The notes beneath the pieces are model-generated. The model was not told the origin of the DNA, ran no database searches, and saw only the letters and a list, made by a program, of their open reading frames with translations. DNA of 64,000 bases. Origin: Sphingopyxis sp. LC363 (GTDB taxonomy: Bacteria > Pseudomonadota > Alphaproteobacteria > Sphingomonadales > Sphingomonadaceae). This document shows, piece after piece, positions 1 through 64,000 of the stretch. Made by a program: the position numbers and the translations under genes. Location: the NCBI RefSeq assembly GCF_000756385.1, contig NZ_JNFC01000008.1, positions 20,244 to 84,243 on the forward strand, written 5' to 3'. The stretch's first letter is position 1. Every line of letters begins with the position of its first letter.

Positions 1-275
1 ACAAGCCGGTGATCCCGATGGCGCAGGCGATCCATGCCGCAACCGGCCTGCCAGCTAAAATCCTCGGCGTCCCCGATCGCGGCCTGCTGCGCGAAGGGGC
101 GTTCGCCGATGTGATCGTCTTCGATCCCGACAAGATACGCGACCTTGCGACCTATGAACGGCCGCACGCCTATTCGGTCGGCGTCGATTATGTTTTCGTC
201 AACGGCAAGGCGGCGCTGGCGAAGGGCAGGCCCACCGCCGATCGCCATGGCCGCGTGCTGCTGCGGCCGCGCTGA
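1..275 (+). CDS. Amidohydrolase C-terminus, probable N-acyl-D-amino-acid deacylase (partial)
   Basis: Only the last ~90 codons are present; the 5' part lies before the window. The fragment reads through AIHAATGLPAKILG, then GAFADVIVFDP, then a YSVGVDYVFVNG segment before the stop at 273-275. This is the usual end of the composite beta domain in amidohydrolases, and its closest family match by eye is the D-aminoacylase/N-acyl-D-amino-acid deacylase group, which releases free D-amino acids from N-acylated forms. A LysR regulator and an amino-acid/dicarboxylate symporter follow on the same strand, which would fit uptake plus hydrolysis of such compounds. The metal-binding half is not visible, so substrate class is inferred. 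Confidence 0.7.
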   Translation, partial: KPVIPMAQAIHAATGLPAKILGVPDRGLLREGAFADVIVFDPDKIRDLATYERPHAYSVGVDYVFVNGKAALAKGRPTADRHGRVLLRPR

Positions 276-344
276 CGCCGGAACCCCGCGGTGCTGCATT
301 GAAAATATCTTGCCGCAGGCCGGGGCACGGTTAGGGTCTGAACC

Positions 345-1238
345 ATGCCGGGGATGAATCTGCGCCATATCGAGATATTCCACGCGGTCTATACCAACGG
401 GTCGGTCAGCGCCGCCGCGCGCGCGCTCAATATTTCGCAGCCGTCGGTGTCGAAGACGCTGCGCCACGCCGAATCGATCCTCGGCTTTCCGCTGTTCGAA
501 CGCTCGGCGGGGCGCCTCGTCGCGACCGACGACGCGCACGCGCTGTTCGCCGAGGTCAGCGAGATCCAAGATCGCGTTCACGCGCTGCGCGAAGGTGCGC
601 GCAATCTGCGACGCGGCGCGGGGATGAAGCTGCGCATCTCGGCGCTTCCGTCGCTGGCGCTCGGCGTCCTCCCCGAAGCCGTCGCGCGCTTCCTCATCAG
701 CCACCCGCACGTCAATTTCGACCTGCAGACGGTCCACCACGACGATCTGGTCCGCAAGCTCCAGGAACGCGAAACCGACGTCGCGATCGCGGTCGAAGTG
801 CCGCAGAACGCGCCGATCGGCAGCCGCTGGCTGGGCGAAGGCGAACTGGTCGTTCTCTACCGCGAAGCCGACATTCCCGACGCCCCGCCGCGCCTCGCGC
901 TCGGGAACTTGCGCGAACATCGCTTCATCAGCGTCGCGGCGAGCGGGCCGATCGGAGAGATATTCGTCGAAGAACAGCGCCGGCTCGGGCTCGAATTCGA
1001 CCATGCGATGTCGGCGCGCACCTTCTATATCGCGACCGCGCTCGTTCGCGCGGGCGTCGGGCTGACGGTCGTCGACAGCTTCACCGCGCAGGCCGCGCTG
1101 GCGCCGGGGCTGGCGATCCGCCCGCTGACGCCGCCGCTGACTTTCGACCTTTATGCGATGTATTATCACAATCGCCCCCCCACCGCGCTGACGACCGACT
1201 TCCTGAAAGTCGTGGCAGAAATCATCGACGGGATATAG
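345..1238 (+). CDS. LysR-family transcriptional regulator
   Basis: A 297-residue protein with an N-terminal winged helix-turn-helix (residues ~5-65; SVSAAARALNISQPSVSKTL is the recognition region) followed by a LysR substrate-binding domain of two periplasmic-binding-protein-like lobes. Length is typical of the family. ATG at 345 is used; ATG at 354 (MNLRHIEIF) is equally possible and neither has a strong Shine-Dalgarno. The gene lies between an amidohydrolase and a DAACS symporter on the same strand, so it probably controls one or both in response to a transported carboxylate or amino acid. The effector cannot be read from sequence. Confidence 0.9.
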   Translation: MPGMNLRHIEIFHAVYTNGSVSAAARALNISQPSVSKTLRHAESILGFPLFERSAGRLVATDDAHALFAEVSEIQDRVHALREGARNLRRGAGMKLRISALPSLALGVLPEAVARFLISHPHVNFDLQTVHHDDLVRKLQERETDVAIAVEVPQNAPIGSRWLGEGELVVLYREADIPDAPPRLALGNLREHRFISVAASGPIGEIFVEEQRRLGLEFDHAMSARTFYIATALVRAGVGLTVVDSFTAQAALAPGLAIRPLTPPLTFDLYAMYYHNRPPTALTTDFLKVVAEIIDGI

Positions 1239-1351
1239 CGACGGGTTATGGATAGACGCACATTCGCTATGCCGTCCGGGCAGCGAGCCCGACTAGGCTT
1301 GCCGGCCATGACTTGTCTTCCATCCCATCCCGCCCGACGGGCGGCCGGACG

Positions 1352-2596
1352 ATGATGCGGCGCTGGTTCGCCATTCCGCTCTGGAAGCGCGTGCTCGGCG
1401 GGCTGGTGCTCGGACTGCTGCTCGCGCTCGTCTGGCCCGAAGCGGCGCCGAAAGTCGCGGTGTTCGGCGACCTGTTCGTGCGCGCGATCCGGATGCTTGT
1501 CGCGCCGATCGTTCTTGTCACCATCGCGGCCGGGATCACCTCGCTCGCCGATCCCAAGCGCCTCGGTCCGCTCGGCGGGCGGACGGTCGGGCTGTTCGCG
1601 CTGACGACGGCGATCGCGGTATCGGTCGGCATGGCGGTCGCGCTGCTCGTCGAGCCGGGCGTCGCCGCCCCCGTCGGCACCGCGGCACCGAAGGCGCTGG
1701 GCGACCCGGTGCCGCTCTACGACCAGCTTGTCGGCATCATCCCGCTCAACATCGTAGACGCCTTGGCGAAAGGCGACATGCTGGCGCTGATCTTCGTCGC
1801 GATCCTCGTCGGCGTCGGCACCGTGCTCACGGGCGAGGCGGGCAAGCCGTTCGCCGGCCTGTTGCAGTCGCTGTCGGCGGTGCTGCTGAAGATCGTCGGG
1901 CTGGTGATGGAGGCGACCCCGATCGGCGTGTTCGCGCTGATCGCCAACGCCGTCGCCGCGAATGGCTCCGCGGTCTTCGTCAACATCGGCTGGCTGGCGC
2001 TGGCCGTCGTCCTGGGGTCGGCGATCCAGATCGTCCTCGTCCACAGCCTGATCCTGCGGCTGCTCGCGCGTCTGCCCGTCCTCACCTTCTTTCGCGGCAT
2101 CGTCGATGCACTCGTCGTCGCCTTTTCGACCGCCTCGTCATCGGCGACCTTGCCGGTTGCGATGACCGTCGCGGGCAAGAACCTCGGCATATCATCGAGC
2201 GTCTATTCGACCGTGCTGCCGCTCGGCGCGAGCATCGGCAAGGACGGCACCGCCATGTATGTCGGGCTGCTCAGCATCTTCAGCCTGCAGGCCTTTGGCG
2301 TGCCGATCGACGCGGGGACCCTCGCGATCGTGCTGCTGACCGGCGCGCTCGCCGCCTTCGGCACCGCCCCCGTTCCCTCGGCGTCGCTCTTCATGCTCGC
2401 CGCGGTGCTTTCGGCGGTCGGGGTTCCGCCCGAACAGACCGCGCTGATCGTCGGCTTCGTGCTTCCCTTCGACCGGTTGCTCGACATGACGCGCACGGTG
2501 CCGAGCGCCAGCGCCAACCTGACCGTCGCAACCACCGTCGCGCGCTGGGAAGGCGAGCTCGACCAGGCCGTCTATCGCGCGCCGCCGCGACGCTAG
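1352..2596 (+). CDS. Dicarboxylate/amino acid:cation symporter (DAACS family)
   Basis: A 414-residue inner-membrane protein with the family layout of DctA/GltP: about eight hydrophobic segments, a serine-rich reentrant-loop region (FSTASSSATLPVAM near residue 260) and the later APVPSASLFML and DRLLDMTRT segments, the latter holding the Asp/Thr pair of the substrate and cation site. It would import C4-dicarboxylates or acidic/neutral amino acids with Na+ or H+. ATG at 1352 (MMRRWF) is chosen because the 13 codons upstream are reachable only from a TTG and are not hydrophobic or conserved-looking. It follows the LysR gene on the same strand by about 110 bp. Confidence 0.88.
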   Translation: MMRRWFAIPLWKRVLGGLVLGLLLALVWPEAAPKVAVFGDLFVRAIRMLVAPIVLVTIAAGITSLADPKRLGPLGGRTVGLFALTTAIAVSVGMAVALLVEPGVAAPVGTAAPKALGDPVPLYDQLVGIIPLNIVDALAKGDMLALIFVAILVGVGTVLTGEAGKPFAGLLQSLSAVLLKIVGLVMEATPIGVFALIANAVAANGSAVFVNIGWLALAVVLGSAIQIVLVHSLILRLLARLPVLTFFRGIVDALVVAFSTASSSATLPVAMTVAGKNLGISSSVYSTVLPLGASIGKDGTAMYVGLLSIFSLQAFGVPIDAGTLAIVLLTGALAAFGTAPVPSASLFMLAAVLSAVGVPPEQTALIVGFVLPFDRLLDMTRTVPSASANLTVATTVARWEGELDQAVYRAPPRR

Positions 2597-2621
2597 ACGG
2601 CACGATCATTCCAAATTGAAT

Positions 2622-2700
2622 CGTCATCCCGGCGAAGGCCCGGGATCTCGCCGGTGCGTCAGGCCGGGGCGATGAGATCCCGGCCTTCGCCGGGATGACG
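2622..2700. repeat. Palindromic intergenic repeat, family A copy 1
   Basis: An imperfect inverted repeat: the left arm begins CGTCATCCCGGCGAAGG and the right arm ends CCTTCGCCGGGATGACG, with about 25 bp between. It lies between the convergent symporter and GH97 genes. A second copy with the same arms is at 22791-22866. It could fold into a long hairpin and end transcription from both sides, but no T-run is present. Confidence 0.85.
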
Positions 2701-2731
2701 GGATAAATGACGCGTTCCAGAGTCCTTCGAA

Positions 2732-4777
2732 CTATTTCCCCGGCGCGACGCGCATCGCGGCGCCGCCGCCCGGGGCGAGCCATAGTTTATAGGTGTCGCC
2801 CTTCTTCACCTTGATCACCTCATAAGCGATCCGGTGTCGCGCTTCGTTGAGATAGGTGGCGCCCTCGCCGTCTTTCCAGATCGTCGCGGTATAGGTCTTG
2901 CCCGGGTCGAGGAAATCGAAGCTCAGCGTCAGCGTGCGTTCGGTCGCGTCATTGACCCCGCCGACATACCAGTCGGCGCTTTTGCGGTCCTTGCGCGCGA
3001 AGATCGCATAGTCGCCGACCTCGCCCGCGATCAGCTTGCTTTCGGCCCAGTCGGCCGGAACCGCCTTGATGAATTCGAGCTCGCGCGGATGCGCCTCGAG
3101 ATTCTCGATGAAGTCGGCGGCCATCTGAATCGGCGAATAGAGGGCGAGATAGAGGCCGAGCTGCTTGGCGAGGGTCGACGCGAAGGGCGCCTTGTTCGAG
3201 CCTTCGAGGCTCAGCACCCCCGGCGTATAGTCCATCGGTCCCGAGAGCATGCGCGTGTAGACGAGCGTCGGTTCATGGTCGGGGCCGCTGCCGAAATCGC
3301 TCCACGCATTATATTCCATGCCGCGCGCGCCCTCACGCGCCACCCAGTTCGGATAGGTCCGGCGAAGCCCGGTATCCTTCACCGGCTCGTGCGGGTTGAC
3401 GGCGACCTTGTACTTCGCCGCGGTCTGGACGACCTTCAGATGGTGCTGCACCTGGCGCTGGCCGTCGTGCCATTCCATGCGCGTCGTCCCCGGCGTGTCA
3501 CCCGGCGCGATGATGCCACCGGCGTCGGCGACATAGCCGGTTTTCACCGCCTTGACGCCAAGCTCGCCATAAAGCTTCATCGCATCGTCGAGCTGCGCCT
3601 CGTAAACCGCGATATTGCCGCCGGTTTCATGATGACCGATCAGCGTCACGCCCTTCTTGCGCGCGTAATCGGTGACCGCCTTCAGGTCGAAATCGGGATA
3701 GGCTTCGGTGAAGCTGAACTCGTCGCCATGGCCGAACCAGTTGCCGTTCCAACCCTTATTCCAGCCCTCGACGAGCACGCCGCCGAAGCCGTGCTTCGCA
3801 GCGAAGTCGATATATTGCTTGGTGCGTTCGGTGGTCGCGCCATGCTGCGGGCCTTCGGCCCAGCTCCACGGTCCGCGGATCATGCCCCACCAGATGCCGA
3901 TATATTTCATCGGCTTAACCCAGCTGACATCGCCCAGCTTGTTCGGCTCGTTGAGGTTGAGTTCGAGATCGCTTTCGACGAGGCCCGCCGCATCGTCGGC
4001 GATGCGGATCGTTCGCCATGGGGTCGCGAACGGCAGGTCGCGGATGACGCGCGCGCCCTGCGACGACGGCGACAGGGTGGTGCGGAATTTCCGCCCCTCG
4101 ACGCGTTTGAACCACATGCCCGCATAGTCGACGAGCGCGGCTTCGTGGAACGACAAGTGCGTGCCGTCGTCGAGCCGCATCGTGATCGGCGTGTGCGCGG
4201 TCGACACCGCGTCGATCGGAGTCTGTTGGTAAATCTGTTCGTAGCGGTTCCATTCGCCGCCGGTGATCCACCAGGCGGTGCCTTCGGGTGCGATATCGAA
4301 CTCGGTGATTTCGTCGGCGATCTTGGCGGTCTGGAGTCCCGCCTGCTCGGGGAGTTCATAGCGGAAGCCGATGCCGTCGTCGAACAGGCGGAAACGGACG
4401 TTCATCGCGTGTCCGCCCCAGCTTTCATTCTGGCGGAAGCGGATGAGCAGTTCGTTGTGGCGGTCGCTCACGAAGCGGCGTTCGCCCCACGGCTGTTCCC
4501 AGCGCGTGTCGCCGCTCGCGCGTTCGACGCTCTCGATCGCGAAACCGCGCTGGAGCGCGATGCCGTCGGTCAGCAGGAAACCGAGCTTCGACGGCGCGAT
4601 CAGCAGCTTGCCCTTGCGCGTCAGCGACCAGGTCGGCCGCTGGTCGTTGTCGGTCGACACGGTCAGCACGATGTTGCCGTCGGGCGACGCGGCGGTCTGC
4701 TGCGGCCGCGCGTCCTGCGCGACGGCAGGAACCGCGGCGGCGAGCAGCGGAAGGGCGACGAACAGGCTACGCATCAT
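2732..4777 (-). CDS. Glycoside hydrolase family 97 alpha-glucosidase (SusB-like), exported
   Basis: A 681-residue protein with an N-terminal Sec signal peptide ending near AVAQ (residue ~21). It then shows the three-part GH97 layout: an N-terminal beta-sandwich (to ~residue 280), a catalytic barrel containing YIGIWWGM, GFGGVLVEGWNKGWNGNW, GHHETGG and the NPHEPVKDTGLRRTYPN and GMEYNAWS segments that carry catalytic/Ca-binding glutamates, and a C-terminal sheet domain. SusB-type enzymes are inverting alpha-glucosidases acting in the periplasm on maltodextrins. It is the last gene of the minus-strand saccharide operon; its start overlaps the end of the upstream GH13 gene by 11 bp, suggesting translational coupling. 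Confidence 0.95.
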   Translation of the reverse strand: MMRSLFVALPLLAAAVPAVAQDARPQQTAASPDGNIVLTVSTDNDQRPTWSLTRKGKLLIAPSKLGFLLTDGIALQRGFAIESVERASGDTRWEQPWGERRFVSDRHNELLIRFRQNESWGGHAMNVRFRLFDDGIGFRYELPEQAGLQTAKIADEITEFDIAPEGTAWWITGGEWNRYEQIYQQTPIDAVSTAHTPITMRLDDGTHLSFHEAALVDYAGMWFKRVEGRKFRTTLSPSSQGARVIRDLPFATPWRTIRIADDAAGLVESDLELNLNEPNKLGDVSWVKPMKYIGIWWGMIRGPWSWAEGPQHGATTERTKQYIDFAAKHGFGGVLVEGWNKGWNGNWFGHGDEFSFTEAYPDFDLKAVTDYARKKGVTLIGHHETGGNIAVYEAQLDDAMKLYGELGVKAVKTGYVADAGGIIAPGDTPGTTRMEWHDGQRQVQHHLKVVQTAAKYKVAVNPHEPVKDTGLRRTYPNWVAREGARGMEYNAWSDFGSGPDHEPTLVYTRMLSGPMDYTPGVLSLEGSNKAPFASTLAKQLGLYLALYSPIQMAADFIENLEAHPRELEFIKAVPADWAESKLIAGEVGDYAIFARKDRKSADWYVGGVNDATERTLTLSFDFLDPGKTYTATIWKDGEGATYLNEARHRIAYEVIKVKKGDTYKLWLAPGGGAAMRVAPGK

Positions 4778-6383
4778 TTTTTCCTTCGAGTTTCAGCCAG
4801 AGGGCGCCGCACGGCGGCAATTGCGCCGGATCGGCGCCGTTGAGTGCGACGATCGGCTCGGCGCCGGTGCCATGGGAGGCGATGTCGAGCGTCCCGCCGC
4901 CGAGATTGAAGAGGCAGCGTATAGATTCGCCGCCCGCGACGCGATCGAAACCGAGGAGGTCGCCCTCGGCGATCCAGTTCGCGTTGGCGCCGAGCCGCAG
5001 CGCCGGGTGCGCCGCGCGCAGCGCGACCAGGCGGCGCGTGAGGTTGAGCAGCGAGACGGGGTCGCCATGCTGCCGGTCGACCGCGAGATCGCCGTGCGCA
5101 GCGCCGAGCGGCAGCCAGGGATCGACGCTCGAAAAACCCGCATGGCTTTCGCCCGCCGCCCAAGGCAGCGGCGTCCGCGCGCCGTCGCGCGACAGGGTGA
5201 GCGGCCAGTTCTTGAGCGCTTCGGGATCCTTGACGAGTTCGAACGGAATCTCGACCTGATCGAGCCCGAGTTCCTCGCCATTATAGATGATGATATTGCC
5301 GCGCAGCGCGCAAAGCAGCGCCATCTTCATCCGCGCGAAGGCGGCGGGATCGACGCCTTCGGGGGTCCAGCGCGACAGCGCGCGCGGCGCGTCGTGATTT
5401 TCGAACGCCCAACTCGGCCAGCCGATCCCCGGCGCGTCGGGCCAGCTCTCGGCCGCCTCACGCACGAGCTGCGGCGTCAGCTGGCCCGCATAGAGGAAGT
5501 CGAAGCCATAGGCGCTGTTCAGCCGCCGGTCGCCCGCGGTGAACAGCTTCATCTCGCGCGCCGCGTCGTCGCCGCCGACCTCGGCGACGGTGAAGCGGCC
5601 CGGATATTGGTCGGTCAGCGCGCGGATGCGTTCGAGGAACAGCGGAATGTCGGGGTGCGACTGATTATGGATTTTCTTCTGGAAATCGAACGGCCGGGTG
5701 CGCGGCTTGTTCGACGGCGGCGCAGGCGGATTGTCGCGAAATTCGGGGTCGTGCATCGAAAAGTTGATCGCATCGATGCGAAAGCCGTCGACGCCGCGGT
5801 CGAGCCAGAAGCGCACGACATCGAGCAGCGCGTCCTGCACATCGGGGTTGTGGACGTTGAGTTGCGGCTGCGAGCCGAGGAAATTGTGCATATAATATTG
5901 GCCGCGCCGCGCGTCCCACGTCCACGCCGGCCCGCCGAATACCGACTGCCAGTTGGTCGGCGGCGAACCGTCCGCCTTGGCATCGGCCCAGACATACCAG
6001 TCGGCCTTGTCGCCATGCTTGCTCGCGCGGCTTGTCGCGAACCAGCCGTGCTTGTCCGACGTGTGCGCGAAGACGAGGTCGGTGGTGACCTTTAGCCCCA
6101 GCGCATGCGCGCGCGCGACCAGCGCGTCGAAATCCTCGAGCGTGCCGAAGATCGGATCGACGCCCTGATAATCGGCGATGTCGTAACCGAAATCGTCCAT
6201 CGGCGAGGGGTAGAAGGGCGACAGCCAGATGGCATCGACGCCCAATGAGGCGATATAGTCGAGCCGCGCGGTGATGCCGGCAAGGTCGCCGATGCCGTCG
6301 CCGTTCGAATCGGCGAAGCTGCGCGGATAGACCTGATAGATCGCCGCGCCCTTCCACCAAGGCGTGGTCGCCGCGGCGGTCAT
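4767..6383 (-). CDS. GH13 alpha-glucosidase / oligo-1,6-glucosidase-like
   Basis: A 538-residue GH13 enzyme without a signal peptide, so probably cytoplasmic. Conserved regions are all visible: YQVYPRSFADSNGDGIGDL at the N-terminus, DLVFAHTSDKHGWF, DGFRIDAINF with the nucleophile Asp, VAEVGG with the acid/base Glu, and FENHDAPR with the third acidic residue. This set is typical of the alpha-glucosidase/oligo-1,6-glucosidase subgroup that splits maltose and isomaltose to glucose. ATG at 6383 has AGGA seven bases upstream; an in-frame GTG at 6419 would add 12 residues. It lies 48 bp after the amylase gene and overlaps the GH97 start. Confidence 0.94.
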   Translation of the reverse strand: MTAAATTPWWKGAAIYQVYPRSFADSNGDGIGDLAGITARLDYIASLGVDAIWLSPFYPSPMDDFGYDIADYQGVDPIFGTLEDFDALVARAHALGLKVTTDLVFAHTSDKHGWFATSRASKHGDKADWYVWADAKADGSPPTNWQSVFGGPAWTWDARRGQYYMHNFLGSQPQLNVHNPDVQDALLDVVRFWLDRGVDGFRIDAINFSMHDPEFRDNPPAPPSNKPRTRPFDFQKKIHNQSHPDIPLFLERIRALTDQYPGRFTVAEVGGDDAAREMKLFTAGDRRLNSAYGFDFLYAGQLTPQLVREAAESWPDAPGIGWPSWAFENHDAPRALSRWTPEGVDPAAFARMKMALLCALRGNIIIYNGEELGLDQVEIPFELVKDPEALKNWPLTLSRDGARTPLPWAAGESHAGFSSVDPWLPLGAAHGDLAVDRQHGDPVSLLNLTRRLVALRAAHPALRLGANANWIAEGDLLGFDRVAGGESIRCLFNLGGGTLDIASHGTGAEPIVALNGADPAQLPPCGALWLKLEGKNDA

Positions 6384-6431
6384 GGTCTGGTCCTGAACGA
6401 GGGGGCTGTTCGTCGTCACGCTTGCTTTCGC

Positions 6432-8225
6432 TTATTCGCTGGCCTGGCAGATGATCGTGCCGAAGGCGGGGAGAGAAAGATGGAGGCTGCCCGGCGCGGC
6501 GGGTGCGGCCGGGCAATCGCCGAGGAGCGCGGTAAAGCCCGCGCTTTTCATATCGATGGCAATATTCGCCGACAGCGGCGCCGCAGACGTGTTGAAAGCG
6601 AGCAGCACCTCGCGCCCGGTGTCGGGGTCGAAACGCGAAACGGCGAGCAGGCCCGGCTTGTCGGAGAAGGCGCGGACCTTGGTGGCGCCGCGCGTCAATG
6701 CGGTGGTCTTGCGGCGGATTTCGGCGAGCGCGGCGATATGGCGATAGAGCGGGTGCGCGGGATCGAAATTGGCGGTCGCGGTCGTCGCGTCGCTGCCGAT
6801 CAGGTCGTTGTCGTTATAGGCTGCAATCTGTGACGCGAACATGTCCTCGCGCGCGAGCTGATCCTTGTCGTCCGAAACGAAACCCTGCTCGTCGCCATAA
6901 TAGATCGTCGGCACGCCGCGCAGCGTCAGCAGCATCGCATGGCCGAGCATCACGCGCTGGAGCAGTTCGGCCTCGCTCGCCTTTGGGTTCGCCGCCTTCA
7001 CGAACATCGAAAAGCGGCCCATGTCGTGATTGCCGAGGAAGGTCGGCAGCTGCTGCGCCGCCCCTGCCCCGCCCTTGTAGAGCGCGTCGCCGTCGAACAG
7101 CCGCGCAAACTGATCCGTGCCCTTCGTGCCGCTGACCGCGTCGATCGCGGCGCGCGCGAAGCCGAAGTCGAGCACCGCGGGCAGGCCCGCGGCATGCGTG
7201 TACCAGGCGAGCGCGCCGGGATCGACGGCATCGACATAGACTTCGCCGAAGATATGGAAATTGGGGATGCCGCGGGCCTTCGCGCGCGCAAGCATCGCGG
7301 GGACGAACGCCTGCCAGAATTCGGGGTTCACATGCTTGGCGGTGTCGATGCGAAAGCCGTCGATCCCGAATTCGTCGATCCAGCGGCCATATATGTCGAT
7401 GAAGCCCTGGACCACCTGCGGATGTTCGGTGGCGAGATCGTCGAGCCCGGAGAAGTCGCCGTACAGCGCGGACTCGCCGACCCAGTCGCTGTTGCCGCGA
7501 TTGTGATAATAGATCGGGTCGTTGAGCCAGGCCGGCACCTTCACCCGCTCCTCGTCCTTTGGGACGACGGGGGTGTAGGCGAAGGCCGGGTCGGTCAGCT
7601 TCGACCAGTTTTCGGCATCGGCGACATGATCGCCCGCGAAGTCCGGGTTGATCGGCGCGCCTTCGACCCCGCCGCGCCGCGAGAAGGGATAGTCAGCGAG
7701 GCTGCGGTATCGGAAGCCTCCGGCCGCATCCTCGCGGTAGGTGATCACGTCGGCGGTGTGGTTGGCGATGATGTCCATATAGACCTTCATGCCGCGCGCG
7801 TGCACCGCGTCGACGAAGGCCTTGAACTCTTCATTGGTGCCGAAATGCGGATCGACCTGGGTGAAATCGGCGACCCAATAGCCGTGGTAGCCCGCGCTCT
7901 CCTCGCCCTTCGGCCCCTGCACCGGCTTGTTCTTGAAGATCGGCGCGAACCAGATCGCGGTGGCGCCCAGTCCCTCGATATAATCGAGCCGCTTCGTCAG
8001 ACCCGCAAGGTCGCCGCCGTGGAAGAAGCCCTTCGCAGCGGGATCATAGCCCGTCGCGAGCCGGTCGCCCTTGAGCCCGCCCTTGTCGTTCTTCGGATCG
8101 CCGTTCTCGAAACGGTCGGGAAGGACGAAATAGATGACCTCGTCCTCGGGCGGCCGCTGGCGGTAATCGGCGGCGGGCGCGGCGCCGGCGAGGCTCAGCG
8201 CGATCAAAGGGGCGAACAGGCTCAT
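6432..8225 (-). CDS. GH13 alpha-amylase / neopullulanase-like, exported
   Basis: A 597-residue GH13 protein beginning with a signal peptide (MSLFAPLIALSLAGAAPAA). Catalytic motifs are DIIANHTADV, DGFRIDTAKH (nucleophile Asp), FGEVYVD (acid/base Glu) and LGNHDMGR. The opening VIYFVLPDRFENGDPKND resembles SusA/cyclomaltodextrinase-type amylases, which degrade starch fragments and pullulan in the periplasm. The ATG at 8225 overlaps the stop of the halogenase gene as ATGA, so these two very different enzymes are translationally coupled. Together with the GH97 and cytoplasmic GH13 enzymes it forms a full maltodextrin-degrading set. Confidence 0.94.
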   Translation of the reverse strand: MSLFAPLIALSLAGAAPAADYRQRPPEDEVIYFVLPDRFENGDPKNDKGGLKGDRLATGYDPAAKGFFHGGDLAGLTKRLDYIEGLGATAIWFAPIFKNKPVQGPKGEESAGYHGYWVADFTQVDPHFGTNEEFKAFVDAVHARGMKVYMDIIANHTADVITYREDAAGGFRYRSLADYPFSRRGGVEGAPINPDFAGDHVADAENWSKLTDPAFAYTPVVPKDEERVKVPAWLNDPIYYHNRGNSDWVGESALYGDFSGLDDLATEHPQVVQGFIDIYGRWIDEFGIDGFRIDTAKHVNPEFWQAFVPAMLARAKARGIPNFHIFGEVYVDAVDPGALAWYTHAAGLPAVLDFGFARAAIDAVSGTKGTDQFARLFDGDALYKGGAGAAQQLPTFLGNHDMGRFSMFVKAANPKASEAELLQRVMLGHAMLLTLRGVPTIYYGDEQGFVSDDKDQLAREDMFASQIAAYNDNDLIGSDATTATANFDPAHPLYRHIAALAEIRRKTTALTRGATKVRAFSDKPGLLAVSRFDPDTGREVLLAFNTSAAPLSANIAIDMKSAGFTALLGDCPAAPAAPGSLHLSLPAFGTIICQASE

Positions 8226-9730
8226 GCGGGCACTCCTGCCGCGCAATGCTGCGCGATGAATTCTTCGTGGCGGGGCAGATGCGACGCGGTGCGCGCGACG
8301 ATCGTTTCGATGTCGGCGAAAAAGCCCGCCAGTTCGTCGTCGGTGAGCTGGTCGGCCATCGGGTGATAGCCGTCGGGCATGATATTCTGCCCTGTCAGCA
8401 CCTGAAACCAGCCGATTTCGATGAACAGTTCGTCGCCCTCGCGGACGATCTGGCCTTGGCTTTTGAACAGCGCGATCTTGCGCGCGAGCGTTTCGGGAAT
8501 TTCCATCTCGCGGCAGCGGATCCAGAAGGGCGCGTCGGTGCGCTGATTGGCGTGATAGTGGAGGATGATGAAGTCGCGGATACGCTCGTAGTCGAAACGC
8601 ACGCGGCGGTTATAGGCGTCGATATTGGCGGCGTCGAAATCGCGATCGGGAAAATGCGCGAGCAGCTTGGCGATGCCGTTCTGGATCAAATGGATGCTCG
8701 TCGATTCGAGCGGTTCGAGGAAACCCGAGGCCAGCCCCAGCGCAACGACATTGCCGTTCCATGCCCTGCTGCGCATGCCCGTCTTGAAACGCAGTGTGCG
8801 TGGTTCGGCTAGCGGGCGTCCCTCGATATTGGCGAGCAGGGTCGCAGTCGCTTCATCCTCGCCGATGAAGTCGCTGCAAAAGACATGGCCGTTGCCCGTC
8901 CGGTGCTGGAGCGGGATGCGCCATTGCCAGCCCGCCTTGTGCGCGATCGCCTGCGTATAGGGTCGCGCCGGGCCGACGTTCTCGCTCGGTACCGCGATCG
9001 CGCGGTCGCACGGAAGCCAGCGCGCCCAATCCTCGAAGCCGGTTTCGAGCGCCTGCTCGATCAGCAGCGCGCGAAAGCCCGAGCAGTCGATGAAAAGCTC
9101 GCCGCCGATTTCCTCGCCATTTTCGAGGACAACGGCTCCGACATGGCCGCTCGCGCCATTGCGTTTGACGCTTTCTATCTTGCCCTCGGTTCGCACGACG
9201 CCTGCACCCTCTGCGACCTTGCGCAGATAGGCAGCATAGAGCGCGGCGTCGAAATGAAAGGCATAGGCGATGCCGTCGAGGCCGGTGTTCGGGATTTGGG
9301 GCAGCCGCGCGAAGCGGTTCTGACGCGCCGCCGTTTCGTTCAGCGAATAGTCGCCCAGCCGGCCCGCGACGCCCTCGGCCCGGCCGCGCAGCCAATATTG
9401 CGGAAACTGGAGCATGCCGAGGCTGCGCCCGATCTGCCCGAAGGCGTGCATATAGCTATCGCCGAGGCGGCCCCAGTCGCGAAACTCGATGCCGAGCTTG
9501 AACGTACCCCGCGTCTCGCGGACGAATTCATCCTCGTCGATGCCGATCAGCGCGTTGAACAGCCGGATCGCCGGGATGGTCGCCTCGCCGACGCCGACGG
9601 TGCCGATTTCGTCGCTCTCGACCAGCCGGATCGACAGGTTATCCATCGTGCGCGACAGCGCCGCGGCCGCCATCCAGCCCGCGGTGCCGCCACCCACGAT
9701 CACCACCTTCGTGATGCGACTATCGCCCAC
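8222..9730 (-). CDS. Flavin-dependent tryptophan halogenase family protein
   Basis: A 502-residue protein with the FAD GxGxxG motif at the N-terminus (VVIVGGGTAGWMAAAAL), the catalytic lysine in GTFKLGIEF (Lys78, aligning with Lys79 of PrnA), the family-specific WxWxIP motif (GWQWRIP, residues 267-273) and the EPLEST segment carrying the second catalytic acid. Fold and key residues therefore look intact. It starts at a GTG with a strong GGGAAGGA upstream and is coupled (ATGA) to the amylase gene. Family members are often found beside TonB receptors in Caulobacter and sphingomonads, where their substrate is unknown. Halogenation of free tryptophan is not implied by this context. Confidence 0.92.
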   Translation of the reverse strand: MGDSRITKVVIVGGGTAGWMAAAALSRTMDNLSIRLVESDEIGTVGVGEATIPAIRLFNALIGIDEDEFVRETRGTFKLGIEFRDWGRLGDSYMHAFGQIGRSLGMLQFPQYWLRGRAEGVAGRLGDYSLNETAARQNRFARLPQIPNTGLDGIAYAFHFDAALYAAYLRKVAEGAGVVRTEGKIESVKRNGASGHVGAVVLENGEEIGGELFIDCSGFRALLIEQALETGFEDWARWLPCDRAIAVPSENVGPARPYTQAIAHKAGWQWRIPLQHRTGNGHVFCSDFIGEDEATATLLANIEGRPLAEPRTLRFKTGMRSRAWNGNVVALGLASGFLEPLESTSIHLIQNGIAKLLAHFPDRDFDAANIDAYNRRVRFDYERIRDFIILHYHANQRTDAPFWIRCREMEIPETLARKIALFKSQGQIVREGDELFIEIGWFQVLTGQNIMPDGYHPMADQLTDDELAGFFADIETIVARTASHLPRHEEFIAQHCAAGVPA

Positions 9731-9796
9731 GCTGTTCCTTCCCTCTCGTCCGGCACCTGCGACGAGCGGGCCGGACGTGCCGGCCCGCGCATCGGA

Positions 9797-12544
9797 TCAG
9801 AACTTGTAGGTGACGCCCGCCATGAAGTTGCGACCATAATTCTGATAGTCGCGGATCTGGCGCGGATCATTGTTGTAATAGGTCACGAACGGTTCGTTGG
9901 TCAGGTTCGACGCCTGGAGCAGGATGCCCAGCCCCTCTAGCGCGCCGCTCTGGAAGGTATAGCCGATCTGCGCATCGACGACCATTTCGCTCTTCGCCGT
10001 CACCAGATCGCGCTTGAGGCTGAGACCCGAAACCTCGGCGAGGAATTTGGAGCGATAGCGGCCCGAAATGCGCGCTTGGAAGCCCGCCTTTTCGAAATAG
10101 GCGGTACCGTTCACGACCCAGCGCGACAGGCCGGGCAACGCGATCGGATCGGCGCTTCCTTCGCGGACGCGGCTCTGGGTATAAGAGCCGCTCGCCAGCA
10201 CGCCGAACCCGTCGAGCGCCTGTGTGAAGGTCGCAAGGGGCAGCGAGAGCGACGCTTCGGCGCCATAGACGCGCCCACCGTTGCCGTTGCGCCACTGGTT
10301 GGCCAACCCCTGATAGGTGGCGACCGTGCCGCCGTCCGGAATTTCGAAGCCGGTGAAGTCGAACGCGTCGCTTTGGCGGTAGATATAATTTTCGAGATAT
10401 TTGTAGAAACCGCCCACCGACACATAGGCGCCCTGGCCGAAATATTTTTCGAACGCGATATCGACCGTGTCGGCCATCAGCGGCCGCAGCTTCGCATTAC
10501 CCAGATCGAGCGACCAGGGCGACGCTTCGATGTCGGTGTTGTTGCGCTTCGACGCGTCGAAATTGACGCCGCCGCCGGGCTTCAGCTGATCCATGCGCGC
10601 CCGCGCCAGCATACGGGCAGCCCCGAAGCGCAGGAAAGTGTTGTCGGCGAATTCGACCGTCAGGTTCAGGCTGGGCAGGAAGTCGGTATAGGTCGCGCCG
10701 TCGGTCACCGGCGTCGACTGCACCTGTCCGCCGACGACCTGCGCATAGAAGCTCGATGCCGTCTGGTCGCTATGGACGATCTGGAGACCGACATTGCCGC
10801 GGATCGGCGTGTCGCCCGTATCGGCGTCGAAATTGGCCTGGATGAAGCCGGTCAGCACTTTTTCGCGGACATTATAGTCGTTGAAGATGCGGCCCGGCGT
10901 CCAGCCTGCTTCGTCGGTGAGCACATAGTTGCCGTCGTTGTAATAGCGCCAGCTGTCGAACGCGACCATGCCGGGGATGCCGATGAAGTCGAGCGACACC
11001 GGGTCGTAGAGATAATCGGCGGGCACCGCGGTGTTGGCCGGATAAGCGTTGCTGGTCAGCACGAAGCCGCGATCGTCGAGGCTCTTTTCGCGATCCGAAT
11101 AATTGGCGCCGACGCGCAGGCTGCTGATCACCCCATCGAGTTCCTGGGTCGCCTGCAGGCGCAGCGATTTCAGCTCGTCCTTGATCTTGGGCGTGTTGAC
11201 GAAGCCGTCCTGGCAATTGGGAACCGCGCCGCCGCAGCTGTTCCAGCCTTGCGGATCGGTGATGAGGAACAGGTTCGGATCGGCATAGTCGAGCGACGGA
11301 TCGAGGATGATGCCGCCCTTCGGCCGCAACTGGAACCCGAGCGCGGTTTCGCGCGCGCCGACGCCCGCACCGCGCCCGGTGCCGAGATAGATTTCGAGAT
11401 TTTCCTCGGTCTTCTTGAGCCGCGAATAACCGAGATCGAGTTCGAGCGTCAGTCGTTCATTGGGCTTGAACTGGGTGTTCCAGCCGCCGGCGATGATCGT
11501 CGAGTCGCGGTGGACGACGTCGTTGCGCATCACCGCTTCGGTGCCCGACCACGTGCCCGACGTCACCAAACCATCTTCGATCGTGAAATCGGTCAGAGTC
11601 GAATTGCCCCATGCCAGCGGCAGTTCGATGCCGCGCAGCCGCTGGTCGTCCTTGAACTTCGACCAATAGCCATCGATCGTCATGTGCAACCGGTCGCTCG
11701 GCTCCCATTCGACAACCGCCATCACGCCGTCGCGCTTCAGCTCGTTCGATTTCACATAGGGCTTGGCACCGCCGATCAGGAAGGCGGTGTTCGTCCCGTC
11801 GGTCAGCTCGGGATAGCCCCAGGCGTTGAAGCGTTCTTCCGCGGTCGGCGACTGCATGCGCGCGTAACCGATCGCCCAGCCGAGCGTGCCATCGGCATTC
11901 TGGTCGATATAGGAGATATTGGCGCGATAGCCCTTGTTCGAAATATCGGGGTTGAGCTTGCCGAGGTCGTTGACCTCGAAGCGCGCGCCCGCGGCGATCG
12001 CGCGGCGGCCATAAGCGAGCGGCCGCACCGTCCGCATGTCGATCGTGCCGCCGAGCGCCTGCCCGATCAGCGACGCGTCGGGGGTCTTGTAGACGACGGC
12101 GCCGTTCAAGAGTTCGGACGGATATTGGTCGAGTTCGACGCCGCGGTTGTTGCCCGCCGAAACCTGTTCGCGGCCGTTGAGCAGGGTCGTGGTGAAATCG
12201 GGGGCGAGGCCGCGGATCGAGACGACGTTGGCGCGGCCGTCGAGGCGCTGCGTCGCGAGGCCCGGCAGGCGCGACAGCGATTCGGCGATCGACAGGTCGG
12301 GCAGCTTGCCGATGTCTTCGGCCGAAATCACCTCGACGATCGAGGTGTTCGCCTTCTTGGCCTGCACCGAATTGTTGATCGCGCCGCGGATGCCGGTGAC
12401 GACGATGGCGTCTTCGGTCGGCGCTTCGCCTGCGGGTGCGGTGTCCGCATCCTGCGCCATCGCGGCGCCGGGCACGAAGGCGGTCAAGGCGAGGCCGAGC
12501 GCAATGGCGCTGGCATCCCGGCGAAACTTGGTCGGCATGGTCAT
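9797..12544 (-). CDS. TonB-dependent outer-membrane receptor for maltodextrin-type saccharides
   Basis: A 915-residue protein: signal peptide ending at AMAQ (~residue 30), a TonB-box-like stretch around DAIVVTG, a plug domain (SIAESLSRLPGLATQRLDGR, VVSIRGLAP, TTLLNGREQ) and a ~750-residue beta-barrel rich in alternating aromatic residues, ending in the outer-membrane signature MAGVTYKF with a terminal Phe. It belongs to the Caulobacter/Xanthomonas type of receptors for plant or storage oligosaccharides. ATG at 12544 has GGGGAG six bases upstream. As the first gene of the minus-strand operon, 66 bp ahead of the halogenase and lying behind the LacI-type palindrome at 12689, it probably imports starch-derived oligomers. 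Confidence 0.94.
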   Translation of the reverse strand: MTMPTKFRRDASAIALGLALTAFVPGAAMAQDADTAPAGEAPTEDAIVVTGIRGAINNSVQAKKANTSIVEVISAEDIGKLPDLSIAESLSRLPGLATQRLDGRANVVSIRGLAPDFTTTLLNGREQVSAGNNRGVELDQYPSELLNGAVVYKTPDASLIGQALGGTIDMRTVRPLAYGRRAIAAGARFEVNDLGKLNPDISNKGYRANISYIDQNADGTLGWAIGYARMQSPTAEERFNAWGYPELTDGTNTAFLIGGAKPYVKSNELKRDGVMAVVEWEPSDRLHMTIDGYWSKFKDDQRLRGIELPLAWGNSTLTDFTIEDGLVTSGTWSGTEAVMRNDVVHRDSTIIAGGWNTQFKPNERLTLELDLGYSRLKKTEENLEIYLGTGRGAGVGARETALGFQLRPKGGIILDPSLDYADPNLFLITDPQGWNSCGGAVPNCQDGFVNTPKIKDELKSLRLQATQELDGVISSLRVGANYSDREKSLDDRGFVLTSNAYPANTAVPADYLYDPVSLDFIGIPGMVAFDSWRYYNDGNYVLTDEAGWTPGRIFNDYNVREKVLTGFIQANFDADTGDTPIRGNVGLQIVHSDQTASSFYAQVVGGQVQSTPVTDGATYTDFLPSLNLTVEFADNTFLRFGAARMLARARMDQLKPGGGVNFDASKRNNTDIEASPWSLDLGNAKLRPLMADTVDIAFEKYFGQGAYVSVGGFYKYLENYIYRQSDAFDFTGFEIPDGGTVATYQGLANQWRNGNGGRVYGAEASLSLPLATFTQALDGFGVLASGSYTQSRVREGSADPIALPGLSRWVVNGTAYFEKAGFQARISGRYRSKFLAEVSGLSLKRDLVTAKSEMVVDAQIGYTFQSGALEGLGILLQASNLTNEPFVTYYNNDPRQIRDYQNYGRNFMAGVTYKF

Positions 12545-12864
12545 TTGTGGCTCCCCTGGCACGGACGGGCGGTCTTGACCCGTGCATCGGACCGGGGACG
12601 CGGGGCGTCCGTCAGGCTCCTCTCCGATGCGTGGGCTTTCCCATCTTGAGCCTCGCAATTGAAACCAATCGCGGCGTGCTGCCATAGGGTATACGTATAC
12701 GCATAATATGCAGACCCGCCTACTGTCGCAGAAATACCACGCTTTCGGCGCGGGAAACCGCGAGTGTCGGCCCCGTGCAAATTCTTGGCATCGAGCGGAC
12801 CAATCGCTAGTCTCCGGCATCGGCGGCGGCCATCGACGAGAGCCGCGGCCTCAGGGAGAGAGAG
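12545..12864. promoter_or_regulatory. Divergent control region of the saccharide locus
   Basis: About 320 bp between the divergent TonB-receptor and LacI genes with no supportable gene. It contains the perfect palindrome listed separately at 12689-12700 and strong purine-rich ribosome-binding sites at each end (GGGGAG before the receptor, AGGGAGAG before lacI). Both promoters must lie here. I did not find sigma-70 boxes good enough to place. Confidence 0.7.
12689..12700. promoter_or_regulatory. Putative LacI-family operator (receptor operon)
   Basis: GTATACGTATAC is a perfect 12-bp palindrome with a central CG, as expected for a LacI/GalR-family operator. It lies 145 bp upstream of the receptor start and 165 bp upstream of the adjacent LacI gene. 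A copy with one mismatch (GTATTCGTATAC) precedes the MFS porter gene. Occurrence at both transcription units of the same locus, and the local LacI protein, make it the likely binding site; direct evidence is lacking. Confidence 0.7.
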
Positions 12865-13899
12865 ATGGGGCGCCAGCCCTCTGCTAAGCCGACGAGCTTC
12901 GATATCGCCTATCTGGCCGGCGTGTCCCAGCCGACCGTGTCGCGCGCGCTACGCGGCAGCAAGTCGGTGAGCGCCGCGACCCGCGCGAACATCGAACGCA
13001 TTGCGCGCGAGCTCAACTACACCGTCGACAAAAATGCGTCGAGCCTGCGCTCGCAGCGCACCCACACGCTCGCATTGCTCTTTTTCGAAGACCCCACCCC
13101 CGACCAGTCGATGATCAACCCCTTTTTCCTGTCGATGCTCGGGTCGATCACGCGCCAGTGCGCGCTGCGCGGCTATGACCTGCTCATCAGCTTCCAGCAG
13201 ATGCACAACGACTGGCACGTCGCCTATCAGGACAGCCACCGCTCCGACGGCATCATCCTGCTCGGATACGGCGATTATCAACTCTATCGTTCAAAGCTCG
13301 AGCATCTGGTCGAAATGGACACGAAATTCGTCCGCTGGGGATCGGTGTCCGACGACAGCATCGGGCTCACGGTCGGATCGGACAATGTCGGTGCGGGGAT
13401 GCAGGCGGGACGGCACCTGATCGAAATCGGGCGACGCACCATCGCATTCCTCGGCGACGCGTCGGACCATGCGCCCGAGTTTCAGGATCGCTACGCCGGC
13501 CTGTGCCGGGCGATGGAGGGCGCAGGCCTGTCGCCCGACCCCGCGCTACAGCGCGACGCCGTGTCGTCGGAGGAATCGGGTCACGCCGCCGCGCGGGCGC
13601 TGCTCGCAAGCGGGCGCGCGTTCGACGCGATTTTCGCCGCCAGCGATCTGATCGCGATCGGCGCGATGCGCGCACTGACCGAGGCGGGGCGCCGCCTGCC
13701 CCAAGATGTCGCGATCATCGGCTTCGACGATATCCCGGCGGCGAACCTGACCTCGCCGACGCTGACCACGGTGATGCAGGATATGAAGAGCGCGGGCGAA
13801 CTGCTCGTCGACGCGCTGCTCCGCCGCCTCGACAATCTGCCTGTCGAACGCAGCATCCTGCCGACGCGGCTGATCAAGCGGCAGAGCACGGCGGTCTAG
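12865..13899 (+). CDS. LacI-family transcriptional regulator of the maltodextrin locus
   Basis: A 344-residue protein with the N-terminal LacI helix-turn-helix and hinge (FDIAYLAGVSQPTVSRALRG, then ARELNYTVDKNASSLRS at residues ~50-65) and a periplasmic-binding-protein-like effector domain containing DAIFAASDLIAIGAMRAL and VAIIGFDDIPAANL. Start codon 12865 has AGGGAGAG just upstream. It lies between the receptor operon and the MFS porter, both of which carry GTATnCGTATAC palindromes, so it probably represses them until a maltose-type sugar binds. The role is comparable to MalI/SusR-type regulators of other sphingomonads and Caulobacter, but the effector is not shown by sequence. Confidence 0.93.
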   Translation: MGRQPSAKPTSFDIAYLAGVSQPTVSRALRGSKSVSAATRANIERIARELNYTVDKNASSLRSQRTHTLALLFFEDPTPDQSMINPFFLSMLGSITRQCALRGYDLLISFQQMHNDWHVAYQDSHRSDGIILLGYGDYQLYRSKLEHLVEMDTKFVRWGSVSDDSIGLTVGSDNVGAGMQAGRHLIEIGRRTIAFLGDASDHAPEFQDRYAGLCRAMEGAGLSPDPALQRDAVSSEESGHAAARALLASGRAFDAIFAASDLIAIGAMRALTEAGRRLPQDVAIIGFDDIPAANLTSPTLTTVMQDMKSAGELLVDALLRRLDNLPVERSILPTRLIKRQSTAV

Positions 13900-13913
13900 C
13901 CCGCCCGACGAAC

Positions 13914-13925
13914 GTATTCGTATAC
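13914..13925. promoter_or_regulatory. Putative LacI-family operator (MFS porter)
   Basis: GTATTCGTATAC, one base from the perfect palindrome at 12689-12700, lies in the 110-bp gap between lacI and the porter gene, 85 bp before the porter start. This implies a separate regulated promoter for the porter. Confidence 0.65.
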
Positions 13926-14009
13926 GCACCAGCCGCGCGGCTTGCCCTCGCTCCCCCGCGCTGCAATCGTCACGCCGCGCGCCGCGCCAGCGCCGCCGGG
14001 GAGAGAGAT

Positions 14010-15533
14010 ATGGAAAAGCCGGCACAGGGCTTTCGCGGCCTGTGGAACATCAGCTTCGGCTTTCTGGGAATCCAGATCGGCTTCGCGCTGCAGAATGCCA
14101 ATATGAGCCGCATCTTCCAGACGCTCGGCGCCGAACTCGAATCGCTGCCCGCGCTCTGGATCGCCGCGCCGCTCACCGGCCTGCTCGTCCAGCCGGTCAT
14201 CGGCCATATGTCCGACCGCACCTGGCTCGGGCGCCTCGGGCGGCGGCGTCCCTATTTTCTCGCCGGCGCGATCCTCGCCGCGCTCGCCTTGCTGATCATG
14301 CCCGAATCCTCGGTGCTCTGGTTCTCGGTGCTGATGCTCTGGATTCTCGACGCGTCGATCAACGTCTCGATGGAGCCGTTTCGCGCCTTCGTCGGCGACA
14401 TGCTGCGCCGCGACCAACACAGCATCGGCTATGCGGTGCAGACCTTCTTCATTGGCGTCGGCGCGGTCGCGGGATCGGCCTTCCCCTGGCTGCTCGACCA
14501 TCTCGGCGTCGCCAACACGGCGGCGCCGGGCGAGATCCCCGACACCGTGCGCTACAGCTTCTGGGCGGGCGGCCTCGTCTTCTTCCTCTCGGTGCTGTGG
14601 ACCGTGCTCACGACGCGCGAATATTCGCCCGAAGAAATGGCGGCCTTTGCCGGGAGCGATGCCGTTGCCGACAACCCCGCCACCCACCGCCTGCTCGCCG
14701 CGCGCAGCTTTACGGGCAGCGCCATCTGGGCTGGCGCCGGCCTTGCCATCGCCTTCCTCGTCGCCGAGTTCGGGCTCGAAAAGGAGATGTATCTGCTCGC
14801 CGCGCTCGTCGCGGGCTATGGCCTCGCCAGCGCGGCCGCGATCGCGCTCGCCCGCGCGGGACGCAGCAACAATATGCTCGCGCATATCGTCGGCGACTTC
14901 GCGGGCATGCCGCCGGTGATGAAGAAGCTCGCGCTCGTCCAGTTCTTCAGCTGGTCGGCGCTGTTCATCATGTGGATCAACACCACCCCCGTCGTCGCGC
15001 AATATATGTTCGGCAGCAGCGATCCCGCATCGCCTGCCTATCAGGCGGGGGGAAATTGGGTCGGCGTCCTGTTCGCGACCTATAATGCCGTCGCGGCGAT
15101 CGCCGCGCTGACCCTGCTGCCATGGTTGTCGCGGCGCGTCGGGCAGGCGCGCACGCACATGATCTGCCTGCTCGTCGGTGCTGCCGGGTTCGTAAGCTTC
15201 CTCTTCCTGCGCGATCCGCAGGCCCTGCTCGTCGCCGAGGTGGCGATCGGCATCGCATGGGCCTCGATCCTCGCCATGCCTTATGCGATCCTCGCATCCA
15301 ACCTGCCGCAGGCAAAGCTCGGCATCTATATGGGGCTGTTCAATATATTCGTCGTCATACCCCAGCTTCTGGTCGCCACAGTCATGGGTCAGGTGATGAA
15401 GGCGCTGTTCCCCGGCGAGCCGGTTTATACGATGGGCTTCGCGGCGGCCGCGTGGGCGATCGCCGCGATCGCGATGCTGCGCATCGTCCCGATGGTTCCG
15501 CATGGCCGGGGCGGCGTCACGGACCCGCGTTGA
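14010..15533 (+). CDS. MFS sugar transporter (GPH/maltose-sucrose porter type)
   Basis: A 507-residue inner-membrane protein with about 12 hydrophobic helices. The cytoplasmic loop 2-3 signature is clear (GHMSDRTWLGRLGRRRPYF, near residues 70-88). The family resembles SLC45/GPH-type proton-coupled disaccharide porters commonly paired with LacI and GH13/GH97 genes in sphingomonads. ATG at 14010 has GGGGAGAG upstream. It would move maltose or glucose released in the periplasm into the cytoplasm, completing the chain receptor -> periplasmic hydrolases -> porter -> cytoplasmic alpha-glucosidase. Its 3' end overlaps the convergent hutC gene by 17 bp. Confidence 0.9.
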   Translation: MEKPAQGFRGLWNISFGFLGIQIGFALQNANMSRIFQTLGAELESLPALWIAAPLTGLLVQPVIGHMSDRTWLGRLGRRRPYFLAGAILAALALLIMPESSVLWFSVLMLWILDASINVSMEPFRAFVGDMLRRDQHSIGYAVQTFFIGVGAVAGSAFPWLLDHLGVANTAAPGEIPDTVRYSFWAGGLVFFLSVLWTVLTTREYSPEEMAAFAGSDAVADNPATHRLLAARSFTGSAIWAGAGLAIAFLVAEFGLEKEMYLLAALVAGYGLASAAAIALARAGRSNNMLAHIVGDFAGMPPVMKKLALVQFFSWSALFIMWINTTPVVAQYMFGSSDPASPAYQAGGNWVGVLFATYNAVAAIAALTLLPWLSRRVGQARTHMICLLVGAAGFVSFLFLRDPQALLVAEVAIGIAWASILAMPYAILASNLPQAKLGIYMGLFNIFVVIPQLLVATVMGQVMKALFPGEPVYTMGFAAAAWAIAAIAMLRIVPMVPHGRGGVTDPR

Positions 15534-16197
15534 ATTCGGCAACCAGATCGAAGCGATCACCGCGGAACAATTGCCGGACGTGCGTGACGACGCGGCCCGC
15601 GCGCCACGTCGTGCGGTCGAGTTCGAGGCACGCCGCGCCGGCCCCGATTCCCAGAAGCGCCGCTTCCTTGCGCGCCGGGTTCACCGCGCGAATGACGTGG
15701 CGCGCCTGCGTCCAGGGGATATGACCGAGCAACCATGTGCCGGGTGCTTCGGCCGCAAAATCGGCGCCCGCAGCGGCGGGAACCTCGTCGAGCGCGATGA
15801 AGCGGCGCTCGAGCGCAAAGGGCTCGTCCGCCGCCATATGAATACCCGCAATGCGGAGCGCCGGCCCGGCGCAAAGCTCGTCCCCCGCGGCTTCGTGGGT
15901 CGCTGAGGTCAGCGCCCAGCGATAGGCGTCGCCGCGCGCCGCGATCAGTTCGGCAAGGTCGGGCACCGTCATCACCGCCGAATGAACCGGCGGATGCGCG
16001 ACGAACGTCCCCGCCTTGCGGCGGCGTTCTACCAGACCCGATGCCGCGAGTTCCGCCAGCGCCTTGCTCACCGTCGCGCGCGCGCATTCATATCGCGCGG
16101 CGAGTTCCTGTTCGGTGGGCACGCGGTCGCCGGGACGCCATTCGCCCGAGCGGATCGCAGCGGCGATCTCGTCGCGGATGCGGCGCGCGGGATTCAC
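15517..16197 (-). CDS. hutC: Histidine-utilisation repressor HutC (GntR/UTRA)
   Basis: A 226-residue regulator with an N-terminal GntR winged helix (RRIRDEIAAAIRSGEWRPGD, then RVPTEQELAARYECARATVSKAL) and a C-terminal UTRA effector domain (ERRFIALDEVP, ending in HVRQLFRGDRFDLVAEF, characteristic of HutC). HutC represses hut genes until urocanate binds. The start is taken as GTG at 16197 because it overlaps the hutF stop as GTGA and matches family length; a longer reading to 16293 adds 32 Arg-rich residues that look non-coding. It is cotranscribed with hutF and likely binds the palindrome at 17557-17574. Confidence 0.92.
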   Translation of the reverse strand: MNPARRIRDEIAAAIRSGEWRPGDRVPTEQELAARYECARATVSKALAELAASGLVERRRKAGTFVAHPPVHSAVMTVPDLAELIAARGDAYRWALTSATHEAAGDELCAGPALRIAGIHMAADEPFALERRFIALDEVPAAAGADFAAEAPGTWLLGHIPWTQARHVIRAVNPARKEAALLGIGAGAACLELDRTTWRAGRVVTHVRQLFRGDRFDLVAEFNAGP

Positions 16198-17546
16198 GCG
16201 AGCAGCCGTGCGAGGCAGGCGCGATAGGCGGTTCCGATCGCCTCGGCATCCAGATGGCGCCCCTTTGCAACGCGCTTTACGCCCGCGCGCCACACGCTGT
16301 CGATCGCGCCCGCGCGAGCGGCGAAAATCCAGCGGTCGAGCAGCGTCGCATCGTCGTTGCCAGCGAAGGAGGGATGCTCCAAGTCGAGCGAGACGATGTC
16401 CGCGGCATGGCCGGCGGCGAGCCCCGCGGGCACGCCGAGCGCCTGCGCTCCGCCCGCGACGGCCCGCGCAAAGAGGTTGGCGCCGACGAAGGGCGCTTCC
16501 TCGCTCGCCAGCAAGGCGCGGGCGCGCTCCGCGAGACGCTGCGAATATTCGAGCGCGCGAAGCTCCTGCGCCGCATCGACGAGGATATTGCTGTCGGTGC
16601 CGACCCCGAAGCGCCCGCCCGCGCCCAGATAATCGGTCGCCGGAAAGATGCCGTCACCGAGATTGGCTTCGGTGACCGGGCAGAGCCCGGCGACCGCGCC
16701 GCTTGCAGCGAGGCGCGCGACCTCGTGCGCCGCAAGGTGGGTGGAGTGGATGAGGCACCAGCGTTCGTCGACACCGGCGTTGTCGAGCAGCCATTCGACC
16801 GGCCGTGCGCCGCTCCACGCGACGCAATCGGCGACCTCCTTCACCTGTTCGGCGGCATGGATATGCACCGGCCCGGCCGGTGACATTTCGAGCAGCGCGC
16901 GGAGCTCTTCGGGCGTCACGGCGCGAAGCGAGTGCGGCGCGACGCCGATATTGGCGTCGTCCGCGAGCTTGCCTCGCGCCGCGTCGAGCAGCGCGGCGAA
17001 GCCGTCGATGTCATTGAGGAAACGCCGCTGCCCCGCGCTAGGCGGCACAGCGCCGAAATTGCCGTGCGCGTAGAAAACGGGAAGCAGCGTCAGCCCGATC
17101 CCCGTCGCCGCGCTCGCCGCTGCGATCGCGCCCGCCATCTCGGCGGAGTCGGCATAGGCCGCGCCCGCCGGATCGTGATGGAGATAATGAAACTCGCCGA
17201 CGCGCGTGAAGCCGGTCTCGAGCATCTCGGCATAGGCCTGCGCGGTGATCGCCGCGACATCCTCGGGCGTCAGCCGGTCGAGGAAGCGGTACATGATTTC
17301 GCGCCAGCTCCAGAAATTGTCGTCGGGGCGGCTGCGGCGTTCGGACAATCCCGCCATGCCGCGCTGGAAGCCGTGGCTGTGGACGTTGCAGAGGCCGGGC
17401 AGGCCGGCGCGATGCCGTTCGTCGGCGCCGTCCGCTGCAACGCTCGTTTCGACCGAAGCGATCCGCCCGTCCGCGATACGCAGCCGCACGTCCTTTTCCC
17501 AGCGGTTGCCGATCCATGCACGTTCGAACCAGAGCGAAACCATCAT
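16194..17546 (-). CDS. hutF: Formimidoylglutamate deiminase
   Basis: A 450-residue amidohydrolase converting N-formimino-L-glutamate to N-formyl-L-glutamate and ammonia. Metal-site motifs are [32 protein letters not shown] and GTDSNILVD, and the length is normal for HutF. Its presence with a HutG deformylase in the same cluster shows the five-step histidine pathway that passes through N-formylglutamate. It is divergent from hutI and coupled by GTGA to hutC, so the repressor and this enzyme form one autoregulated unit. Confidence 0.95.
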
Positions 17547-17556
17547 CCGTCCTCAT

Positions 17557-17574
17557 ATTATGTCTAGACATAAT
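17557..17574. promoter_or_regulatory. Putative HutC operator in the hutF/hutI divergent promoter
   Basis: ATTATGTCTAGACATAAT is an 18-bp perfect palindrome in the 53-bp gap between hutF and hutI. Its core TGTCTAGACA resembles known HutC sites of the TGTATAGACA type in Pseudomonas. It overlaps the first possible hutI start (ATG 17573) and lies 10 bp before the hutF start, so one bound repressor could block both directions. Confidence 0.75.
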
Positions 17575-17599
17575 GGCGCATAAGAACGATGCTGTCCAG

Positions 17600-18784
17600 A
17601 TGGAGCAGCTTTGGACGAACGCCCGACTCGCAACGATGGCCGATGACGCGCTCGGCCTGATCGACAATGGCGTGGTGGCAGCGAAGGATGGGCGCATCGC
17701 CTATGCGGGGCCGGCCGAAGGCGCGCCGGCAACCGCCGCGACGGTTACCGATTGCGAGGGCCGGCTGATCACGCCCGGGCTGATCGATTGCCACACCCAC
17801 CTCGTCCACGGCGGCAATCGCGCGAACGAATGGGCGATGCGCCTCGAAGGGGCGACTTACGAAGAAATCGCGCGAGCGGGCGGCGGGATCGTCTCGACCA
17901 TGCGCGCGACGCGTGCGGCGAGCGAAGCCGAGTTGATCCAAAGCGCCCTGCCCCGCCTCGACGCGCTGATCGCCGAGGGCGTGACGACGATCGAGATCAA
18001 GTCGGGCTATGGCCTGTCGACGGACGACGAGCTCAAGATGCTGCGCACTGCGCGTGCGCTTGGCGAGCGCCGAGCGATCCGCGTCGAACCCACTTTCCTC
18101 GGCGCACACGCCCTGCCCCCCGAATATAAGGGAGACAGCGACGCCTATATCGACCTCGTCGTGAACGAGATGATTCCCGCCGCCGCGCCGCTCGCAACCG
18201 CGGTCGACGCCTTTTGCGAGGGCATCGGCTTCTCCCCCGCGCAATGCGGGCGCGTGATCGAGGCGGCGAAGGCGCACGGCCTTTCGGCCAAGCTCCACGC
18301 CGAACAATTGTCGGCGCTGCACGGCAGCGCGCTCGCCGCGCTGCACGGCGCGCTGTCGGCCGATCATCTCGAACATGCGACCGACGACGATGTCCGCGCG
18401 ATGGCAGCGGCGGGCACCGTCGCGGTTCTCCTCCCCGGCGCCTACTATTTCATGCGCGAGACGAAGCTGCCGCCAGTCGACGCGATGCGCCGCCACGGCA
18501 CGCGCATTGCGCTTGCGACCGACAACAACCCCGGCACCTCGCCCACGACCTCGCTGCTGCTGATGCTCAACATGGGCGCCACCTTGTTCGGGCTAACCGT
18601 CGTCGAGGCATTGCGCGGCGTCACGGTCAACGCCGCCGCCGCGCTCGGGCTGGGCGCCGGGATCGGCACGCTCGAAGCCGGCAAGGCGTGCGACCTCGCG
18701 ATCTGGGACGTCACTGAACCCGCCGAGCTTGTCTATCGCATCGGCTTCAACCCGCTTCACCAACGCATCAAGGACGGACAATGA
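17600..18784 (+). CDS. hutI: Imidazolonepropionase
   Basis: A 394-residue amidohydrolase that opens imidazolone-5-propionate to N-formiminoglutamate, the third step of histidine breakdown. Metal-binding and family motifs include [16 protein letters not shown], the EIKSGYGLS segment, [19 protein letters not shown] and [13 protein letters not shown] at 17600 ([13 protein letters not shown]) matches the usual N-terminus of the family; an in-frame ATG at 17573 would add nine residues and overlap the operator palindrome. Its stop overlaps the hutH start as ATGA. Confidence 0.95.
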
Positions 18785-20301
18785 TCATCGAGCCCGGAAA
18801 TATTTCGCTCGCCGACTGGCGCGAAATCTATGAGGGCGCGAGCGCCGAACTCAGCGACGCCGCATGGGATGCGATTGATGCGAGCGCCGCCGCGGTCGCG
18901 CGGATCGTCGCAAAGGGCGCGCCCGTCTATGGCATCAACACCGGCTTCGGAAAGCTCGCGAGCGTGCGCATCGCCAACGACGATCTGGCGACGCTTCAGC
19001 GCAATATCGTGCTCAGCCATGCCGCGGGCACCGGCGCACCCTCGCCGACGAAGATCGTCCGCCTGATGATGGCACTCAAGCTCGCGAGCTTCGGCATGGG
19101 TGCTTCGGGCGTCCAGCGCGAAACGGTCGCGATGATCGAGGCGATGCTGGCGAAGGGGCTCACCCCGGTCGTCCCTTCGCAGGGCTCGGTCGGCGCGAGC
19201 GGCGACCTCGCGCCGCTGTCGCATATGGCCGCGGCGATGATCGGCGTCGGCGCGATCGAGGTGGGCGGCCAGACGCTGCCCGCCGCCGACGCGCTGAAGC
19301 AGGCGGGTCTCGCGCCGCTCGACCTGGGCCCAAAGGAAGGTCTCGCCCTCCTCAACGGCACCCAATTCTCGACCGCCAATGCGCTGGCGGGTCTCTTCCG
19401 TGCCGAAACCGTCTTCCGCTCGGCGCTGATCACCGGCGCGCTCTCGACCGAAGCGGCCAAAGGCTCCGACGCGCCCTTCGACGCACGCATCCACGCGCTG
19501 CGCGGCCATGCTGGACAACGCGAGGTCGGCGATGCGCTGCGCGGCCTGATGGCGGGGTCGGCGATCCGCGCTTCGCACGCGGTCGACGATCCGCGCGTGC
19601 AGGACCCTTATTGCCTCCGCTGCCAGCCCCAGGTGATGGGCGCCGCGCTCGATCTGCTAAGACAAGCCGGGACGACGCTCGGCATCGAGGCGAACGGCGT
19701 TTCGGACAATCCGCTGATCTTCGCCGATACCGATGAGGCATTGTCGGGGGGCAATTTCCACGCCGAGCCCGTCGCCTTCGCCGCCGACATGATTGCGATG
19801 GCGCTGTGCGAGATCGGTTCGATTTCGGAGCGCCGCATCGCGATGCTCGTCGACCCCGCGCTCTCGGGCCTGCCCGCCTTCCTCACCCCGCGTCCCGGCC
19901 TCAACTCGGGCTTCATGATCCCGCAGGTCACCGCGGCAGCGCTCGTCAGCGAGAACAAGCAGCGTGCCTATCCGGCTAGCGTCGATTCGATCCCGACCTC
20001 GGCCAATCAGGAGGATCATGTCTCGATGGCCGCGCACGGCGCGCGCCGCCTGCTCGACATGGCCGACAACGCCAGCGCGGTGATCGGCATCGAACTGCTC
20101 GCGGCGTGCCAGGGCATCGATTTCCACGCGCCGCTGAAATCGAGCGACGCGCTCGAAGCCGCACACAAGCATCTCCGCGCGAATGTGCCGACGCTCGAAG
20201 ACGACCGGCATTTCCACCCCGATATGGAGGCCGCGACCGCGCTGATCCGCTCAGGCAGCCTCGTCGCCGCGGTTCCCGCCAGTCTGCCGGGTCTCGGCTG
20301 A
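18781..20301 (+). CDS. hutH: Histidine ammonia-lyase
   Basis: A 506-residue enzyme deaminating L-histidine to urocanate, first step of the pathway. The MIO-forming Ala-Ser-Gly triad lies in [17 protein letters not shown] near residue 145, and the region [12 protein letters not shown] carries the conserved active-site Tyr. [15 protein letters not shown] and [10 protein letters not shown] are further family signatures. Length is standard. Coupled to hutI (ATGA) and to hutG (TGATG), so the four plus-strand genes form one tightly packed operon. Confidence 0.97.
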
Positions 20302-21104
20302 TGGACTGGCTGCGCGTCCATCGCGGCGACGCGCCGCTCGTCATCGCCTTCCCGCACGGCGGCACCGATCTTGCTGGGCTCGACGCGCAGTTTGTTTCGC
20401 CCTGGCACGCGCAGATCGACACCGACTGGTGGATCGCCGAGCTTTACGCCTTCGCCGCCGATCTCGGCGCGACTTTGGTCGCGACCGACATTTCGCGCAG
20501 CGTGATCGACATGAATCGCGATCCGTCGGGCGCGTCACTCTACCCGGGGCAGGCGACGACCGAACTCTGCCCGACGACGACCTTCGACGGCGAGCCGCTC
20601 TATCGTTTCGACCAGCCCGACGAGGCGTCGATCACCCAGCGGCTCAACCTTTACCACCGTCCCTATCACGACACGCTGACCGCCGAACTCGACCGTCTGA
20701 AAGCCGCGCACGGCAAGGTCGTCCTCTATGACGCCCACTCGATCCGCAGCCATGTCCCGCGCCTGTTCGACGGCGAACTGCCGCAGTTCAATATCGGCAC
20801 CAACGGCGGCGCGACCTCCGCCCCCGAGCTCGAAACGATCGTCGCGAACATTTGCGCCGCGAGTGGCCATGGTCATGTCGTCAACGGCCGCTTCAAGGGC
20901 GGCTGGACGACGCGCCACTATGGCCGCCCCGAAAGCGGCATCCATGCGATCCAGATGGAGCTGGCGCAGCGCGGCTATATGGCCGAGCCCGATACGATCA
21001 CGCACGTCAACTGGCCCAGCCCCCTCGACCCCAATCCCGCGATCCGGCCCGTGCTCGAACAGGTCATCGCTGCGACACTCGATTTTGCGAAAGGACATTC
21101 ATGA
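20301..21104 (+). CDS. hutG: N-formylglutamate deformylase
   Basis: A 267-residue FGase-family amidohydrolase that converts N-formyl-L-glutamate to glutamate and formate, the last step after HutF. Typical segments are [10 protein letters not shown] near the N-terminus, the [11 protein letters not shown] stretch, [15 protein letters not shown], and [18 protein letters not shown], followed by [14 protein letters not shown] at 20301 shares its A with the hutH stop; the stop overlaps the hutU ATG. The local pairing of hutF and hutG on opposite strands indicates both are under the same HutC operator. Confidence 0.95.
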
Positions 21105-22765
21105 CCACCCGTCTCGACAACAGCCGCGTGATTCGCCCGGCGACCGGCCCCGAGATCAGCGCGAAAAGCTGGCTCACCGAAGCGCCGATGCGGATGCTGA
21201 TGAACAATCTGCACCCCGACGTCGCCGAAGCGCCGCACGAGCTCGTCGTCTATGGCGGCATCGGCCGCGCTGCGCGCGACTGGCAGAGCTATGACAAGAT
21301 CGTCGAGACGCTGAAGCGGCTCGAAGGCGACGAAACTCTGCTCATCCAGTCGGGCAAACCCGTCGGCGTCTTCCAGACCCACGAGAATGCGCCGCGCGTG
21401 CTGCTCGCAAATTCGAACCTCGTCCCCGAATGGGCGAATTGGGAGCATTTCCACGAGCTCGATAAAAAGGGCCTGATGATGTACGGCCAGATGACGGCCG
21501 GAAGCTGGATCTATATCGGCAGCCAGGGCATTGTTCAGGGCACCTACGAAACCTTCGTCGAAATGGGGCGCCAGCATTATGGCGGCAGTCTTGCGGGCCG
21601 CTGGCTGCTTACCGCCGGTCTCGGCGGCATGGGCGGCGCGCAGCCGCTCGCGGCGGTGATGGCGGGCGCAAGCTGCCTCGCGATCGAATGCCAGCCGAGC
21701 CGGATCGAGATGCGGTTGCGCACCGGCTACCTCGACAAGCAGGCCTCGTCCATCGACGAAGCCATTGCGATGATCGAGGCGAGCCATGCCGAGGGCAAGC
21801 CGGTATCGGTCGGCCTGCTCGGCAACGCCGCCGAAGTGCTGCCCGAGATGGTCCGCCGCGGCATCCGTCCCGACCTGCTCACCGACCAGACCTCGGCGCA
21901 CGATCCGGTGAACGGCTATCTCCCCGCCGGCTGGAGCCTCGACGAGTGGTTTTCGAAGCGCGAGAGCGATCCGGCGGCGGTAGCAAAAGCCGCGAAGGCG
22001 TCGATGGCAGTGCATGTGCAGGCGATGCTCGACCTGCAGGCCGCGGGCGTGCCGACGACCGACTATGGCAACAACATCCGTCAGATGGCGAAGGATGAAG
22101 GCGTCGAAAATGCTTTCGACTTTCCGGGTTTCGTCCCCGCCTATGTCCGCCCGCTCTTTTGCCGCGGCATCGGACCGTTCCGCTGGGCGGCGCTGTCGGG
22201 CGATCCCGAGGATATCTACAAGACCGACGCCAAGGTGAAGGAGCTGCTGCCCGACAATGCACATCTCCACAACTGGCTCGACATGGCGCGCGAGAAGATC
22301 CGGTTTCAGGGCCTGCCTGCGCGCATCTGCTGGGTCGGGCTCGGCGACCGCCACCGGCTCGGCCTCGCGTTCAACGAGATGGTGGCGTCGGGCGAACTCA
22401 AGGCACCCGTGGTGATCGGCCGCGACCATCTCGATTCGGGCTCGGTCGCCTCGCCCAACCGCGAGACCGAAGCCATGCGCGACGGCAGCGATGCCGTCAG
22501 CGACTGGCCACTGCTCAATGCGCTGCTCAATACGGCATCGGGCGCGACCTGGGTGTCGCTCCACCACGGCGGCGGGGTCGGCATGGGCTATTCGCAGCAT
22601 AGCGGCATGGTGATCGTCGCCGACGGCACCCCCGAGGCAGCGAAGCGGCTCGAACGCGTGCTGTGGAACGACCCCGGCACCGGCGTGATGCGCCACGCCG
22701 ACGCGGGCTATGATATCGCGATCGAGTGCGCGCGTGAGAAGGGCCTCGACCTGCCGAGCATTTGA
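21101..22765 (+). CDS. hutU: Urocanate hydratase
   Basis: A 554-residue NAD-dependent urocanase that hydrates urocanate to imidazolonepropionate. It shows the family segments [39 protein letters not shown], the Rossmann glycine stretch [19 protein letters not shown], and the active-site region with YGNNIRQMA and [10 protein letters not shown]. Length matches the bacterial type. It is last in hutIHGU; its start overlaps hutG as ATGA. A palindromic repeat of family A follows the stop. Confidence 0.97.
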
Positions 22766-22790
22766 GGCGCGGTCATCTCTCTCTTCTTCC

Positions 22791-22866
22791 GTCATCCCAG
22801 CGAAGGCCGGGATCTTACCCTATCGGAAATTCGCACCGGCGAGATCCCGGCCTTCGCCGGGATGAC
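22791..22866. repeat. Palindromic intergenic repeat, family A copy 2
   Basis: Left arm GTCATCCCAGCGAAGGCCGG and right arm CCGGCCTTCGCCGGGATGAC, about 35 bp apart, lie between hutU and the acyl-CoA dehydrogenase gene. The arms match those at 2622-2700, so this is a dispersed element rather than a gene-specific terminator. Confidence 0.85.
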
Positions 22867-22954
22867 GATCAAGTGCAGAGCGCCAATAGTGCTTGGCGGG
22901 TGATGCTTCGCATTCTAAGGCTCTCCCCTACGATCAGGGGAGAGCCGAACGCCG

Positions 22955-24118
22955 ATGTCCGAAGCCCAGTCGCAGAGCCACCCCGAAATCCGTGAGGCGG
23001 TGCGCCGCCTCTGTGCTGCGTTTCCCGGCGAATACTGGCAGAGGCTCGACCGCGACCGCATCTATCCGACCGAATTCGTGCGCACGCTGACCGAGGCGGG
23101 TTTTCTCTCGGTTCTGATTCCCGAAGACTATGGCGGATCGGGGCTCGGCCTCGGTGCCGCGACCGCGGTGCTCGAGGAAATCCACCGCTCGGGCTGCAAC
23201 GGCGGCGCGTGCCACGCGCAGATGTACACCATGGGCACGCTGCTCAAGCACGGGTCGGAGGCGCAGAAGCGGGAATATCTGCCCGCGATCGCACGCGGCG
23301 CGCTCCGCCTCCAGGCCTTCGGTGTCACCGAGCCGACCGCGGGCACCGACACGACGCGCATCCGCACCTTCGCAAAGCGGGTCGGCGACAAATATATCGT
23401 CAACGGCCAGAAAATCTGGATCAGCCGCGCCGAACATTCAGATCTGATGGTCCTGCTCTGCCGCACCACCCCGCGCGAAGATTGTGCGAAACCGTCGGAC
23501 GGGATGAGCGTGCTGCTCGTCGACATGCGCGAGGCGGTGGACAAGGGCCTGACGGTCCGTCCCGTCCGCACGATGCTCAACCATGCGACGACCGAGCTTT
23601 TCTTCGACGATCTCGAAGTCCCCGCCGCGAACCTGATCGGCGAAGAAGGCAAGGGCTTCCGCTACATATTGTCGGGCATGAATGCCGAGCGCATCCTGAT
23701 CGCATCCGAATGTATCGGCGACGGCCGCTTCTTCGTCGACCGCGCGGCCGCCTATGCCAAGGACCGGTCGGTCTTCGGCCGCGCGATCGGCGAGAATCAG
23801 GGAGTCCAGTTTCCGATCGCGCGCGCCTGGGTCCAGATCGCCGCCGCCGCCGGAATGGTCGACAAGGCCGCGCAGATGTTCGACGCCGGCGCCGATTGCG
23901 GGACCGAAGCCAATATGGCGAAGATGCTCGCATCCGAAGCCAGCTGGTACGCCGCCGACATGTGCGTCCAGACGCACGGCGGCTTCGGTTTCGCCGAGGA
24001 ATATGACATCGAGCGCAAGTTTCGCGAAACGCGTCTCTATCAGGTCGCGCCGATCAGCACGAACCTGATCCTGAGCCATGTCGCGACCCACGCGCTTGGC
24101 TTGCCCAAAAGCTTTTGA
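22955..24118 (+). CDS. Acyl-CoA dehydrogenase
   Basis: A 387-residue flavoprotein with the three-domain ACAD layout. FAD/substrate motifs are QAFGVTEPTAGTDTTRI (~residues 120-136), KYIVNGQKIWIS, the GKGFRYILSGMNAERI region with the helix that binds CoA, and the C-terminal QTHGGFGFAEEYDIERKFRETRL with the FAD-contacting signature. It oxidises an acyl-CoA to the enoyl-CoA. The adjacent MaoC-like dehydratase starts four bases after the stop, so the pair probably acts on consecutive steps of a branched or unusual acyl-CoA. Chain specificity cannot be told. A purine-rich AGGGGAGAG precedes the start. Confidence 0.93.
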   Translation: MSEAQSQSHPEIREAVRRLCAAFPGEYWQRLDRDRIYPTEFVRTLTEAGFLSVLIPEDYGGSGLGLGAATAVLEEIHRSGCNGGACHAQMYTMGTLLKHGSEAQKREYLPAIARGALRLQAFGVTEPTAGTDTTRIRTFAKRVGDKYIVNGQKIWISRAEHSDLMVLLCRTTPREDCAKPSDGMSVLLVDMREAVDKGLTVRPVRTMLNHATTELFFDDLEVPAANLIGEEGKGFRYILSGMNAERILIASECIGDGRFFVDRAAAYAKDRSVFGRAIGENQGVQFPIARAWVQIAAAAGMVDKAAQMFDAGADCGTEANMAKMLASEASWYAADMCVQTHGGFGFAEEYDIERKFRETRLYQVAPISTNLILSHVATHALGLPKSF

Positions 24119-24121
24119 GCG

Positions 24122-24952
24122 ATGGACGATTTTTCCGCCTGGGTCGGCCGCAGCGAAACGCGCGAGGATATCGCGACCCAAGCGCCGCTGCGGGGTCTCG
24201 CCGCCTTGCTCGACCATGACGCCGTGCCGGATATTCTCCCGCCGCTCGGTCACTGGCTCTATTTCCTTCCCGACGCCCGGCAGTCGGCGATCGGCGAGGA
24301 CGGCCACCCGCGCCGCGACGGCGCGGGTCTGCTCCCGCCCGTCCCGCTTCCGCGCCGCATGTGGGCGGGAAGCCGCATCGAATTCCTCGCTCCGATCAAG
24401 GTCGGCGCCGCGCTGACCCGCGTCACCACGGTCGACGCGATCAAGCCCAAGCGCGGGGCGAGCGGCGATCTGCTCTTCGTCACCCTGCGCCACGACATCG
24501 CGGCCGGCGGCGTGCCCGCGATCCGCGAGGAACAGGATATCGTCTTTCGCGAACCCGCCCCGGCATCGCCCGCGCCGCAGGCACCGACCCCGGTCGCACC
24601 CGCCGAACCCGCCGACGTAGTCCGCAGCGTTTCGCCCGATCCGGTGCTGCTCTTCCGCTATTCGGCGCTGACCTTCAACGCGCACCGCATCCATTACGAC
24701 CGCGATTATGCGCGGGACGTCGAAGGCTATGCCGGGCTGGTCGTCCACGGTCCGCTGATTGCGACGCTGTTGATGGATCATGCGCTGCGTTCCGCGCCCG
24801 ACCTCGCTCCCCGCCATTTCGCCTTCCGCGCCGAGGCGCCGCTGATCGACGGCGCGCCCTTCGACCTCTGCCTGACGCGCGACGACGACGGGGTCAGATT
24901 GTGGGCGCGCGATGCCGCCGGGCGCCCGGCGATGCGCGCGGGTCTCGCCTGA
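24122..24952 (+). CDS. MaoC-like hydratase/dehydratase (FAS1-type N-terminal domain, HTD2-like)
   Basis: A 276-residue two-half hot-dog protein. The N-terminal half has the MaoC N-terminal domain pattern (LPRRMWAGSRIEFLAPIKVGAAL), and the C-terminal half carries YSALTFNAHRIHYDRDYA, the hydratase-2 motif with catalytic Asp/His equivalents, followed by GYAGLVVHGPLIATL. Relatives include mesaconyl-C4-CoA hydratase and mitochondrial HTD2. It is probably cotranscribed with the acyl-CoA dehydrogenase (four-base spacing) and would hydrate the enoyl-CoA product. Exact substrate is unknown. Confidence 0.88.
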   Translation: MDDFSAWVGRSETREDIATQAPLRGLAALLDHDAVPDILPPLGHWLYFLPDARQSAIGEDGHPRRDGAGLLPPVPLPRRMWAGSRIEFLAPIKVGAALTRVTTVDAIKPKRGASGDLLFVTLRHDIAAGGVPAIREEQDIVFREPAPASPAPQAPTPVAPAEPADVVRSVSPDPVLLFRYSALTFNAHRIHYDRDYARDVEGYAGLVVHGPLIATLLMDHALRSAPDLAPRHFAFRAEAPLIDGAPFDLCLTRDDDGVRLWARDAAGRPAMRAGLA

Positions 24953-25171
24953 AAACAGCGGATTCGGAGCGGGATCGAACGCGCGCAATTCCTCCTACTG
25001 TTATCATCTGGGTAATTCTTCACCTCCGACATTGCCAATTCGCAAAGCGGATGCGCCGGGCGGGGAGCATGGTGCGCTTGTTCGCAAGGATGCGGACAAC
25101 TGTGGGGAGGTCCGCACCATCGCGCCACGCGGCGTGAGCGAATTCCCTTTTGCCAATGTAAGGAGACGATC

Positions 25172-25693
25172 ATGAAGAAAGTCATGCTTGCAGCGTCGGT
25201 TCTGGCGCTCGCGATGGCGGGGTCTCCCGCCTATGCACAAACTCTCGGCGGCGGGACCAACACGACCGGTGCGTCGGGCAACAACAGCGACAATGACACC
25301 GTCGTTGTGAACGACCTGATCGACCTGTTCGTCCAGGACAATGCGGCCGACACCTTCTCGGACGACGACCAGGACAATGATGGCAACGGCTCGTTCAACA
25401 GCAACACGCTCGTTGTCGCGACGCAGTCGCTCAGCGCGACCAACACCAACCAGAATATGGACGAACTCGTCGATCTGGACGGCGAGGACGACACCGATAC
25501 CGCTGTCGGCTACAACAGCGGCAACAACTCGGTGCGCGGCAATGCCTTCGCGGCTTATGCGGGCATCCTGAACGCTGCCTGGAACACGGGCATCAACTCG
25601 AACGCCCAGGCTGCGACCAACATCGCCGCGCAAGGCACCGTCAGCTTCGGCGACAGTGCTCCGGCCGGTGGTGGCGGCGGCGGCGGCGACTGA
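25172..25693 (+). CDS. Exported Asn/Asp-rich protein, candidate amyloid-like subunit
   Basis: A 173-residue protein with a clear signal peptide (cleavage likely at AYA/Q, residue 22). The mature part is low-complexity, rich in Asn, Asp, Thr, Ser and Gly, strongly acidic, without Cys, and ends in a seven-glycine run. Motifs such as NTGINSNAQAATNIAAQG recall the NxGxNSxxQ pattern of Fap-type amyloid subunits. AAGGAG lies just before the start. It is first in a plus-strand group with two GG-motif proteins and a C39 peptidase, convergent with a FapF-like barrel. A structural or secreted fibre role is inferred; no repeat array long enough to prove amyloid is present. Confidence 0.75.
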   Translation: MKKVMLAASVLALAMAGSPAYAQTLGGGTNTTGASGNNSDNDTVVVNDLIDLFVQDNAADTFSDDDQDNDGNGSFNSNTLVVATQSLSATNTNQNMDELVDLDGEDDTDTAVGYNSGNNSVRGNAFAAYAGILNAAWNTGINSNAQAATNIAAQGTVSFGDSAPAGGGGGGGD

Positions 25694-25706
25694 TCGGTCC
25701 CCCCGG

Positions 25707-25747
25707 ATGGCCGGCCCGGCCCCACTGGCGGGCCGGCCATTTCTTCC
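25707..25747 (+). terminator. Rho-independent terminator after the Asn/Asp-rich gene
   Basis: A perfect 11-bp stem (ATGGCCGGCCC paired with GGGCCGGCCAT) with a 12-base loop, then TTCTTCC. It lies between the first exported protein and the next gene and may attenuate rather than abolish read-through, giving more of the first product than of the downstream proteins. Confidence 0.7.
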
Positions 25748-25771
25748 CGTATCGCTTTCGAGGAGCGCATC

Positions 25772-26179
25772 ATGAAACCCCCGATCGTCCCGGTTCTGCT
25801 GGTCATGGCAGGCTTGTCCGCGCCGGTATCGGCCCAATTGCCTCCGCCCGATGCGGCGCTGCCCGTCGTGGCGCACTCCGCCCCGGCTGAGGCCCTTGCG
25901 GCGTCGGCCATTCCGGCGCGGCCCGAACGCAAATCGCCGATGCTGAACGACAGCGAACTCGACACGCAACGCGGCGGCCAATCGCTCGTCATCACCAACC
26001 AGACGATGGAGTCGCTCGTCGCCGGCAATGTCCTGAACGGCGACTATACCGCAGGATCGGTCGCGCTCAGCGATTTCGCCCTGTCGAATTTCAACGGTGT
26101 CGGCAACCTGCTGATCAACACCGGCGCGCAGGTCAGCGCCCAGAGCGGCATGAACCTGACCATCAACCTCGGCGATTGA
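25772..26179 (+). CDS. Small Sec-exported protein with a double-glycine processing motif
   Basis: A 135-residue protein with a signal peptide (cleavage near VSA/Q, residue 21), a Pro/Ala-rich spacer, then LNDSELDTQRGG ending at Gly69. Leu at -7 and Glu at -8 relative to the glycine pair match the classical C39 leader pattern (ELxxxxGG); the -4 position is Gln rather than hydrophobic. The remaining 66 residues are hydrophobic/Asn-rich and include NLLINTGAQVSAQ. GAGGAG precedes the start. It lies directly before a periplasmic C39 peptidase gene, whose substrate it probably is. I do not recognise a named family. Confidence 0.75.
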   Translation: MKPPIVPVLLVMAGLSAPVSAQLPPPDAALPVVAHSAPAEALAASAIPARPERKSPMLNDSELDTQRGGQSLVITNQTMESLVAGNVLNGDYTAGSVALSDFALSNFNGVGNLLINTGAQVSAQSGMNLTINLGD

Positions 26180-26195
26180 ATTCGCCGTGCGGCCC

Positions 26196-26921
26196 ATGCG
26201 AGCCTTGATCGCGAGCATGCTGTGCGCCCTCGCCGCGGCACCCGCCGCCGCCGAGGTCCGGCTGACCGGACCCGAAACCGGCGGCACTTACCAGCTTCAG
26301 GTGATGACCTGGTGGGACATTCCCTTTCGTTCGGTCATCCGCCAGCGTTATGATTTCAGCTGCGGTTCGGCCGCGCTCGCAACGCTGCTCACCTATCATT
26401 ATGGCGCACCGACGTCCGAAGCGATGCCCTTCCGCGCGATGTGGGAAAAGGGCGACCGCGAAGCGATCCGCAAGGTCGGCTTCTCGATGCTCGACATGAA
26501 GACCTATCTCGCCTCGCGCGGCTATCGCGCCGAGGGCTTCCGCCTGACCGTCGACCAGCTGAAGCAGGTGAAGCGCCCGACGATCGTCCTGATGGACCTA
26601 AAGGGCTTCAAGCATTTCGTCGTGATCAAGGGCGTTCTCGGTGATCGTGTGCTCACCGGCGATTCGGTACTCGGCCTCAACGAATATTCGCTCGAGGATT
26701 TCGAGAAGCACTGGAACGGCATCGCCCTGGCGATCGTCGAAGGGGGCAAGAAACGCCCCGAATTCAACCTCGCCGGCGACTGGGGGCCCTGGTCGCAGGC
26801 TCCACTCGAAAAGGACGGATCGCTCCACGTCGCGGCCGGCGACCTTACCACCCACCTTCCCCCCCAATATCAGCTGACGCCGCAGATCCTGCTCGACGTG
26901 CGCGTCGGCACCGTGAAATGA
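26196..26921 (+). CDS. Periplasmic C39-family peptidase (FapD-like)
   Basis: A 241-residue protein with a signal peptide (to about residue 19) and one C39 bacteriocin-processing peptidase domain. Catalytic residues are visible: Gln50 (oxyanion hole) and Cys56 in QRYDFSCGSAALATLL, His140 in GFKHFVVIKG and Asp156 in LTGDSVLG. There is no ABC transporter attached, unlike C39 domains of peptide exporters; the arrangement is that of FapD in Pseudomonas functional-amyloid operons. It is flanked by two small exported proteins with QRGG motifs and overlaps the second as ATGA. ATG at 26196 is preferred over GTG at 26187. Confidence 0.9.
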   Translation: MRALIASMLCALAAAPAAAEVRLTGPETGGTYQLQVMTWWDIPFRSVIRQRYDFSCGSAALATLLTYHYGAPTSEAMPFRAMWEKGDREAIRKVGFSMLDMKTYLASRGYRAEGFRLTVDQLKQVKRPTIVLMDLKGFKHFVVIKGVLGDRVLTGDSVLGLNEYSLEDFEKHWNGIALAIVEGGKKRPEFNLAGDWGPWSQAPLEKDGSLHVAAGDLTTHLPPQYQLTPQILLDVRVGTVK

Positions 26922-27496
26922 GAAAAACCATGTCCCCACGCATCCTCATCCTCGCCTTCGCGCCCCTGCTCCTCGCGGCAAGCGAGCCCGAGGACGGCGA
27001 CCTGCTGGCCAGCGCGCAGACGGTACCGGACGAGGTGCTGGCCGCGCAGCGCGGCGGCTTTGCCTTTCAGGGCATGGTGATCGCCTTCGGCGCCGACATC
27101 CGCAGCTATGTGAACGACGAGCTCGCGCTGCGCACGATCGTCAGCTGGACGCCCGAGGGGCAGACGATCGAACGTTTCGTCTCGCCCGCGCTGACCGCGG
27201 TCGACGCGGCGCAGATACAGGGCGGCATATTGACCAGCGGCGGCATCTCGATGCGCGTCGGCGACGAGACGGTGTTCCTCGCGAACAACGGCCAGACGGC
27301 GCTGATCCAGAGCACCGACGCGATCCAGAATGTGCTGATCAACACCGCCAGCAACGTCTCGCTGAACCAGCAGGTCGACGCCGTGCTCGACATCAGCGGC
27401 TATGAAGGCTTCCGCGATGCGCTCGCGACGACACGGCTCAGCGACTCGATCGGCGCCGTAATGGGCGCCCAGACCGTCGGCGCACTCGGAAACTAG
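26918..27496 (+). CDS. Exported protein with a double-glycine processing motif (second C39 substrate candidate)
   Basis: A 192-residue protein with an N-terminal hydrophobic segment (ILILAFAPLLLAAS), then TVPDEVLAAQRGG ending at Gly47, the same QRGG with Leu at -7 as in the protein at 25772. The mature part contains QNVLINTASNVSLNQQV, aligning with NLLINTGAQVSAQSG of that protein, so the two are distant paralogues. Its ATG overlaps the stop of the C39 peptidase (ATGA), giving translational coupling between protease and substrate. The function is probably as a secreted or surface-assembled component; no known domain recognised. Confidence 0.78.
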   Translation: MRKTMSPRILILAFAPLLLAASEPEDGDLLASAQTVPDEVLAAQRGGFAFQGMVIAFGADIRSYVNDELALRTIVSWTPEGQTIERFVSPALTAVDAAQIQGGILTSGGISMRVGDETVFLANNGQTALIQSTDAIQNVLINTASNVSLNQQVDAVLDISGYEGFRDALATTRLSDSIGAVMGAQTVGALGN

Positions 27497-27548
27497 GGAT
27501 CATTCTGAACGACCCCCCGCCCCCGTTTCGACAGGGACGGTTCACCTG

Positions 27549-27578
27549 GCCCCGCCATCATTGGCGGGGCTTCTTTCC
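27549..27578 (+). terminator. Rho-independent terminator after the C39 operon
   Basis: An 8-bp perfect stem GCCCCGCC / GGCGGGGC with loop ATCATT, followed by TTCTTT. It lies in the 100-bp gap between the convergent C39-substrate and barrel genes and reads as a terminator for the plus-strand group. Confidence 0.75.
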
Positions 27579-27596
27579 GGGTCGCTTTGAAAAGGT

Positions 27597-29045
27597 CTAT
27601 TTGCCGCCGAAGGGCATCCGCAGCGTGATCGACACGTCGGGCGCATCCTCGGTCACCCCGATTTCGAAACCGAGGTTGAGCACGTCGCGCTGGGTCAGCC
27701 GGTACGACATGCCGAAATTGAGCGAACCAACGTGGAGATAGTTTGATTTCTGGCGCGTATCGCCGATCTCGGTCTTCGTCGGGAAGATATAATTGTGGCG
27801 ATAGCCGAGCGAGAAGGAAAAGCGGGGGTTGAGCGCAAAGCCGAAGCCGATGTTGGCGGACACCGCATCGCCCGGGTCGACGCGCCCGATCAGCACATCG
27901 CCGACCATTTCGTTCACGTCGCGCGGGATGTGATAAAGGTAGGCCGCGCCGCCATAGATCACTGCGGGATCCGACGGCATCAGGAAGTTGAGGCCCGGCT
28001 GGACCGCCCAGAATCCCGACCCGGTGGCGAGCCCCGTCGCGACGCCGAATTCGTCATAGCCGATCTCGAACGGCCCCTTGCCCGTGTCCGATTTGACGCG
28101 CAGCGTTCCGACGAAAATCGGCTTTTGCCCGACCGGCCGGTTGAATTGATAGCGAAGCGAAAATTCGGCGTCGCCGAATCCGTCCTCGCGCAACGCGATT
28201 TGCCGGACGATGCCTTCGTCACGCTGCTGGACGACCTCGATCCGGTCGTTGCGATACAAATAGGGCAGCCGCACTTCGGCTTCGAGCCGGTCGGTGATCC
28301 CGTAACGCAGCGACGCCGTGCCGACGAGCGTGTCGCGATCGGCGTCGGTCGCCTCGATCAGGCCGATCTGGATGCCGGGGATCAGCTCGATCCCGCGGAA
28401 CACGAGGCGGTTGGTCGACGAGCGCGTATATTCGAACGAGGGTTCGAAAAAGAGTTCGCCGGCGCGCGTGAGCACGCCCTGCCCTTCGGGAACCGCCGCG
28501 ACGCGTTGCTGGGGTGGCTCTTCCGGCGGCGGCGCTTCGCCGACCGGCGCATCGGGCAGCGCGACCGCGTCGCTGCCGGGGCCGGGAAGCGCGGGTCCGG
28601 CGCCGACGCCCTGCCCCCCGACACCCCCCATGCCCGTGCCGCGGAAGATGTCGAGCGGCGCTTCGGCGAGCGCGAAGGAGGAAAGCCGGTCGACCTGCGC
28701 CTGCTGGGTCACGATCTGTTGCTGGAGCTTCGCGATCTGCTCTCCCTGCTCGGCGATCATGGCGCTCTGCCGGTCGATCAGCGCGCGCTGTTCGGCGATG
28801 ATCCGGCGCTGCGCGTCGATCTCGCTCTCGGAACTCGCGGCGGGATCGCCCGCGGCAGCGCCTGCCGGTGCCAACGCCGCGGCGCGCCAGGTCGGCGCGG
28901 TGTCGAGGAACGGCAGCGTCTCGCAAAGGCATTCGAGCGCCGGCGCCTCATGCGCGCGTGCCTGCGCGGGCATGAAGACGGCCGAAAAGCCGGCGGCCGC
29001 CACGCCCAAATGGCGCAGCGCGGGCGGGGCGGACACGATGCTCAT
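27597..29045 (-). CDS. FapF-like outer-membrane protein: coiled coil plus beta-barrel
   Basis: A 482-residue protein. A signal-like N-terminus (to ~residue 31, AQARA) is followed by a CLC pair and a coiled coil at residues 76-121 built of seven heptads with Ile or Val at every a position and mostly Gln at d (IDAQ, IAEQ, IDRQ, IAEQ, IAKL, IVTQ, VDRL). A Gly/Pro-rich linker leads to a ~300-residue C-terminal beta-barrel domain with alternating strands (FEPSFEYTRSS ... SLGYRHNYIFP ... FGMSYRLTQRDVLNLGFEIGV). This order matches FapF, the trimeric exporter of Fap amyloid subunits. ATG at 29045 overlaps the Crp-gene stop as ATGA. Confidence 0.85.
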   Translation of the reverse strand: MSIVSAPPALRHLGVAAAGFSAVFMPAQARAHEAPALECLCETLPFLDTAPTWRAAALAPAGAAAGDPAASSESEIDAQRRIIAEQRALIDRQSAMIAEQGEQIAKLQQQIVTQQAQVDRLSSFALAEAPLDIFRGTGMGGVGGQGVGAGPALPGPGSDAVALPDAPVGEAPPPEEPPQQRVAAVPEGQGVLTRAGELFFEPSFEYTRSSTNRLVFRGIELIPGIQIGLIEATDADRDTLVGTASLRYGITDRLEAEVRLPYLYRNDRIEVVQQRDEGIVRQIALREDGFGDAEFSLRYQFNRPVGQKPIFVGTLRVKSDTGKGPFEIGYDEFGVATGLATGSGFWAVQPGLNFLMPSDPAVIYGGAAYLYHIPRDVNEMVGDVLIGRVDPGDAVSANIGFGFALNPRFSFSLGYRHNYIFPTKTEIGDTRQKSNYLHVGSLNFGMSYRLTQRDVLNLGFEIGVTEDAPDVSITLRMPFGGK

Positions 29046-29722
29046 GCTCCCAACTCCTGCCCGGCGAAGGGTGGCCGCATCCGCATTCCTCCCATCCTGT
29101 CGATCGCCATCCCCGCCTCTTCGCCGGCAATGGCGCGCAGTCCGCCCGGATCGAGCAGCCGGCACGATTGCGGGCCGTCGAGCTCGATCAGGCCCTGGCG
29201 AACGAAGCCCGATATGGTGCGGCTGACCGTGTGGATCGTCAGCCCCAGATGATCGGCGATGTCGCCGCGCGTCATCGGCAGGGGAACGCTGCCGATCGCC
29301 GACAACCGCTTCGCAGCGATCAACAGGAACGCCGCGACGCGTTCGTTCGCGTTGCGGCGGCCGAGCAGGAATATACATTGGTTGGCGCTGTCGAGCGCGC
29401 GTTCGAGGGCCCGGCTCTGCCGCGGCGCGTCGGGCCCGCCGTTCGATGCGGGACGGCGCGCCAGGACGGCGTTCGTCACAGCCTCGGCCGCGGCGTCGCG
29501 CGCGCCATATTCGACGCCGAACACGTCGCCCTGATAGAAAAAGCCGGTCAGCTGGCGATGACCGTCGACGTGAAAATGACAGGTCCGGACGGTGCCGGAG
29601 ATGACTTCGAACCAGCAATCGCCGGGATCGCCCTGCGAAAATATGATTTCGCCCTTACGAAATTTCAGGATGGCATCCTGCGGAATCGCCCCGCGATGAA
29701 CTTCTGCCGACAGACCTTGCAC
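29042..29722 (-). CDS. Crp/Fnr-family transcriptional regulator
   Basis: A 226-residue regulator with a cyclic-nucleotide-type sensor fold (KGEIIFSQGDPGDCWFEVIS, then FFYQGDVFGVEYG) and a C-terminal winged helix with MTRGDIADHLGLTIHTVSRTI, as in FixK-like proteins. No cysteine cluster for an iron-sulfur centre is present, so it is not an oxygen-sensing Fnr. GTG at 29722 has GGAG about eight bases upstream. It is coupled by ATGA to the FapF-like gene, so it probably regulates the secretion locus, possibly from the 357-bp AT-rich region upstream. Confidence 0.88.
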   Translation of the reverse strand: MQGLSAEVHRGAIPQDAILKFRKGEIIFSQGDPGDCWFEVISGTVRTCHFHVDGHRQLTGFFYQGDVFGVEYGARDAAAEAVTNAVLARRPASNGGPDAPRQSRALERALDSANQCIFLLGRRNANERVAAFLLIAAKRLSAIGSVPLPMTRGDIADHLGLTIHTVSRTISGFVRQGLIELDGPQSCRLLDPGGLRAIAGEEAGMAIDRMGGMRMRPPFAGQELGA

Positions 29723-30079
29723 GCCACGTCTCCAATCTGGAATTGGTATTTGCGGCGACCCCGTTTGCGAGTCTCATCTGCCTTTGCGGACGTCGAATCC
29801 ATCCGGGGAAAGACCTAGGAATTCGTGTGTAAGGATGGCTTAGATGAATCACTTACGTATAATTCCTTAGCGTTTTCGGGGAATATACATTTGGATTCCA
29901 GCACCATAGCTGTATCGGCACAACGAGTGCCGCCATATACTTAATTAGCTTGCGTTAATTGCTAAACAGCTCGCAAAGCGATATGCTCCTCACCAGAGCA
30001 GGTGGGTGGCGGCTTTGCCGCGCAAAAGATGCTCGTCGGTCGCAAAGTGTCCACGCCTTGGGTGTCAGGGGATTGCACC
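29723..30079. promoter_or_regulatory. AT-rich divergent region between Crp- and LuxR-type regulator genes
   Basis: About 357 bp with no supportable gene. The stretch 29820-29990 is visibly richer in A/T than the rest of the window (for example TTACGTATAATTCC and ATATACTTAATTAGC). A short inverted pair AGGAATT ... AATTCCT occurs at ~29817-29867. It must hold the promoters of both regulator genes; no consensus Crp/Fnr site could be placed with confidence. Confidence 0.5.
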
Positions 30080-30346
30080 GTGCATCGAAATGCTTTGAAC
30101 GTCGAACCGCATTTGACCTTTCGTGAGCATCAAATACTGGAATTGGTAGCTGTCGGCTGCTCGGCCAAGCAGATCGCGCTCGAGATCAATATCGCGCCGC
30201 GTACCGTGGAACGGCATATCGAAAATGTGCGGCTGAAACTCAATGCCCGCAACCGCGCGCACCTGATCACGCAGGCGATGCACCTCGGCCTGCTGGTCAT
30301 CGAAACCCCCGCGCCCGACGAGCCGACGCTCTTCGAACTCAAATGA
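30080..30346 (+). CDS. Small LuxR-type helix-turn-helix regulator
   Basis: An 88-residue protein consisting almost only of a LuxR C-terminal DNA-binding domain: LTFREHQILELVAVGCSAKQIAL, then IAPRTVERHIENVRLKLNARNRAHL. There is no receiver or autoinducer domain. GTG at 30080 is preferred because AGGGGA lies seven bases upstream; ATG at 30029 or GTG at 30002 would add 17 or 26 residues with no clear ribosome-binding site. Lying beside the secretion locus it may act with the Crp/Fnr protein, but that is inference. Confidence 0.8.
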   Translation: MHRNALNVEPHLTFREHQILELVAVGCSAKQIALEINIAPRTVERHIENVRLKLNARNRAHLITQAMHLGLLVIETPAPDEPTLFELK

Positions 30347-30368
30347 CCGGGGCGCCTGCGTTGACGCG

Positions 30369-30818
30369 TCAGCTGCGCTCGACGCGGATGCGGCTGAGCC
30401 GCGTCTTCGCGATTAGCCAGCGGCCGCGCGCCTTGCGGTAGCAATCATGATAATGTCCGAAGCCATGGCGCGAGCGACCGGCAAGGTCGCTTCCCTCGCC
30501 TGCCCAGAAATGGTCGTCCATCGCCCAGATGCCCTCGGCGTCGCGCGCGCCGGTGAAGCGGATTTCGAAACTGTGGACATGATGGACGGTCGAGGCTCCT
30601 TCGAGCGCCGCGGTGACTCCCGCCACAAAATTATCGGCGCCGGTGGTCAGCAACTGCTCGTCGGGCTCGCCGCCCGGCATTTCGCGGAAATCGCCGACCA
30701 TGTCGTCGGTGAGCAGGCTGCGCAGCAGCGGCCAGTCCTTGGTGTCGAGCGCGCGCAGATAGCGCGCCTTGAGCAGCCTGATCTCCTCGATCGCGGCGAG
30801 GTTGACGGCTTCGGTCAT
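30369..30818 (-). CDS. SnoaL/NTF2-like protein
   Basis: A 149-residue single-domain protein of the SnoaL-like NTF2 fold (AIEEIRLLKARYLRALDTKDWPLL at the N-terminus, HHVHSFEIRFT and GFGHYHDCYRKARGRWLIAKTRLSR later). Members include dehydratases, isomerases and ring-hydroxylating subunits, so the activity here is open. The RBS GAGGGG sits inside the last codons of a 56-residue upstream reading frame, suggesting coupling with it. Confidence 0.85.
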   Translation of the reverse strand: MTEAVNLAAIEEIRLLKARYLRALDTKDWPLLRSLLTDDMVGDFREMPGGEPDEQLLTTGADNFVAGVTAALEGASTVHHVHSFEIRFTGARDAEGIWAMDDHFWAGEGSDLAGRSRHGFGHYHDCYRKARGRWLIAKTRLSRIRVERS

Positions 30819-30821
30819 GAT

Positions 30822-30992
30822 CTATTTCCCCTCCAGGAAGGCGGCTCGATAGGCCGCGAAACTTTGTTCGACATCGGAGCGGACCAGATCGAAATCTTCA
30901 AGTGCATATTTATGCGGTGCGCGATCCTCGCGCCCGTTGGCCTCGATCCACTCGGTCGACCATATCGGTCCCTCGCCGCAAGTGCAGGTCAC
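30822..30992 (-). CDS. Small hypothetical protein (56 aa)
   Basis: A short frame from GTG 30992 to TAG 30822 translating to TCTCGEGPIWSTEWIEANG at the start and ending in EQSFAAYRAAFLEGK. It has an N-terminal CxC pair, several Trp, balanced charged residues and normal coding-type composition, and stops three bases before the SnoaL-like gene start, as expected of the first gene in a two-gene operon. No strong ribosome-binding site is seen before the GTG. No family recognised. Confidence 0.5.
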   Translation of the reverse strand: MTCTCGEGPIWSTEWIEANGREDRAPHKYALEDFDLVRSDVEQSFAAYRAAFLEGK

Positions 30993-31037
30993 GGGAGCCG
31001 CCGAAACCGCGGAGCGGCGGATAGCTTAGTTCCGAAG

Positions 31038-31114
31038 TGGTGCACCCGACTGGATTCGAACCAGTGGCCCCCAGATTAGGAATCTGATGCTCTATCCTGC
31101 TGAGCTACGGGTGC
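31038..31114 (-). tRNA. tRNA-Arg (anticodon CCT)
   Basis: Read on the minus strand: seven-base acceptor GCACCCG pairs with CGGGTGC, D-arm GCTC...GAGC, anticodon stem TCAGA/TCTGG with loop TTCCTAA (anticodon CCT), T-arm ACTGG TTCGAAT CCAGT, discriminator A and an encoded CCA end. It decodes AGG, a rare codon in this GC-rich genome. Confidence 0.97.
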
Positions 31115-31164
31115 GCCGCCGCTCGTGTAGCGGCGGAGCGCGCGGAGCGTCAATCGGGCTTGGA

Positions 31165-31626
31165 TCAATTGGCCGCTTCGGGCGGCACGATCGGCACCAG
31201 CAGGGGCATCGCGGCGATCCCGTCGTCGCGAAGCGCTTCCGCCTCTTCGGGCGAGGCCTGGCCGTGGATCAGGTCCTCGGCGGCGCGGCCTTCGTGCATC
31301 GCGCGGGCGGCATCGGCAAACTCGCGGCCGACCCAGCGCGATTGCGGCAGCATTTCGGCCTGTTTTGCCGCGATGCCAGCGAGCAGCTTGCGCACCAGTT
31401 CGGGGCCGGGTTCGGGCTCCGCCGCTGCCGAAACCGGCGCGATCGAGGCCTGATTGGACTTCGCGCCCACGCGCGGCGCCATCACCGCCTTCTTCACCGC
31501 GCTGTCGCCGCAGACCGGGCACGCGATCAACCCGCGCGCCTGCTGGTCGGCAAAGCTGTCGCTGCTTGCGAACCAGGCTTCGAACCGGTGATCGCCGGCG
31601 GCGCAGCAAAGATCGAACACGATCAC
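31165..31626 (-). CDS. DUF1178 family protein
   Basis: A 153-residue protein with the DUF1178 N-terminus: MIVFDLCCAAGDHRFEAWF and a likely zinc-binding CPVCG later (GLIACPVCGDSAVKKAVMAP). The C-terminal half is Ala/Glu rich with HEGRAAEDLIHG, also typical. Function is unknown. GTG start at 31626 lies three bases after the glutaredoxin stop, so both are in one operon (ComF -> glutaredoxin -> DUF1178), an arrangement frequent in alphaproteobacteria. Confidence 0.88.
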   Translation of the reverse strand: MIVFDLCCAAGDHRFEAWFASSDSFADQQARGLIACPVCGDSAVKKAVMAPRVGAKSNQASIAPVSAAAEPEPGPELVRKLLAGIAAKQAEMLPQSRWVGREFADAARAMHEGRAAEDLIHGQASPEEAEALRDDGIAAMPLLVPIVPPEAAN

Positions 31627-31629
31627 GGG

Positions 31630-31890
31630 TCAGGCGGCTCCGATCAGCGCGTCGAGTTCGCCCTTCGCGTCGAGCGCGGCGAGGTCGTCGCTGCCGCCGA
31701 CATGCTTCCCGTCGATGAAGACCTGCGGCACGGTGCGCCGCCCGTTCGCGCGTTCGACCATCGCCTCGAACCCCGCGCGGTCCATCGTCACGTCGATTTC
31801 GCGAAAATCGGCGCCCTTGCCGCCCAGCAGCATCTTCGCCCGCGTGCAATAGGGGCAGAAAGCCTTCGTATAAACTTCGATCTGGGCCAT
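31630..31890 (-). CDS. grxC: Glutaredoxin 3
   Basis: An 86-residue class I glutaredoxin with active-site CPYC near residues 11-14 (TKAFCPYCTRAKM), the TVPQVFIDG cis-proline segment and GGSDDLAALDAKGELD for glutathione binding. It reduces protein and low-molecular-weight disulfides with GSH. ATG at 31890 (MAQIEVYTK) is the family start; a longer reading to 31947 is not supported. It lies four bases after comF. Confidence 0.95.
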   Translation of the reverse strand: MAQIEVYTKAFCPYCTRAKMLLGGKGADFREIDVTMDRAGFEAMVERANGRRTVPQVFIDGKHVGGSDDLAALDAKGELDALIGAA

Positions 31891-31894
31891 GCGG

Positions 31895-32755
31895 CTATCC
31901 TGTCGTCCTTTCGCTGTGCATATCGGAATCCAACGAAGCAAAGTCAAATATGTTGCCCCCGGCCGCGTCCGGAACGACGCGCGCCCAGGTCAGCGCCGAC
32001 ACGCGCGAGGCACCGCTCCGCCGCAGCACCCGCGCCGCGGCGCGCAGCGTCGCCCCGCTCGCATGAACGTCGTCGACCAGCACCAGATGCCTGCGCGCCG
32101 CGCGCGCCTTGGCACCCGGCGCCAGCGCAAAGGCGCCGGCGACGATGCGCTCGCGCTCCCTGCGGCCCTTACCGCGCAGCGATGCGGTCGGCTTGACGCG
32201 GAGCAGCAGATGATGATCGCGCGGCGCGCCGGTCAGCCGCGCCAGTTCGTCGGCGAGCAACGCGGCCTGGTTGAACCCGCGCGACCAGAGCCGCCAGCGG
32301 TGCAAGGGCACCGGAACGAGCAGGACCGCGTCGATGTCGCCCGCCGCGACGAGGCGGCGCGCCATCAGCCGCGCCATCAGCCGCGCGTGCCCGGTCCGCC
32401 GCCCATATTTGAGCCGCAGCGCGACGGTGCGGGCGACCGGGCCGTAGACGAGCGCCGCCGGCGCGCCGTCGAATGGCGGCGGCTCGGCCAGGCAAGCGCC
32501 GCACGCCAGTGCTCCGCCGGGCGCGGCGGTGGGTAGAGGAATCGAGCAATGCGCGCACGCCGGCTCGCTCAGAAAATCGAGCGACGACCAGCAGGCGAGG
32601 CAGAATTGGCGGTCGTCGCCGACGATGACACCGCAGCCTGGGCAACGCGGGGGCAACGCATAATCGACGATTGCGCGCCCGATCGCGCGCAGACCGCCGA
32701 ACCATGCCGCGGCCCTCTCGCCCGTTTTTTCGGCTTCCCCCGTCGTCCTTGCCAT
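31895..32755 (-). CDS. ComF family phosphoribosyltransferase-like protein
   Basis: A 286-residue protein with an N-terminal double zinc finger (CPGCGV, CLACW, CAHC, CGACL) and a C-terminal PRTase domain holding the PRPP-loop-like LVLVDDVHASGATLRAA. VPVPLHRWRLWSRGFNQAALLA is another ComF hallmark. In competent bacteria ComF aids DNA uptake; in alphaproteobacteria the role is less clear. ATG at 32755 is used; an in-frame ATG at 32773 would add six residues. Divergent from the methyltransferase gene. Confidence 0.9.
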   Translation of the reverse strand: MARTTGEAEKTGERAAAWFGGLRAIGRAIVDYALPPRCPGCGVIVGDDRQFCLACWSSLDFLSEPACAHCSIPLPTAAPGGALACGACLAEPPPFDGAPAALVYGPVARTVALRLKYGRRTGHARLMARLMARRLVAAGDIDAVLLVPVPLHRWRLWSRGFNQAALLADELARLTGAPRDHHLLLRVKPTASLRGKGRRERERIVAGAFALAPGAKARAARRHLVLVDDVHASGATLRAAARVLRRSGASRVSALTWARVVPDAAGGNIFDFASLDSDMHSERTTG

Positions 32756-32797
32756 AGGCGGGTTGTGAAGCATCGCCCGGGACGGCACAAGCGGCGC

Positions 32798-33649
32798 ATG
32801 TCGCAATCCCCGCGCCCGCTCTTCTCGCCCGCCCGCCACCGTGCCCAGCGCGACCGTATGGCGCGCCTGCCCGCGACCGCCAATTTCCTCGCGCCGATCA
32901 TCGCCGAAACCCTGCTCGACCGGCTGACGATGGTGACGCGCGAATTTTCGCGCACGCTGCTCGTCGGCGCACACGACGCGGCGCTGACCGATCGGCTCCG
33001 CGGCACCGGCACCGACCTCACGATCATCGAAGCGGCGCCGGGGCTCGCAAGCCGGACGGCGGCGATCGCGGTCGAAGCCGACGCGGTCGATCTGCCATTC
33101 GGCAGCTTCGACCTCATCGTCTGGCCGGGCGGGCTCGACAGCGTCAACGACGTGCCGGGCGCGCTCGTGCGGCTCCGCGCACTGCTCGCACCGGACGGCC
33201 TGCTCCTCGGCGCCTTCGTCGGCGACGGCAGCCTGCCGCGCCTGCGCCGCGCGGTGATGGCCGACGGCGTACGGTCGATCGCGCGGCTGCATCCCCAGAT
33301 CGACCTGGCCGCGATGGGCAATCTGCTCCAGCGCGTCGGCTTCGCGCTTCCGGTGGTCGACGTCGAGGCGCTGACGGTGCGCTATGGCGAATGGTTCGCG
33401 CTCGTGCGCGACCTGCGCGCCGCTGGCCTGTCGAGCCGCCTCACCCCCGCACCGCCGCCGCTGACCCGCGACGAAGCGGCGCGGATCGCCGCGGCGTTCG
33501 CGGCGCAGGCCGACCCCGACGGCCGCATCGCCGAAAGCTTCCGCATCGTCCATTTCAGCGGCTGGGCGCCGCATCCCGATCAGCCGCAGCCCGCGCGGCG
33601 CGGCAGCGGCACGGCCTCGCTGGCGGAGGCATTGAAGCCCAAGGAATGA
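32798..33649 (+). CDS. SAM-dependent methyltransferase, NDUFAF5/BioC-like
   Basis: A 283-residue class I methyltransferase lacking the most obvious GxGxG but with the following acidic and DLPFGSFDLIVWPGGLDSVNDVPGAL region typical of the NDUFAF5-like alphaproteobacterial group, plus RLRALLAPDGLLLGAFVG. Mitochondrial NDUFAF5 hydroxylates an arginine of complex I; the bacterial counterpart function is not settled. ATG at 32798 (MSQSPRPLFSPARHRAQRDR) is a typical start. It is divergent from comF. Confidence 0.8.
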   Translation: MSQSPRPLFSPARHRAQRDRMARLPATANFLAPIIAETLLDRLTMVTREFSRTLLVGAHDAALTDRLRGTGTDLTIIEAAPGLASRTAAIAVEADAVDLPFGSFDLIVWPGGLDSVNDVPGALVRLRALLAPDGLLLGAFVGDGSLPRLRRAVMADGVRSIARLHPQIDLAAMGNLLQRVGFALPVVDVEALTVRYGEWFALVRDLRAAGLSSRLTPAPPPLTRDEAARIAAAFAAQADPDGRIAESFRIVHFSGWAPHPDQPQPARRGSGTASLAEALKPKE

Positions 33650-33650
33650 A

Positions 33651-33727
33651 CGTCGCACCCGCGCAGGCGGGGACCAATGGAGGGTTAGCGCAAGGCCGAT
33701 GGCGGCCCCCGCCTGCGCGGGGCGACG
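33651..33727. repeat. Palindromic intergenic repeat, family D
   Basis: Arms CGTCGCACCCGCGCAGGCGG and CCGCCTGCGCGGGGCGACG lie about 35 bp apart between the convergent methyltransferase and mutT genes. Long hairpin potential; no second copy seen in the window. Confidence 0.75.
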
Positions 33728-33733
33728 CCTTGT

Positions 33734-34162
33734 TCAGATCAGCGCCTCGATCAGCCCGATCAGCGGCGCGTCGGCGGGCGGCATGTCGAGGCCGTGCAGC
33801 TCGACCGGGCGCACCCAGCGGAGCGCGCTCGCATGCTGCGCGATCGGCGTTCCGCGCCATTTGCGGCAGACGTAAAGCAAAAGCAGCAGATGCCTTTCAC
33901 CAAGCATGTCACTCGCAAAGCAGGCGGGCGCAAGGCAGGCATGGTCGACGTCGATCGCCAGCTCCTCGGCGAGCTCGCGAATCAGCGCCTGCTCTGGGGT
34001 TTCGCCGGGCTCGAGCTTGCCGCCCGGAAATTCCCACAATCCAGCCATCGCCAGCCCTTCGGGACGCTGTTGGACGAGCAGCCTCCCATCGCGGTCAACC
34101 AGCGCCGCAGCAACGACGACAAGCGATGTTTTTGGCGGTTTTCCGGGGATAAGCGCGGACAA
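33734..34162 (-). CDS. mutT: NUDIX hydrolase, 8-oxo-dGTPase (MutT)
   Basis: A 142-residue protein with a perfect Nudix box, GX5EX7REUXEEXGU (GGKLEPGETPEQALIRELAE, then EL), preceded by AMAGLWEFPG, the MutT-type substrate region. It removes oxidised dGTP from the nucleotide pool. The start is a TTG with AGGAAGG seven bases upstream, an unusual but well-supported initiation site. Confidence 0.92.
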   Translation of the reverse strand: MSALIPGKPPKTSLVVVAAALVDRDGRLLVQQRPEGLAMAGLWEFPGGKLEPGETPEQALIRELAEELAIDVDHACLAPACFASDMLGERHLLLLLYVCRKWRGTPIAQHASALRWVRPVELHGLDMPPADAPLIGLIEALI

Positions 34163-34227
34163 ATTGTTAACCTTCCTGTGCGAATGCTGGAACCCTCGGG
34201 AACTATATTTCAGTCAGGGGTGGAACA

Positions 34228-34398
34228 ATGCGAAACTTTTACAGGCTGATGCGGTCGACCAGGGCCGCCACGGCCGTCGAATATGGGCTGATCCTGGCCC
34301 TTGTCTTTCTGGCGGCTGTCGTCGCTGTCAGCAACGTAGCCAACTCCACCGGCAATATGTGGGGCGAGGTTTCGAACGCCGCAGACGCGAATATGTAG
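34228..34398 (+). CDS. Flp/Fap-type pilin-like small protein 1
   Basis: A 56-residue protein: short basic N-terminus (MRNFYRLMRSTR), then ATAVEYGLILALVFLAAV, the Glu-Tyr plus hydrophobic helix of Flp pilins of the Tad system. The residue before ATAVEY is Ala, whereas the classic prepilin site has Gly. No tad/cpa genes are in the window, so assembly machinery must be elsewhere. A second pilin follows 145 bp downstream. Confidence 0.82.
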   Translation: MRNFYRLMRSTRAATAVEYGLILALVFLAAVVAVSNVANSTGNMWGEVSNAADANM

Positions 34399-34543
34399 CG
34401 GCAGCGACTGTCCCCTTTCGGGGCTATTTCTGGCCCGCTCACGGCCCGGCCACATTAAGATTTTCAAAACCTATTCGCCCTAAACCGCAGATGTTGACCC
34501 AGACCAGACCGTCAACAGGGTAAGTGAAATCAGGAGACCAGTC

Positions 34544-34705
34544 ATGAAGTTCATCAAGAAGTTCGTCCGCGACACCAAAGCCGCCACCGCCATCGAATAT
34601 GGCCTGATCGCGGCCCTCATCGCCGTCGCCGGCATCTCGGCCATGGGCCTCGTCGGCAACAGCGTCAGCAACACCTTCAACTCGGTTGCGTCGAACCTCG
34701 ACTAA
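34544..34705 (+). CDS. Flp family type IVb pilin 2
   Basis: A 53-residue pilin: MKFIKKFVRDTKA, then ATAIEYGLIAALIAVAGISAM, ending in SNTFNSVASNLD. It is the most typical Flp sequence of the two and would polymerise into Tad adhesion pili after cleavage by a CpaA-type prepilin peptidase. AGGAGA lies upstream. A strong terminator follows. Confidence 0.9.
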   Translation: MKFIKKFVRDTKAATAIEYGLIAALIAVAGISAMGLVGNSVSNTFNSVASNLD

Positions 34706-34750
34706 TCGCGTTGGTTTGCGCGGCTTCGGGCGCGCGAACAAGATCGGAAA

Positions 34751-34779
34751 GGGCGGTGGGTCATCCCACCGCCCTTTTT
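34751..34779 (+). terminator. Rho-independent terminator after the pilin gene
   Basis: Perfect 10-bp stem GGGCGGTGGG / CCCACCGCCC with a TCAT loop and a following T5 run, 46 bp after the pilin stop. Confidence 0.9.
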
Positions 34780-34792
34780 CGCGCCTTCGGAC

Positions 34793-36292
34793 CTATCGGT
34801 TCGCGTAGACCACGACCTTTACCTTCTGCCCCGGCGTCAGCCGGCTCGATGCGGTCAAGCGGTTGAGCACCTGAAACCGTTCGGTCTGGTAATTGCTGTA
34901 TGCCATCCGCCGCGCCAGATTGGCGACCGTGTCGCCGCGGCCGACGGTGACGACGTCGACCCGCCGCGGCCGGATCGCCGCCGCCTCGGCGGTGCTCAGC
35001 CGCCGCACGCTGGTGAACATCGGATTGAAGACGCTGCCCCGGCCCGCCTGTGTCAGCGCGACGAAGTGGAACGCCTGCCCACGCGAAAATTCATAGGCGA
35101 AGACGGTGACGTCGACCTGTCCCGACTGGCTGTTCACACGCGCGGTCGAGTAGGACGCCGGAATGCCGTTCACGGTCGTGCGCTGGATCGCGCTCGGGCT
35201 GATCGACGCATTGCCGGCAACCGCCCGGAAAGCCGCCGAGATATAGGCGTTCATGTCGCCATTATAGGGGCCGGTCGAAAATTGCGCCTGCCCGCCGTTG
35301 CCGCTGATCGACACCGCATCGGTTCCGTTCTGCATCCCGTAGCCGTTCGGCACGGTGAACCGAAGGCGAAGGTCGGGGTGCAGGAAATCGCGTCCCTCGA
35401 CGACCCCCTGCGCCGGATCGTCGCCATAGAGCACGCCGTCGACCGATGCGAGAAATGCGTCGGCATTGCGATTTCCGCCCCGGCCGCCGACGCGGCTGGC
35501 GAGCGTCTGTGCGTTGCGGACGCGCGACGCCGGGTCGGGGTGCGTGCTCGCCCATTCGGGCAGCGATCGCGCATCGCCGCCCGACAGGCGCGCGTCGAGG
35601 TTCGTCTGGTTGGCGAGGCTCGCGAGCATCGTCGACAGCGCGAGCGGATCATAGCCCGCGCTGCTGAGATATTGGACGCCGAGCTGGTCGGCCTGCAATT
35701 CCTGGCTGCGCGAAAAGCCCAGCGTCGCAAGCTGCGCGACGCGCATCGAATTATTCTGGAGCAGCCCGCCGAGACCGCCGAGCAGCCCGCCATTATCGCC
35801 GATCGCACCGCCGAGCACCGCGCCGAGGACGCCGAGGATCGTGTTGCGCGTCGCCGCCGACTGCCGCTTCTTGCTGTGCTGCGCGGCGACATGGCCGACC
35901 TCGTGTCCGAGCACGCCGGCCAGTTCGGCCTCGTCGTTCATCAGCGCCATCAGCTGGCGCGTGACATAGACATAGCCGCCGGGGATCGCGAAGGCGTTGT
36001 TTACCGGCGAATTGAGCAGGGTGACGGTGAAATCGCTGGGCGAGCGCGACAGGCCCGATTGCACCGCGATATTCTGCCCGACGCGGTTCACATAGGCCGC
36101 TTGCGGCCCCTTATATGCACCGCCGAATTCCTGGAGCAGTTGCGGATGCGCCTCGTCGCCCTGCTTGCGCTCGGCGGGCGAGATATTGGTCTGGGTCTTG
36201 ATCGCCTTCAGCTGCGCATCCGCCGCGCCAGTAAAGGCGATGCCGCCCATCGCCAGCGCCGCCGCAAATGTCCTTCCCGTCTTCCAGCTCAT
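34793..36292 (-). CDS. Exported M48 metalloprotease with C-terminal LysM-like domain
   Basis: A 499-residue protein with a signal peptide (cleavage near ADAQ, residue 27), an M48 zinc-protease domain with HEVGH at residues 130-134 and the third ligand region ELQADQLGVQYLSSAGYDP, and a C-terminal GRGDTVANLARRM ... LTPGQKVKVVVY unit resembling LysM. M48 proteases of this BepA/YggG type degrade misassembled outer-membrane proteins in the periplasm; the LysM part would tether it to peptidoglycan. Start at 36292 has GGGAGG seven bases upstream. Confidence 0.9.
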   Translation of the reverse strand: MSWKTGRTFAAALAMGGIAFTGAADAQLKAIKTQTNISPAERKQGDEAHPQLLQEFGGAYKGPQAAYVNRVGQNIAVQSGLSRSPSDFTVTLLNSPVNNAFAIPGGYVYVTRQLMALMNDEAELAGVLGHEVGHVAAQHSKKRQSAATRNTILGVLGAVLGGAIGDNGGLLGGLGGLLQNNSMRVAQLATLGFSRSQELQADQLGVQYLSSAGYDPLALSTMLASLANQTNLDARLSGGDARSLPEWASTHPDPASRVRNAQTLASRVGGRGGNRNADAFLASVDGVLYGDDPAQGVVEGRDFLHPDLRLRFTVPNGYGMQNGTDAVSISGNGGQAQFSTGPYNGDMNAYISAAFRAVAGNASISPSAIQRTTVNGIPASYSTARVNSQSGQVDVTVFAYEFSRGQAFHFVALTQAGRGSVFNPMFTSVRRLSTAEAAAIRPRRVDVVTVGRGDTVANLARRMAYSNYQTERFQVLNRLTASSRLTPGQKVKVVVYANR

Positions 36293-36431
36293 CGCAATGC
36301 CTCCCATTTTCTCTCTTGCCGAGGGATATCCACCCTGCGCGGCAAGGCAAGCCGCGCTACCCTTCGCAGCTCGTCGGTTTCCTGAAAATGGGAACGCCAT
36401 GACCCGCGATCGGGTTCCGGCAGGGATCCGC

Positions 36432-37379
36432 CTAAGCGCGCCCCATCGCGAGGAATTTTTCCTCGCGCGCGGCCAGCAGCGTGCCCTGCGGCAGCCCCGC
36501 CAGCGCGCCCAGTTCCTGCTCGATCGCATCGCCCAGCGACGCGATCGCGACTTCGGGCGCACGGTGCGCGCCGCCGACGGGTTCGGGAACGATCCGGTCG
36601 ATGACCTTGAGGCCGAGCAGGTCCTGCGCCGACATTTTCATCGCCGCGGCGGCGTCCGCCGCCTTGTCCGACGTGCGCCACAGGATCGAGGCGCAGCCTT
36701 CGGGCGAGATCACCGAATAGACCGCGTGCTCGAACATCAGCACGCGGTTGGCGGCCGCCAGGGCTATCGCCCCGCCCGATCCGCCCTCGCCGACCACCGC
36801 CGCGACCATCGGAACGCCAAGCGCGAGGCATTGCTCGGTCGAACGTGCGATCGCCTCGGCCTGCCCGCGTTCCTCGGCCTGGATGCCGGGAAAAGCGCCC
36901 GAGGTATCGACGAGCGTCACCACCGGCAGGCCGAAACGGTCGGCGAGCTGCATCAGGCGGATTGCCTTGCGATAGCCCTCGGGCTTCGCCATGCCGAAAT
37001 TATGCTTCATGCGCGACGGGATGTCGTCGCCCTTTTCATGGCCGATCACCATCACCCGGCGGCCGCGAAAGCGCGCGAGTCCGCCGAGGATCGCTTGATC
37101 GTCGCCGAAATTGCGGTCGCCCGCCAGCGGCATCCAGTCGTCGAACAGCCCCGCGACATAATGTTTGAAATGCGGGCGGTCGGGATGACGCGCGACCTGC
37201 GTCTTTTGCCACGGCGTCAATTTGGAATAGATTTCGCGCAGCAGTTTCGAGGACTTGTCCTCCAGCCGTGCGATGTCGTTGTCGATGTTGAGCGACGGAT
37301 CATCGCCCATTTCGCGCAGCTCGGCAATCTGCCGATCGAGCGCGGCGACCTGTTTTTCGAAGTCCAGAAAGGCTGTCAT
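36432..37379 (-). CDS. accA: Acetyl-CoA carboxylase carboxyltransferase subunit alpha
   Basis: A 315-residue protein matching AccA along its length: N-terminal FLDFEKQVAALDRQIAEL, then PHFKHYVAGLFDDW, GDDQAILGGLARF, GMAKPEGYRKA, FPGIQAEERGQAEAIA, GEGGSGGAIALAAANRVLMFE and SVISPEGCASILW. With AccD it transfers the carboxyl group from biotin to acetyl-CoA to start fatty-acid synthesis. It lies 10 bp downstream of xerD on the same strand; xerD-accA adjacency is common in sphingomonads. Confidence 0.97.
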   Translation of the reverse strand: MTAFLDFEKQVAALDRQIAELREMGDDPSLNIDNDIARLEDKSSKLLREIYSKLTPWQKTQVARHPDRPHFKHYVAGLFDDWMPLAGDRNFGDDQAILGGLARFRGRRVMVIGHEKGDDIPSRMKHNFGMAKPEGYRKAIRLMQLADRFGLPVVTLVDTSGAFPGIQAEERGQAEAIARSTEQCLALGVPMVAAVVGEGGSGGAIALAAANRVLMFEHAVYSVISPEGCASILWRTSDKAADAAAAMKMSAQDLLGLKVIDRIVPEPVGGAHRAPEVAIASLGDAIEQELGALAGLPQGTLLAAREEKFLAMGRA

Positions 37380-37388
37380 GCGGAGTCG

Positions 37389-38300
37389 CTAGGACGAAGG
37401 CTCCGCTAGGTCAACGCCATCCATGCGGGCGAGCGGGTGGCGCTTGTTGACGAGCTCGACGAGGCGGCGGCTATCGACATGCGTGTAAATTTCGGTCGTC
37501 GCGATATCGGCGTGGCCGAGCATCAATTGCAACGCGCGCAGATCAGCGCCGCCCTCCAGCAAATGGGTGGCAAAGGCGTGGCGCAGCACATGCGGGCTGA
37601 TCGCGGTCGGGTCGATCCCCGCGCGTGCGGCGAGTTCGCGCAGCATCTGGAACAGCCGCACGCGCGAGACATGCGCCTTGCCCGACGGAAAGAGCCAGGG
37701 CGATCCGTCGGTCAGCAAGGGCAGCCAGCGATCGAATGCCGCGCGCGCGCGCTCGGACAGGGGCACCAGCCGTTCCTTGTCGCCCTTGCCGCGGATGATC
37801 AGATATTCGCGCTCGCCCGCCACGGCCCGGCGCGGGAGCGATACGAGCTCGCTCGCGCGGAGCCCCGACCCATAGAGGAGTTCGAGCAGCAGCAGCATCC
37901 GCACCTTGCTCGCGGGCGGGGCTTCTCCCGCTGCCTCCTCCTCCGCTCGCTCGAACAGCCGTTCGACATCGGCGTGCGTCATGATGCGCGGCAACGGCCG
38001 CCGCGTTGAAGGGCGCGCGATATCGAGCACAGGGTTATCCGCCCGCTCGCCCTCGTCGAGCAGGAACGCGAAGAACTGCCGCAGCGCCGACAATTTGCGC
38101 GCCGCGCTGCTCGCCGCAAGCGGCTGATAATCCGCCATCAATTTGCGTAAGGCCGCAGCATCGGCGTCGCCGAGCGGGCCTTTGATCCACTCTGCCGCCT
38201 GTTCGAGGTCACGGCGATAGGCCGCCAGCGTGTTGCGCGACGCCCCGCGCTCGGCTGCCATCATTTCCAGAAAGCGGCCGATTAAAGCGGCGTCAGACAT
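37389..38300 (-). CDS. xerD: Tyrosine recombinase XerD
   Basis: A 303-residue site-specific recombinase. The N-terminal SAM-like domain (MSDAALIGRFLEMMAAERGAS) is followed by the catalytic domain with all active residues: Arg in YGSGLRASELVSL, Lys in GKGDKERLVP, HxxR in HVLRHAFATHLLEGG, and His/Tyr in LGHADIATTEIYTHV. It resolves chromosome dimers at dif with XerC. No mobile element surrounds it, supporting the housekeeping role. Start 38300 is chosen by family length; ATG at 38324 would add eight residues. Confidence 0.92.
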   Translation of the reverse strand: MSDAALIGRFLEMMAAERGASRNTLAAYRRDLEQAAEWIKGPLGDADAAALRKLMADYQPLAASSAARKLSALRQFFAFLLDEGERADNPVLDIARPSTRRPLPRIMTHADVERLFERAEEEAAGEAPPASKVRMLLLLELLYGSGLRASELVSLPRRAVAGEREYLIIRGKGDKERLVPLSERARAAFDRWLPLLTDGSPWLFPSGKAHVSRVRLFQMLRELAARAGIDPTAISPHVLRHAFATHLLEGGADLRALQLMLGHADIATTEIYTHVDSRRLVELVNKRHPLARMDGVDLAEPSS

Positions 38301-38338
38301 TGACGAAAGCGGCGCCAGCCGCATCCTTCAAAAGAAAC

Positions 38339-40147
38339 TCAGACACGCACCACTGCTTCGGCGGCGATCATGCGCGCTTCGGCGTCGAGGCCCACCTCGC
38401 GCAGCGCGCGGACGATATAATAGAGATGATAGGGCGGCACTTTCGACCATTCGCCCTGCATACCTGTCGCCGCGAGCAGCGCCACCATGCCCGGCTCGCG
38501 CCGCGCGGCTGCCGTCATGATCGCGCGCGACCAGCGCGTTTGCCGGCCCAGGTCGACCTCCAGGTCGTCCGCCGCCGAAGCCGCCGCATCGGCATCGAGC
38601 CGCCCGAGACCGGCAAGTCCCGCGAGCAGGAATTTCGAGCGCAGGGTGTCGGCGCTGTCGTCATCGTCCGAAAACCGCTCGACCGCGCCCGCACTCATGC
38701 CGCTGAGCGCGCGCGGCGATCCGACCGCGAGCACGCCCCACGCGCGGCTGCCCACCGACACGGTCGGAACCCAGGCGAGCGCATTCGCGTCATAACCGCC
38801 CGCGAGCATCGATCCCAGAAGCTGCCACGGATCGCCGCCTGTTTCGGTGCTGGGCGAAAGCGCGGCCGCCGCGCGTGCGGTTGCGACCATCGCGGCATAG
38901 CTTTGCGACGCGCTGCCGCCCGCGCCCCACAGCTGCTCCATCGCGGCGTAGCGCTCGGCGCCGGTCGCGAGGCGAAAGGCACCGCGAAGCTGATCGGTCT
39001 GCGCCGCGAGGGCTTCGGCGGGCTCTTCCTCGCTCGCTGCGGCGCTGAGCAGCGACACATAGGCCTCGCTCGACAGCACGCCCCGCGCGGCCGCCTCAGG
39101 CGCCGCGGCCACTCGGTTCGCCATGTCCGTCATCGGCGCGAGAACCGTCCAGCCCTTCATATAATAAGGTGCCGAGGTCCTGAGCGCCTCGGGAACCTCG
39201 ATCGCGGTCGCGGTCGCCATGCCGAAACGCCAGCTCGTCAGCCGGTCGATGTTGTCCCATTCGATCGTGGTCGAACGCCGCCCCGCACCGGTCGCGCCGA
39301 GCACGCGTTCGGCGAGCAATATGTCGAAGTTCGAAATCTTCCCGCGCGATCGCACGCGGCTGACGGCCCAGCCCGCCGGCCCGGCCTCGCCCGACAGGCC
39401 TGCGCAGATCGCGGCCGCAAGACGCCACGCCTGCTCGTCGCCATGCGCAAGCCCCGCCGGCACATAGGGGCACATACCCGCAGGATCGGCGTTGGCGAGA
39501 TAGACCTGCTGCGCCGCGGCGACGAGACGCGGGCTTGCCCGGTCGTAGTCGACCGACTGGACGATCCGCCGCGCGGTGATCGATTCGCCCATGCGAAGCA
39601 GCAGCGACACGCGCTCGGCCGCGAGGTCCGCGCCGTTGATGGTATCGGGTGTATCGATCGCCGACGCGAGCGCGCGGCGAAGCAATATCTGGCCCCAGCG
39701 CGATGCGAACTGGCCGCTCGTCTTGCGCATGATCGCCGCGGCATATTGCCCGCGAACCCCGAACGCATCGGGGGCGAGCCCGCCGGTTTCGGGGGTGAGC
39801 GGCCCGATGCGGGTGAGCAGGCGGCGCGCGCCGGGCGGCAGGTCATATTTCAGCCCGCCCGATTCGACCTCTTCCTCGTCCTCTTCATCTGCTGCGCCGA
39901 CCGTGGTGGTATCGAGCGTCGGCGCAACCGGCGGCGGCGCGGCGCCGTTCGCCGACGGCGAACCGGGTGCAGTGGTCGGGGTGGGTGATGGAGACGGCGT
40001 CGGTGACGATTTCGGAGCGGGGGTCTCGGCGGGAGCGCCGAACCCTTCGGGCAACAGCGATTCCTGCGCGATCGCGGGCAGCACCAATATCGCGGCGAGC
40101 GCGGTGGCCGACAGGCCCAACGTCAACGACAGCGTGTTTTTTTTCAT
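38339..40147 (-). CDS. Large exported protein of unknown function
   Basis: A 602-residue protein with a signal peptide (cleavage near AIAQ, residue 28), then a Pro/Ser/Thr-rich stretch (SSPTPSPSPTPTTAP), an acidic segment (EEDEEEVESGG) and about 500 residues with many short alpha-helical, Ala/Leu-rich units that could be TPR-like. No enzyme motif is visible. It is last on the minus strand before the xerD-accA pair and divergent from aroK across a 187-bp gap. The extended low-complexity linker would let it reach across the periplasm. Function not recognised. Confidence 0.8.
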   Translation of the reverse strand: MKKNTLSLTLGLSATALAAILVLPAIAQESLLPEGFGAPAETPAPKSSPTPSPSPTPTTAPGSPSANGAAPPPVAPTLDTTTVGAADEEDEEEVESGGLKYDLPPGARRLLTRIGPLTPETGGLAPDAFGVRGQYAAAIMRKTSGQFASRWGQILLRRALASAIDTPDTINGADLAAERVSLLLRMGESITARRIVQSVDYDRASPRLVAAAQQVYLANADPAGMCPYVPAGLAHGDEQAWRLAAAICAGLSGEAGPAGWAVSRVRSRGKISNFDILLAERVLGATGAGRRSTTIEWDNIDRLTSWRFGMATATAIEVPEALRTSAPYYMKGWTVLAPMTDMANRVAAAPEAAARGVLSSEAYVSLLSAAASEEEPAEALAAQTDQLRGAFRLATGAERYAAMEQLWGAGGSASQSYAAMVATARAAAALSPSTETGGDPWQLLGSMLAGGYDANALAWVPTVSVGSRAWGVLAVGSPRALSGMSAGAVERFSDDDDSADTLRSKFLLAGLAGLGRLDADAAASAADDLEVDLGRQTRWSRAIMTAAARREPGMVALLAATGMQGEWSKVPPYHLYYIVRALREVGLDAEARMIAAEAVVRV

Positions 40148-40334
40148 CGCGTCGCGCCTTCGGCAAACTTGTCGATCACATTCACCTCAATCATTCCGGC
40201 CCGATCGGTCATGACGCCGCAACCCAGCCTTTTCCCGATCTGCCCGGCACGCGCAATATCCCATGCCCGCCGTTCGTCCCATATCGCGCAAAACCATTGT
40301 TCCGCGCCGAACGGGCGGTATAGCCGCGCGCACC

Positions 40335-40913
40335 ATGTCGCGAAACCCGAAAAGCCCGGCCGCTGCCATCCCCGCGTCGATCCGCGACCGGTCGATCGTG
40401 CTCGTCGGGCTGATGGGGTCGGGAAAGTCGACGATCGGCCGCCGCCTCGCGCAGCGGCTGGGCATGCGCTTCGCCGACGCCGACGACGAGATCGAACGCG
40501 CCGCCGGCATGACGATTTCCGACATTTTTTCGCGCTTCGGCGAGGCGCATTTCCGCGACGGCGAGCGCCGCGTGATCGCGCGCCTGCTGGCCGGGAAGCC
40601 GATGGTGCTCGCGACCGGCGGCGGAGCCTTCGTCAACGGCGAGACGCGCACGCTGATCCTGAAGGATAGCCTCTGCATCTGGCTCGACGCCGACATTCCG
40701 ACGCTCGTCGAACGCGTCGGCCGCCGCAGCCACCGTCCGCTGTTGAAGGACCGCGATCCCGGCGAAGTGCTGCGCGAACTCGCGGCGGTCCGCAATCCCA
40801 TTTACGCCGAGGCGCATCTGCGCGTCAGTTCGGCAAGCACGCCGCACGACCACACGGTGCGCGCGATCCTGGAGGCCCTGTCAAAGGGGGGAGATCCGCA
40901 ATGGAAAAGCTAA
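40335..40913 (+). CDS. aroK: Shikimate kinase
   Basis: A 192-residue kinase phosphorylating shikimate in aromatic amino-acid synthesis. The P-loop is GLMGSGKSTIGRRLA; DADDEIERAAGMTISDIF holds the shikimate-binding Asp; RDGERR and ATGGGAFV follow; and RPLLKDRDP is the lid. ATG at 40335 gives normal family length; an upstream in-frame ATG at 40263 adds 24 low-quality residues. Its 3' end overlaps aroB by 13 bp, forming the conserved aroKB pair. Confidence 0.96.
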   Translation: MSRNPKSPAAAIPASIRDRSIVLVGLMGSGKSTIGRRLAQRLGMRFADADDEIERAAGMTISDIFSRFGEAHFRDGERRVIARLLAGKPMVLATGGGAFVNGETRTLILKDSLCIWLDADIPTLVERVGRRSHRPLLKDRDPGEVLRELAAVRNPIYAEAHLRVSSASTPHDHTVRAILEALSKGGDPQWKS

Positions 40914-42007
40914 CCGTAGACCTCGGCAGCCGCAGCTATCCGATCCTGATCGGCGACGGGCTGATCCGCGAGATCGGCGCGCATGTCGCGCCGATCTTGA
41001 AGCGCCCGCGCACGATGATCGTCACCGACGCCCATGTCGCCGACCATTATCTGATCCCGCTCGGCACCTCGCTGGCGATGGAGAATATCTCCTTTTCCTC
41101 CTTCGTGCTCGATCCCGGCGAAAGCACGAAAAGCTGGGCCGGCCTCGCGCGGCTTACCGAATGGCTGATCGGCGAAGGCGTCGAACGCGGCGACCATGTC
41201 ATCGCGCTCGGTGGCGGCGTGATCGGCGATCTCGTCGGCTTCGCGTGCAGCATCGTCAAACGCGGCTGCCATTTCATCCAGGTACCGACCACCTTGCTCG
41301 CACAGGTCGACAGCAGCGTCGGCGGCAAGACCGCGATCAACGTGCCCGCGGGCAAGAATCTGATCGGCGCCTTCCATCAGCCGGCGATGGTCGTGATCGA
41401 CCCGACGACTCTCGAAACGCTGCGGCGCCGCGACCTCGGCGCGGGCTATGCCGAGGTCGTCAAATATGGCCTGATCGACGACGCGGATTTCTTCACCTGG
41501 TGCGAGGCGAACGGCGCGGCGTTGCTCGCGGGCGACAGTGCCGCCCGTCACAAGGCGATCGCGCATAGCGTTGCGGCAAAGGCGCGCATCGTCGCCGCCG
41601 ACGAGCGCGAGACGCAGGATATCCGCGCACTGCTCAACCTCGGCCACAGCTTTGGCCATGCGCTCGAGGCGGAGACGGGCTATTCGGACCGGCTGCTGCA
41701 CGGCGAAGCGGTCGCGGCGGGCATGGTCCTCGCGCACCAATTTTCGGCCGCGAACGGCCTTTGCCCGGCCGCGGATGCCGACCGCGTACGTGCGCACCTT
41801 GCGAGCGTCGACCTGCCCCACAGCTTGGCGAGCGCGGGCGTGAATACCGGCGGCGTCGAACTCGCCGCGCATATGGCGCACGACAAGAAGGTGCGCAGCG
41901 GCAAACTGCCGCTGATCCTCACCCGCGGTATCGGGCAAAGCTTCGTCACCGACGAATATGGTCTCGATAGGGTCGCGGCGTTCCTCGACGGACAGCGTGC
42001 CGCATAG
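40901..42007 (+). CDS. aroB: 3-dehydroquinate synthase
   Basis: A 368-residue NAD- and metal-dependent enzyme making 3-dehydroquinate from DAHP, the second step of the shikimate pathway. Visible are GGGVIGDLVGF (NAD site), PTTLLAQVDSSVGGKTAIN, KNLIGAFHQP, EVVKYGLI, LNLGHSFGHALE (metal His) and LLHGEAVAAGM (metal His). It overlaps aroK and is translated with it; the next gene is convergent, six bases away. Confidence 0.97.
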   Translation: MEKLTVDLGSRSYPILIGDGLIREIGAHVAPILKRPRTMIVTDAHVADHYLIPLGTSLAMENISFSSFVLDPGESTKSWAGLARLTEWLIGEGVERGDHVIALGGGVIGDLVGFACSIVKRGCHFIQVPTTLLAQVDSSVGGKTAINVPAGKNLIGAFHQPAMVVIDPTTLETLRRRDLGAGYAEVVKYGLIDDADFFTWCEANGAALLAGDSAARHKAIAHSVAAKARIVAADERETQDIRALLNLGHSFGHALEAETGYSDRLLHGEAVAAGMVLAHQFSAANGLCPAADADRVRAHLASVDLPHSLASAGVNTGGVELAAHMAHDKKVRSGKLPLILTRGIGQSFVTDEYGLDRVAAFLDGQRAA

Positions 42008-42013
42008 GAACGG

Positions 42014-43912
42014 CTAACTCTCGCTCGTCAATCCCATCGCCTCATTCTCTTCGCGCGCCGCTTTCGCTTCCTGTCGCTTGCGGCGGAATTTCTCGAGCAC
42101 GCTGTCGGCCTCGCGTCCGCCGCCCGGCTTGAAGCGATGATCCATTCCCGCCGACAGGTCGCCCTCGTCGAGTTGCGCCCGCAGCCGCGTTTCGTCGAGG
42201 TGCCGCAAGGTCGCCTCGACGTCGTCCATCTCCGCCGGGTCGACATCGAGATGACGCAGCGCCGTCAGCCCCATCGCGACCGAACTTTCGAACACCTCGC
42301 GAATGACGCCGTCGACGCCGGATCCGTCGATCGCAAGCATCTGGCGGCGGTCGAACACGCGCATCAATATCTTCGCGTTCGGGAAGGCTTCGACGATCGG
42401 CTTGAGCGCCGCGGCATCGACCGATGAATCGTCGATGCAGAAGATGATCAGCCGCGCTTCCTCGCCCCCCGCGCGGCGGAGCAGGTCGACGCGCAGCCCG
42501 TCGCCGAAATAGACCTTGGTGTCGAAGCGGCTCGACAGTTCGATCTGGCTCGGTTTCTTGTCGATCAGCGTCACCGAGCAGGCGACGCCGTGCAGCATCT
42601 GCGACACGATCTGTCCGAACCGGCCATAGCCGACGACGATCGCCGACCCGCGCGGCGCGCCCTCGGGATCGTCGAGGTCGGGCTCGGCGGCGCCGGGCGA
42701 GAATTCCAGATTGCGCGCGAACAGCATCAGAAACGGCGTCGTTACCATCGACAGCGTCACCACCGCGCTGAACAGGCTCGCAGCCTCGGGGTCGATGAGC
42801 AGCGCGTCCGCCGCTTGCGCGAAGAGCAGGAAACCGAATTCGCCGCCCTGGCTGAGCAGCAGACCAAGGCCGAGCGCAGCCTGCCAGCTCTTGCCGAACG
42901 CTTTCACGATCAGCGTCAGCACGGACGCCTTCACCGCCACCAGCCCAAGCGCCAGCGCGAGCACCAGCAACGGACGTTCCATGACCGCGCCGACATCGAG
43001 CACCATGCCAACGGCAAGGAAGAAGAGCCCGAGCAGGATCAGGCGGAAGGGCTCGACGTCCGATTCGATTTCGTGCCGGTAAGGCGAATCGGCGAGCATC
43101 ACGCCCGCGATAAATGCTCCGAGCGCGGTCGACAGATGCAGACTGTGCATCAATGCGGCGCTCGCGAGAATGGTCAGCAGCCCGACGACGACGAACAGTT
43201 CGCGCTCGCCATAGCGCCCCACGATGCGCAGGAGCGGGTTGACGATGAAGCGCCCCGCCAGCACCAGCACGACAATCGCCCACAGCGTGAAAAAGGCCAT
43301 CTGCCACCCCGGCGGCGCCGAGGGGTTGGCCGGCGCGCGCGACAGCACCGCGACGATGGTGATCATCGGGACGATCGCGAGATCCTGGAACAGCAAGATC
43401 GAAAAGGCTTTTTCACCGAACGGCGAATTGATCCGACCCGAGCTTTTGAGCCCCGGCAAAACCTGCGCGGTCGACGACAGCGCGAGCGGCAAGCCGAGCG
43501 CGAGCGAGGCCGCAGGACTGAACCCCAGCGTCAGATGGATGAGCGCGGTGAGCACCAGCCCTGTCACTACGACCTGCGCCATGCCAAGCCCGAAGATCGC
43601 GCGGCGCATATCCCAGAGCCGGCGCGGCGAGAGTTCGAGCCCGACAAGGAAGAGCAGGAAGGCGATGCCGAGTTCGGCAAAGGCGAGCTTCGATTCGCCG
43701 CCGCCGACAAGGCCGAACCCGTGCGGCCCGACGATCGCGCCCGCGATCAGATAACCCAGCACCGCGCCGAGTCCGAGCCGGCGGAAAATCAATACGAACA
43801 AGGTCGCGACGCCGAGCAGGATCGCCCCTTCGACGAGCGCGGTATCGGTCGCGGTTTCGGTAACCTTCCCGGCCGCCTCGGAGGCCCCGGCAGAAAGGGC
43901 GACCAGGCTCAT
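42014..43912 (-). CDS. CPA2 cation:proton antiporter (KefB/KefC type) with RCK domain
   Basis: A 632-residue membrane protein with an N-terminal Na+/H+ exchanger domain (about 12 helices; GLGAVLGYLIAGAIVGPHG, FLVGLELSPRRLW, LSSTAQVLPGL, FQDLAIVPM, GFLLFAQAADALL), then a TrkA-N/RCK domain (AIVVGYGRFGQIVSQML, LIDKKPSQIELS, KVYFGDG) and a charged C-terminal tail. It probably exports K+ in response to ligand binding at the RCK site. Start ATG 43912 overlaps the stop of the IscU-like gene as ATGA, so it is translationally linked to CvpA and an iron-sulfur scaffold-like protein. Confidence 0.92.
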   Translation of the reverse strand: MSLVALSAGASEAAGKVTETATDTALVEGAILLGVATLFVLIFRRLGLGAVLGYLIAGAIVGPHGFGLVGGGESKLAFAELGIAFLLFLVGLELSPRRLWDMRRAIFGLGMAQVVVTGLVLTALIHLTLGFSPAASLALGLPLALSSTAQVLPGLKSSGRINSPFGEKAFSILLFQDLAIVPMITIVAVLSRAPANPSAPPGWQMAFFTLWAIVVLVLAGRFIVNPLLRIVGRYGERELFVVVGLLTILASAALMHSLHLSTALGAFIAGVMLADSPYRHEIESDVEPFRLILLGLFFLAVGMVLDVGAVMERPLLVLALALGLVAVKASVLTLIVKAFGKSWQAALGLGLLLSQGGEFGFLLFAQAADALLIDPEAASLFSAVVTLSMVTTPFLMLFARNLEFSPGAAEPDLDDPEGAPRGSAIVVGYGRFGQIVSQMLHGVACSVTLIDKKPSQIELSSRFDTKVYFGDGLRVDLLRRAGGEEARLIIFCIDDSSVDAAALKPIVEAFPNAKILMRVFDRRQMLAIDGSGVDGVIREVFESSVAMGLTALRHLDVDPAEMDDVEATLRHLDETRLRAQLDEGDLSAGMDHRFKPGGGREADSVLEKFRRKRQEAKAAREENEAMGLTSES

Positions 43913-44337
43913 GCCGCCGCCGCCTGATCCTCGAGCGCGGCGATCGCGGCATCGAAGGGCAACAGGATTGCGCCGTGGCGCGCGGGATAGTCGCGCGCGG
44001 GCGCGAGCAGGTCGAAGCCCGGCCAGTCGGGCCGTTCGCCCGCGCCGGCGAACCAGCCCGCGATACCGTCGCGCGCGGCGCGGATTTCGGCGAGCCCCAG
44101 CCCCGGCGCATGGCGTGCGAGCAGCGCCGCCGACGCCTGCCCCAGCGCGCACGCTTCGACATGCAGGCCGACGCGCGTCACGAGGCCCGCATCGTCGGTG
44201 TCGAGATCGAGGATGATCGCGCTGCCGCACAGCGGCGCGCGCTTGCTGACGCGGTGGCGCGCATCGGCGAGCGGCAGATATTGGGCGGTCGCGACCGCCA
44301 GCGCCAATATGTCGCGATTGTAGAGCGGCGCGCTCAT
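43909..44337 (-). CDS. IscU/NifU-like iron-sulfur scaffold family protein
   Basis: A 142-residue protein of the NifU N-terminal fold group: LYNRDILALAVATAQYLPL, then KRAPLCGSAIILDLD and VEACALGQASAALLARHAPGL with two of the three scaffold cysteines (LCGS and ACALGQAS). The third Cys of true IscU near the C-terminus is not evident, and the length and context differ from isc genes. It overlaps cvpA (ATGA) on one side and the antiporter gene (ATGA) on the other. A divergent, possibly sulfur-transfer or regulatory role is inferred. Confidence 0.8.
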   Translation of the reverse strand: MSAPLYNRDILALAVATAQYLPLADARHRVSKRAPLCGSAIILDLDTDDAGLVTRVGLHVEACALGQASAALLARHAPGLGLAEIRAARDGIAGWFAGAGERPDWPGFDLLAPARDYPARHGAILLPFDAAIAALEDQAAAA

Positions 44338-44855
44338 GATGCGTCGCCATTCGCGGCTTCGGCTTCGCGCGCCTCGGCGCGCCGCTCGGCGATCACTTTG
44401 CTTATAGCGCTGCTCGTCGCGTTGAGCGCCGGATAGGTGCGGCTGCCCGTCATCCACGCGGGGCGTTGCGCATTGCCGTAACCGATGTCGTAAAGCAGCG
44501 TCACGAGCATGAAGCCGATAGAGGCGATCAGCAGGCCCTTCACCGCGCCGAAGCCCGCGCCGAGCCCGCGGTCGAACCCGCCGACGAGCGAGGCGCGGCT
44601 GCGCTGTCCCATCGCACGCGATCCCCATTTGGCGAGCGCGAAGACGCCCCCGAAAAGCAGCACGAACGCCAGCATCGCCGCACCGCCCTCGGTCCCGACC
44701 CATCCCGCGAGCAAGTCCGTCACGAGCGGATGAAAAAAGCGCACCGCCGCGATCGCCAGAACCCATGCAAGCAGCGTCGTCACTTCCTGCACGAGGCCGC
44801 GCGAAAAACCGAGCACCGCACCGCCGCCCACGAGCGTCAGCACGATGATATCCAT
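44334..44855 (-). CDS. cvpA: CvpA family membrane protein
   Basis: A 173-residue protein with four hydrophobic segments (MDIIVLTLVGGGAVLGFSRG, TTLLAWVLAIAAVRFF, MLAFVLLFGGVFALAK, LIASIGFMLVTLLY) and a charged Ala/Glu-rich tail. CvpA proteins are linked to colicin V production and membrane homeostasis. Start 44855 is preferred; 44873 would add six residues. It is 28 bp after radA on the same strand and overlaps the IscU-like gene. Confidence 0.88.
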   Translation of the reverse strand: MDIIVLTLVGGGAVLGFSRGLVQEVTTLLAWVLAIAAVRFFHPLVTDLLAGWVGTEGGAAMLAFVLLFGGVFALAKWGSRAMGQRSRASLVGGFDRGLGAGFGAVKGLLIASIGFMLVTLLYDIGYGNAQRPAWMTGSRTYPALNATSSAISKVIAERRAEAREAEAANGDAS

Positions 44856-44883
44856 AGCCGTCAGACTTCCCATTTGCCGGTCG

Positions 44884-46245
44884 CTAGTCGCGCCCGAGCA
44901 TCAGGTCAACGAGTTCGCCAAGACGGCCGAAGCCTGTCACCGAAATCCCGCCGACACCTTTCATCCCCTTGGGACCCCAACCGCGCGAGAAACCGAGCTT
45001 CGCCGCCTCGCGGAGGCGCAGCGCGTCGTGCGCGACCTGCCGCACCTCGCCTGACAGCGACAGCTCGCCGAAGACGATCGCATCGGCGGGTACGGGCCGC
45101 TCGCTAAACGCCGAGATCAGCGCCGTCGCGACCGCGAGGTCGGCGGCCGGATCGGTGAGCCGGTAGCCGCCCGCGATGTTGAGATAGACTTCGGCGGCGC
45201 CCATCTGGAGCCCGCAGCGCGCTTCGAGCACCGCGAGCACCATCGCGAGCCGCCCGCTGTCCCAACCGACGACGGCTCTACGGGGCGTCGCCCCGCTCGC
45301 AAGCCGCACGGTCAGCGCCTGCACCTCGACGAGCACCGGACGCGTGCCTTCGAGCGCCGGAAACACCACCGAGCCCGGCACGTCGCGGCTGCGGTCGGTC
45401 AGGAACAGGCTCGACGGGTTGCTGACTTCACCCAGCCCTTCCTCGCCCATCGCGAACACGCCGATCTCGTCGGTGCCGCCGAAGCGGTTCTTCACCGCGC
45501 GCAGGATGCGATATTGGTGGCTGCGCTCGCCCTCGAACGCCAGCACGGTATCGACCATATGTTCGAGCACGCGCGGCCCGGCGATCGTCCCGTCCTTGGT
45601 GACATGGCCGACGAGCACGATCGCGGCATCGCTGTCCTTGGCGTAGCGGATCAGTTCCTGCGCGCTCGCGCGCACCTGGCTCACCGTCCCCGGCGCGCTG
45701 TCGATCAGGTCGCTGTGCATCGTCTGGATCGAATCTATCACGACGAAATCGGCCGTTTGCTTGTCGAGCGTCGCAAGGATGTCGCGCACCGACGTCGCGC
45801 TCGCGAGCGCGACCGGTGCATTGCCGAGCCCCAGCCGCTGCGCGCGCAGCCGCACCTGCGCCGCGGCTTCCTCGCCGCTGATATAGACGACCGACTTGCC
45901 CGCCTTCGCGAGCCTTCCTGCCGCTTGCAACAGCAGCGTCGACTTGCCGATCCCCGGATCACCGCCGATCAGCGTCGCCGACCCCGCGACGAAGCCGCCG
46001 CCCAGCGCGCGGTCGAACTCGGCGATCCCGCACAGCATCCGCTCGGGCATCCGGCTGTCGGCATCGAGCGTTTCGAGCGCGAGCGTCCGCCCGCCACGAC
46101 TAAGGTCGTGCTTCGCCGAAAAGGCGGTTTCGGCGGCCTCCTCGACCAGCGTGTTCCATTCGCCGCAGTCGGCGCACTGGCCCTGCCACCGATAGGTGGC
46201 GGAGCCACAGTTCTGGCAGACATATTGACGTTTCGCTTTGGCCAT
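44884..46245 (-). CDS. radA: DNA repair protein RadA
   Basis: A 453-residue ATPase with the CxxC zinc finger (YVCQNCGSATYRWQGQC, then CGEW), Walker A in GGDPGIGKSTLLLQ, the KNRFG motif (VKNRFGGTDEIGVF) and a C-terminal Lon-like domain (LNIAGGYRLTDPAADLAVAT). It processes recombination intermediates and promotes branch migration. Complete and typical in length. It heads the minus-strand run radA-cvpA-iscU-like-kef. Confidence 0.97.
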   Translation of the reverse strand: MAKAKRQYVCQNCGSATYRWQGQCADCGEWNTLVEEAAETAFSAKHDLSRGGRTLALETLDADSRMPERMLCGIAEFDRALGGGFVAGSATLIGGDPGIGKSTLLLQAAGRLAKAGKSVVYISGEEAAAQVRLRAQRLGLGNAPVALASATSVRDILATLDKQTADFVVIDSIQTMHSDLIDSAPGTVSQVRASAQELIRYAKDSDAAIVLVGHVTKDGTIAGPRVLEHMVDTVLAFEGERSHQYRILRAVKNRFGGTDEIGVFAMGEEGLGEVSNPSSLFLTDRSRDVPGSVVFPALEGTRPVLVEVQALTVRLASGATPRRAVVGWDSGRLAMVLAVLEARCGLQMGAAEVYLNIAGGYRLTDPAADLAVATALISAFSERPVPADAIVFGELSLSGEVRQVAHDALRLREAAKLGFSRGWGPKGMKGVGGISVTGFGRLGELVDLMLGRD

Positions 46246-46294
46246 GATCGCCGCATAATCGGAACAAAGATGGAACGCCAGCGGTTTCCTTGTT

Positions 46295-46388
46295 CGTCAT
46301 GCCGGACTTGATCCGGCATCCATCGCTGCCCGGTCGTTGTGGACCCCGGATCAAGTCGAACGAGCCACGTGTCTCGTTCGAGGGTGAC
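46295..46388. repeat. Palindromic intergenic repeat, family B copy 1 (interrupted)
   Basis: Left arm CGTCATGCCGGACTTGATCC and right arm GGATCAAGTC followed, after a small extra hairpin (GAACGAG ... CTCGTTC), by TGACGA. The same core with an unbroken right arm is at 53311-53387. It lies in the divergent gap between radA and the transaldolase. Confidence 0.8.
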
Positions 46389-46479
46389 GAAAGAGGGGTG
46401 AGGACGGTTCAGTTTTCCCGGCTGTTGCTCTAGGGCGAACGCAACAGCCGAATCACCTTCCCAAACGAAAGCCCTTCCC

Positions 46480-47130
46480 ATGAAATTCTTCGCCGACACC
46501 GCAGAAATCGCCGACATTCAGGAGCTCGCCGCGACCGGCCTGCTCGACGGCGTCACCACCAACCCCTCGCTGATCGCCAAGTCGGGCCGCGACTTCAAGG
46601 AAGTAACCAAGGAAATCTGCGCCATCGTCGACGGCCCCGTCTCGGCCGAGGTCGTGGCGCTCGACCATGAAACGATGATGAAGGAGGCCGAAATCCTCCG
46701 GAAGATCGCCGACAATGTCTGCATCAAGGTGCCGCTGACGATCGACGGCCTCAAGACCTGCAAGGCGCTGACCGGCGACGGCACGATGGTCAATGTCACG
46801 CTCTGCTTCTCGGCAACGCAGGCGCTGCTCGCCGCCAAGGCCGGCGCAACCTTCGTCTCGCCCTTCGTCGGCCGCCACGACGACAATGGCTTCGATGGCA
46901 TGCAGCTGATTTCGGATATCCGGCTGATTTACGACAATTACGGCTTCGCGACCGAGATCCTGGTCGCGAGCGTGCGTCACGGCATCCATGTACTCGAAGC
47001 CGCGAAGATCGGCGCCGACGTGATGACCGCACCGCCGTCGGTGATCAAGGGGCTGTTCAAGCATGTTCTGACCGAAAAGGGCATCGAAGGCTTCCTCGCC
47101 GACTGGGCGAAGACCGGCCAGTCGATTTGA
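46480..47130 (+). CDS. tal: Transaldolase, short (TalC/fructose-6-phosphate-aldolase) type
   Basis: A 216-residue TIM-barrel aldolase: [50 protein letters not shown] with the Schiff-base Lys, [28 protein letters not shown], and [23 protein letters not shown]. It exchanges C3 units in the pentose phosphate pathway. The short form is usual in alphaproteobacteria. A repeat block follows the stop. Confidence 0.94.
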
Positions 47131-47132
47131 AA

Positions 47133-47266
47133 AACTCCTCCCTGTGCCACAGGCATGGGGAGGTGGCAGCGGCGTAGCCGCTGACGGAGGGGCTTTTGCG
47201 TCGAGTCGCGGCCCCTCCACCATCCTGCGGATGGTCCCCCTCCCCATCGCTGCGCGACAGGGAGGA
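47133..47266. repeat. Palindromic intergenic repeat, family C
   Basis: Arms ACTCCTCCCTGT and ACAGGGAGGATT enclose further inverted segments (AGCGGCGTAGCCGCT; GACGGAGGGGC with GCCCCTCCA). The block ends before the enoyl-CoA hydratase promoter. Complex cruciform potential; origin unknown. Confidence 0.75.
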
Positions 47267-47325
47267 TTACAGTTGACGTAAACGTCAAGTCATCGCGATA
47301 CTCCCCCGAAAGGGAGAGATTCGCG

Positions 47326-48120
47326 ATGACCGACACCACCATCCTCACCGAACGCCGCGGCCATGTGCTGATCGTCACGATCAACCGGCCCGAAGCGCGC
47401 AACGCGGTCAACGCCGCGGTCCACACCGGCATCGGTACCGCGCTCGAAGAGGCCGAAGCCGACCCCGAAATCCGCGTCGTCATCATCACCGGCGCGGGCG
47501 ACAAGAGCTTCTGCGCCGGCGCCGACCTCGTCGCCCTGTCGCGCGGCGAAAGCCTCTATCCCGACGATCCCGCGCAACAGGCGTGGGGTTTCGCGGGCAT
47601 GGTGTCGCACCCGATCTCGAAGCCGATCGTCGCCGCGGTCAATGGCTTCGCCTTCGGCGGCGGCTGCGAAATCGCGCTGATGAGCGACATCATTATCGCC
47701 GCCGACCACGCCCAGTTCGGCCTGCCCGAGGTCAAGGTCGGGCTGTTCGCCGCGGCGGGCGGCGCGTTCCGCCTTGCGCAGCAGCTGCCGCGCAAGCTCG
47801 CGATGGAATATATGCTCACCGGCGATCCGATCCCCGCCGCGCGCGCGGCCGAGTTCGGGCTGGTCAACCATGTCGTCCCGCTCGCCGACCTGATGCCGAC
47901 CGCGCTCGCGCTCGCCGAGAAGATCGCGAGTAACGCCCCATTGTCGGTGCAGGCATCGAAGCGCGTCGCGCTCGGCATCGAGCAGGGCCGGATCGCGGCC
48001 GACGCGCCATATTGGGATCACAATACGCGCGAACGCTCGGTGCTGATGCGCAGCGAGGATGCACGCGAAGGCCCGCTCGCCTTCGCGCAAAAGCGCAAAC
48101 CCGAATGGAAGGCGCGCTGA
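47326..48120 (+). CDS. Enoyl-CoA hydratase/isomerase (crotonase)
   Basis: A 264-residue crotonase-fold protein. Oxyanion-hole segments are SFCAGADLVAL and NGFAFGGGCEIALMSDIIIA; FGLPEVKVGLF holds a catalytic acid of hydratases. C-terminal LSVQASKRVALGIEQG is standard. It hydrates trans-2-enoyl-CoAs. AGGGAGAG precedes the start. The stop codon overlaps the next gene's ATG (TGATG), so it is coupled to a thiolase-like protein. Confidence 0.92.
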   Translation: MTDTTILTERRGHVLIVTINRPEARNAVNAAVHTGIGTALEEAEADPEIRVVIITGAGDKSFCAGADLVALSRGESLYPDDPAQQAWGFAGMVSHPISKPIVAAVNGFAFGGGCEIALMSDIIIAADHAQFGLPEVKVGLFAAAGGAFRLAQQLPRKLAMEYMLTGDPIPAARAAEFGLVNHVVPLADLMPTALALAEKIASNAPLSVQASKRVALGIEQGRIAADAPYWDHNTRERSVLMRSEDAREGPLAFAQKRKPEWKAR

Positions 48121-49613
48121 TGACCGATCCCGAGCGCACTCCCGTCATCATCGGCGTCGGACAAGTCAATGACCGGCCTAGCGACCCCGATCAGGGGCTC
48201 GACTCGCTCGGGCTGATGGTCGCGGCGTTGGAGGTCGCGGCCGACGACGCGGGCGTGCCGCTCGCCGAGATCGGCAGCCTCGCGATCGTCGACCAGATCA
48301 GCTTCCATCATCTCGGCAAGCTCTGCGAGCCGCTCGCCGCCGCGATCGGTGCGAGCCCCGCAATCAACTACCAGTCCGCCGCGCCGCACGGTGACACCCC
48401 AGTGCGTCTGCTCAACGAAGCCGCGAACCGCATCGGCGCGGGCGAGGTCAAACTCGCAGCGATCGTCGGCGGCGAAGCATTGCGCACCGCCGCCGGCCGC
48501 GCTGCCAAGGCGGCAACCGGCGAGGACAAAAGCTATAATGCGATCCGCAAGGTCGCGACGCGGCGCGAGCCCAACTATGCACAGAAGCACGGCCTCGCCG
48601 CGCCGGTCGACGTCTATCCGCTCTACGAGAATGCGACGCGCGCCGCATGGGGCGAAAGCCTCGAGGATGCGCAGTTCGAAAGCGCCGAAATCTGGTCGCG
48701 CTTTTCGGAAGTCGCCGCCGCGAACGACGGCGATTGGATCCGCAAACCCGCCTCGCCCGCCGACATCCTCCGCGTCGACGAGCGCAACCGCCCGATCGCC
48801 TTCCCCTATTCGAAGCTGATGGTCGCCAATTCGTCGGTGAACCAGGGGGCAGGTTTCATCCTCGCCAGCCTCGCCGAAGCGCGCCGCCGCGGCATTCCCG
48901 AAGACCGGCTCATCTACGTCGGCATGGGCGCCGCCGCGAAGGAACCCGCGAGCATCCTGCACCGCGACCGCTACGACGGGAGCGTCAGCATGGAAACGTC
49001 GATCACCCGCACGCTCGACCTCAACGGCATGACGGCGGACGATTTCGACTGCGTCGAGCTCTACAGCTGCTTCCCCTGCGTCCCCAAGATGGCGCGGCGT
49101 ATCCTCGGCTGGCCGTGGGACCGCCCCGCGACGGTGTTCGGCGGGCTGACCTTCGGCGGAGGGCCGATCGCCAATTATATGAGCCATGCGATCGTCTCGA
49201 TGGTCGAGAAGTTGCGGAACGAAGGCCGCTATGGCTTCCTCTTCGCCAACGGCGGTTTCGCCACCGACAATCATTGCATCGTGCTGGGAAATAAGCCGAT
49301 CGCGGCAGCCAGCTTCCCGCAGGATTTCGACTATCAGGCCGAGGCCGAGGCGAAGCGCGGCGCGGTGCCCGAGCTGGTCGAGGATTATGCCGGGCCGGCG
49401 ATGATCGAGAGCTATACCGTGTTTTACGACCGCGACGGGGCGCCGGAGGCGGGCGTTGTCATCGCGCGGACGGCCGATGCTAAGCGCACGCTCGCGCATG
49501 TGGACGTGAGCGACGCCGCGATGCTGGCATTCCTGACCGACGGCAAGGTGGAGCCGGTCGGCACGGAAGGGCGAGTCGTCGCGCTTGATGAAGGCTATGG
49601 CTGGCAGGTGTAA
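48120..49613 (+). CDS. Thiolase-like acetyl-CoA acetyltransferase homologue
   Basis: A 497-residue protein of the thiolase superfamily (PVIIGVGQVNDRPS; LRTAAGRAAKAATG; NSSVNQGAGFILASLAEARRR; DDFDCVELYSCFPCVPKMA; GGLTFGGGPIANYMSHAIV; NGGFATDNHCIVLGN). At the position where classical thiolases carry the nucleophilic Cys the sequence reads YQSAAPHGDTPVRLLNEA, with no Cys. The GHP motif near the C-terminus is also absent. It may be a non-thiolytic relative, such as those acting with lipid-transfer or beta-oxidation partners. Coupled to the upstream hydratase. Confidence 0.85.
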   Translation: MTDPERTPVIIGVGQVNDRPSDPDQGLDSLGLMVAALEVAADDAGVPLAEIGSLAIVDQISFHHLGKLCEPLAAAIGASPAINYQSAAPHGDTPVRLLNEAANRIGAGEVKLAAIVGGEALRTAAGRAAKAATGEDKSYNAIRKVATRREPNYAQKHGLAAPVDVYPLYENATRAAWGESLEDAQFESAEIWSRFSEVAAANDGDWIRKPASPADILRVDERNRPIAFPYSKLMVANSSVNQGAGFILASLAEARRRGIPEDRLIYVGMGAAAKEPASILHRDRYDGSVSMETSITRTLDLNGMTADDFDCVELYSCFPCVPKMARRILGWPWDRPATVFGGLTFGGGPIANYMSHAIVSMVEKLRNEGRYGFLFANGGFATDNHCIVLGNKPIAAASFPQDFDYQAEAEAKRGAVPELVEDYAGPAMIESYTVFYDRDGAPEAGVVIARTADAKRTLAHVDVSDAAMLAFLTDGKVEPVGTEGRVVALDEGYGWQV

Positions 49614-49616
49614 ACC

Positions 49617-49735
49617 TCTCTCCTCCCGCTTGCGGGAGGGGCTGGGGGTGCGCCAGCGACGGGGCAGATGCCCACCCCGCTGCGAGTAGCGAGCAAGCTC
49701 GCAACTCTCGCTGCCCCTCCCGCAAGCGGGAGGGG
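49617..49735. repeat. Palindromic intergenic repeat, family E copy 1
   Basis: CTCCCGCTTGCGGGAGGGGC at the left is mirrored by CTCCCGCAAGCGGGAGGGG at the right, with CCACCCCGCTGCGAGTAG and TCTCGCTGCCCCTCC between. The internal part is shared with 57429-57619. It lies between convergent genes and could terminate both. Confidence 0.8.
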
Positions 49736-49742
49736 AACATCC

Positions 49743-51242
49743 TCAAATCTCGAAGCTCACCCCCTGCGCCAGCGGTAGCGCATCCGAATAATTCACCGTA
49801 TTCGTGGCGCGGCGCATATAGGCTTTCCAGCTGTCCGAGCCCGACTCGCGCCCGCCGCCCGTTTCCTTTTCGCCGCCGAATGCACCGCCGATCTCGGCGC
49901 CCGAGGTGCCGAGATTGACGTTGGCGATCCCGCAGTCGCTCGCGGCGAGGAAGCGTTCGGCCTCGCGCATGTCAGTGGTGAAGATCGCCGACGACAGGCC
50001 CGCCGCGACGTCGTTGTGCTGCTCGATCACCGCATCGAGGTCGTAATAGCGCATCACATAGAGGATCGGCGCGAATGTCTCTTCGAGCACCGGGCCGACC
50101 TGTCCCGGCATCTCGACGAGCGCGGGCCGCGCATAGAAGCTCGCACCATCGCCGACGCGCTCGCCGCCATGGACGACGCCACCCGCCGCCTTGGCGGCCG
50201 CCAGCGCGTCCTGCATCATCTCATAGGCCGCGCGGTCGATCAGCGGTCCGACAAGCACTTCACTCTCCAGCGGGTTGCCAACGCCGACGCTGCCATAGGC
50301 GGTCTTCAACTTCGCGACGAAGCCATCGTAGATGCTGTCGTGCAGGAACAGGCGACGCGTCGTCGTGCAACGCTGCCCCGCCGTACCCATCGCCCCGAAC
50401 GCGACGCCGCGCAGCGCGAGGTCGAGATCGGCCGAGGGCGCGACGATCACGCCATTGTTGCCGCCGAGTTCGAGGATCGCGCGCGCGAAGCGCTGCGCGA
50501 GCCGCGGCGCGACCGCGCGGCCCATCCGCGTCGAGCCCGTCGCCGACACCAGCGCCACACGCCTGTCATCGACCAGCGCTTCCCCCGCCTCGCGCCCGCC
50601 GATCAGCAGCCGCGCCAAGCCTTCGGGCGCATCGCCGAAGCGCGCCAGCGCACGCGCGAAAATCGCCTGCGTGGCCAAAGCTGCGAGGGGCGTCTTTTCC
50701 GAGGGCTTCCAGACGACGCTGTTGCCGCAGACGAGCGCGAGTGCGGCGTTCCACGCCCATACCGCGACCGGAAAGTTGAACGCCGAAATCACGCCCACGA
50801 CGCCGAGCGGATGCCAGACCTCCATCATCCGGTGCCCAGGTCGCTCGGTCGCGATGGTGAGGCCGTATAATTGCCGCGAAAGCCCGACCGCGAAGTCGCA
50901 TATGTCGATCATCTCCTGCACCTCGCCCGCGCCCTCGGACGGAATCTTGCCCGCCTCGATCGTGACGAGCTTGGCCAGATCGTCCTTGGCGGCGCGCAAT
51001 TCCTCGCCCCATAGCCGCACCAGCTCGCCGCGACGCGGCGCCGGCACGTTGCGCCACGCGCGGAACGCCGCGCTCGCGCTATCGAGCACCTCGTCGATCG
51101 TTGCCGCCTCGACGACCTGCACCATGCCGATCTGCTCGCCGGTCAGCGGCGTCACCGACGGCATCGATCCTTCGCTCCACAACGCGCGATCGACGCCGAG
51201 CCGGTCTAGCAACCCGCCTACCTCTTGGCCCAATTCAACCAT
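49743..51242 (-). CDS. Aldehyde dehydrogenase, ALDH7 type
   Basis: A 499-residue ALDH with [34 protein letters not shown] (NAD site), the glutamate in [11 protein letters not shown] and the nucleophilic Cys in [14 protein letters not shown]. The [21 protein letters not shown] segment is characteristic of ALDH7/antiquitin, which oxidises alpha-aminoadipate semialdehyde in lysine breakdown. ATG 51242 has AAGGGA eight bases upstream; 51257 (MKGRN) is an alternative. Divergent from acetyl-CoA synthetase. Substrate is inferred from family. Confidence 0.92.
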
Positions 51243-51339
51243 ATTCCGTCCCTTCATTGGCACGCATGCGCCTTGCAGTTTGTGGCTCGCGGGTTATCGC
51301 AGCGGGCGAACAATGCAAACCCGAATGGGAGAGTCGCCT

Positions 51340-53304
<1,965 letters not shown>

Positions 53305-53310
53305 CAACCC

Positions 53311-53387
53311 TCGTCGTTCCGGACTTGATCCGGGATCCATTTGCGACGGCGCTTCCTTGGGCCCCGGATCAAGTCCGGGGTGACGAG
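53311..53387. repeat. Palindromic intergenic repeat, family B copy 2
   Basis: Left arm CCGGACTTGATCCGGGATCC and right arm GGCCCCGGATCAAGTCCGG, about 20 bp apart, in the gap between the convergent acs and serine-hydrolase genes. Same core as 46295-46388. Confidence 0.85.
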
Positions 53388-53391
53388 AAAG

Positions 53392-54579
53392 CTATTTCGC
53401 CAGCGCCGCGCATAGCCTGTCGGTGGCGAGCGCGATCCGCGATTCGGCGGTGTCGCGATTGGCGGGGCTGTTCGCGATGCCCTTCGTCTCGGTGTTGAAC
53501 GCGAGCAGGCTGCCGGCGCCTTGTTCGGGGCAGAGGCTCAAATAAGCGCGAAAGCCGTTCTGGTCGCCATTGTGGCCGACAAAGCGCACCCCGGCGCTGC
53601 GATCGACGAAGAAGGACAGCCCGCTCATCGTCGTCGTCGCCATGCGGCCCTGCGTGAAATCACCGCCCGCCGAAATCTGCGGCACCCACATTTCCTCGAG
53701 CGACGCGCGCTTCAGCACTCGATCATAGTCGGCCGCGCGCGCCGCATCGCCGAGCAGGAAGGCGGCATATTTCGCCATGTCGGGCATCGGCGCATTGAGC
53801 CCGCCGTTCGACACGGTGACGCCGGTATCGACGTCGAAGGGCGCCGCGACGCGTTTGCCGTTCCTGACATAATAGCTGTGCGACCGGTGCGGCAACAGAT
53901 GCGGCGGCGTGCGGTCGAAATAGCTGGCGTGCATGCCCAGCGGCTTCAGGATATTCTTGTCGATATAGACTTCATAATCCTCGCCCGACAGCCGTTCGAT
54001 CACCTGCCCCAGATAGACGATACCGGGATTCGAATAGCCGAAGCGCGAACCGGGTTTGAACTCGACCGTCGTATAGGGAAGCATCGCGACCAGCTGCGCC
54101 CAGCCCCTGGGCTCGAACGGCTGCCAGTCATGCTCGCGCCACGGCCAGGTACCGCTCCGGAACCCCGCGCTGTGGCTCATCAGCTGGCGGAGCGTGATCG
54201 CGCCGGTGTCGCCATAGACATTATGCACCGCCGCAAGTTCGGGGACATATTTGACGACCGGATCGTCGAGCGACAACAGCCCGCGGTCGCGCAGCTGCAT
54301 GATCGCGATCCCGGTCATCGTCTTGGTCACCGAGGCCCAGTGATAGATCGTTCGGGCATCGACGGGGACGTGCGTCTCGGCATCCTGTTCGCCCAGATGA
54401 TCGGCGGCGATCGTCTGCCCGTCGCGCACGAAATAGAAACTGCTCCCCGCAATCCGGGCGCGGTGGGTCTCGGCGCGATGCAGTTCGCGAAAATCGCGGA
54501 GCGCGGCCTCAAGCGCGGCATCCTCGGCAGCGGCCGGACTGGCGATCAGGGCAAGTGCAGCAACAATCCGGCGCAACAT
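53392..54579 (-). CDS. Exported serine hydrolase, class C beta-lactamase family
   Basis: A 395-residue protein with a signal peptide (LALIASPAAA), then the penicillin-binding fold: SxxK in ASVTKTMTGIA, YxN in FGYSNPGIVYLG and HxG in VGHNGDQNG. Members include esterases, D-aminopeptidases and AmpC-like enzymes; the general pattern and length fit an esterase/peptidase rather than a resistance enzyme. It lies 49 bp after the Anbu gene and may belong to that operon. Confidence 0.88.
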   Translation of the reverse strand: MLRRIVAALALIASPAAAEDAALEAALRDFRELHRAETHRARIAGSSFYFVRDGQTIAADHLGEQDAETHVPVDARTIYHWASVTKTMTGIAIMQLRDRGLLSLDDPVVKYVPELAAVHNVYGDTGAITLRQLMSHSAGFRSGTWPWREHDWQPFEPRGWAQLVAMLPYTTVEFKPGSRFGYSNPGIVYLGQVIERLSGEDYEVYIDKNILKPLGMHASYFDRTPPHLLPHRSHSYYVRNGKRVAAPFDVDTGVTVSNGGLNAPMPDMAKYAAFLLGDAARAADYDRVLKRASLEEMWVPQISAGGDFTQGRMATTTMSGLSFFVDRSAGVRFVGHNGDQNGFRAYLSLCPEQGAGSLLAFNTETKGIANSPANRDTAESRIALATDRLCAALAK

Positions 54580-54628
54580 CGGCGTCCTCTCCGTCCGTCC
54601 CGAAAGACGCGACGGTGGCCGAAGCCGA

Positions 54629-55360
54629 TCAGAAATGGAAGTCGGGAAGCTCGGCCAGCGCGATTCCCAGCGCCTCGGCCCAGCCGTGCGAGACGCTTTG
54701 GAAATAGGCGTCGTCGCGCTCGAAACGCCGCTCGCGCACCGTGGTGAACTCGTCGCGCTCATGGATCTTGAGGTCGATCGGCAAATCGACCCCCGCATTG
54801 GCGCGGATCGTCGAATCGAACGAGACGCAGAGCAGTTTCACCGCATCCTCGAACGACATCGCCGGATCATAGCTGCGCACAATGATCGGGCGGCCATATT
54901 TCGTCTCGCCGATCTGGAAGAAAGGATTGTCCTCGCCCGCCTCGATGAAATTGCCTTCGGGATAGATGAGGAACAGCCGCGGGTCCGATCCCTTGATCTG
55001 CCCGCCGACGATCAGCGACGCGCGGAAAAGCGATTCGGCCGCCGGGCCTTCGTCATTGTGGCGCATCACGATGCTGCGCAGCGTCTCGCCGACGATATTC
55101 GCCACCGCGAACATCGACGGCGCGGCCAAGATCGACGGGTGGCGTTCCTCGGGGGCCTTGGTGCGCTCGTCGAGCAGGCTGACGACGGCCTGCGTCGTCG
55201 CGAGGTTGCCCGCCGACATCAGCGTGATCACGCGCTCGCCGGGGACGGTCCAGCTGCGCATCTTGCGGACCTGCGAGATGTCGTCGACGCCCGCATTGGT
55301 GCGGGTGTCCGACATGAACACCAGCCCCTTGTTCAATCGCATGCCAACGCAATAAGTCAT
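54629..55360 (-). CDS. Anbu proteasome-like peptidase (COG3484)
   Basis: A 243-residue Ntn-hydrolase. After removal of Met1 the N-terminal Thr (TYCVGMRLNKGLVF) would be the nucleophile, with the conserved Asp in MSDTRTNAGVDD and Lys in QVRKMRSW. This is Anbu, a bacterial relative of proteasome beta subunits that assembles into rings or helical stacks. The neighbouring transglutaminase, alpha-E and ATP-grasp genes are its standard partners; the set is thought to make and process a peptide modification, not proven here. ATG 55360 chosen by Thr2. Confidence 0.93.
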   Translation of the reverse strand: MTYCVGMRLNKGLVFMSDTRTNAGVDDISQVRKMRSWTVPGERVITLMSAGNLATTQAVVSLLDERTKAPEERHPSILAAPSMFAVANIVGETLRSIVMRHNDEGPAAESLFRASLIVGGQIKGSDPRLFLIYPEGNFIEAGEDNPFFQIGETKYGRPIIVRSYDPAMSFEDAVKLLCVSFDSTIRANAGVDLPIDLKIHERDEFTTVRERRFERDDAYFQSVSHGWAEALGIALAELPDFHF

Positions 55361-55406
55361 CGTATCCCGTTTTCCCCGCGGATAATTCTCGGCCGCCCCG
55401 GCTCGC

Positions 55407-56210
55407 TTATTGCTGGACCTGCACTTGGACAACCAGATTTTCCTGCGCGGCGCCATAGCGCATGCCGCGAACCGGGGCGGCGTCGCGATAATCGAGCCCC
55501 GTCGCGACGCGAATGTAACGCTGGTCTGGCGAATGACCGTTGCTCACGTCGAAACCGATCCAGCCGATATGGTCGAAATGCGCCTCGGCCCAGCCGTGCG
55601 TCGCATCCTGATGCGTGCGGTCGTTCATCATCAGATAGCCCGAGACATAGCGCGCCGGATGCCCGAGATGGCGCATCGCGGCGATGAATATATGCGCATG
55701 GTCCTGACACACCCCGCCTTCGCCGGCGAGCGCCTGCTCGGCGCTCGTCTCGGCATCGGTGACACCGATCCGGTAAGGCAATCTGCCCAGGATCAGCGCC
55801 GACAGCGCGTGTGCGCGCTCGATGTCGTTGGCGAAATCGCGGCCGAGTTCGGCGGCCAGCGAGCGCACCCCACGTCCCGCGCGCGTCAGCGGGGTCGGGC
55901 GGAGAAAGGTCCAGAGCGGCATCGCGCCGCGGTGCGGGCCGATCACCCCGTCCCAAGTGATCAATTCGATTTCGCCCGTGCAGCGGATGACGAGTTCGCT
56001 CGCACCGCTGTCGACCGCAACCAGATCGACGCCATTGCCATGATGGTCGGTATAATGAAGCTGGTGCCCGCCGCCCTCGATCGCGATCGTCCAGCCGTGG
56101 ATCAATTGCTGCCCCGGCCGCTCCTTCGGGGTCAGCTTGACCTGTTGCAGCGCATAGCGAACCGGGCTGTCATATTGATAATGGGTGCTATGTTCGACAC
56201 GCAATCTCAT
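55407..56210 (-). CDS. Transglutaminase-like cysteine protease (Anbu cluster)
   Basis: A 267-residue protein with an N-terminal bacterial transglutaminase-associated region (MRLRVEHSTHYQYDSPVRYALQ) and a transglutaminase core: Cys in GEGGVCQDHAHIFIAAM, His in THGWAEAHF and Asp in GFDVSNG. It starts four bases after the left end of the 266-bp inverted-repeat element, which has replaced the native spacer and possibly the promoter. With Anbu, alpha-E and ATP-grasp it forms a conserved cluster. Confidence 0.92.
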   Translation of the reverse strand: MRLRVEHSTHYQYDSPVRYALQQVKLTPKERPGQQLIHGWTIAIEGGGHQLHYTDHHGNGVDLVAVDSGASELVIRCTGEIELITWDGVIGPHRGAMPLWTFLRPTPLTRAGRGVRSLAAELGRDFANDIERAHALSALILGRLPYRIGVTDAETSAEQALAGEGGVCQDHAHIFIAAMRHLGHPARYVSGYLMMNDRTHQDATHGWAEAHFDHIGWIGFDVSNGHSPDQRYIRVATGLDYRDAAPVRGMRYGAAQENLVVQVQVQQ

Positions 56211-56213
56211 GTC

Positions 56214-56479
56214 AGGGTCCGTACTCAGTTCCAGCGTCGTCGAGGCGTCCAAATGGCGAACAGCTCGGGCCGAAAGACGCGCCAGGAAGGCTGGTTGCCT
56301 TTCCAAGCGGCTTTCGGTCCGAGATGGAAGCCATTTGGACGTCCCGAAGGGATTTGATCAAAATGGTCCATTGCTTCGTCGAGAAGCCTCGAAATATCGA
56401 CATATATCTTCGCCTTCTCTCCTCGCACTGGGCCATTTTGCTTCAAACCTCGACGCCGCTGGAACTGATTACGGACCCT
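56214..56479. mobile_element. MITE-like element with 32-bp terminal inverted repeats
   Basis: Ends 56214-56245 and 56448-56479 are inverted repeats beginning AGGGTCCGTA and differing at two of 32 positions. Inside, CGTCCAAATGGC (56246-56257) pairs perfectly with GCCATTTGGACG (56330-56341), and CAAAATGG (56359-56366) pairs with CCATTTTG (56433-56440). No transposase is encoded. The right end coincides with the stop codon of the alpha-E gene, the left is three bases before the transglutaminase ATG. No clear target duplication was found. Confidence 0.85.
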
Positions 56480-57423
56480 TACTCCACGAACCGGTAATCG
56501 CGCTCGATCTGCTGCGCGAGTGCGGCATTGGCGCGGAGGAAATCGGTGATGAATTCATGCAGCCCTCCGTCGAATATCGACGCGATCGGTCGCGACAGCC
56601 GGTCGCGGCAGATCGAGGCGCCCATCCGCACCGCCTCGGTCTCCTCGCCATAGGCGTGCTGCAGCCACGCAAGATTGTCGTTCATCTTGTCGCAGCAAAA
56701 TGACAGGCTGCGCGGCATCTGTTTATAGAGGATCAAAAATTCGGCGATCTTCAGCGCGCTGATCTCGGCCCCGTAAAGCCAGTGATAGGCGCGGTGCGCC
56801 GATACCGATCGCAGGATCGTCTCCCACTGCACATTGTCGATCGAGCTGCCGATATGCGCGACCGACGGCAGCAGCAGATAATATTTGACGTCGAGGATGC
56901 GCGCGGTGTTGTCGGCGCGTTCGAGGAAGGTGCCGACCCGCGCGAAATTATAGCCGTCGTTGCGCAGCATCGTCCCCGCGAAGGCACCGCGCACCAGCCC
57001 GCTTTGCTGGCGGATCGCCGCGAGCACATCGGGCAGGTCGTCCTCGCGCACCTGTCGCCTCAGCAGCGCACCCAATGTCATCCAGCTCGTGTTGACCGCC
57101 TCCCACGCCTCGCGCGTCAGATAGGTGCGCGCGGTCCGCGCATTGTCGCGCGCCTGCTTGATTACCGACATGATGCTCGACGGGTTGGCGGGATCGCGCA
57201 GCATGAAATCGACGACGCGCTGCGAACTATAATCCGCGCCATGCGCCTGCCGGAAATAATAATCCTGTCCGGCCGTAACGAGCACCGAGCGCCATTCGGC
57301 CGCGGCGGTGTTCGACCGTGTCAGCGCGATGCGGAAACCGGCGTCGATCAGCCGCGCATTATTCTCGCTGCGTTCGAGATAGCGTGCCATCCAGTAAAGC
57401 GAGCCTGCGGTTTTTCCCAGCAT
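56479..57423 (-). CDS. Alpha-E domain protein (DUF403, Anbu cluster)
   Basis: A 314-residue all-helical protein: MLGKTAGSLYWMARYLERSE is the invariant start, followed by ARLIDAGFRIAL, RDNARTARTYLTREAWEAVN, VGTFLERADNTARILDVKYY and SALKIAEFLILYKQMPRSL. Function is unknown; always found with circularly permuted ATP-grasp proteins. The final A of its TAA stop is the first base of the inserted element, so the element sits immediately after the coding sequence. Confidence 0.92.
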   Translation of the reverse strand: MLGKTAGSLYWMARYLERSENNARLIDAGFRIALTRSNTAAAEWRSVLVTAGQDYYFRQAHGADYSSQRVVDFMLRDPANPSSIMSVIKQARDNARTARTYLTREAWEAVNTSWMTLGALLRRQVREDDLPDVLAAIRQQSGLVRGAFAGTMLRNDGYNFARVGTFLERADNTARILDVKYYLLLPSVAHIGSSIDNVQWETILRSVSAHRAYHWLYGAEISALKIAEFLILYKQMPRSLSFCCDKMNDNLAWLQHAYGEETEAVRMGASICRDRLSRPIASIFDGGLHEFITDFLRANAALAQQIERDYRFVE

Positions 57424-57428
57424 CCTAA

Positions 57429-57619
57429 AGCCCCTCCCCTTCAGGAGTGTCAGGTAAACCGTCCCCCGGACAGTTTAGGTCATGCCGGGGGCATGACCGA
57501 CTTGACACTGGGTTGGGGTGGGGGCTGGCGAGGTGGCGTAAGGCCGATACCCCCCACCCCGCTGCGACTAGGCAGCAAGCTGCCAAGTCTCGCTGCCCCT
57601 CCCCTGAAGGAGAGGGGCT
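57429..57619. repeat. Palindromic intergenic repeat, family E copy 2
   Basis: CCCCTCCCCTTCAGGAG at the left is mirrored by CTGAAGGAGAGGGGC at the right. The inner part (CCACCCCGCTGCGACTAG; AGCAAGCTGCCAAG; TCTCGCTGCCCCTCCC) matches 49669-49715 with a compensating GC/CG change in the inner stem. It separates the ATP-grasp and alpha-E genes, which are otherwise expected to be cotranscribed. Confidence 0.8.
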
Positions 57620-57650
57620 GAAGTCAAAAGACATCATCGCCGCCACCCCA

Positions 57651-59063
57651 TCAATCCTCCAACACCCACGTATCCTTCGTCCCACCGCCCTGGCTCGAAT
57701 TGACGACCAGCGATCCCTTGCTCATCGCGACACGCGTCAGCCCGCCGGGCGTGATACGGATGCCCTGCGGCGACATCAGCACGAAGGGGCGCAGGTCGAC
57801 GTGGCGCGGCGCCAACCCCGCCTTGGTAAAGATCGGCACGGTCGACAGCGACAACGTCGGCTGCGCGATATAATTGCGCGGGTTCGCTTCCAGCTTGGCG
57901 CGGAACGCCGCGATCTCCTTCTTGCTCGCCGCGGGTCCGACGAGCATCCCGTAACCGCCCGACCCGTGCACCTCCTTCACGACCAGTTCGGGCAGGCGGT
58001 CCAGCACTTCCTTCAGATGCTCGGGTTCGCTGCATCGCCAGGTCGGCACATTGGGCAGCAGCGCCTTTTCGCCCGTATAAAATTCGATGATGTCGGGCAT
58101 GTACGAATAAAGCGCCTTGTCGTCGGCGATGCCCGTGCCCGGCGCATTGGCGATGGTGATCCCGCCCGCACGGTAAACGTCCCAGATCCCCGGCACGCCG
58201 AGCATCGAGTCCGGCCGGAAATTGAGCGGATCGAGGAAATCGTCGTCGACGCGGCGATAGAGGACGTCGATCGGCGTGTAACCCTGCGTCGTGCGCATCG
58301 CGACCCGGCCCTCGACGACGCGCAGATCATGCCCCTCGACCAGTTCGGCGCCCATCTGGTCGGCGAGGAAGCTGTGCTCGAAATAGGCGCTGTTGTGGAT
58401 GCCCGGGGTCAGAACCGCGACCGTCGGCGTGCCCCCGCATGCCGGCGGGGCGCACGCCGCGAGCGACTTCAGGAGCTTGAGCGGATAATCGCTGACCTCG
58501 CGCACCGAAATCTTCGCGAACAGTTCGGGGAACATCTGGAGCATCGTCTCGCGGTTCTCGAGCATATAGGACACGCCCGATGGCGTCCGCGCATTGTCCT
58601 CGAGCACATAAAATTCGTCGGCGCCGGTACGCACGATGTCGATGCCGCTGATATGCGTATAGATCCCGCCCGGCGGGTCCATGCCCATCATCATCGGCAG
58701 AAACGCCTCGTTGCGCGCGATCAACTCGACCGGCACCCGGCCCGCGCGCAAAATCTCCTGCCGGTGATAGATGTCATGGAGGAAGGCGTTGAGCGCGCGC
58801 ACGCGCTGCTCGATCCCGCGCGACAGCCGCCGCCATTCATTCGCCGCGATGATGCGCGGGACGACGTCGAAGGGGATCAGGCGTTCGTCGGCCTCATCCT
58901 CGCCATAGACGTTGAAGGTGATGCCGGTGGTGCGAAAAAAGGCTTCGGCCTGTTTCGCCTTGCGCTGGATGCGCGCCGCATCCTCGCGGCCGAACCAGTC
59001 CGAATATTCGCGATAGGGCGACCGGACCTCGCCCCCCTGCCCGTGACTTGGCTGTCCCGTCAT
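57651..59063 (-). CDS. Circularly permuted ATP-grasp protein (DUF404/407, Anbu cluster)
   Basis: A 470-residue protein: YREYSDWFGREDAARIQRK, FNVYGEDEADERLIPFDVVPR, the PPGGIYTHISGIDIVRTG region, and YVLEDNARTPSGVSYMLENR with ATP-grasp ligands; the end SKGSLVVNSSQGGGTKDTWV is a family signature. It probably catalyses an ATP-dependent amide bond, the presumed first step in the Anbu/transglutaminase cluster. It is the first gene of that minus-strand set. The 246 bp between it and secA hold no gene. Confidence 0.93.
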   Translation of the reverse strand: MTGQPSHGQGGEVRSPYREYSDWFGREDAARIQRKAKQAEAFFRTTGITFNVYGEDEADERLIPFDVVPRIIAANEWRRLSRGIEQRVRALNAFLHDIYHRQEILRAGRVPVELIARNEAFLPMMMGMDPPGGIYTHISGIDIVRTGADEFYVLEDNARTPSGVSYMLENRETMLQMFPELFAKISVREVSDYPLKLLKSLAACAPPACGGTPTVAVLTPGIHNSAYFEHSFLADQMGAELVEGHDLRVVEGRVAMRTTQGYTPIDVLYRRVDDDFLDPLNFRPDSMLGVPGIWDVYRAGGITIANAPGTGIADDKALYSYMPDIIEFYTGEKALLPNVPTWRCSEPEHLKEVLDRLPELVVKEVHGSGGYGMLVGPAASKKEIAAFRAKLEANPRNYIAQPTLSLSTVPIFTKAGLAPRHVDLRPFVLMSPQGIRITPGGLTRVAMSKGSLVVNSSQGGGTKDTWVLED

Positions 59064-59275
59064 CTCGTCGAAAAAATGAATGCGCCGCCCTTTCCACGCA
59101 ACATGCCACCGGTCCGGCCGCGATGCTTCGGGCGTGCGCGGCCCCGTCGTTCCTGCCTGCTGCGTCGCTTGTCTGGCTACGCGGCCGTCAAGCTTATGTC
59201 GGCGATGCTAATCGCGCCCGCGCACCTTGGCAAGCGGGCTTGTGGGGCCGATTGATACGGTAACATCAAGGGCTT

Positions 59276-59299
59276 GCCGCGCGCCCGAAAGCGCGCGGC
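59276..59299 (-). terminator. Possible hairpin terminator after secA
   Basis: GCCGCGCGC pairs perfectly with GCGCGCGGC around a six-base loop, 11 bp after the secA stop. The following minus-strand sequence (AAGCCCTTGAT) lacks a real T-run, so termination is plausible but weak. Confidence 0.4.
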
Positions 59300-59309
59300 G
59301 GACAGCAGA

Positions 59310-62045
<2,736 letters not shown>

Positions 62046-62152
62046 CTATTTTTCCTTGAAATATCAATTGAGTTGGCAACCATCGGGTCGCGCATATGTG
62101 CAAAGAGGCCCGGTATGGGCGGCGCCCTGAAACAGGCGCAGGCAAGCTCGCC

Positions 62153-62419
62153 CTATTCGAGCGCGCGGTCGCTGCCGGTGAGAAGGCCGGGAAGATGCGG
62201 CGGCGCCGCCTTGCGCGGCTTGCCGCCGCCGCTCGACGTACGTCGCGGCGCCGTGTTGGTGGTCGGGCGGCGTTCGGTATCGCTCGCTTCGGTCTTGCCC
62301 GTCGTTTCGGCAAGCAGGACCAGCGCCCCCATCGCCGCCGGAACGGCCGGCGCGGCAGCGGCCCGGTCGGCGGTCGCCAAGCCGGTCAGCAATGCCAAAA
62401 GGGTCAAAAACAACCGCAA
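62153..62419 (-). CDS. Small exported hypothetical protein (88 aa)
   Basis: Begins at TTG 62419 with AGAGGGG about seven bases upstream. Signal-like start RLFLTLLALLTGLATADRAAAA, then a Thr/Ser/Pro/Arg-rich low-complexity tail (TERRPTTNTAPRRTSSGGG). No family recognised. The unusual start and composition leave a real chance that it is not translated. Confidence 0.45.
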   Translation of the reverse strand: MRLFLTLLALLTGLATADRAAAAPAVPAAMGALVLLAETTGKTEASDTERRPTTNTAPRRTSSGGGKPRKAAPPHLPGLLTGSDRALE

Positions 62420-62496
62420 GAATCGCCCCTCTATACGTCCGGAGCGTGGAATATTGCGCCCCGTCCCCTGAACATAGGGTGAAAGCCGCGGCGCGT

Positions 62497-63036
62497 CTAG
62501 GGGGCTGCCGCCGCCGCGGGGTCGGTCAGTTCGGGGTTCAAGCCGCGGACTTCGATCAGAAAGCTTTTGGGCTTCTTGAACAATTTACTCTTGCGATTGA
62601 CCTGCAAGCCCACAACTTCGGCCAGCTCCATCACGAAATGGACGCAATTGCGCTTGTTGAGGCTATAGCTCGGCTGCTCGCGGTCGCGCCATTCGGCGAC
62701 CTTCGCCAAAATCCGGCCATAGGTCGCATCGTCCACCGTCACGTCGAACTGGCGGTCGCTCTTTTCGATATAGTCGGGTTTCGACGATTCGACCTTGCCC
62801 TTCACCGACCCGAACAGGATCGCGGGGCTGACCGAAACCGCGGTGAAGCCGTAATTGGCGTCGACCGCCTCGCCCGTCGCGTCGAGCGTTCCCTTCATCA
62901 CGATAAAGGCGTGCGGAAAGCGATCGCCGAAATCATGGCTGTAAAAGCTCACGACCACTTCGGCGCGCGCCGGGGTGGTGAGGCCCGCGCACAGCATCAG
63001 CAGCGACAGGAGGATCAAGCGAAGGCCGCGGGTCAT
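62497..63036 (-). CDS. Exported hypothetical protein with Asn-Cys motif
   Basis: A 179-residue protein with a signal peptide (LLSLLMLCAGLTTPARA). The mature part has EVVVSFYSHDFGDRFPHAFIVMKG and YSLNKRNCVHFVMELAEVVGL. The order of a His-containing strand early and an NC-plus-helix later is reminiscent of papain-like/NlpC-P60 relatives, but this is a weak guess. Start ATG 63036 chosen by the signal peptide. Divergent from the dehydrogenase gene by about 110 bp. Confidence 0.78.
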   Translation of the reverse strand: MTRGLRLILLSLLMLCAGLTTPARAEVVVSFYSHDFGDRFPHAFIVMKGTLDATGEAVDANYGFTAVSVSPAILFGSVKGKVESSKPDYIEKSDRQFDVTVDDATYGRILAKVAEWRDREQPSYSLNKRNCVHFVMELAEVVGLQVNRKSKLFKKPKSFLIEVRGLNPELTDPAAAAAP

Positions 63037-63146
63037 TCCCGCCCTCTTAGCCAGCGGCGCCCGATCTTGCCAAGCCGCGATTGCCGCTTGACCGCGGCAC
63101 CGACTTCGCACCATGTCTCATTGACATCGATGTAAGGAGGGAGCGG

Positions 63147-63950
63147 ATGGCACGGAAGGCGATTTTCATCACCGGGGGCGGATCGGGCATCGGCCGCGCG
63201 GTCGCGCGCCATTTCGCCGGGCAGGGCTGGTTCATCGGCATCGCCGACGTCAACCGCGCCGGAATCGACGAGACCGCGGCATTGCTTCCCGAAGGCGCGT
63301 CGTCGCGCCACGTCATGGACGTGCGCGACCGCGACCAATGGAAGGCCGCGCTCGACGAATTCGCCACGGCGAGCGGCGGCCGCCTCGACGTCCTTTTCAA
63401 CAACGCCGGCATCGGGTCGGGCGGGCAATATATGGACATGGATCCGGCCGAAGCCGACCGCCTGATCGCGATCAATTTCGGCGGGGTCGTCAACGGCATC
63501 TATGCGGCGCTGCCGCTGCTCAGGGCGACGCCGGGGTCGGCGATCCTCAACACCGGATCGGCGTCGGGCTTCTATGGCGTCGCGGGCCTCGCGGTCTATT
63601 CGGCGACCAAATTCGCGGTGCGCGGGCTGACCGAGGCGCTCGAGATCGAATTCGCCAAGCACGGCATCAAGGTGCGCTCGCTGATGCCCGGCTTCATCGA
63701 CACCCCGCTGCTCGATCAGGTCAGCGCCGACAGCAACGAACCCGCGCGAACCCGCCTGTCGGCAAGCGGGTTCGAGATTTCGCCGGTCGAGGATGTCGCG
63801 CGCGCGGCATGGGACGCGGTGCATGGCGACCGCGTGCATATGCCCGTCGGCAAGATGGCCAGGCGGCTGTCGCGCATCGCGCGCTGGTTCCCGGGATTGA
63901 TCGTGCGCCAGTCGAAGAAGATCGACGGGCTGGGCACGGCGGGGCATTGA
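63147..63950 (+). CDS. Short-chain dehydrogenase/reductase
   Basis: A 267-residue SDR with TGGGSGIGRAVARHFA (NAD(P) TGxxxGIG), NNAGIGS, the catalytic Ser in NTGSASGFYG, and YxxxK in YSATKFAVRGL. Classical SDR; cofactor preference and substrate not predictable. AAGGAGGG lies seven bases before the ATG at 63147, making that start firm. The last 50 bases of the window after it contain nothing supportable. Confidence 0.93.
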   Translation: MARKAIFITGGGSGIGRAVARHFAGQGWFIGIADVNRAGIDETAALLPEGASSRHVMDVRDRDQWKAALDEFATASGGRLDVLFNNAGIGSGGQYMDMDPAEADRLIAINFGGVVNGIYAALPLLRATPGSAILNTGSASGFYGVAGLAVYSATKFAVRGLTEALEIEFAKHGIKVRSLMPGFIDTPLLDQVSADSNEPARTRLSASGFEISPVEDVARAAWDAVHGDRVHMPVGKMARRLSRIARWFPGLIVRQSKKIDGLGTAGH

Positions 63951-64000
63951 GGCGCGGTGGCGGCTTTGGGGTGGGCTTAAGCCGTTCCCCTCCCTTTTAG

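Follow-up and report, generated by a model that had tools for sequence, protein, structure and literature searches.

A FapD-like C39 peptidase in Sphingopyxis is flanked by two predicted exported proteins with candidate double-glycine leaders

The window – the whole 64,000-nucleotide stretch of Sphingopyxis sp. LC363 DNA analyzed here – encodes a stand-alone C39 peptidase flanked on both sides by genes for predicted exported proteins, with genes for a FapF-like channel and a regulator nearby on the opposite strand. The features are as follows:

25172..25693, + strand: gene 0, 173 aa, rich in Asn and Asp, predicted exported, signal-like N-terminus
25772..26179, + strand: gene 1, 135 aa, predicted exported; signal peptide, spacer, C39-type leader, 66-residue remainder
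25955..25978, + strand: end of the gene 1 leader, ELDTQRGG (residues 62-69); cleavage predicted after Gly69
26187..26921, + strand: FapD-like C39 peptidase, stand-alone, signal-peptide-like N-terminus; GTG start at 26187, alternative ATG at 26196
26361..26363, + strand: codon of the peptidase catalytic Cys59 (Cys56 counted from the ATG)
26918..27496, + strand: gene 2, 192 aa, FapE-like, predicted exported; C39-type leader, 145-residue remainder
27035..27058, + strand: end of the gene 2 leader, VLAAQRGG (residues 40-47); cleavage predicted after Gly47
27597..29045, - strand: FapF-like outer-membrane channel, 482 aa, N-terminal coiled-coil-like stretch
28635..28658, - strand: FapF linker site PLDIFRGT/G (slash, here and below, at the predicted bond), residues 130-137, possible third cleavage site
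29042..29722, - strand: Crp/FixK-type regulator (PF13545 and PF00027; FixK model 4.5e-40, below cut-off)
30002-30346, + strand: small LuxR-type HTH protein, beyond the Crp/FixK-type regulator

The stop of the Crp/FixK-type regulator gene overlaps the start of the FapF-like gene, and the two probably form one transcript. Together with the LuxR-type HTH protein, this regulator (29042-30346) represents a candidate source of control.

The peptidase consists of a C39 domain (Pfam PF03412 at 3.9e-16) with the catalytic Cys, His, and Asp and the oxyanion Gln, and has no ABC domain. It matches the NCBIfam model C39_FapD (NF058616) at 9.4e-47 and 159 bits, short of the equivalog cut-off of 330, and the FapF-like channel matches the NCBIfam FapF model over residues 166-476 at 4.1e-35 and 121 bits (cut-off 700). 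Because both matches fall under the curated cut-offs, we describe the system as Fap-like rather than classify it as Fap. Cys59, Gln53, His143, and Asp159 are invariant in an alignment of 50 selected peptidase rows (A1), and the catalytic triad and oxyanion Gln are retained in 104 of the 108 peptidases of a wider alignment. The preliminary description had numbered the catalytic residue Cys56, which is right when counting from the ATG at 26196; with the GTG at 26187 as start codon, the number is Cys59. The protein has a C39 fold, with top matches that include a protease-leader complex (6mpz, which we take to be LahT) and substrate-bound PCAT1 (8vp5). Its N-terminus is signal-like according to our own simple rule – signal peptides were called throughout by hydrophobicity and the -3/-1 residues rather than by SignalP. 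Among 29 further loci of this type, the nearest named relative is Sphingopyxis italica, with a peptidase 97% identical. Two loci elsewhere in our sample carry doublings that suggest a duplicated processing module: L091 has the gene 1-peptidase-gene 2 unit twice, and L080 has two peptidases, each with its own neighbors.

Both genes that flank the peptidase encode a signal-like N-terminus followed by QRGG, as the preliminary description had reported. Gene 1 reads ...SPMLNDSELDTQRGG/QSLVITNQ, with Glu62 at -8, Leu63 at -7, and Gly68-Gly69 at the end; gene 2 reads ...TVPDEVLAAQRGG/FAFQGM, with Val at -8, Leu41 at -7, and Gly46-Gly47 at the end. Across the window and the 29 further loci, GG with Leu at -7 occurs in 29 of 30 gene 1 proteins, the exception (L016) having an SSG end with Leu at -7 and -12, and RGG with Leu or Met at -7 occurs in 30 of 30 gene 2 proteins (L013 included). 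The leader end falls anywhere from residue 57 to 77 in gene 1 and from 47 to 52 in gene 2. What follows hardly varies in length: all 29 parsed gene 1 proteins have 66 aa beyond the leader, and all 29 parsed gene 2 proteins have 145 or 146 aa. A fixed distance from motif to C-terminus, combined with a loose distance from signal to motif, is the pattern expected from a removable leader. A predicted model of gene 2, of low confidence (pLDDT 62.5), places a helix at residues 38-44 and strands from residue 48, that is, a boundary at the predicted bond. Searching the PDB with this same low-confidence model returned no convincing match (best E 5.6e-3, probability 0.21). One small upstream exported protein, that of L071, carries LSDSDLDRVTAGD after its signal – a different leader-like ending that lacks RGG.

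According to excerpts of PMC10885120, the C39 proteases of peptide exporters require hydrophobic residues at -4, -7, and -12 and cleave after GG, GA, or GS. Both window leaders have the required ending at -2/-1 and hydrophobic residues at -7/-12 (L/L in gene 1, L/V in gene 2), and both depart from the rule at -4, where each has Gln. In the wider sample, we scored hydrophobic residues (LIVMF at -12) in 43 upstream rows, aligned on the Gly69 column, and at the scored site of 36 downstream representatives. Position -12, which played no part in site choice, was hydrophobic in 98% of upstream and 92% of downstream proteins. The adjacent positions gave 0% and 0% at -11 and 44% and 8% at -13. Position -7 was hydrophobic in 100% of both sets, although downstream it helped to choose the site, and -4 was hydrophobic in 60% and 47%. 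The preliminary description had recognized a C39 leader pattern in the flanking genes without using -12, and the published -12 rule now bears that recognition out. These matches to the published rule suggest that the window leaders work like a double-glycine (C39) leader; we do not claim strict membership.

The breadth of the motif was assessed by searching the FapD model in 296 Sphingomonadales and 398 Pseudomonadota genomes (overlapping sets), which gave matches in 66 of the 296 at E <= 1e-3, some of them ABC-type C39 frames, and in 40 of the 398 at E <= 1e-12. We used 40 of the 42 Sphingomonadales places with E <= 1e-19 (G000 is the window and G167 was omitted), omitted G264 (6.5e-17, 235-residue frame) and weaker places, and omitted 5 of the 51 Pseudomonadota places. 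Together, 80 stretches, the 29 loci, and the window yielded 112 peptidase sites in 110 loci, of which 111 were parsed (the L070 peptidase was not); with L082, L102, and L111 omitted, 108 peptidases formed 46 clusters at 70% identity. For L035 and L061 our frame choice settled on an incorrect downstream frame, and for L076 on a truncated FapE.

We defined a strict motif, [DE][LM]xxxRG[GKR] within 110 residues of the signal, and found it downstream in 19 of 42 cluster representatives (53 of 98 proteins overall) and upstream in 7 of 39 (36 of 99 overall). Shuffles of the same stretches contained it 0.1 times downstream and 0.0 times upstream on average, with a maximum of 1 each, and other signal-bearing frames contained it in 1 of 265 cases (one locus per cluster, six frames). 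Two looser patterns were tried and rejected: [LMIVF]x4GG (upstream 14 of 39 against a shuffle mean of 9.1 and maximum of 18; downstream 28 of 42 against 13.1) and [DENQ][LMIVF]x4G[GKRSAQ] (upstream 13 of 39 against 8.4; downstream 25 of 42 against 9.6). Since these barely separate upstream genes from shuffles, we based the analysis on the strict motif together with the test at -12. With sites selected by score, the best-scoring site is [RHTE]G[GKR] in 88 of 98 downstream genes, with Gly (58), Lys (17), or Arg (13) at -1; the exceptions include Fil-type loci, in which the channel gene is itself the downstream gene.

Non-conservation of QRGG was the sequence result that the preliminary description had named as counting against it. 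The homologue alignments did not bring this result: R-G proved to be the fixed core. RGG is invariant in alignment A2 partly by selection, because its rows (41 of 44 candidates) were picked for Gly at -1; alignment A3 (43 of 55 rows, L071 being among the 12 omitted) was picked by place and length. The -1 residue itself varies – G, K, R, S, Q, or M across proteins – with Gly in the clade of the window and Lys or Arg in the classical Fap clade. On a FapD tree of 105 rows, which has several long branches and on which the L035 and L061 labels were assigned by hand, the split between G and K/R follows approximately one deep branch, with 2 changes. Because the split essentially tracks this single branch, it provides no independent evidence of coevolution, and we dropped the apparent links between -1 and peptidase positions 61 (Ser/Ala) and 149 (Gly/Lys/Arg); the link to position 61 is further weakened by 6mpz, a double-glycine protease with Ala there.

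The two flanking proteins appear to have only the leader in common. Profiles of genes 1 and 2 align over 23 columns, all of them leader, with a probability of 90.9 (17.7 for the mature parts), and gene 2 aligns with the Lys/Arg-type FapE set over 44 columns around the leader with a probability of 92.7 (0.4 for the mature parts); these hhalign probabilities on single pairs are not database-calibrated and serve as relative statements. A common leader on distinct bodies is the arrangement of C39 precursor peptides. Gene 2 occupies the fapE position, directly after the peptidase gene, and by profile and position gene 2 is FapE-like and gene 1 a separate small protein; the pair does not represent two examples of one protein. 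The 66-residue mature part of gene 1 contains no Lys and no Arg, and a search for homology of this part to FapB and FapC found none. It weakly resembles the gene 0 family (probability 51).

An Asn-rich gene with a signal-like start stands at the gene 0 place in 38 of 38 clade loci. Six members of the family that were printed share a C-terminal block, approximately AFAAFAGILNxAWNTGxNSNxQAATNI, which in two of them is preceded by long repeats. Gene 0 itself gave no Pfam match, we saw no GG leader in it, and against FapB (9 rows) and FapC (5 rows) hhalign, a weak method for repeats, returned probabilities of 0.7 and 1.4. Gene 0 is possibly the main fibre subunit.

We then considered how specific the leaders are to their setting. 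In the genome of the window, the DNA pattern for [DE][LF]xxx[RS]GG occurs 69 times and the reversed pattern 48 times. Gene 1 is among the 69 and gene 2 lies outside the pattern, having Val at -8; when we read the remaining 68 sites, two had a weak in-frame signal-like start, neither of them convincing. A gene 1 profile, with 14 candidates scored per genome, matched 25 of the 296 order genomes, with the best match adjoining a FapD-like gene in 25 of 25, and matched none of the 230 order genomes that lack a FapD-model match. Rows of the profile came from 17 of the 25 positive genomes, which makes presence there partly a product of how it was built; absence elsewhere is the informative part. A protein search with the gene 2 profile gave 317 matches, and 108 of the best 120 were at least 155 residues long; among these 108, [LMI]xxxRGG[FYMW] lies within the first 120 residues in 105, KSGGF in one, and neither in two. 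Where a name is shown for a listed match, it is 'hypothetical protein'.

A related leader is present in Pseudomonas. Where the peptidase scores above the FapD cut-off, the gene following fapD encodes a signal peptide followed by ..IELKDAEMAELRGRYVMPGR.. or ..IELKDQELAQLRGKYVMPGR.., giving FapE a leader with hydrophobic residues at -12, -7, and -4 and with Arg or Lys at -1, ending in RG[RK]Y near residue 40. Because known C39 enzymes cut after small residues, we predict the FapE bond as either RG[RK]/Y or RG/[RK]Y, and the classical Fap clade may be cut one residue earlier, before the Lys or Arg. Passages of PMC5557850 report that the N-terminus is missing from FapE alone, with mass-spectrometric peptides absent over the first ~70 residues. 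The predicted site near residue 40 falls inside this region, not at its edge. This leader is a candidate FapD site that could account for the missing FapE N-terminus. The same study points to GG and GA motifs in FapE, so the sites favored there may differ from RG[RK], and its mass spectrometry reports no processing of FapA. Leader-like blocks also occur in the first fap gene, at the FapA position, of L077, L078, L079, and L086 (ELSDSDFAGVTSG, PLGDADFARVSGG, ELSDEDFARLDAA).

In the excerpts that bear on it, the target of FapD was called unclear in 2017 and yet to be determined in 2018, and portions of a 2025 review name the N-terminus of FapE and the periplasmic region of FapF as the parts that FapD is 'thought to' process (PMC12822426). 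The preliminary description had offered the flanking proteins as a direct prediction of the natural substrate of FapD-like enzymes. That prediction has gained a specific leader site; its general form, that FapD cuts FapE and FapF, was already in print as a hypothesis in parts of PMC5557850 and PMC12822426. To this hypothesis the window contributes a defined leader block that is conserved across families and occurs here in a GG form. In the open-licence literature, searched without supplements, we found neither a description of the leader site nor a published cleavage at it by a FapD-family enzyme.

A FapF-like frame is present in 103 of the 110 loci, and the linker of the window protein contains a related sequence, FALAEAPLDIFRGT/GMGG. 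FapF is missing from 5 of the 38 clade loci, and in 30 of the 33 clade FapF proteins an RG lies at the aligned place behind the coiled coil. All 30 are followed by Gly at +1; 28 carry Leu at -7, and 26 carry Thr or Ala at -1. Because -12 is hydrophobic in 20 of the 30 (18 Leu, 2 Val), we regard the linker as a weaker third site. No such conserved linker site was seen in the Pseudomonas FapF proteins. Sections of the 2017 study hint at linker processing in FapF (PMC5557850), and the clade site agrees with that hint as a possible candidate.

Taken together, these observations lead us to propose, with a probability of about 0.8, that genes 1 and 2 share a double-glycine leader that is removed by the FapD-like peptidase in the periplasm after likely Sec export. 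Judging from the signal-peptide-like N-termini, Sec would export both enzyme and substrates, and signal peptidase would make the first cut. The C39 enzyme would then grip the hydrophobic residues at -12 and -7, with -4 adding to the grip in about half of the relatives, and a predicted cut after R-G-G would free the 66-residue gene 1 product and the 145-residue FapE-like gene 2 product; the leader rule, the intact catalytic residues, and the gene order all point to this step. Leader removal might in turn license or time the transit of the two products through the FapF-like channel, on their way to an amyloid-like fibre with gene 0 as a possible main subunit, and cleavage of the FapF linker may affect the gate. 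A meeting of enzyme and substrates in the periplasm, already suggested in the preliminary description, gains support from Pseudomonas, where FapD carrying an OmpA signal restores secretion and FapD works from the periplasm with a need for its active-site Cys (as described in portions of PMC5557850).

Among the alternatives, an unlikely one that survives best is that the C39-like protein binds the leader without cutting it and chaperones or delivers proteins to the FapF-like channel, in the manner of the inactive C39-like domains of some type I exporters. C39-like chaperone domains do exist (excerpts of PMC5557850), 3zua ('A C39-like domain') is among the fold matches of the peptidase, and the variation at -1 is odd for a strict protease and would not be for a binding site. 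A binder would nevertheless leave the invariance of the catalytic Cys, His, Asp, and Gln in the 50 selected rows to be accounted for, along with the abolished FapC secretion of the Pseudomonas FapD C38A mutant and the missing N-terminal peptides of FapE (the same excerpts). Less probable still, and improbable in our view, is that the conserved block is a signal retained in the mature proteins, for docking to the FapF coiled coil or for fibre assembly, with its likeness to a C39 leader arising by convergence. Its direct position before the mature domain in both families and the related block in the FapF linker fit such a role, but the motif follows the C39 rule at -12 and adjoins a C39 enzyme, and no gene 1 turned up in the 230 order genomes that lack a FapD-model match. 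We give very little credence to the idea that each long N-terminus does not combine a Sec signal with a leader but serves as a leader for the one further C39 match of this genome (G000:C20:18707-19060, L002), an 883-residue open frame that is probably a cytoplasmic ABC exporter, since that frame lies on a different contig, the N-termini look Sec-like, and the adjacent peptidase has a signal-like N-terminus and a FapF-like channel next door.

Beyond periplasmic removal of the two leaders by the FapD-like peptidase, we put forward a wider and more tentative proposal, to which we give slightly less than even odds: one periplasmic leader code may extend across the FapD and FilB families of Pseudomonadota. 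A Sec-exported C39 enzyme would strip L-12/L-7/RG[G,K,R] leaders from two unrelated fibre-linked proteins and cut the FapF linker at LxxxRG[A,T], so that one protease would mature the cargo and set the gate; Pseudomonas FapE (RG[RK]/Y or RG/[RK]Y) would be its best-known hidden case. FapD activity is required for amyloid secretion in Pseudomonas, and the near-canonical leader in the window makes the corresponding leader of FapE recognizable. A leader code familiar from the ABC exporters of bacteriocins would thereby be placed in the periplasm, where it may time a step of amyloid export, and exact predicted bonds can be named for the FapD-family enzymes of biofilm-amyloid export.

The system appears to work like a double-glycine leader system relocated to the periplasm, and it belongs beside Fap and the Neisseria nap island. 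It shares with Pseudomonas Fap the stand-alone C39 peptidase, a downstream gene at the FapE position, a FapF-like channel, and the leader block in FapE, and differs in that its proteins score under the equivalog cut-offs for FapD and FapF, its leaders have Gly at -1 where Fap has Lys or Arg, an additional leader-bearing gene 1 precedes fapD, and gene 0 has no detected homology to FapB or FapC. The Fil putative pilus system (FilB, FilC) is alike in its matches to the C39 and channel models, on which we ourselves called loci Fil. In 5 of 6 Fil-like loci (L105-L109 among them), the upstream exported protein carries a [ML][DN]DxxLxxxTGQ block after its signal; unlike the window, these have a TGQ end and lack a FapE-like downstream gene. 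PCAT/AMS exporters and LahT-type C39 leaders share the C39 fold, the catalytic residues, the hydrophobic -7/-12, and the GG end, but there the protease is joined to an ABC exporter and works at the cytoplasmic face, whereas the enzyme and leader proteins of the window have Sec-like signals. In the Neisseria nap island, NapP is a C39 protein, NapF is FapF-like, the products have GG, and the authors propose periplasmic cleavage, according to sections of PMC11798529. The Naps are set apart by their description there as small cationic peptides that promote autolysis, in contrast to a mature gene 1 protein devoid of Lys and Arg.
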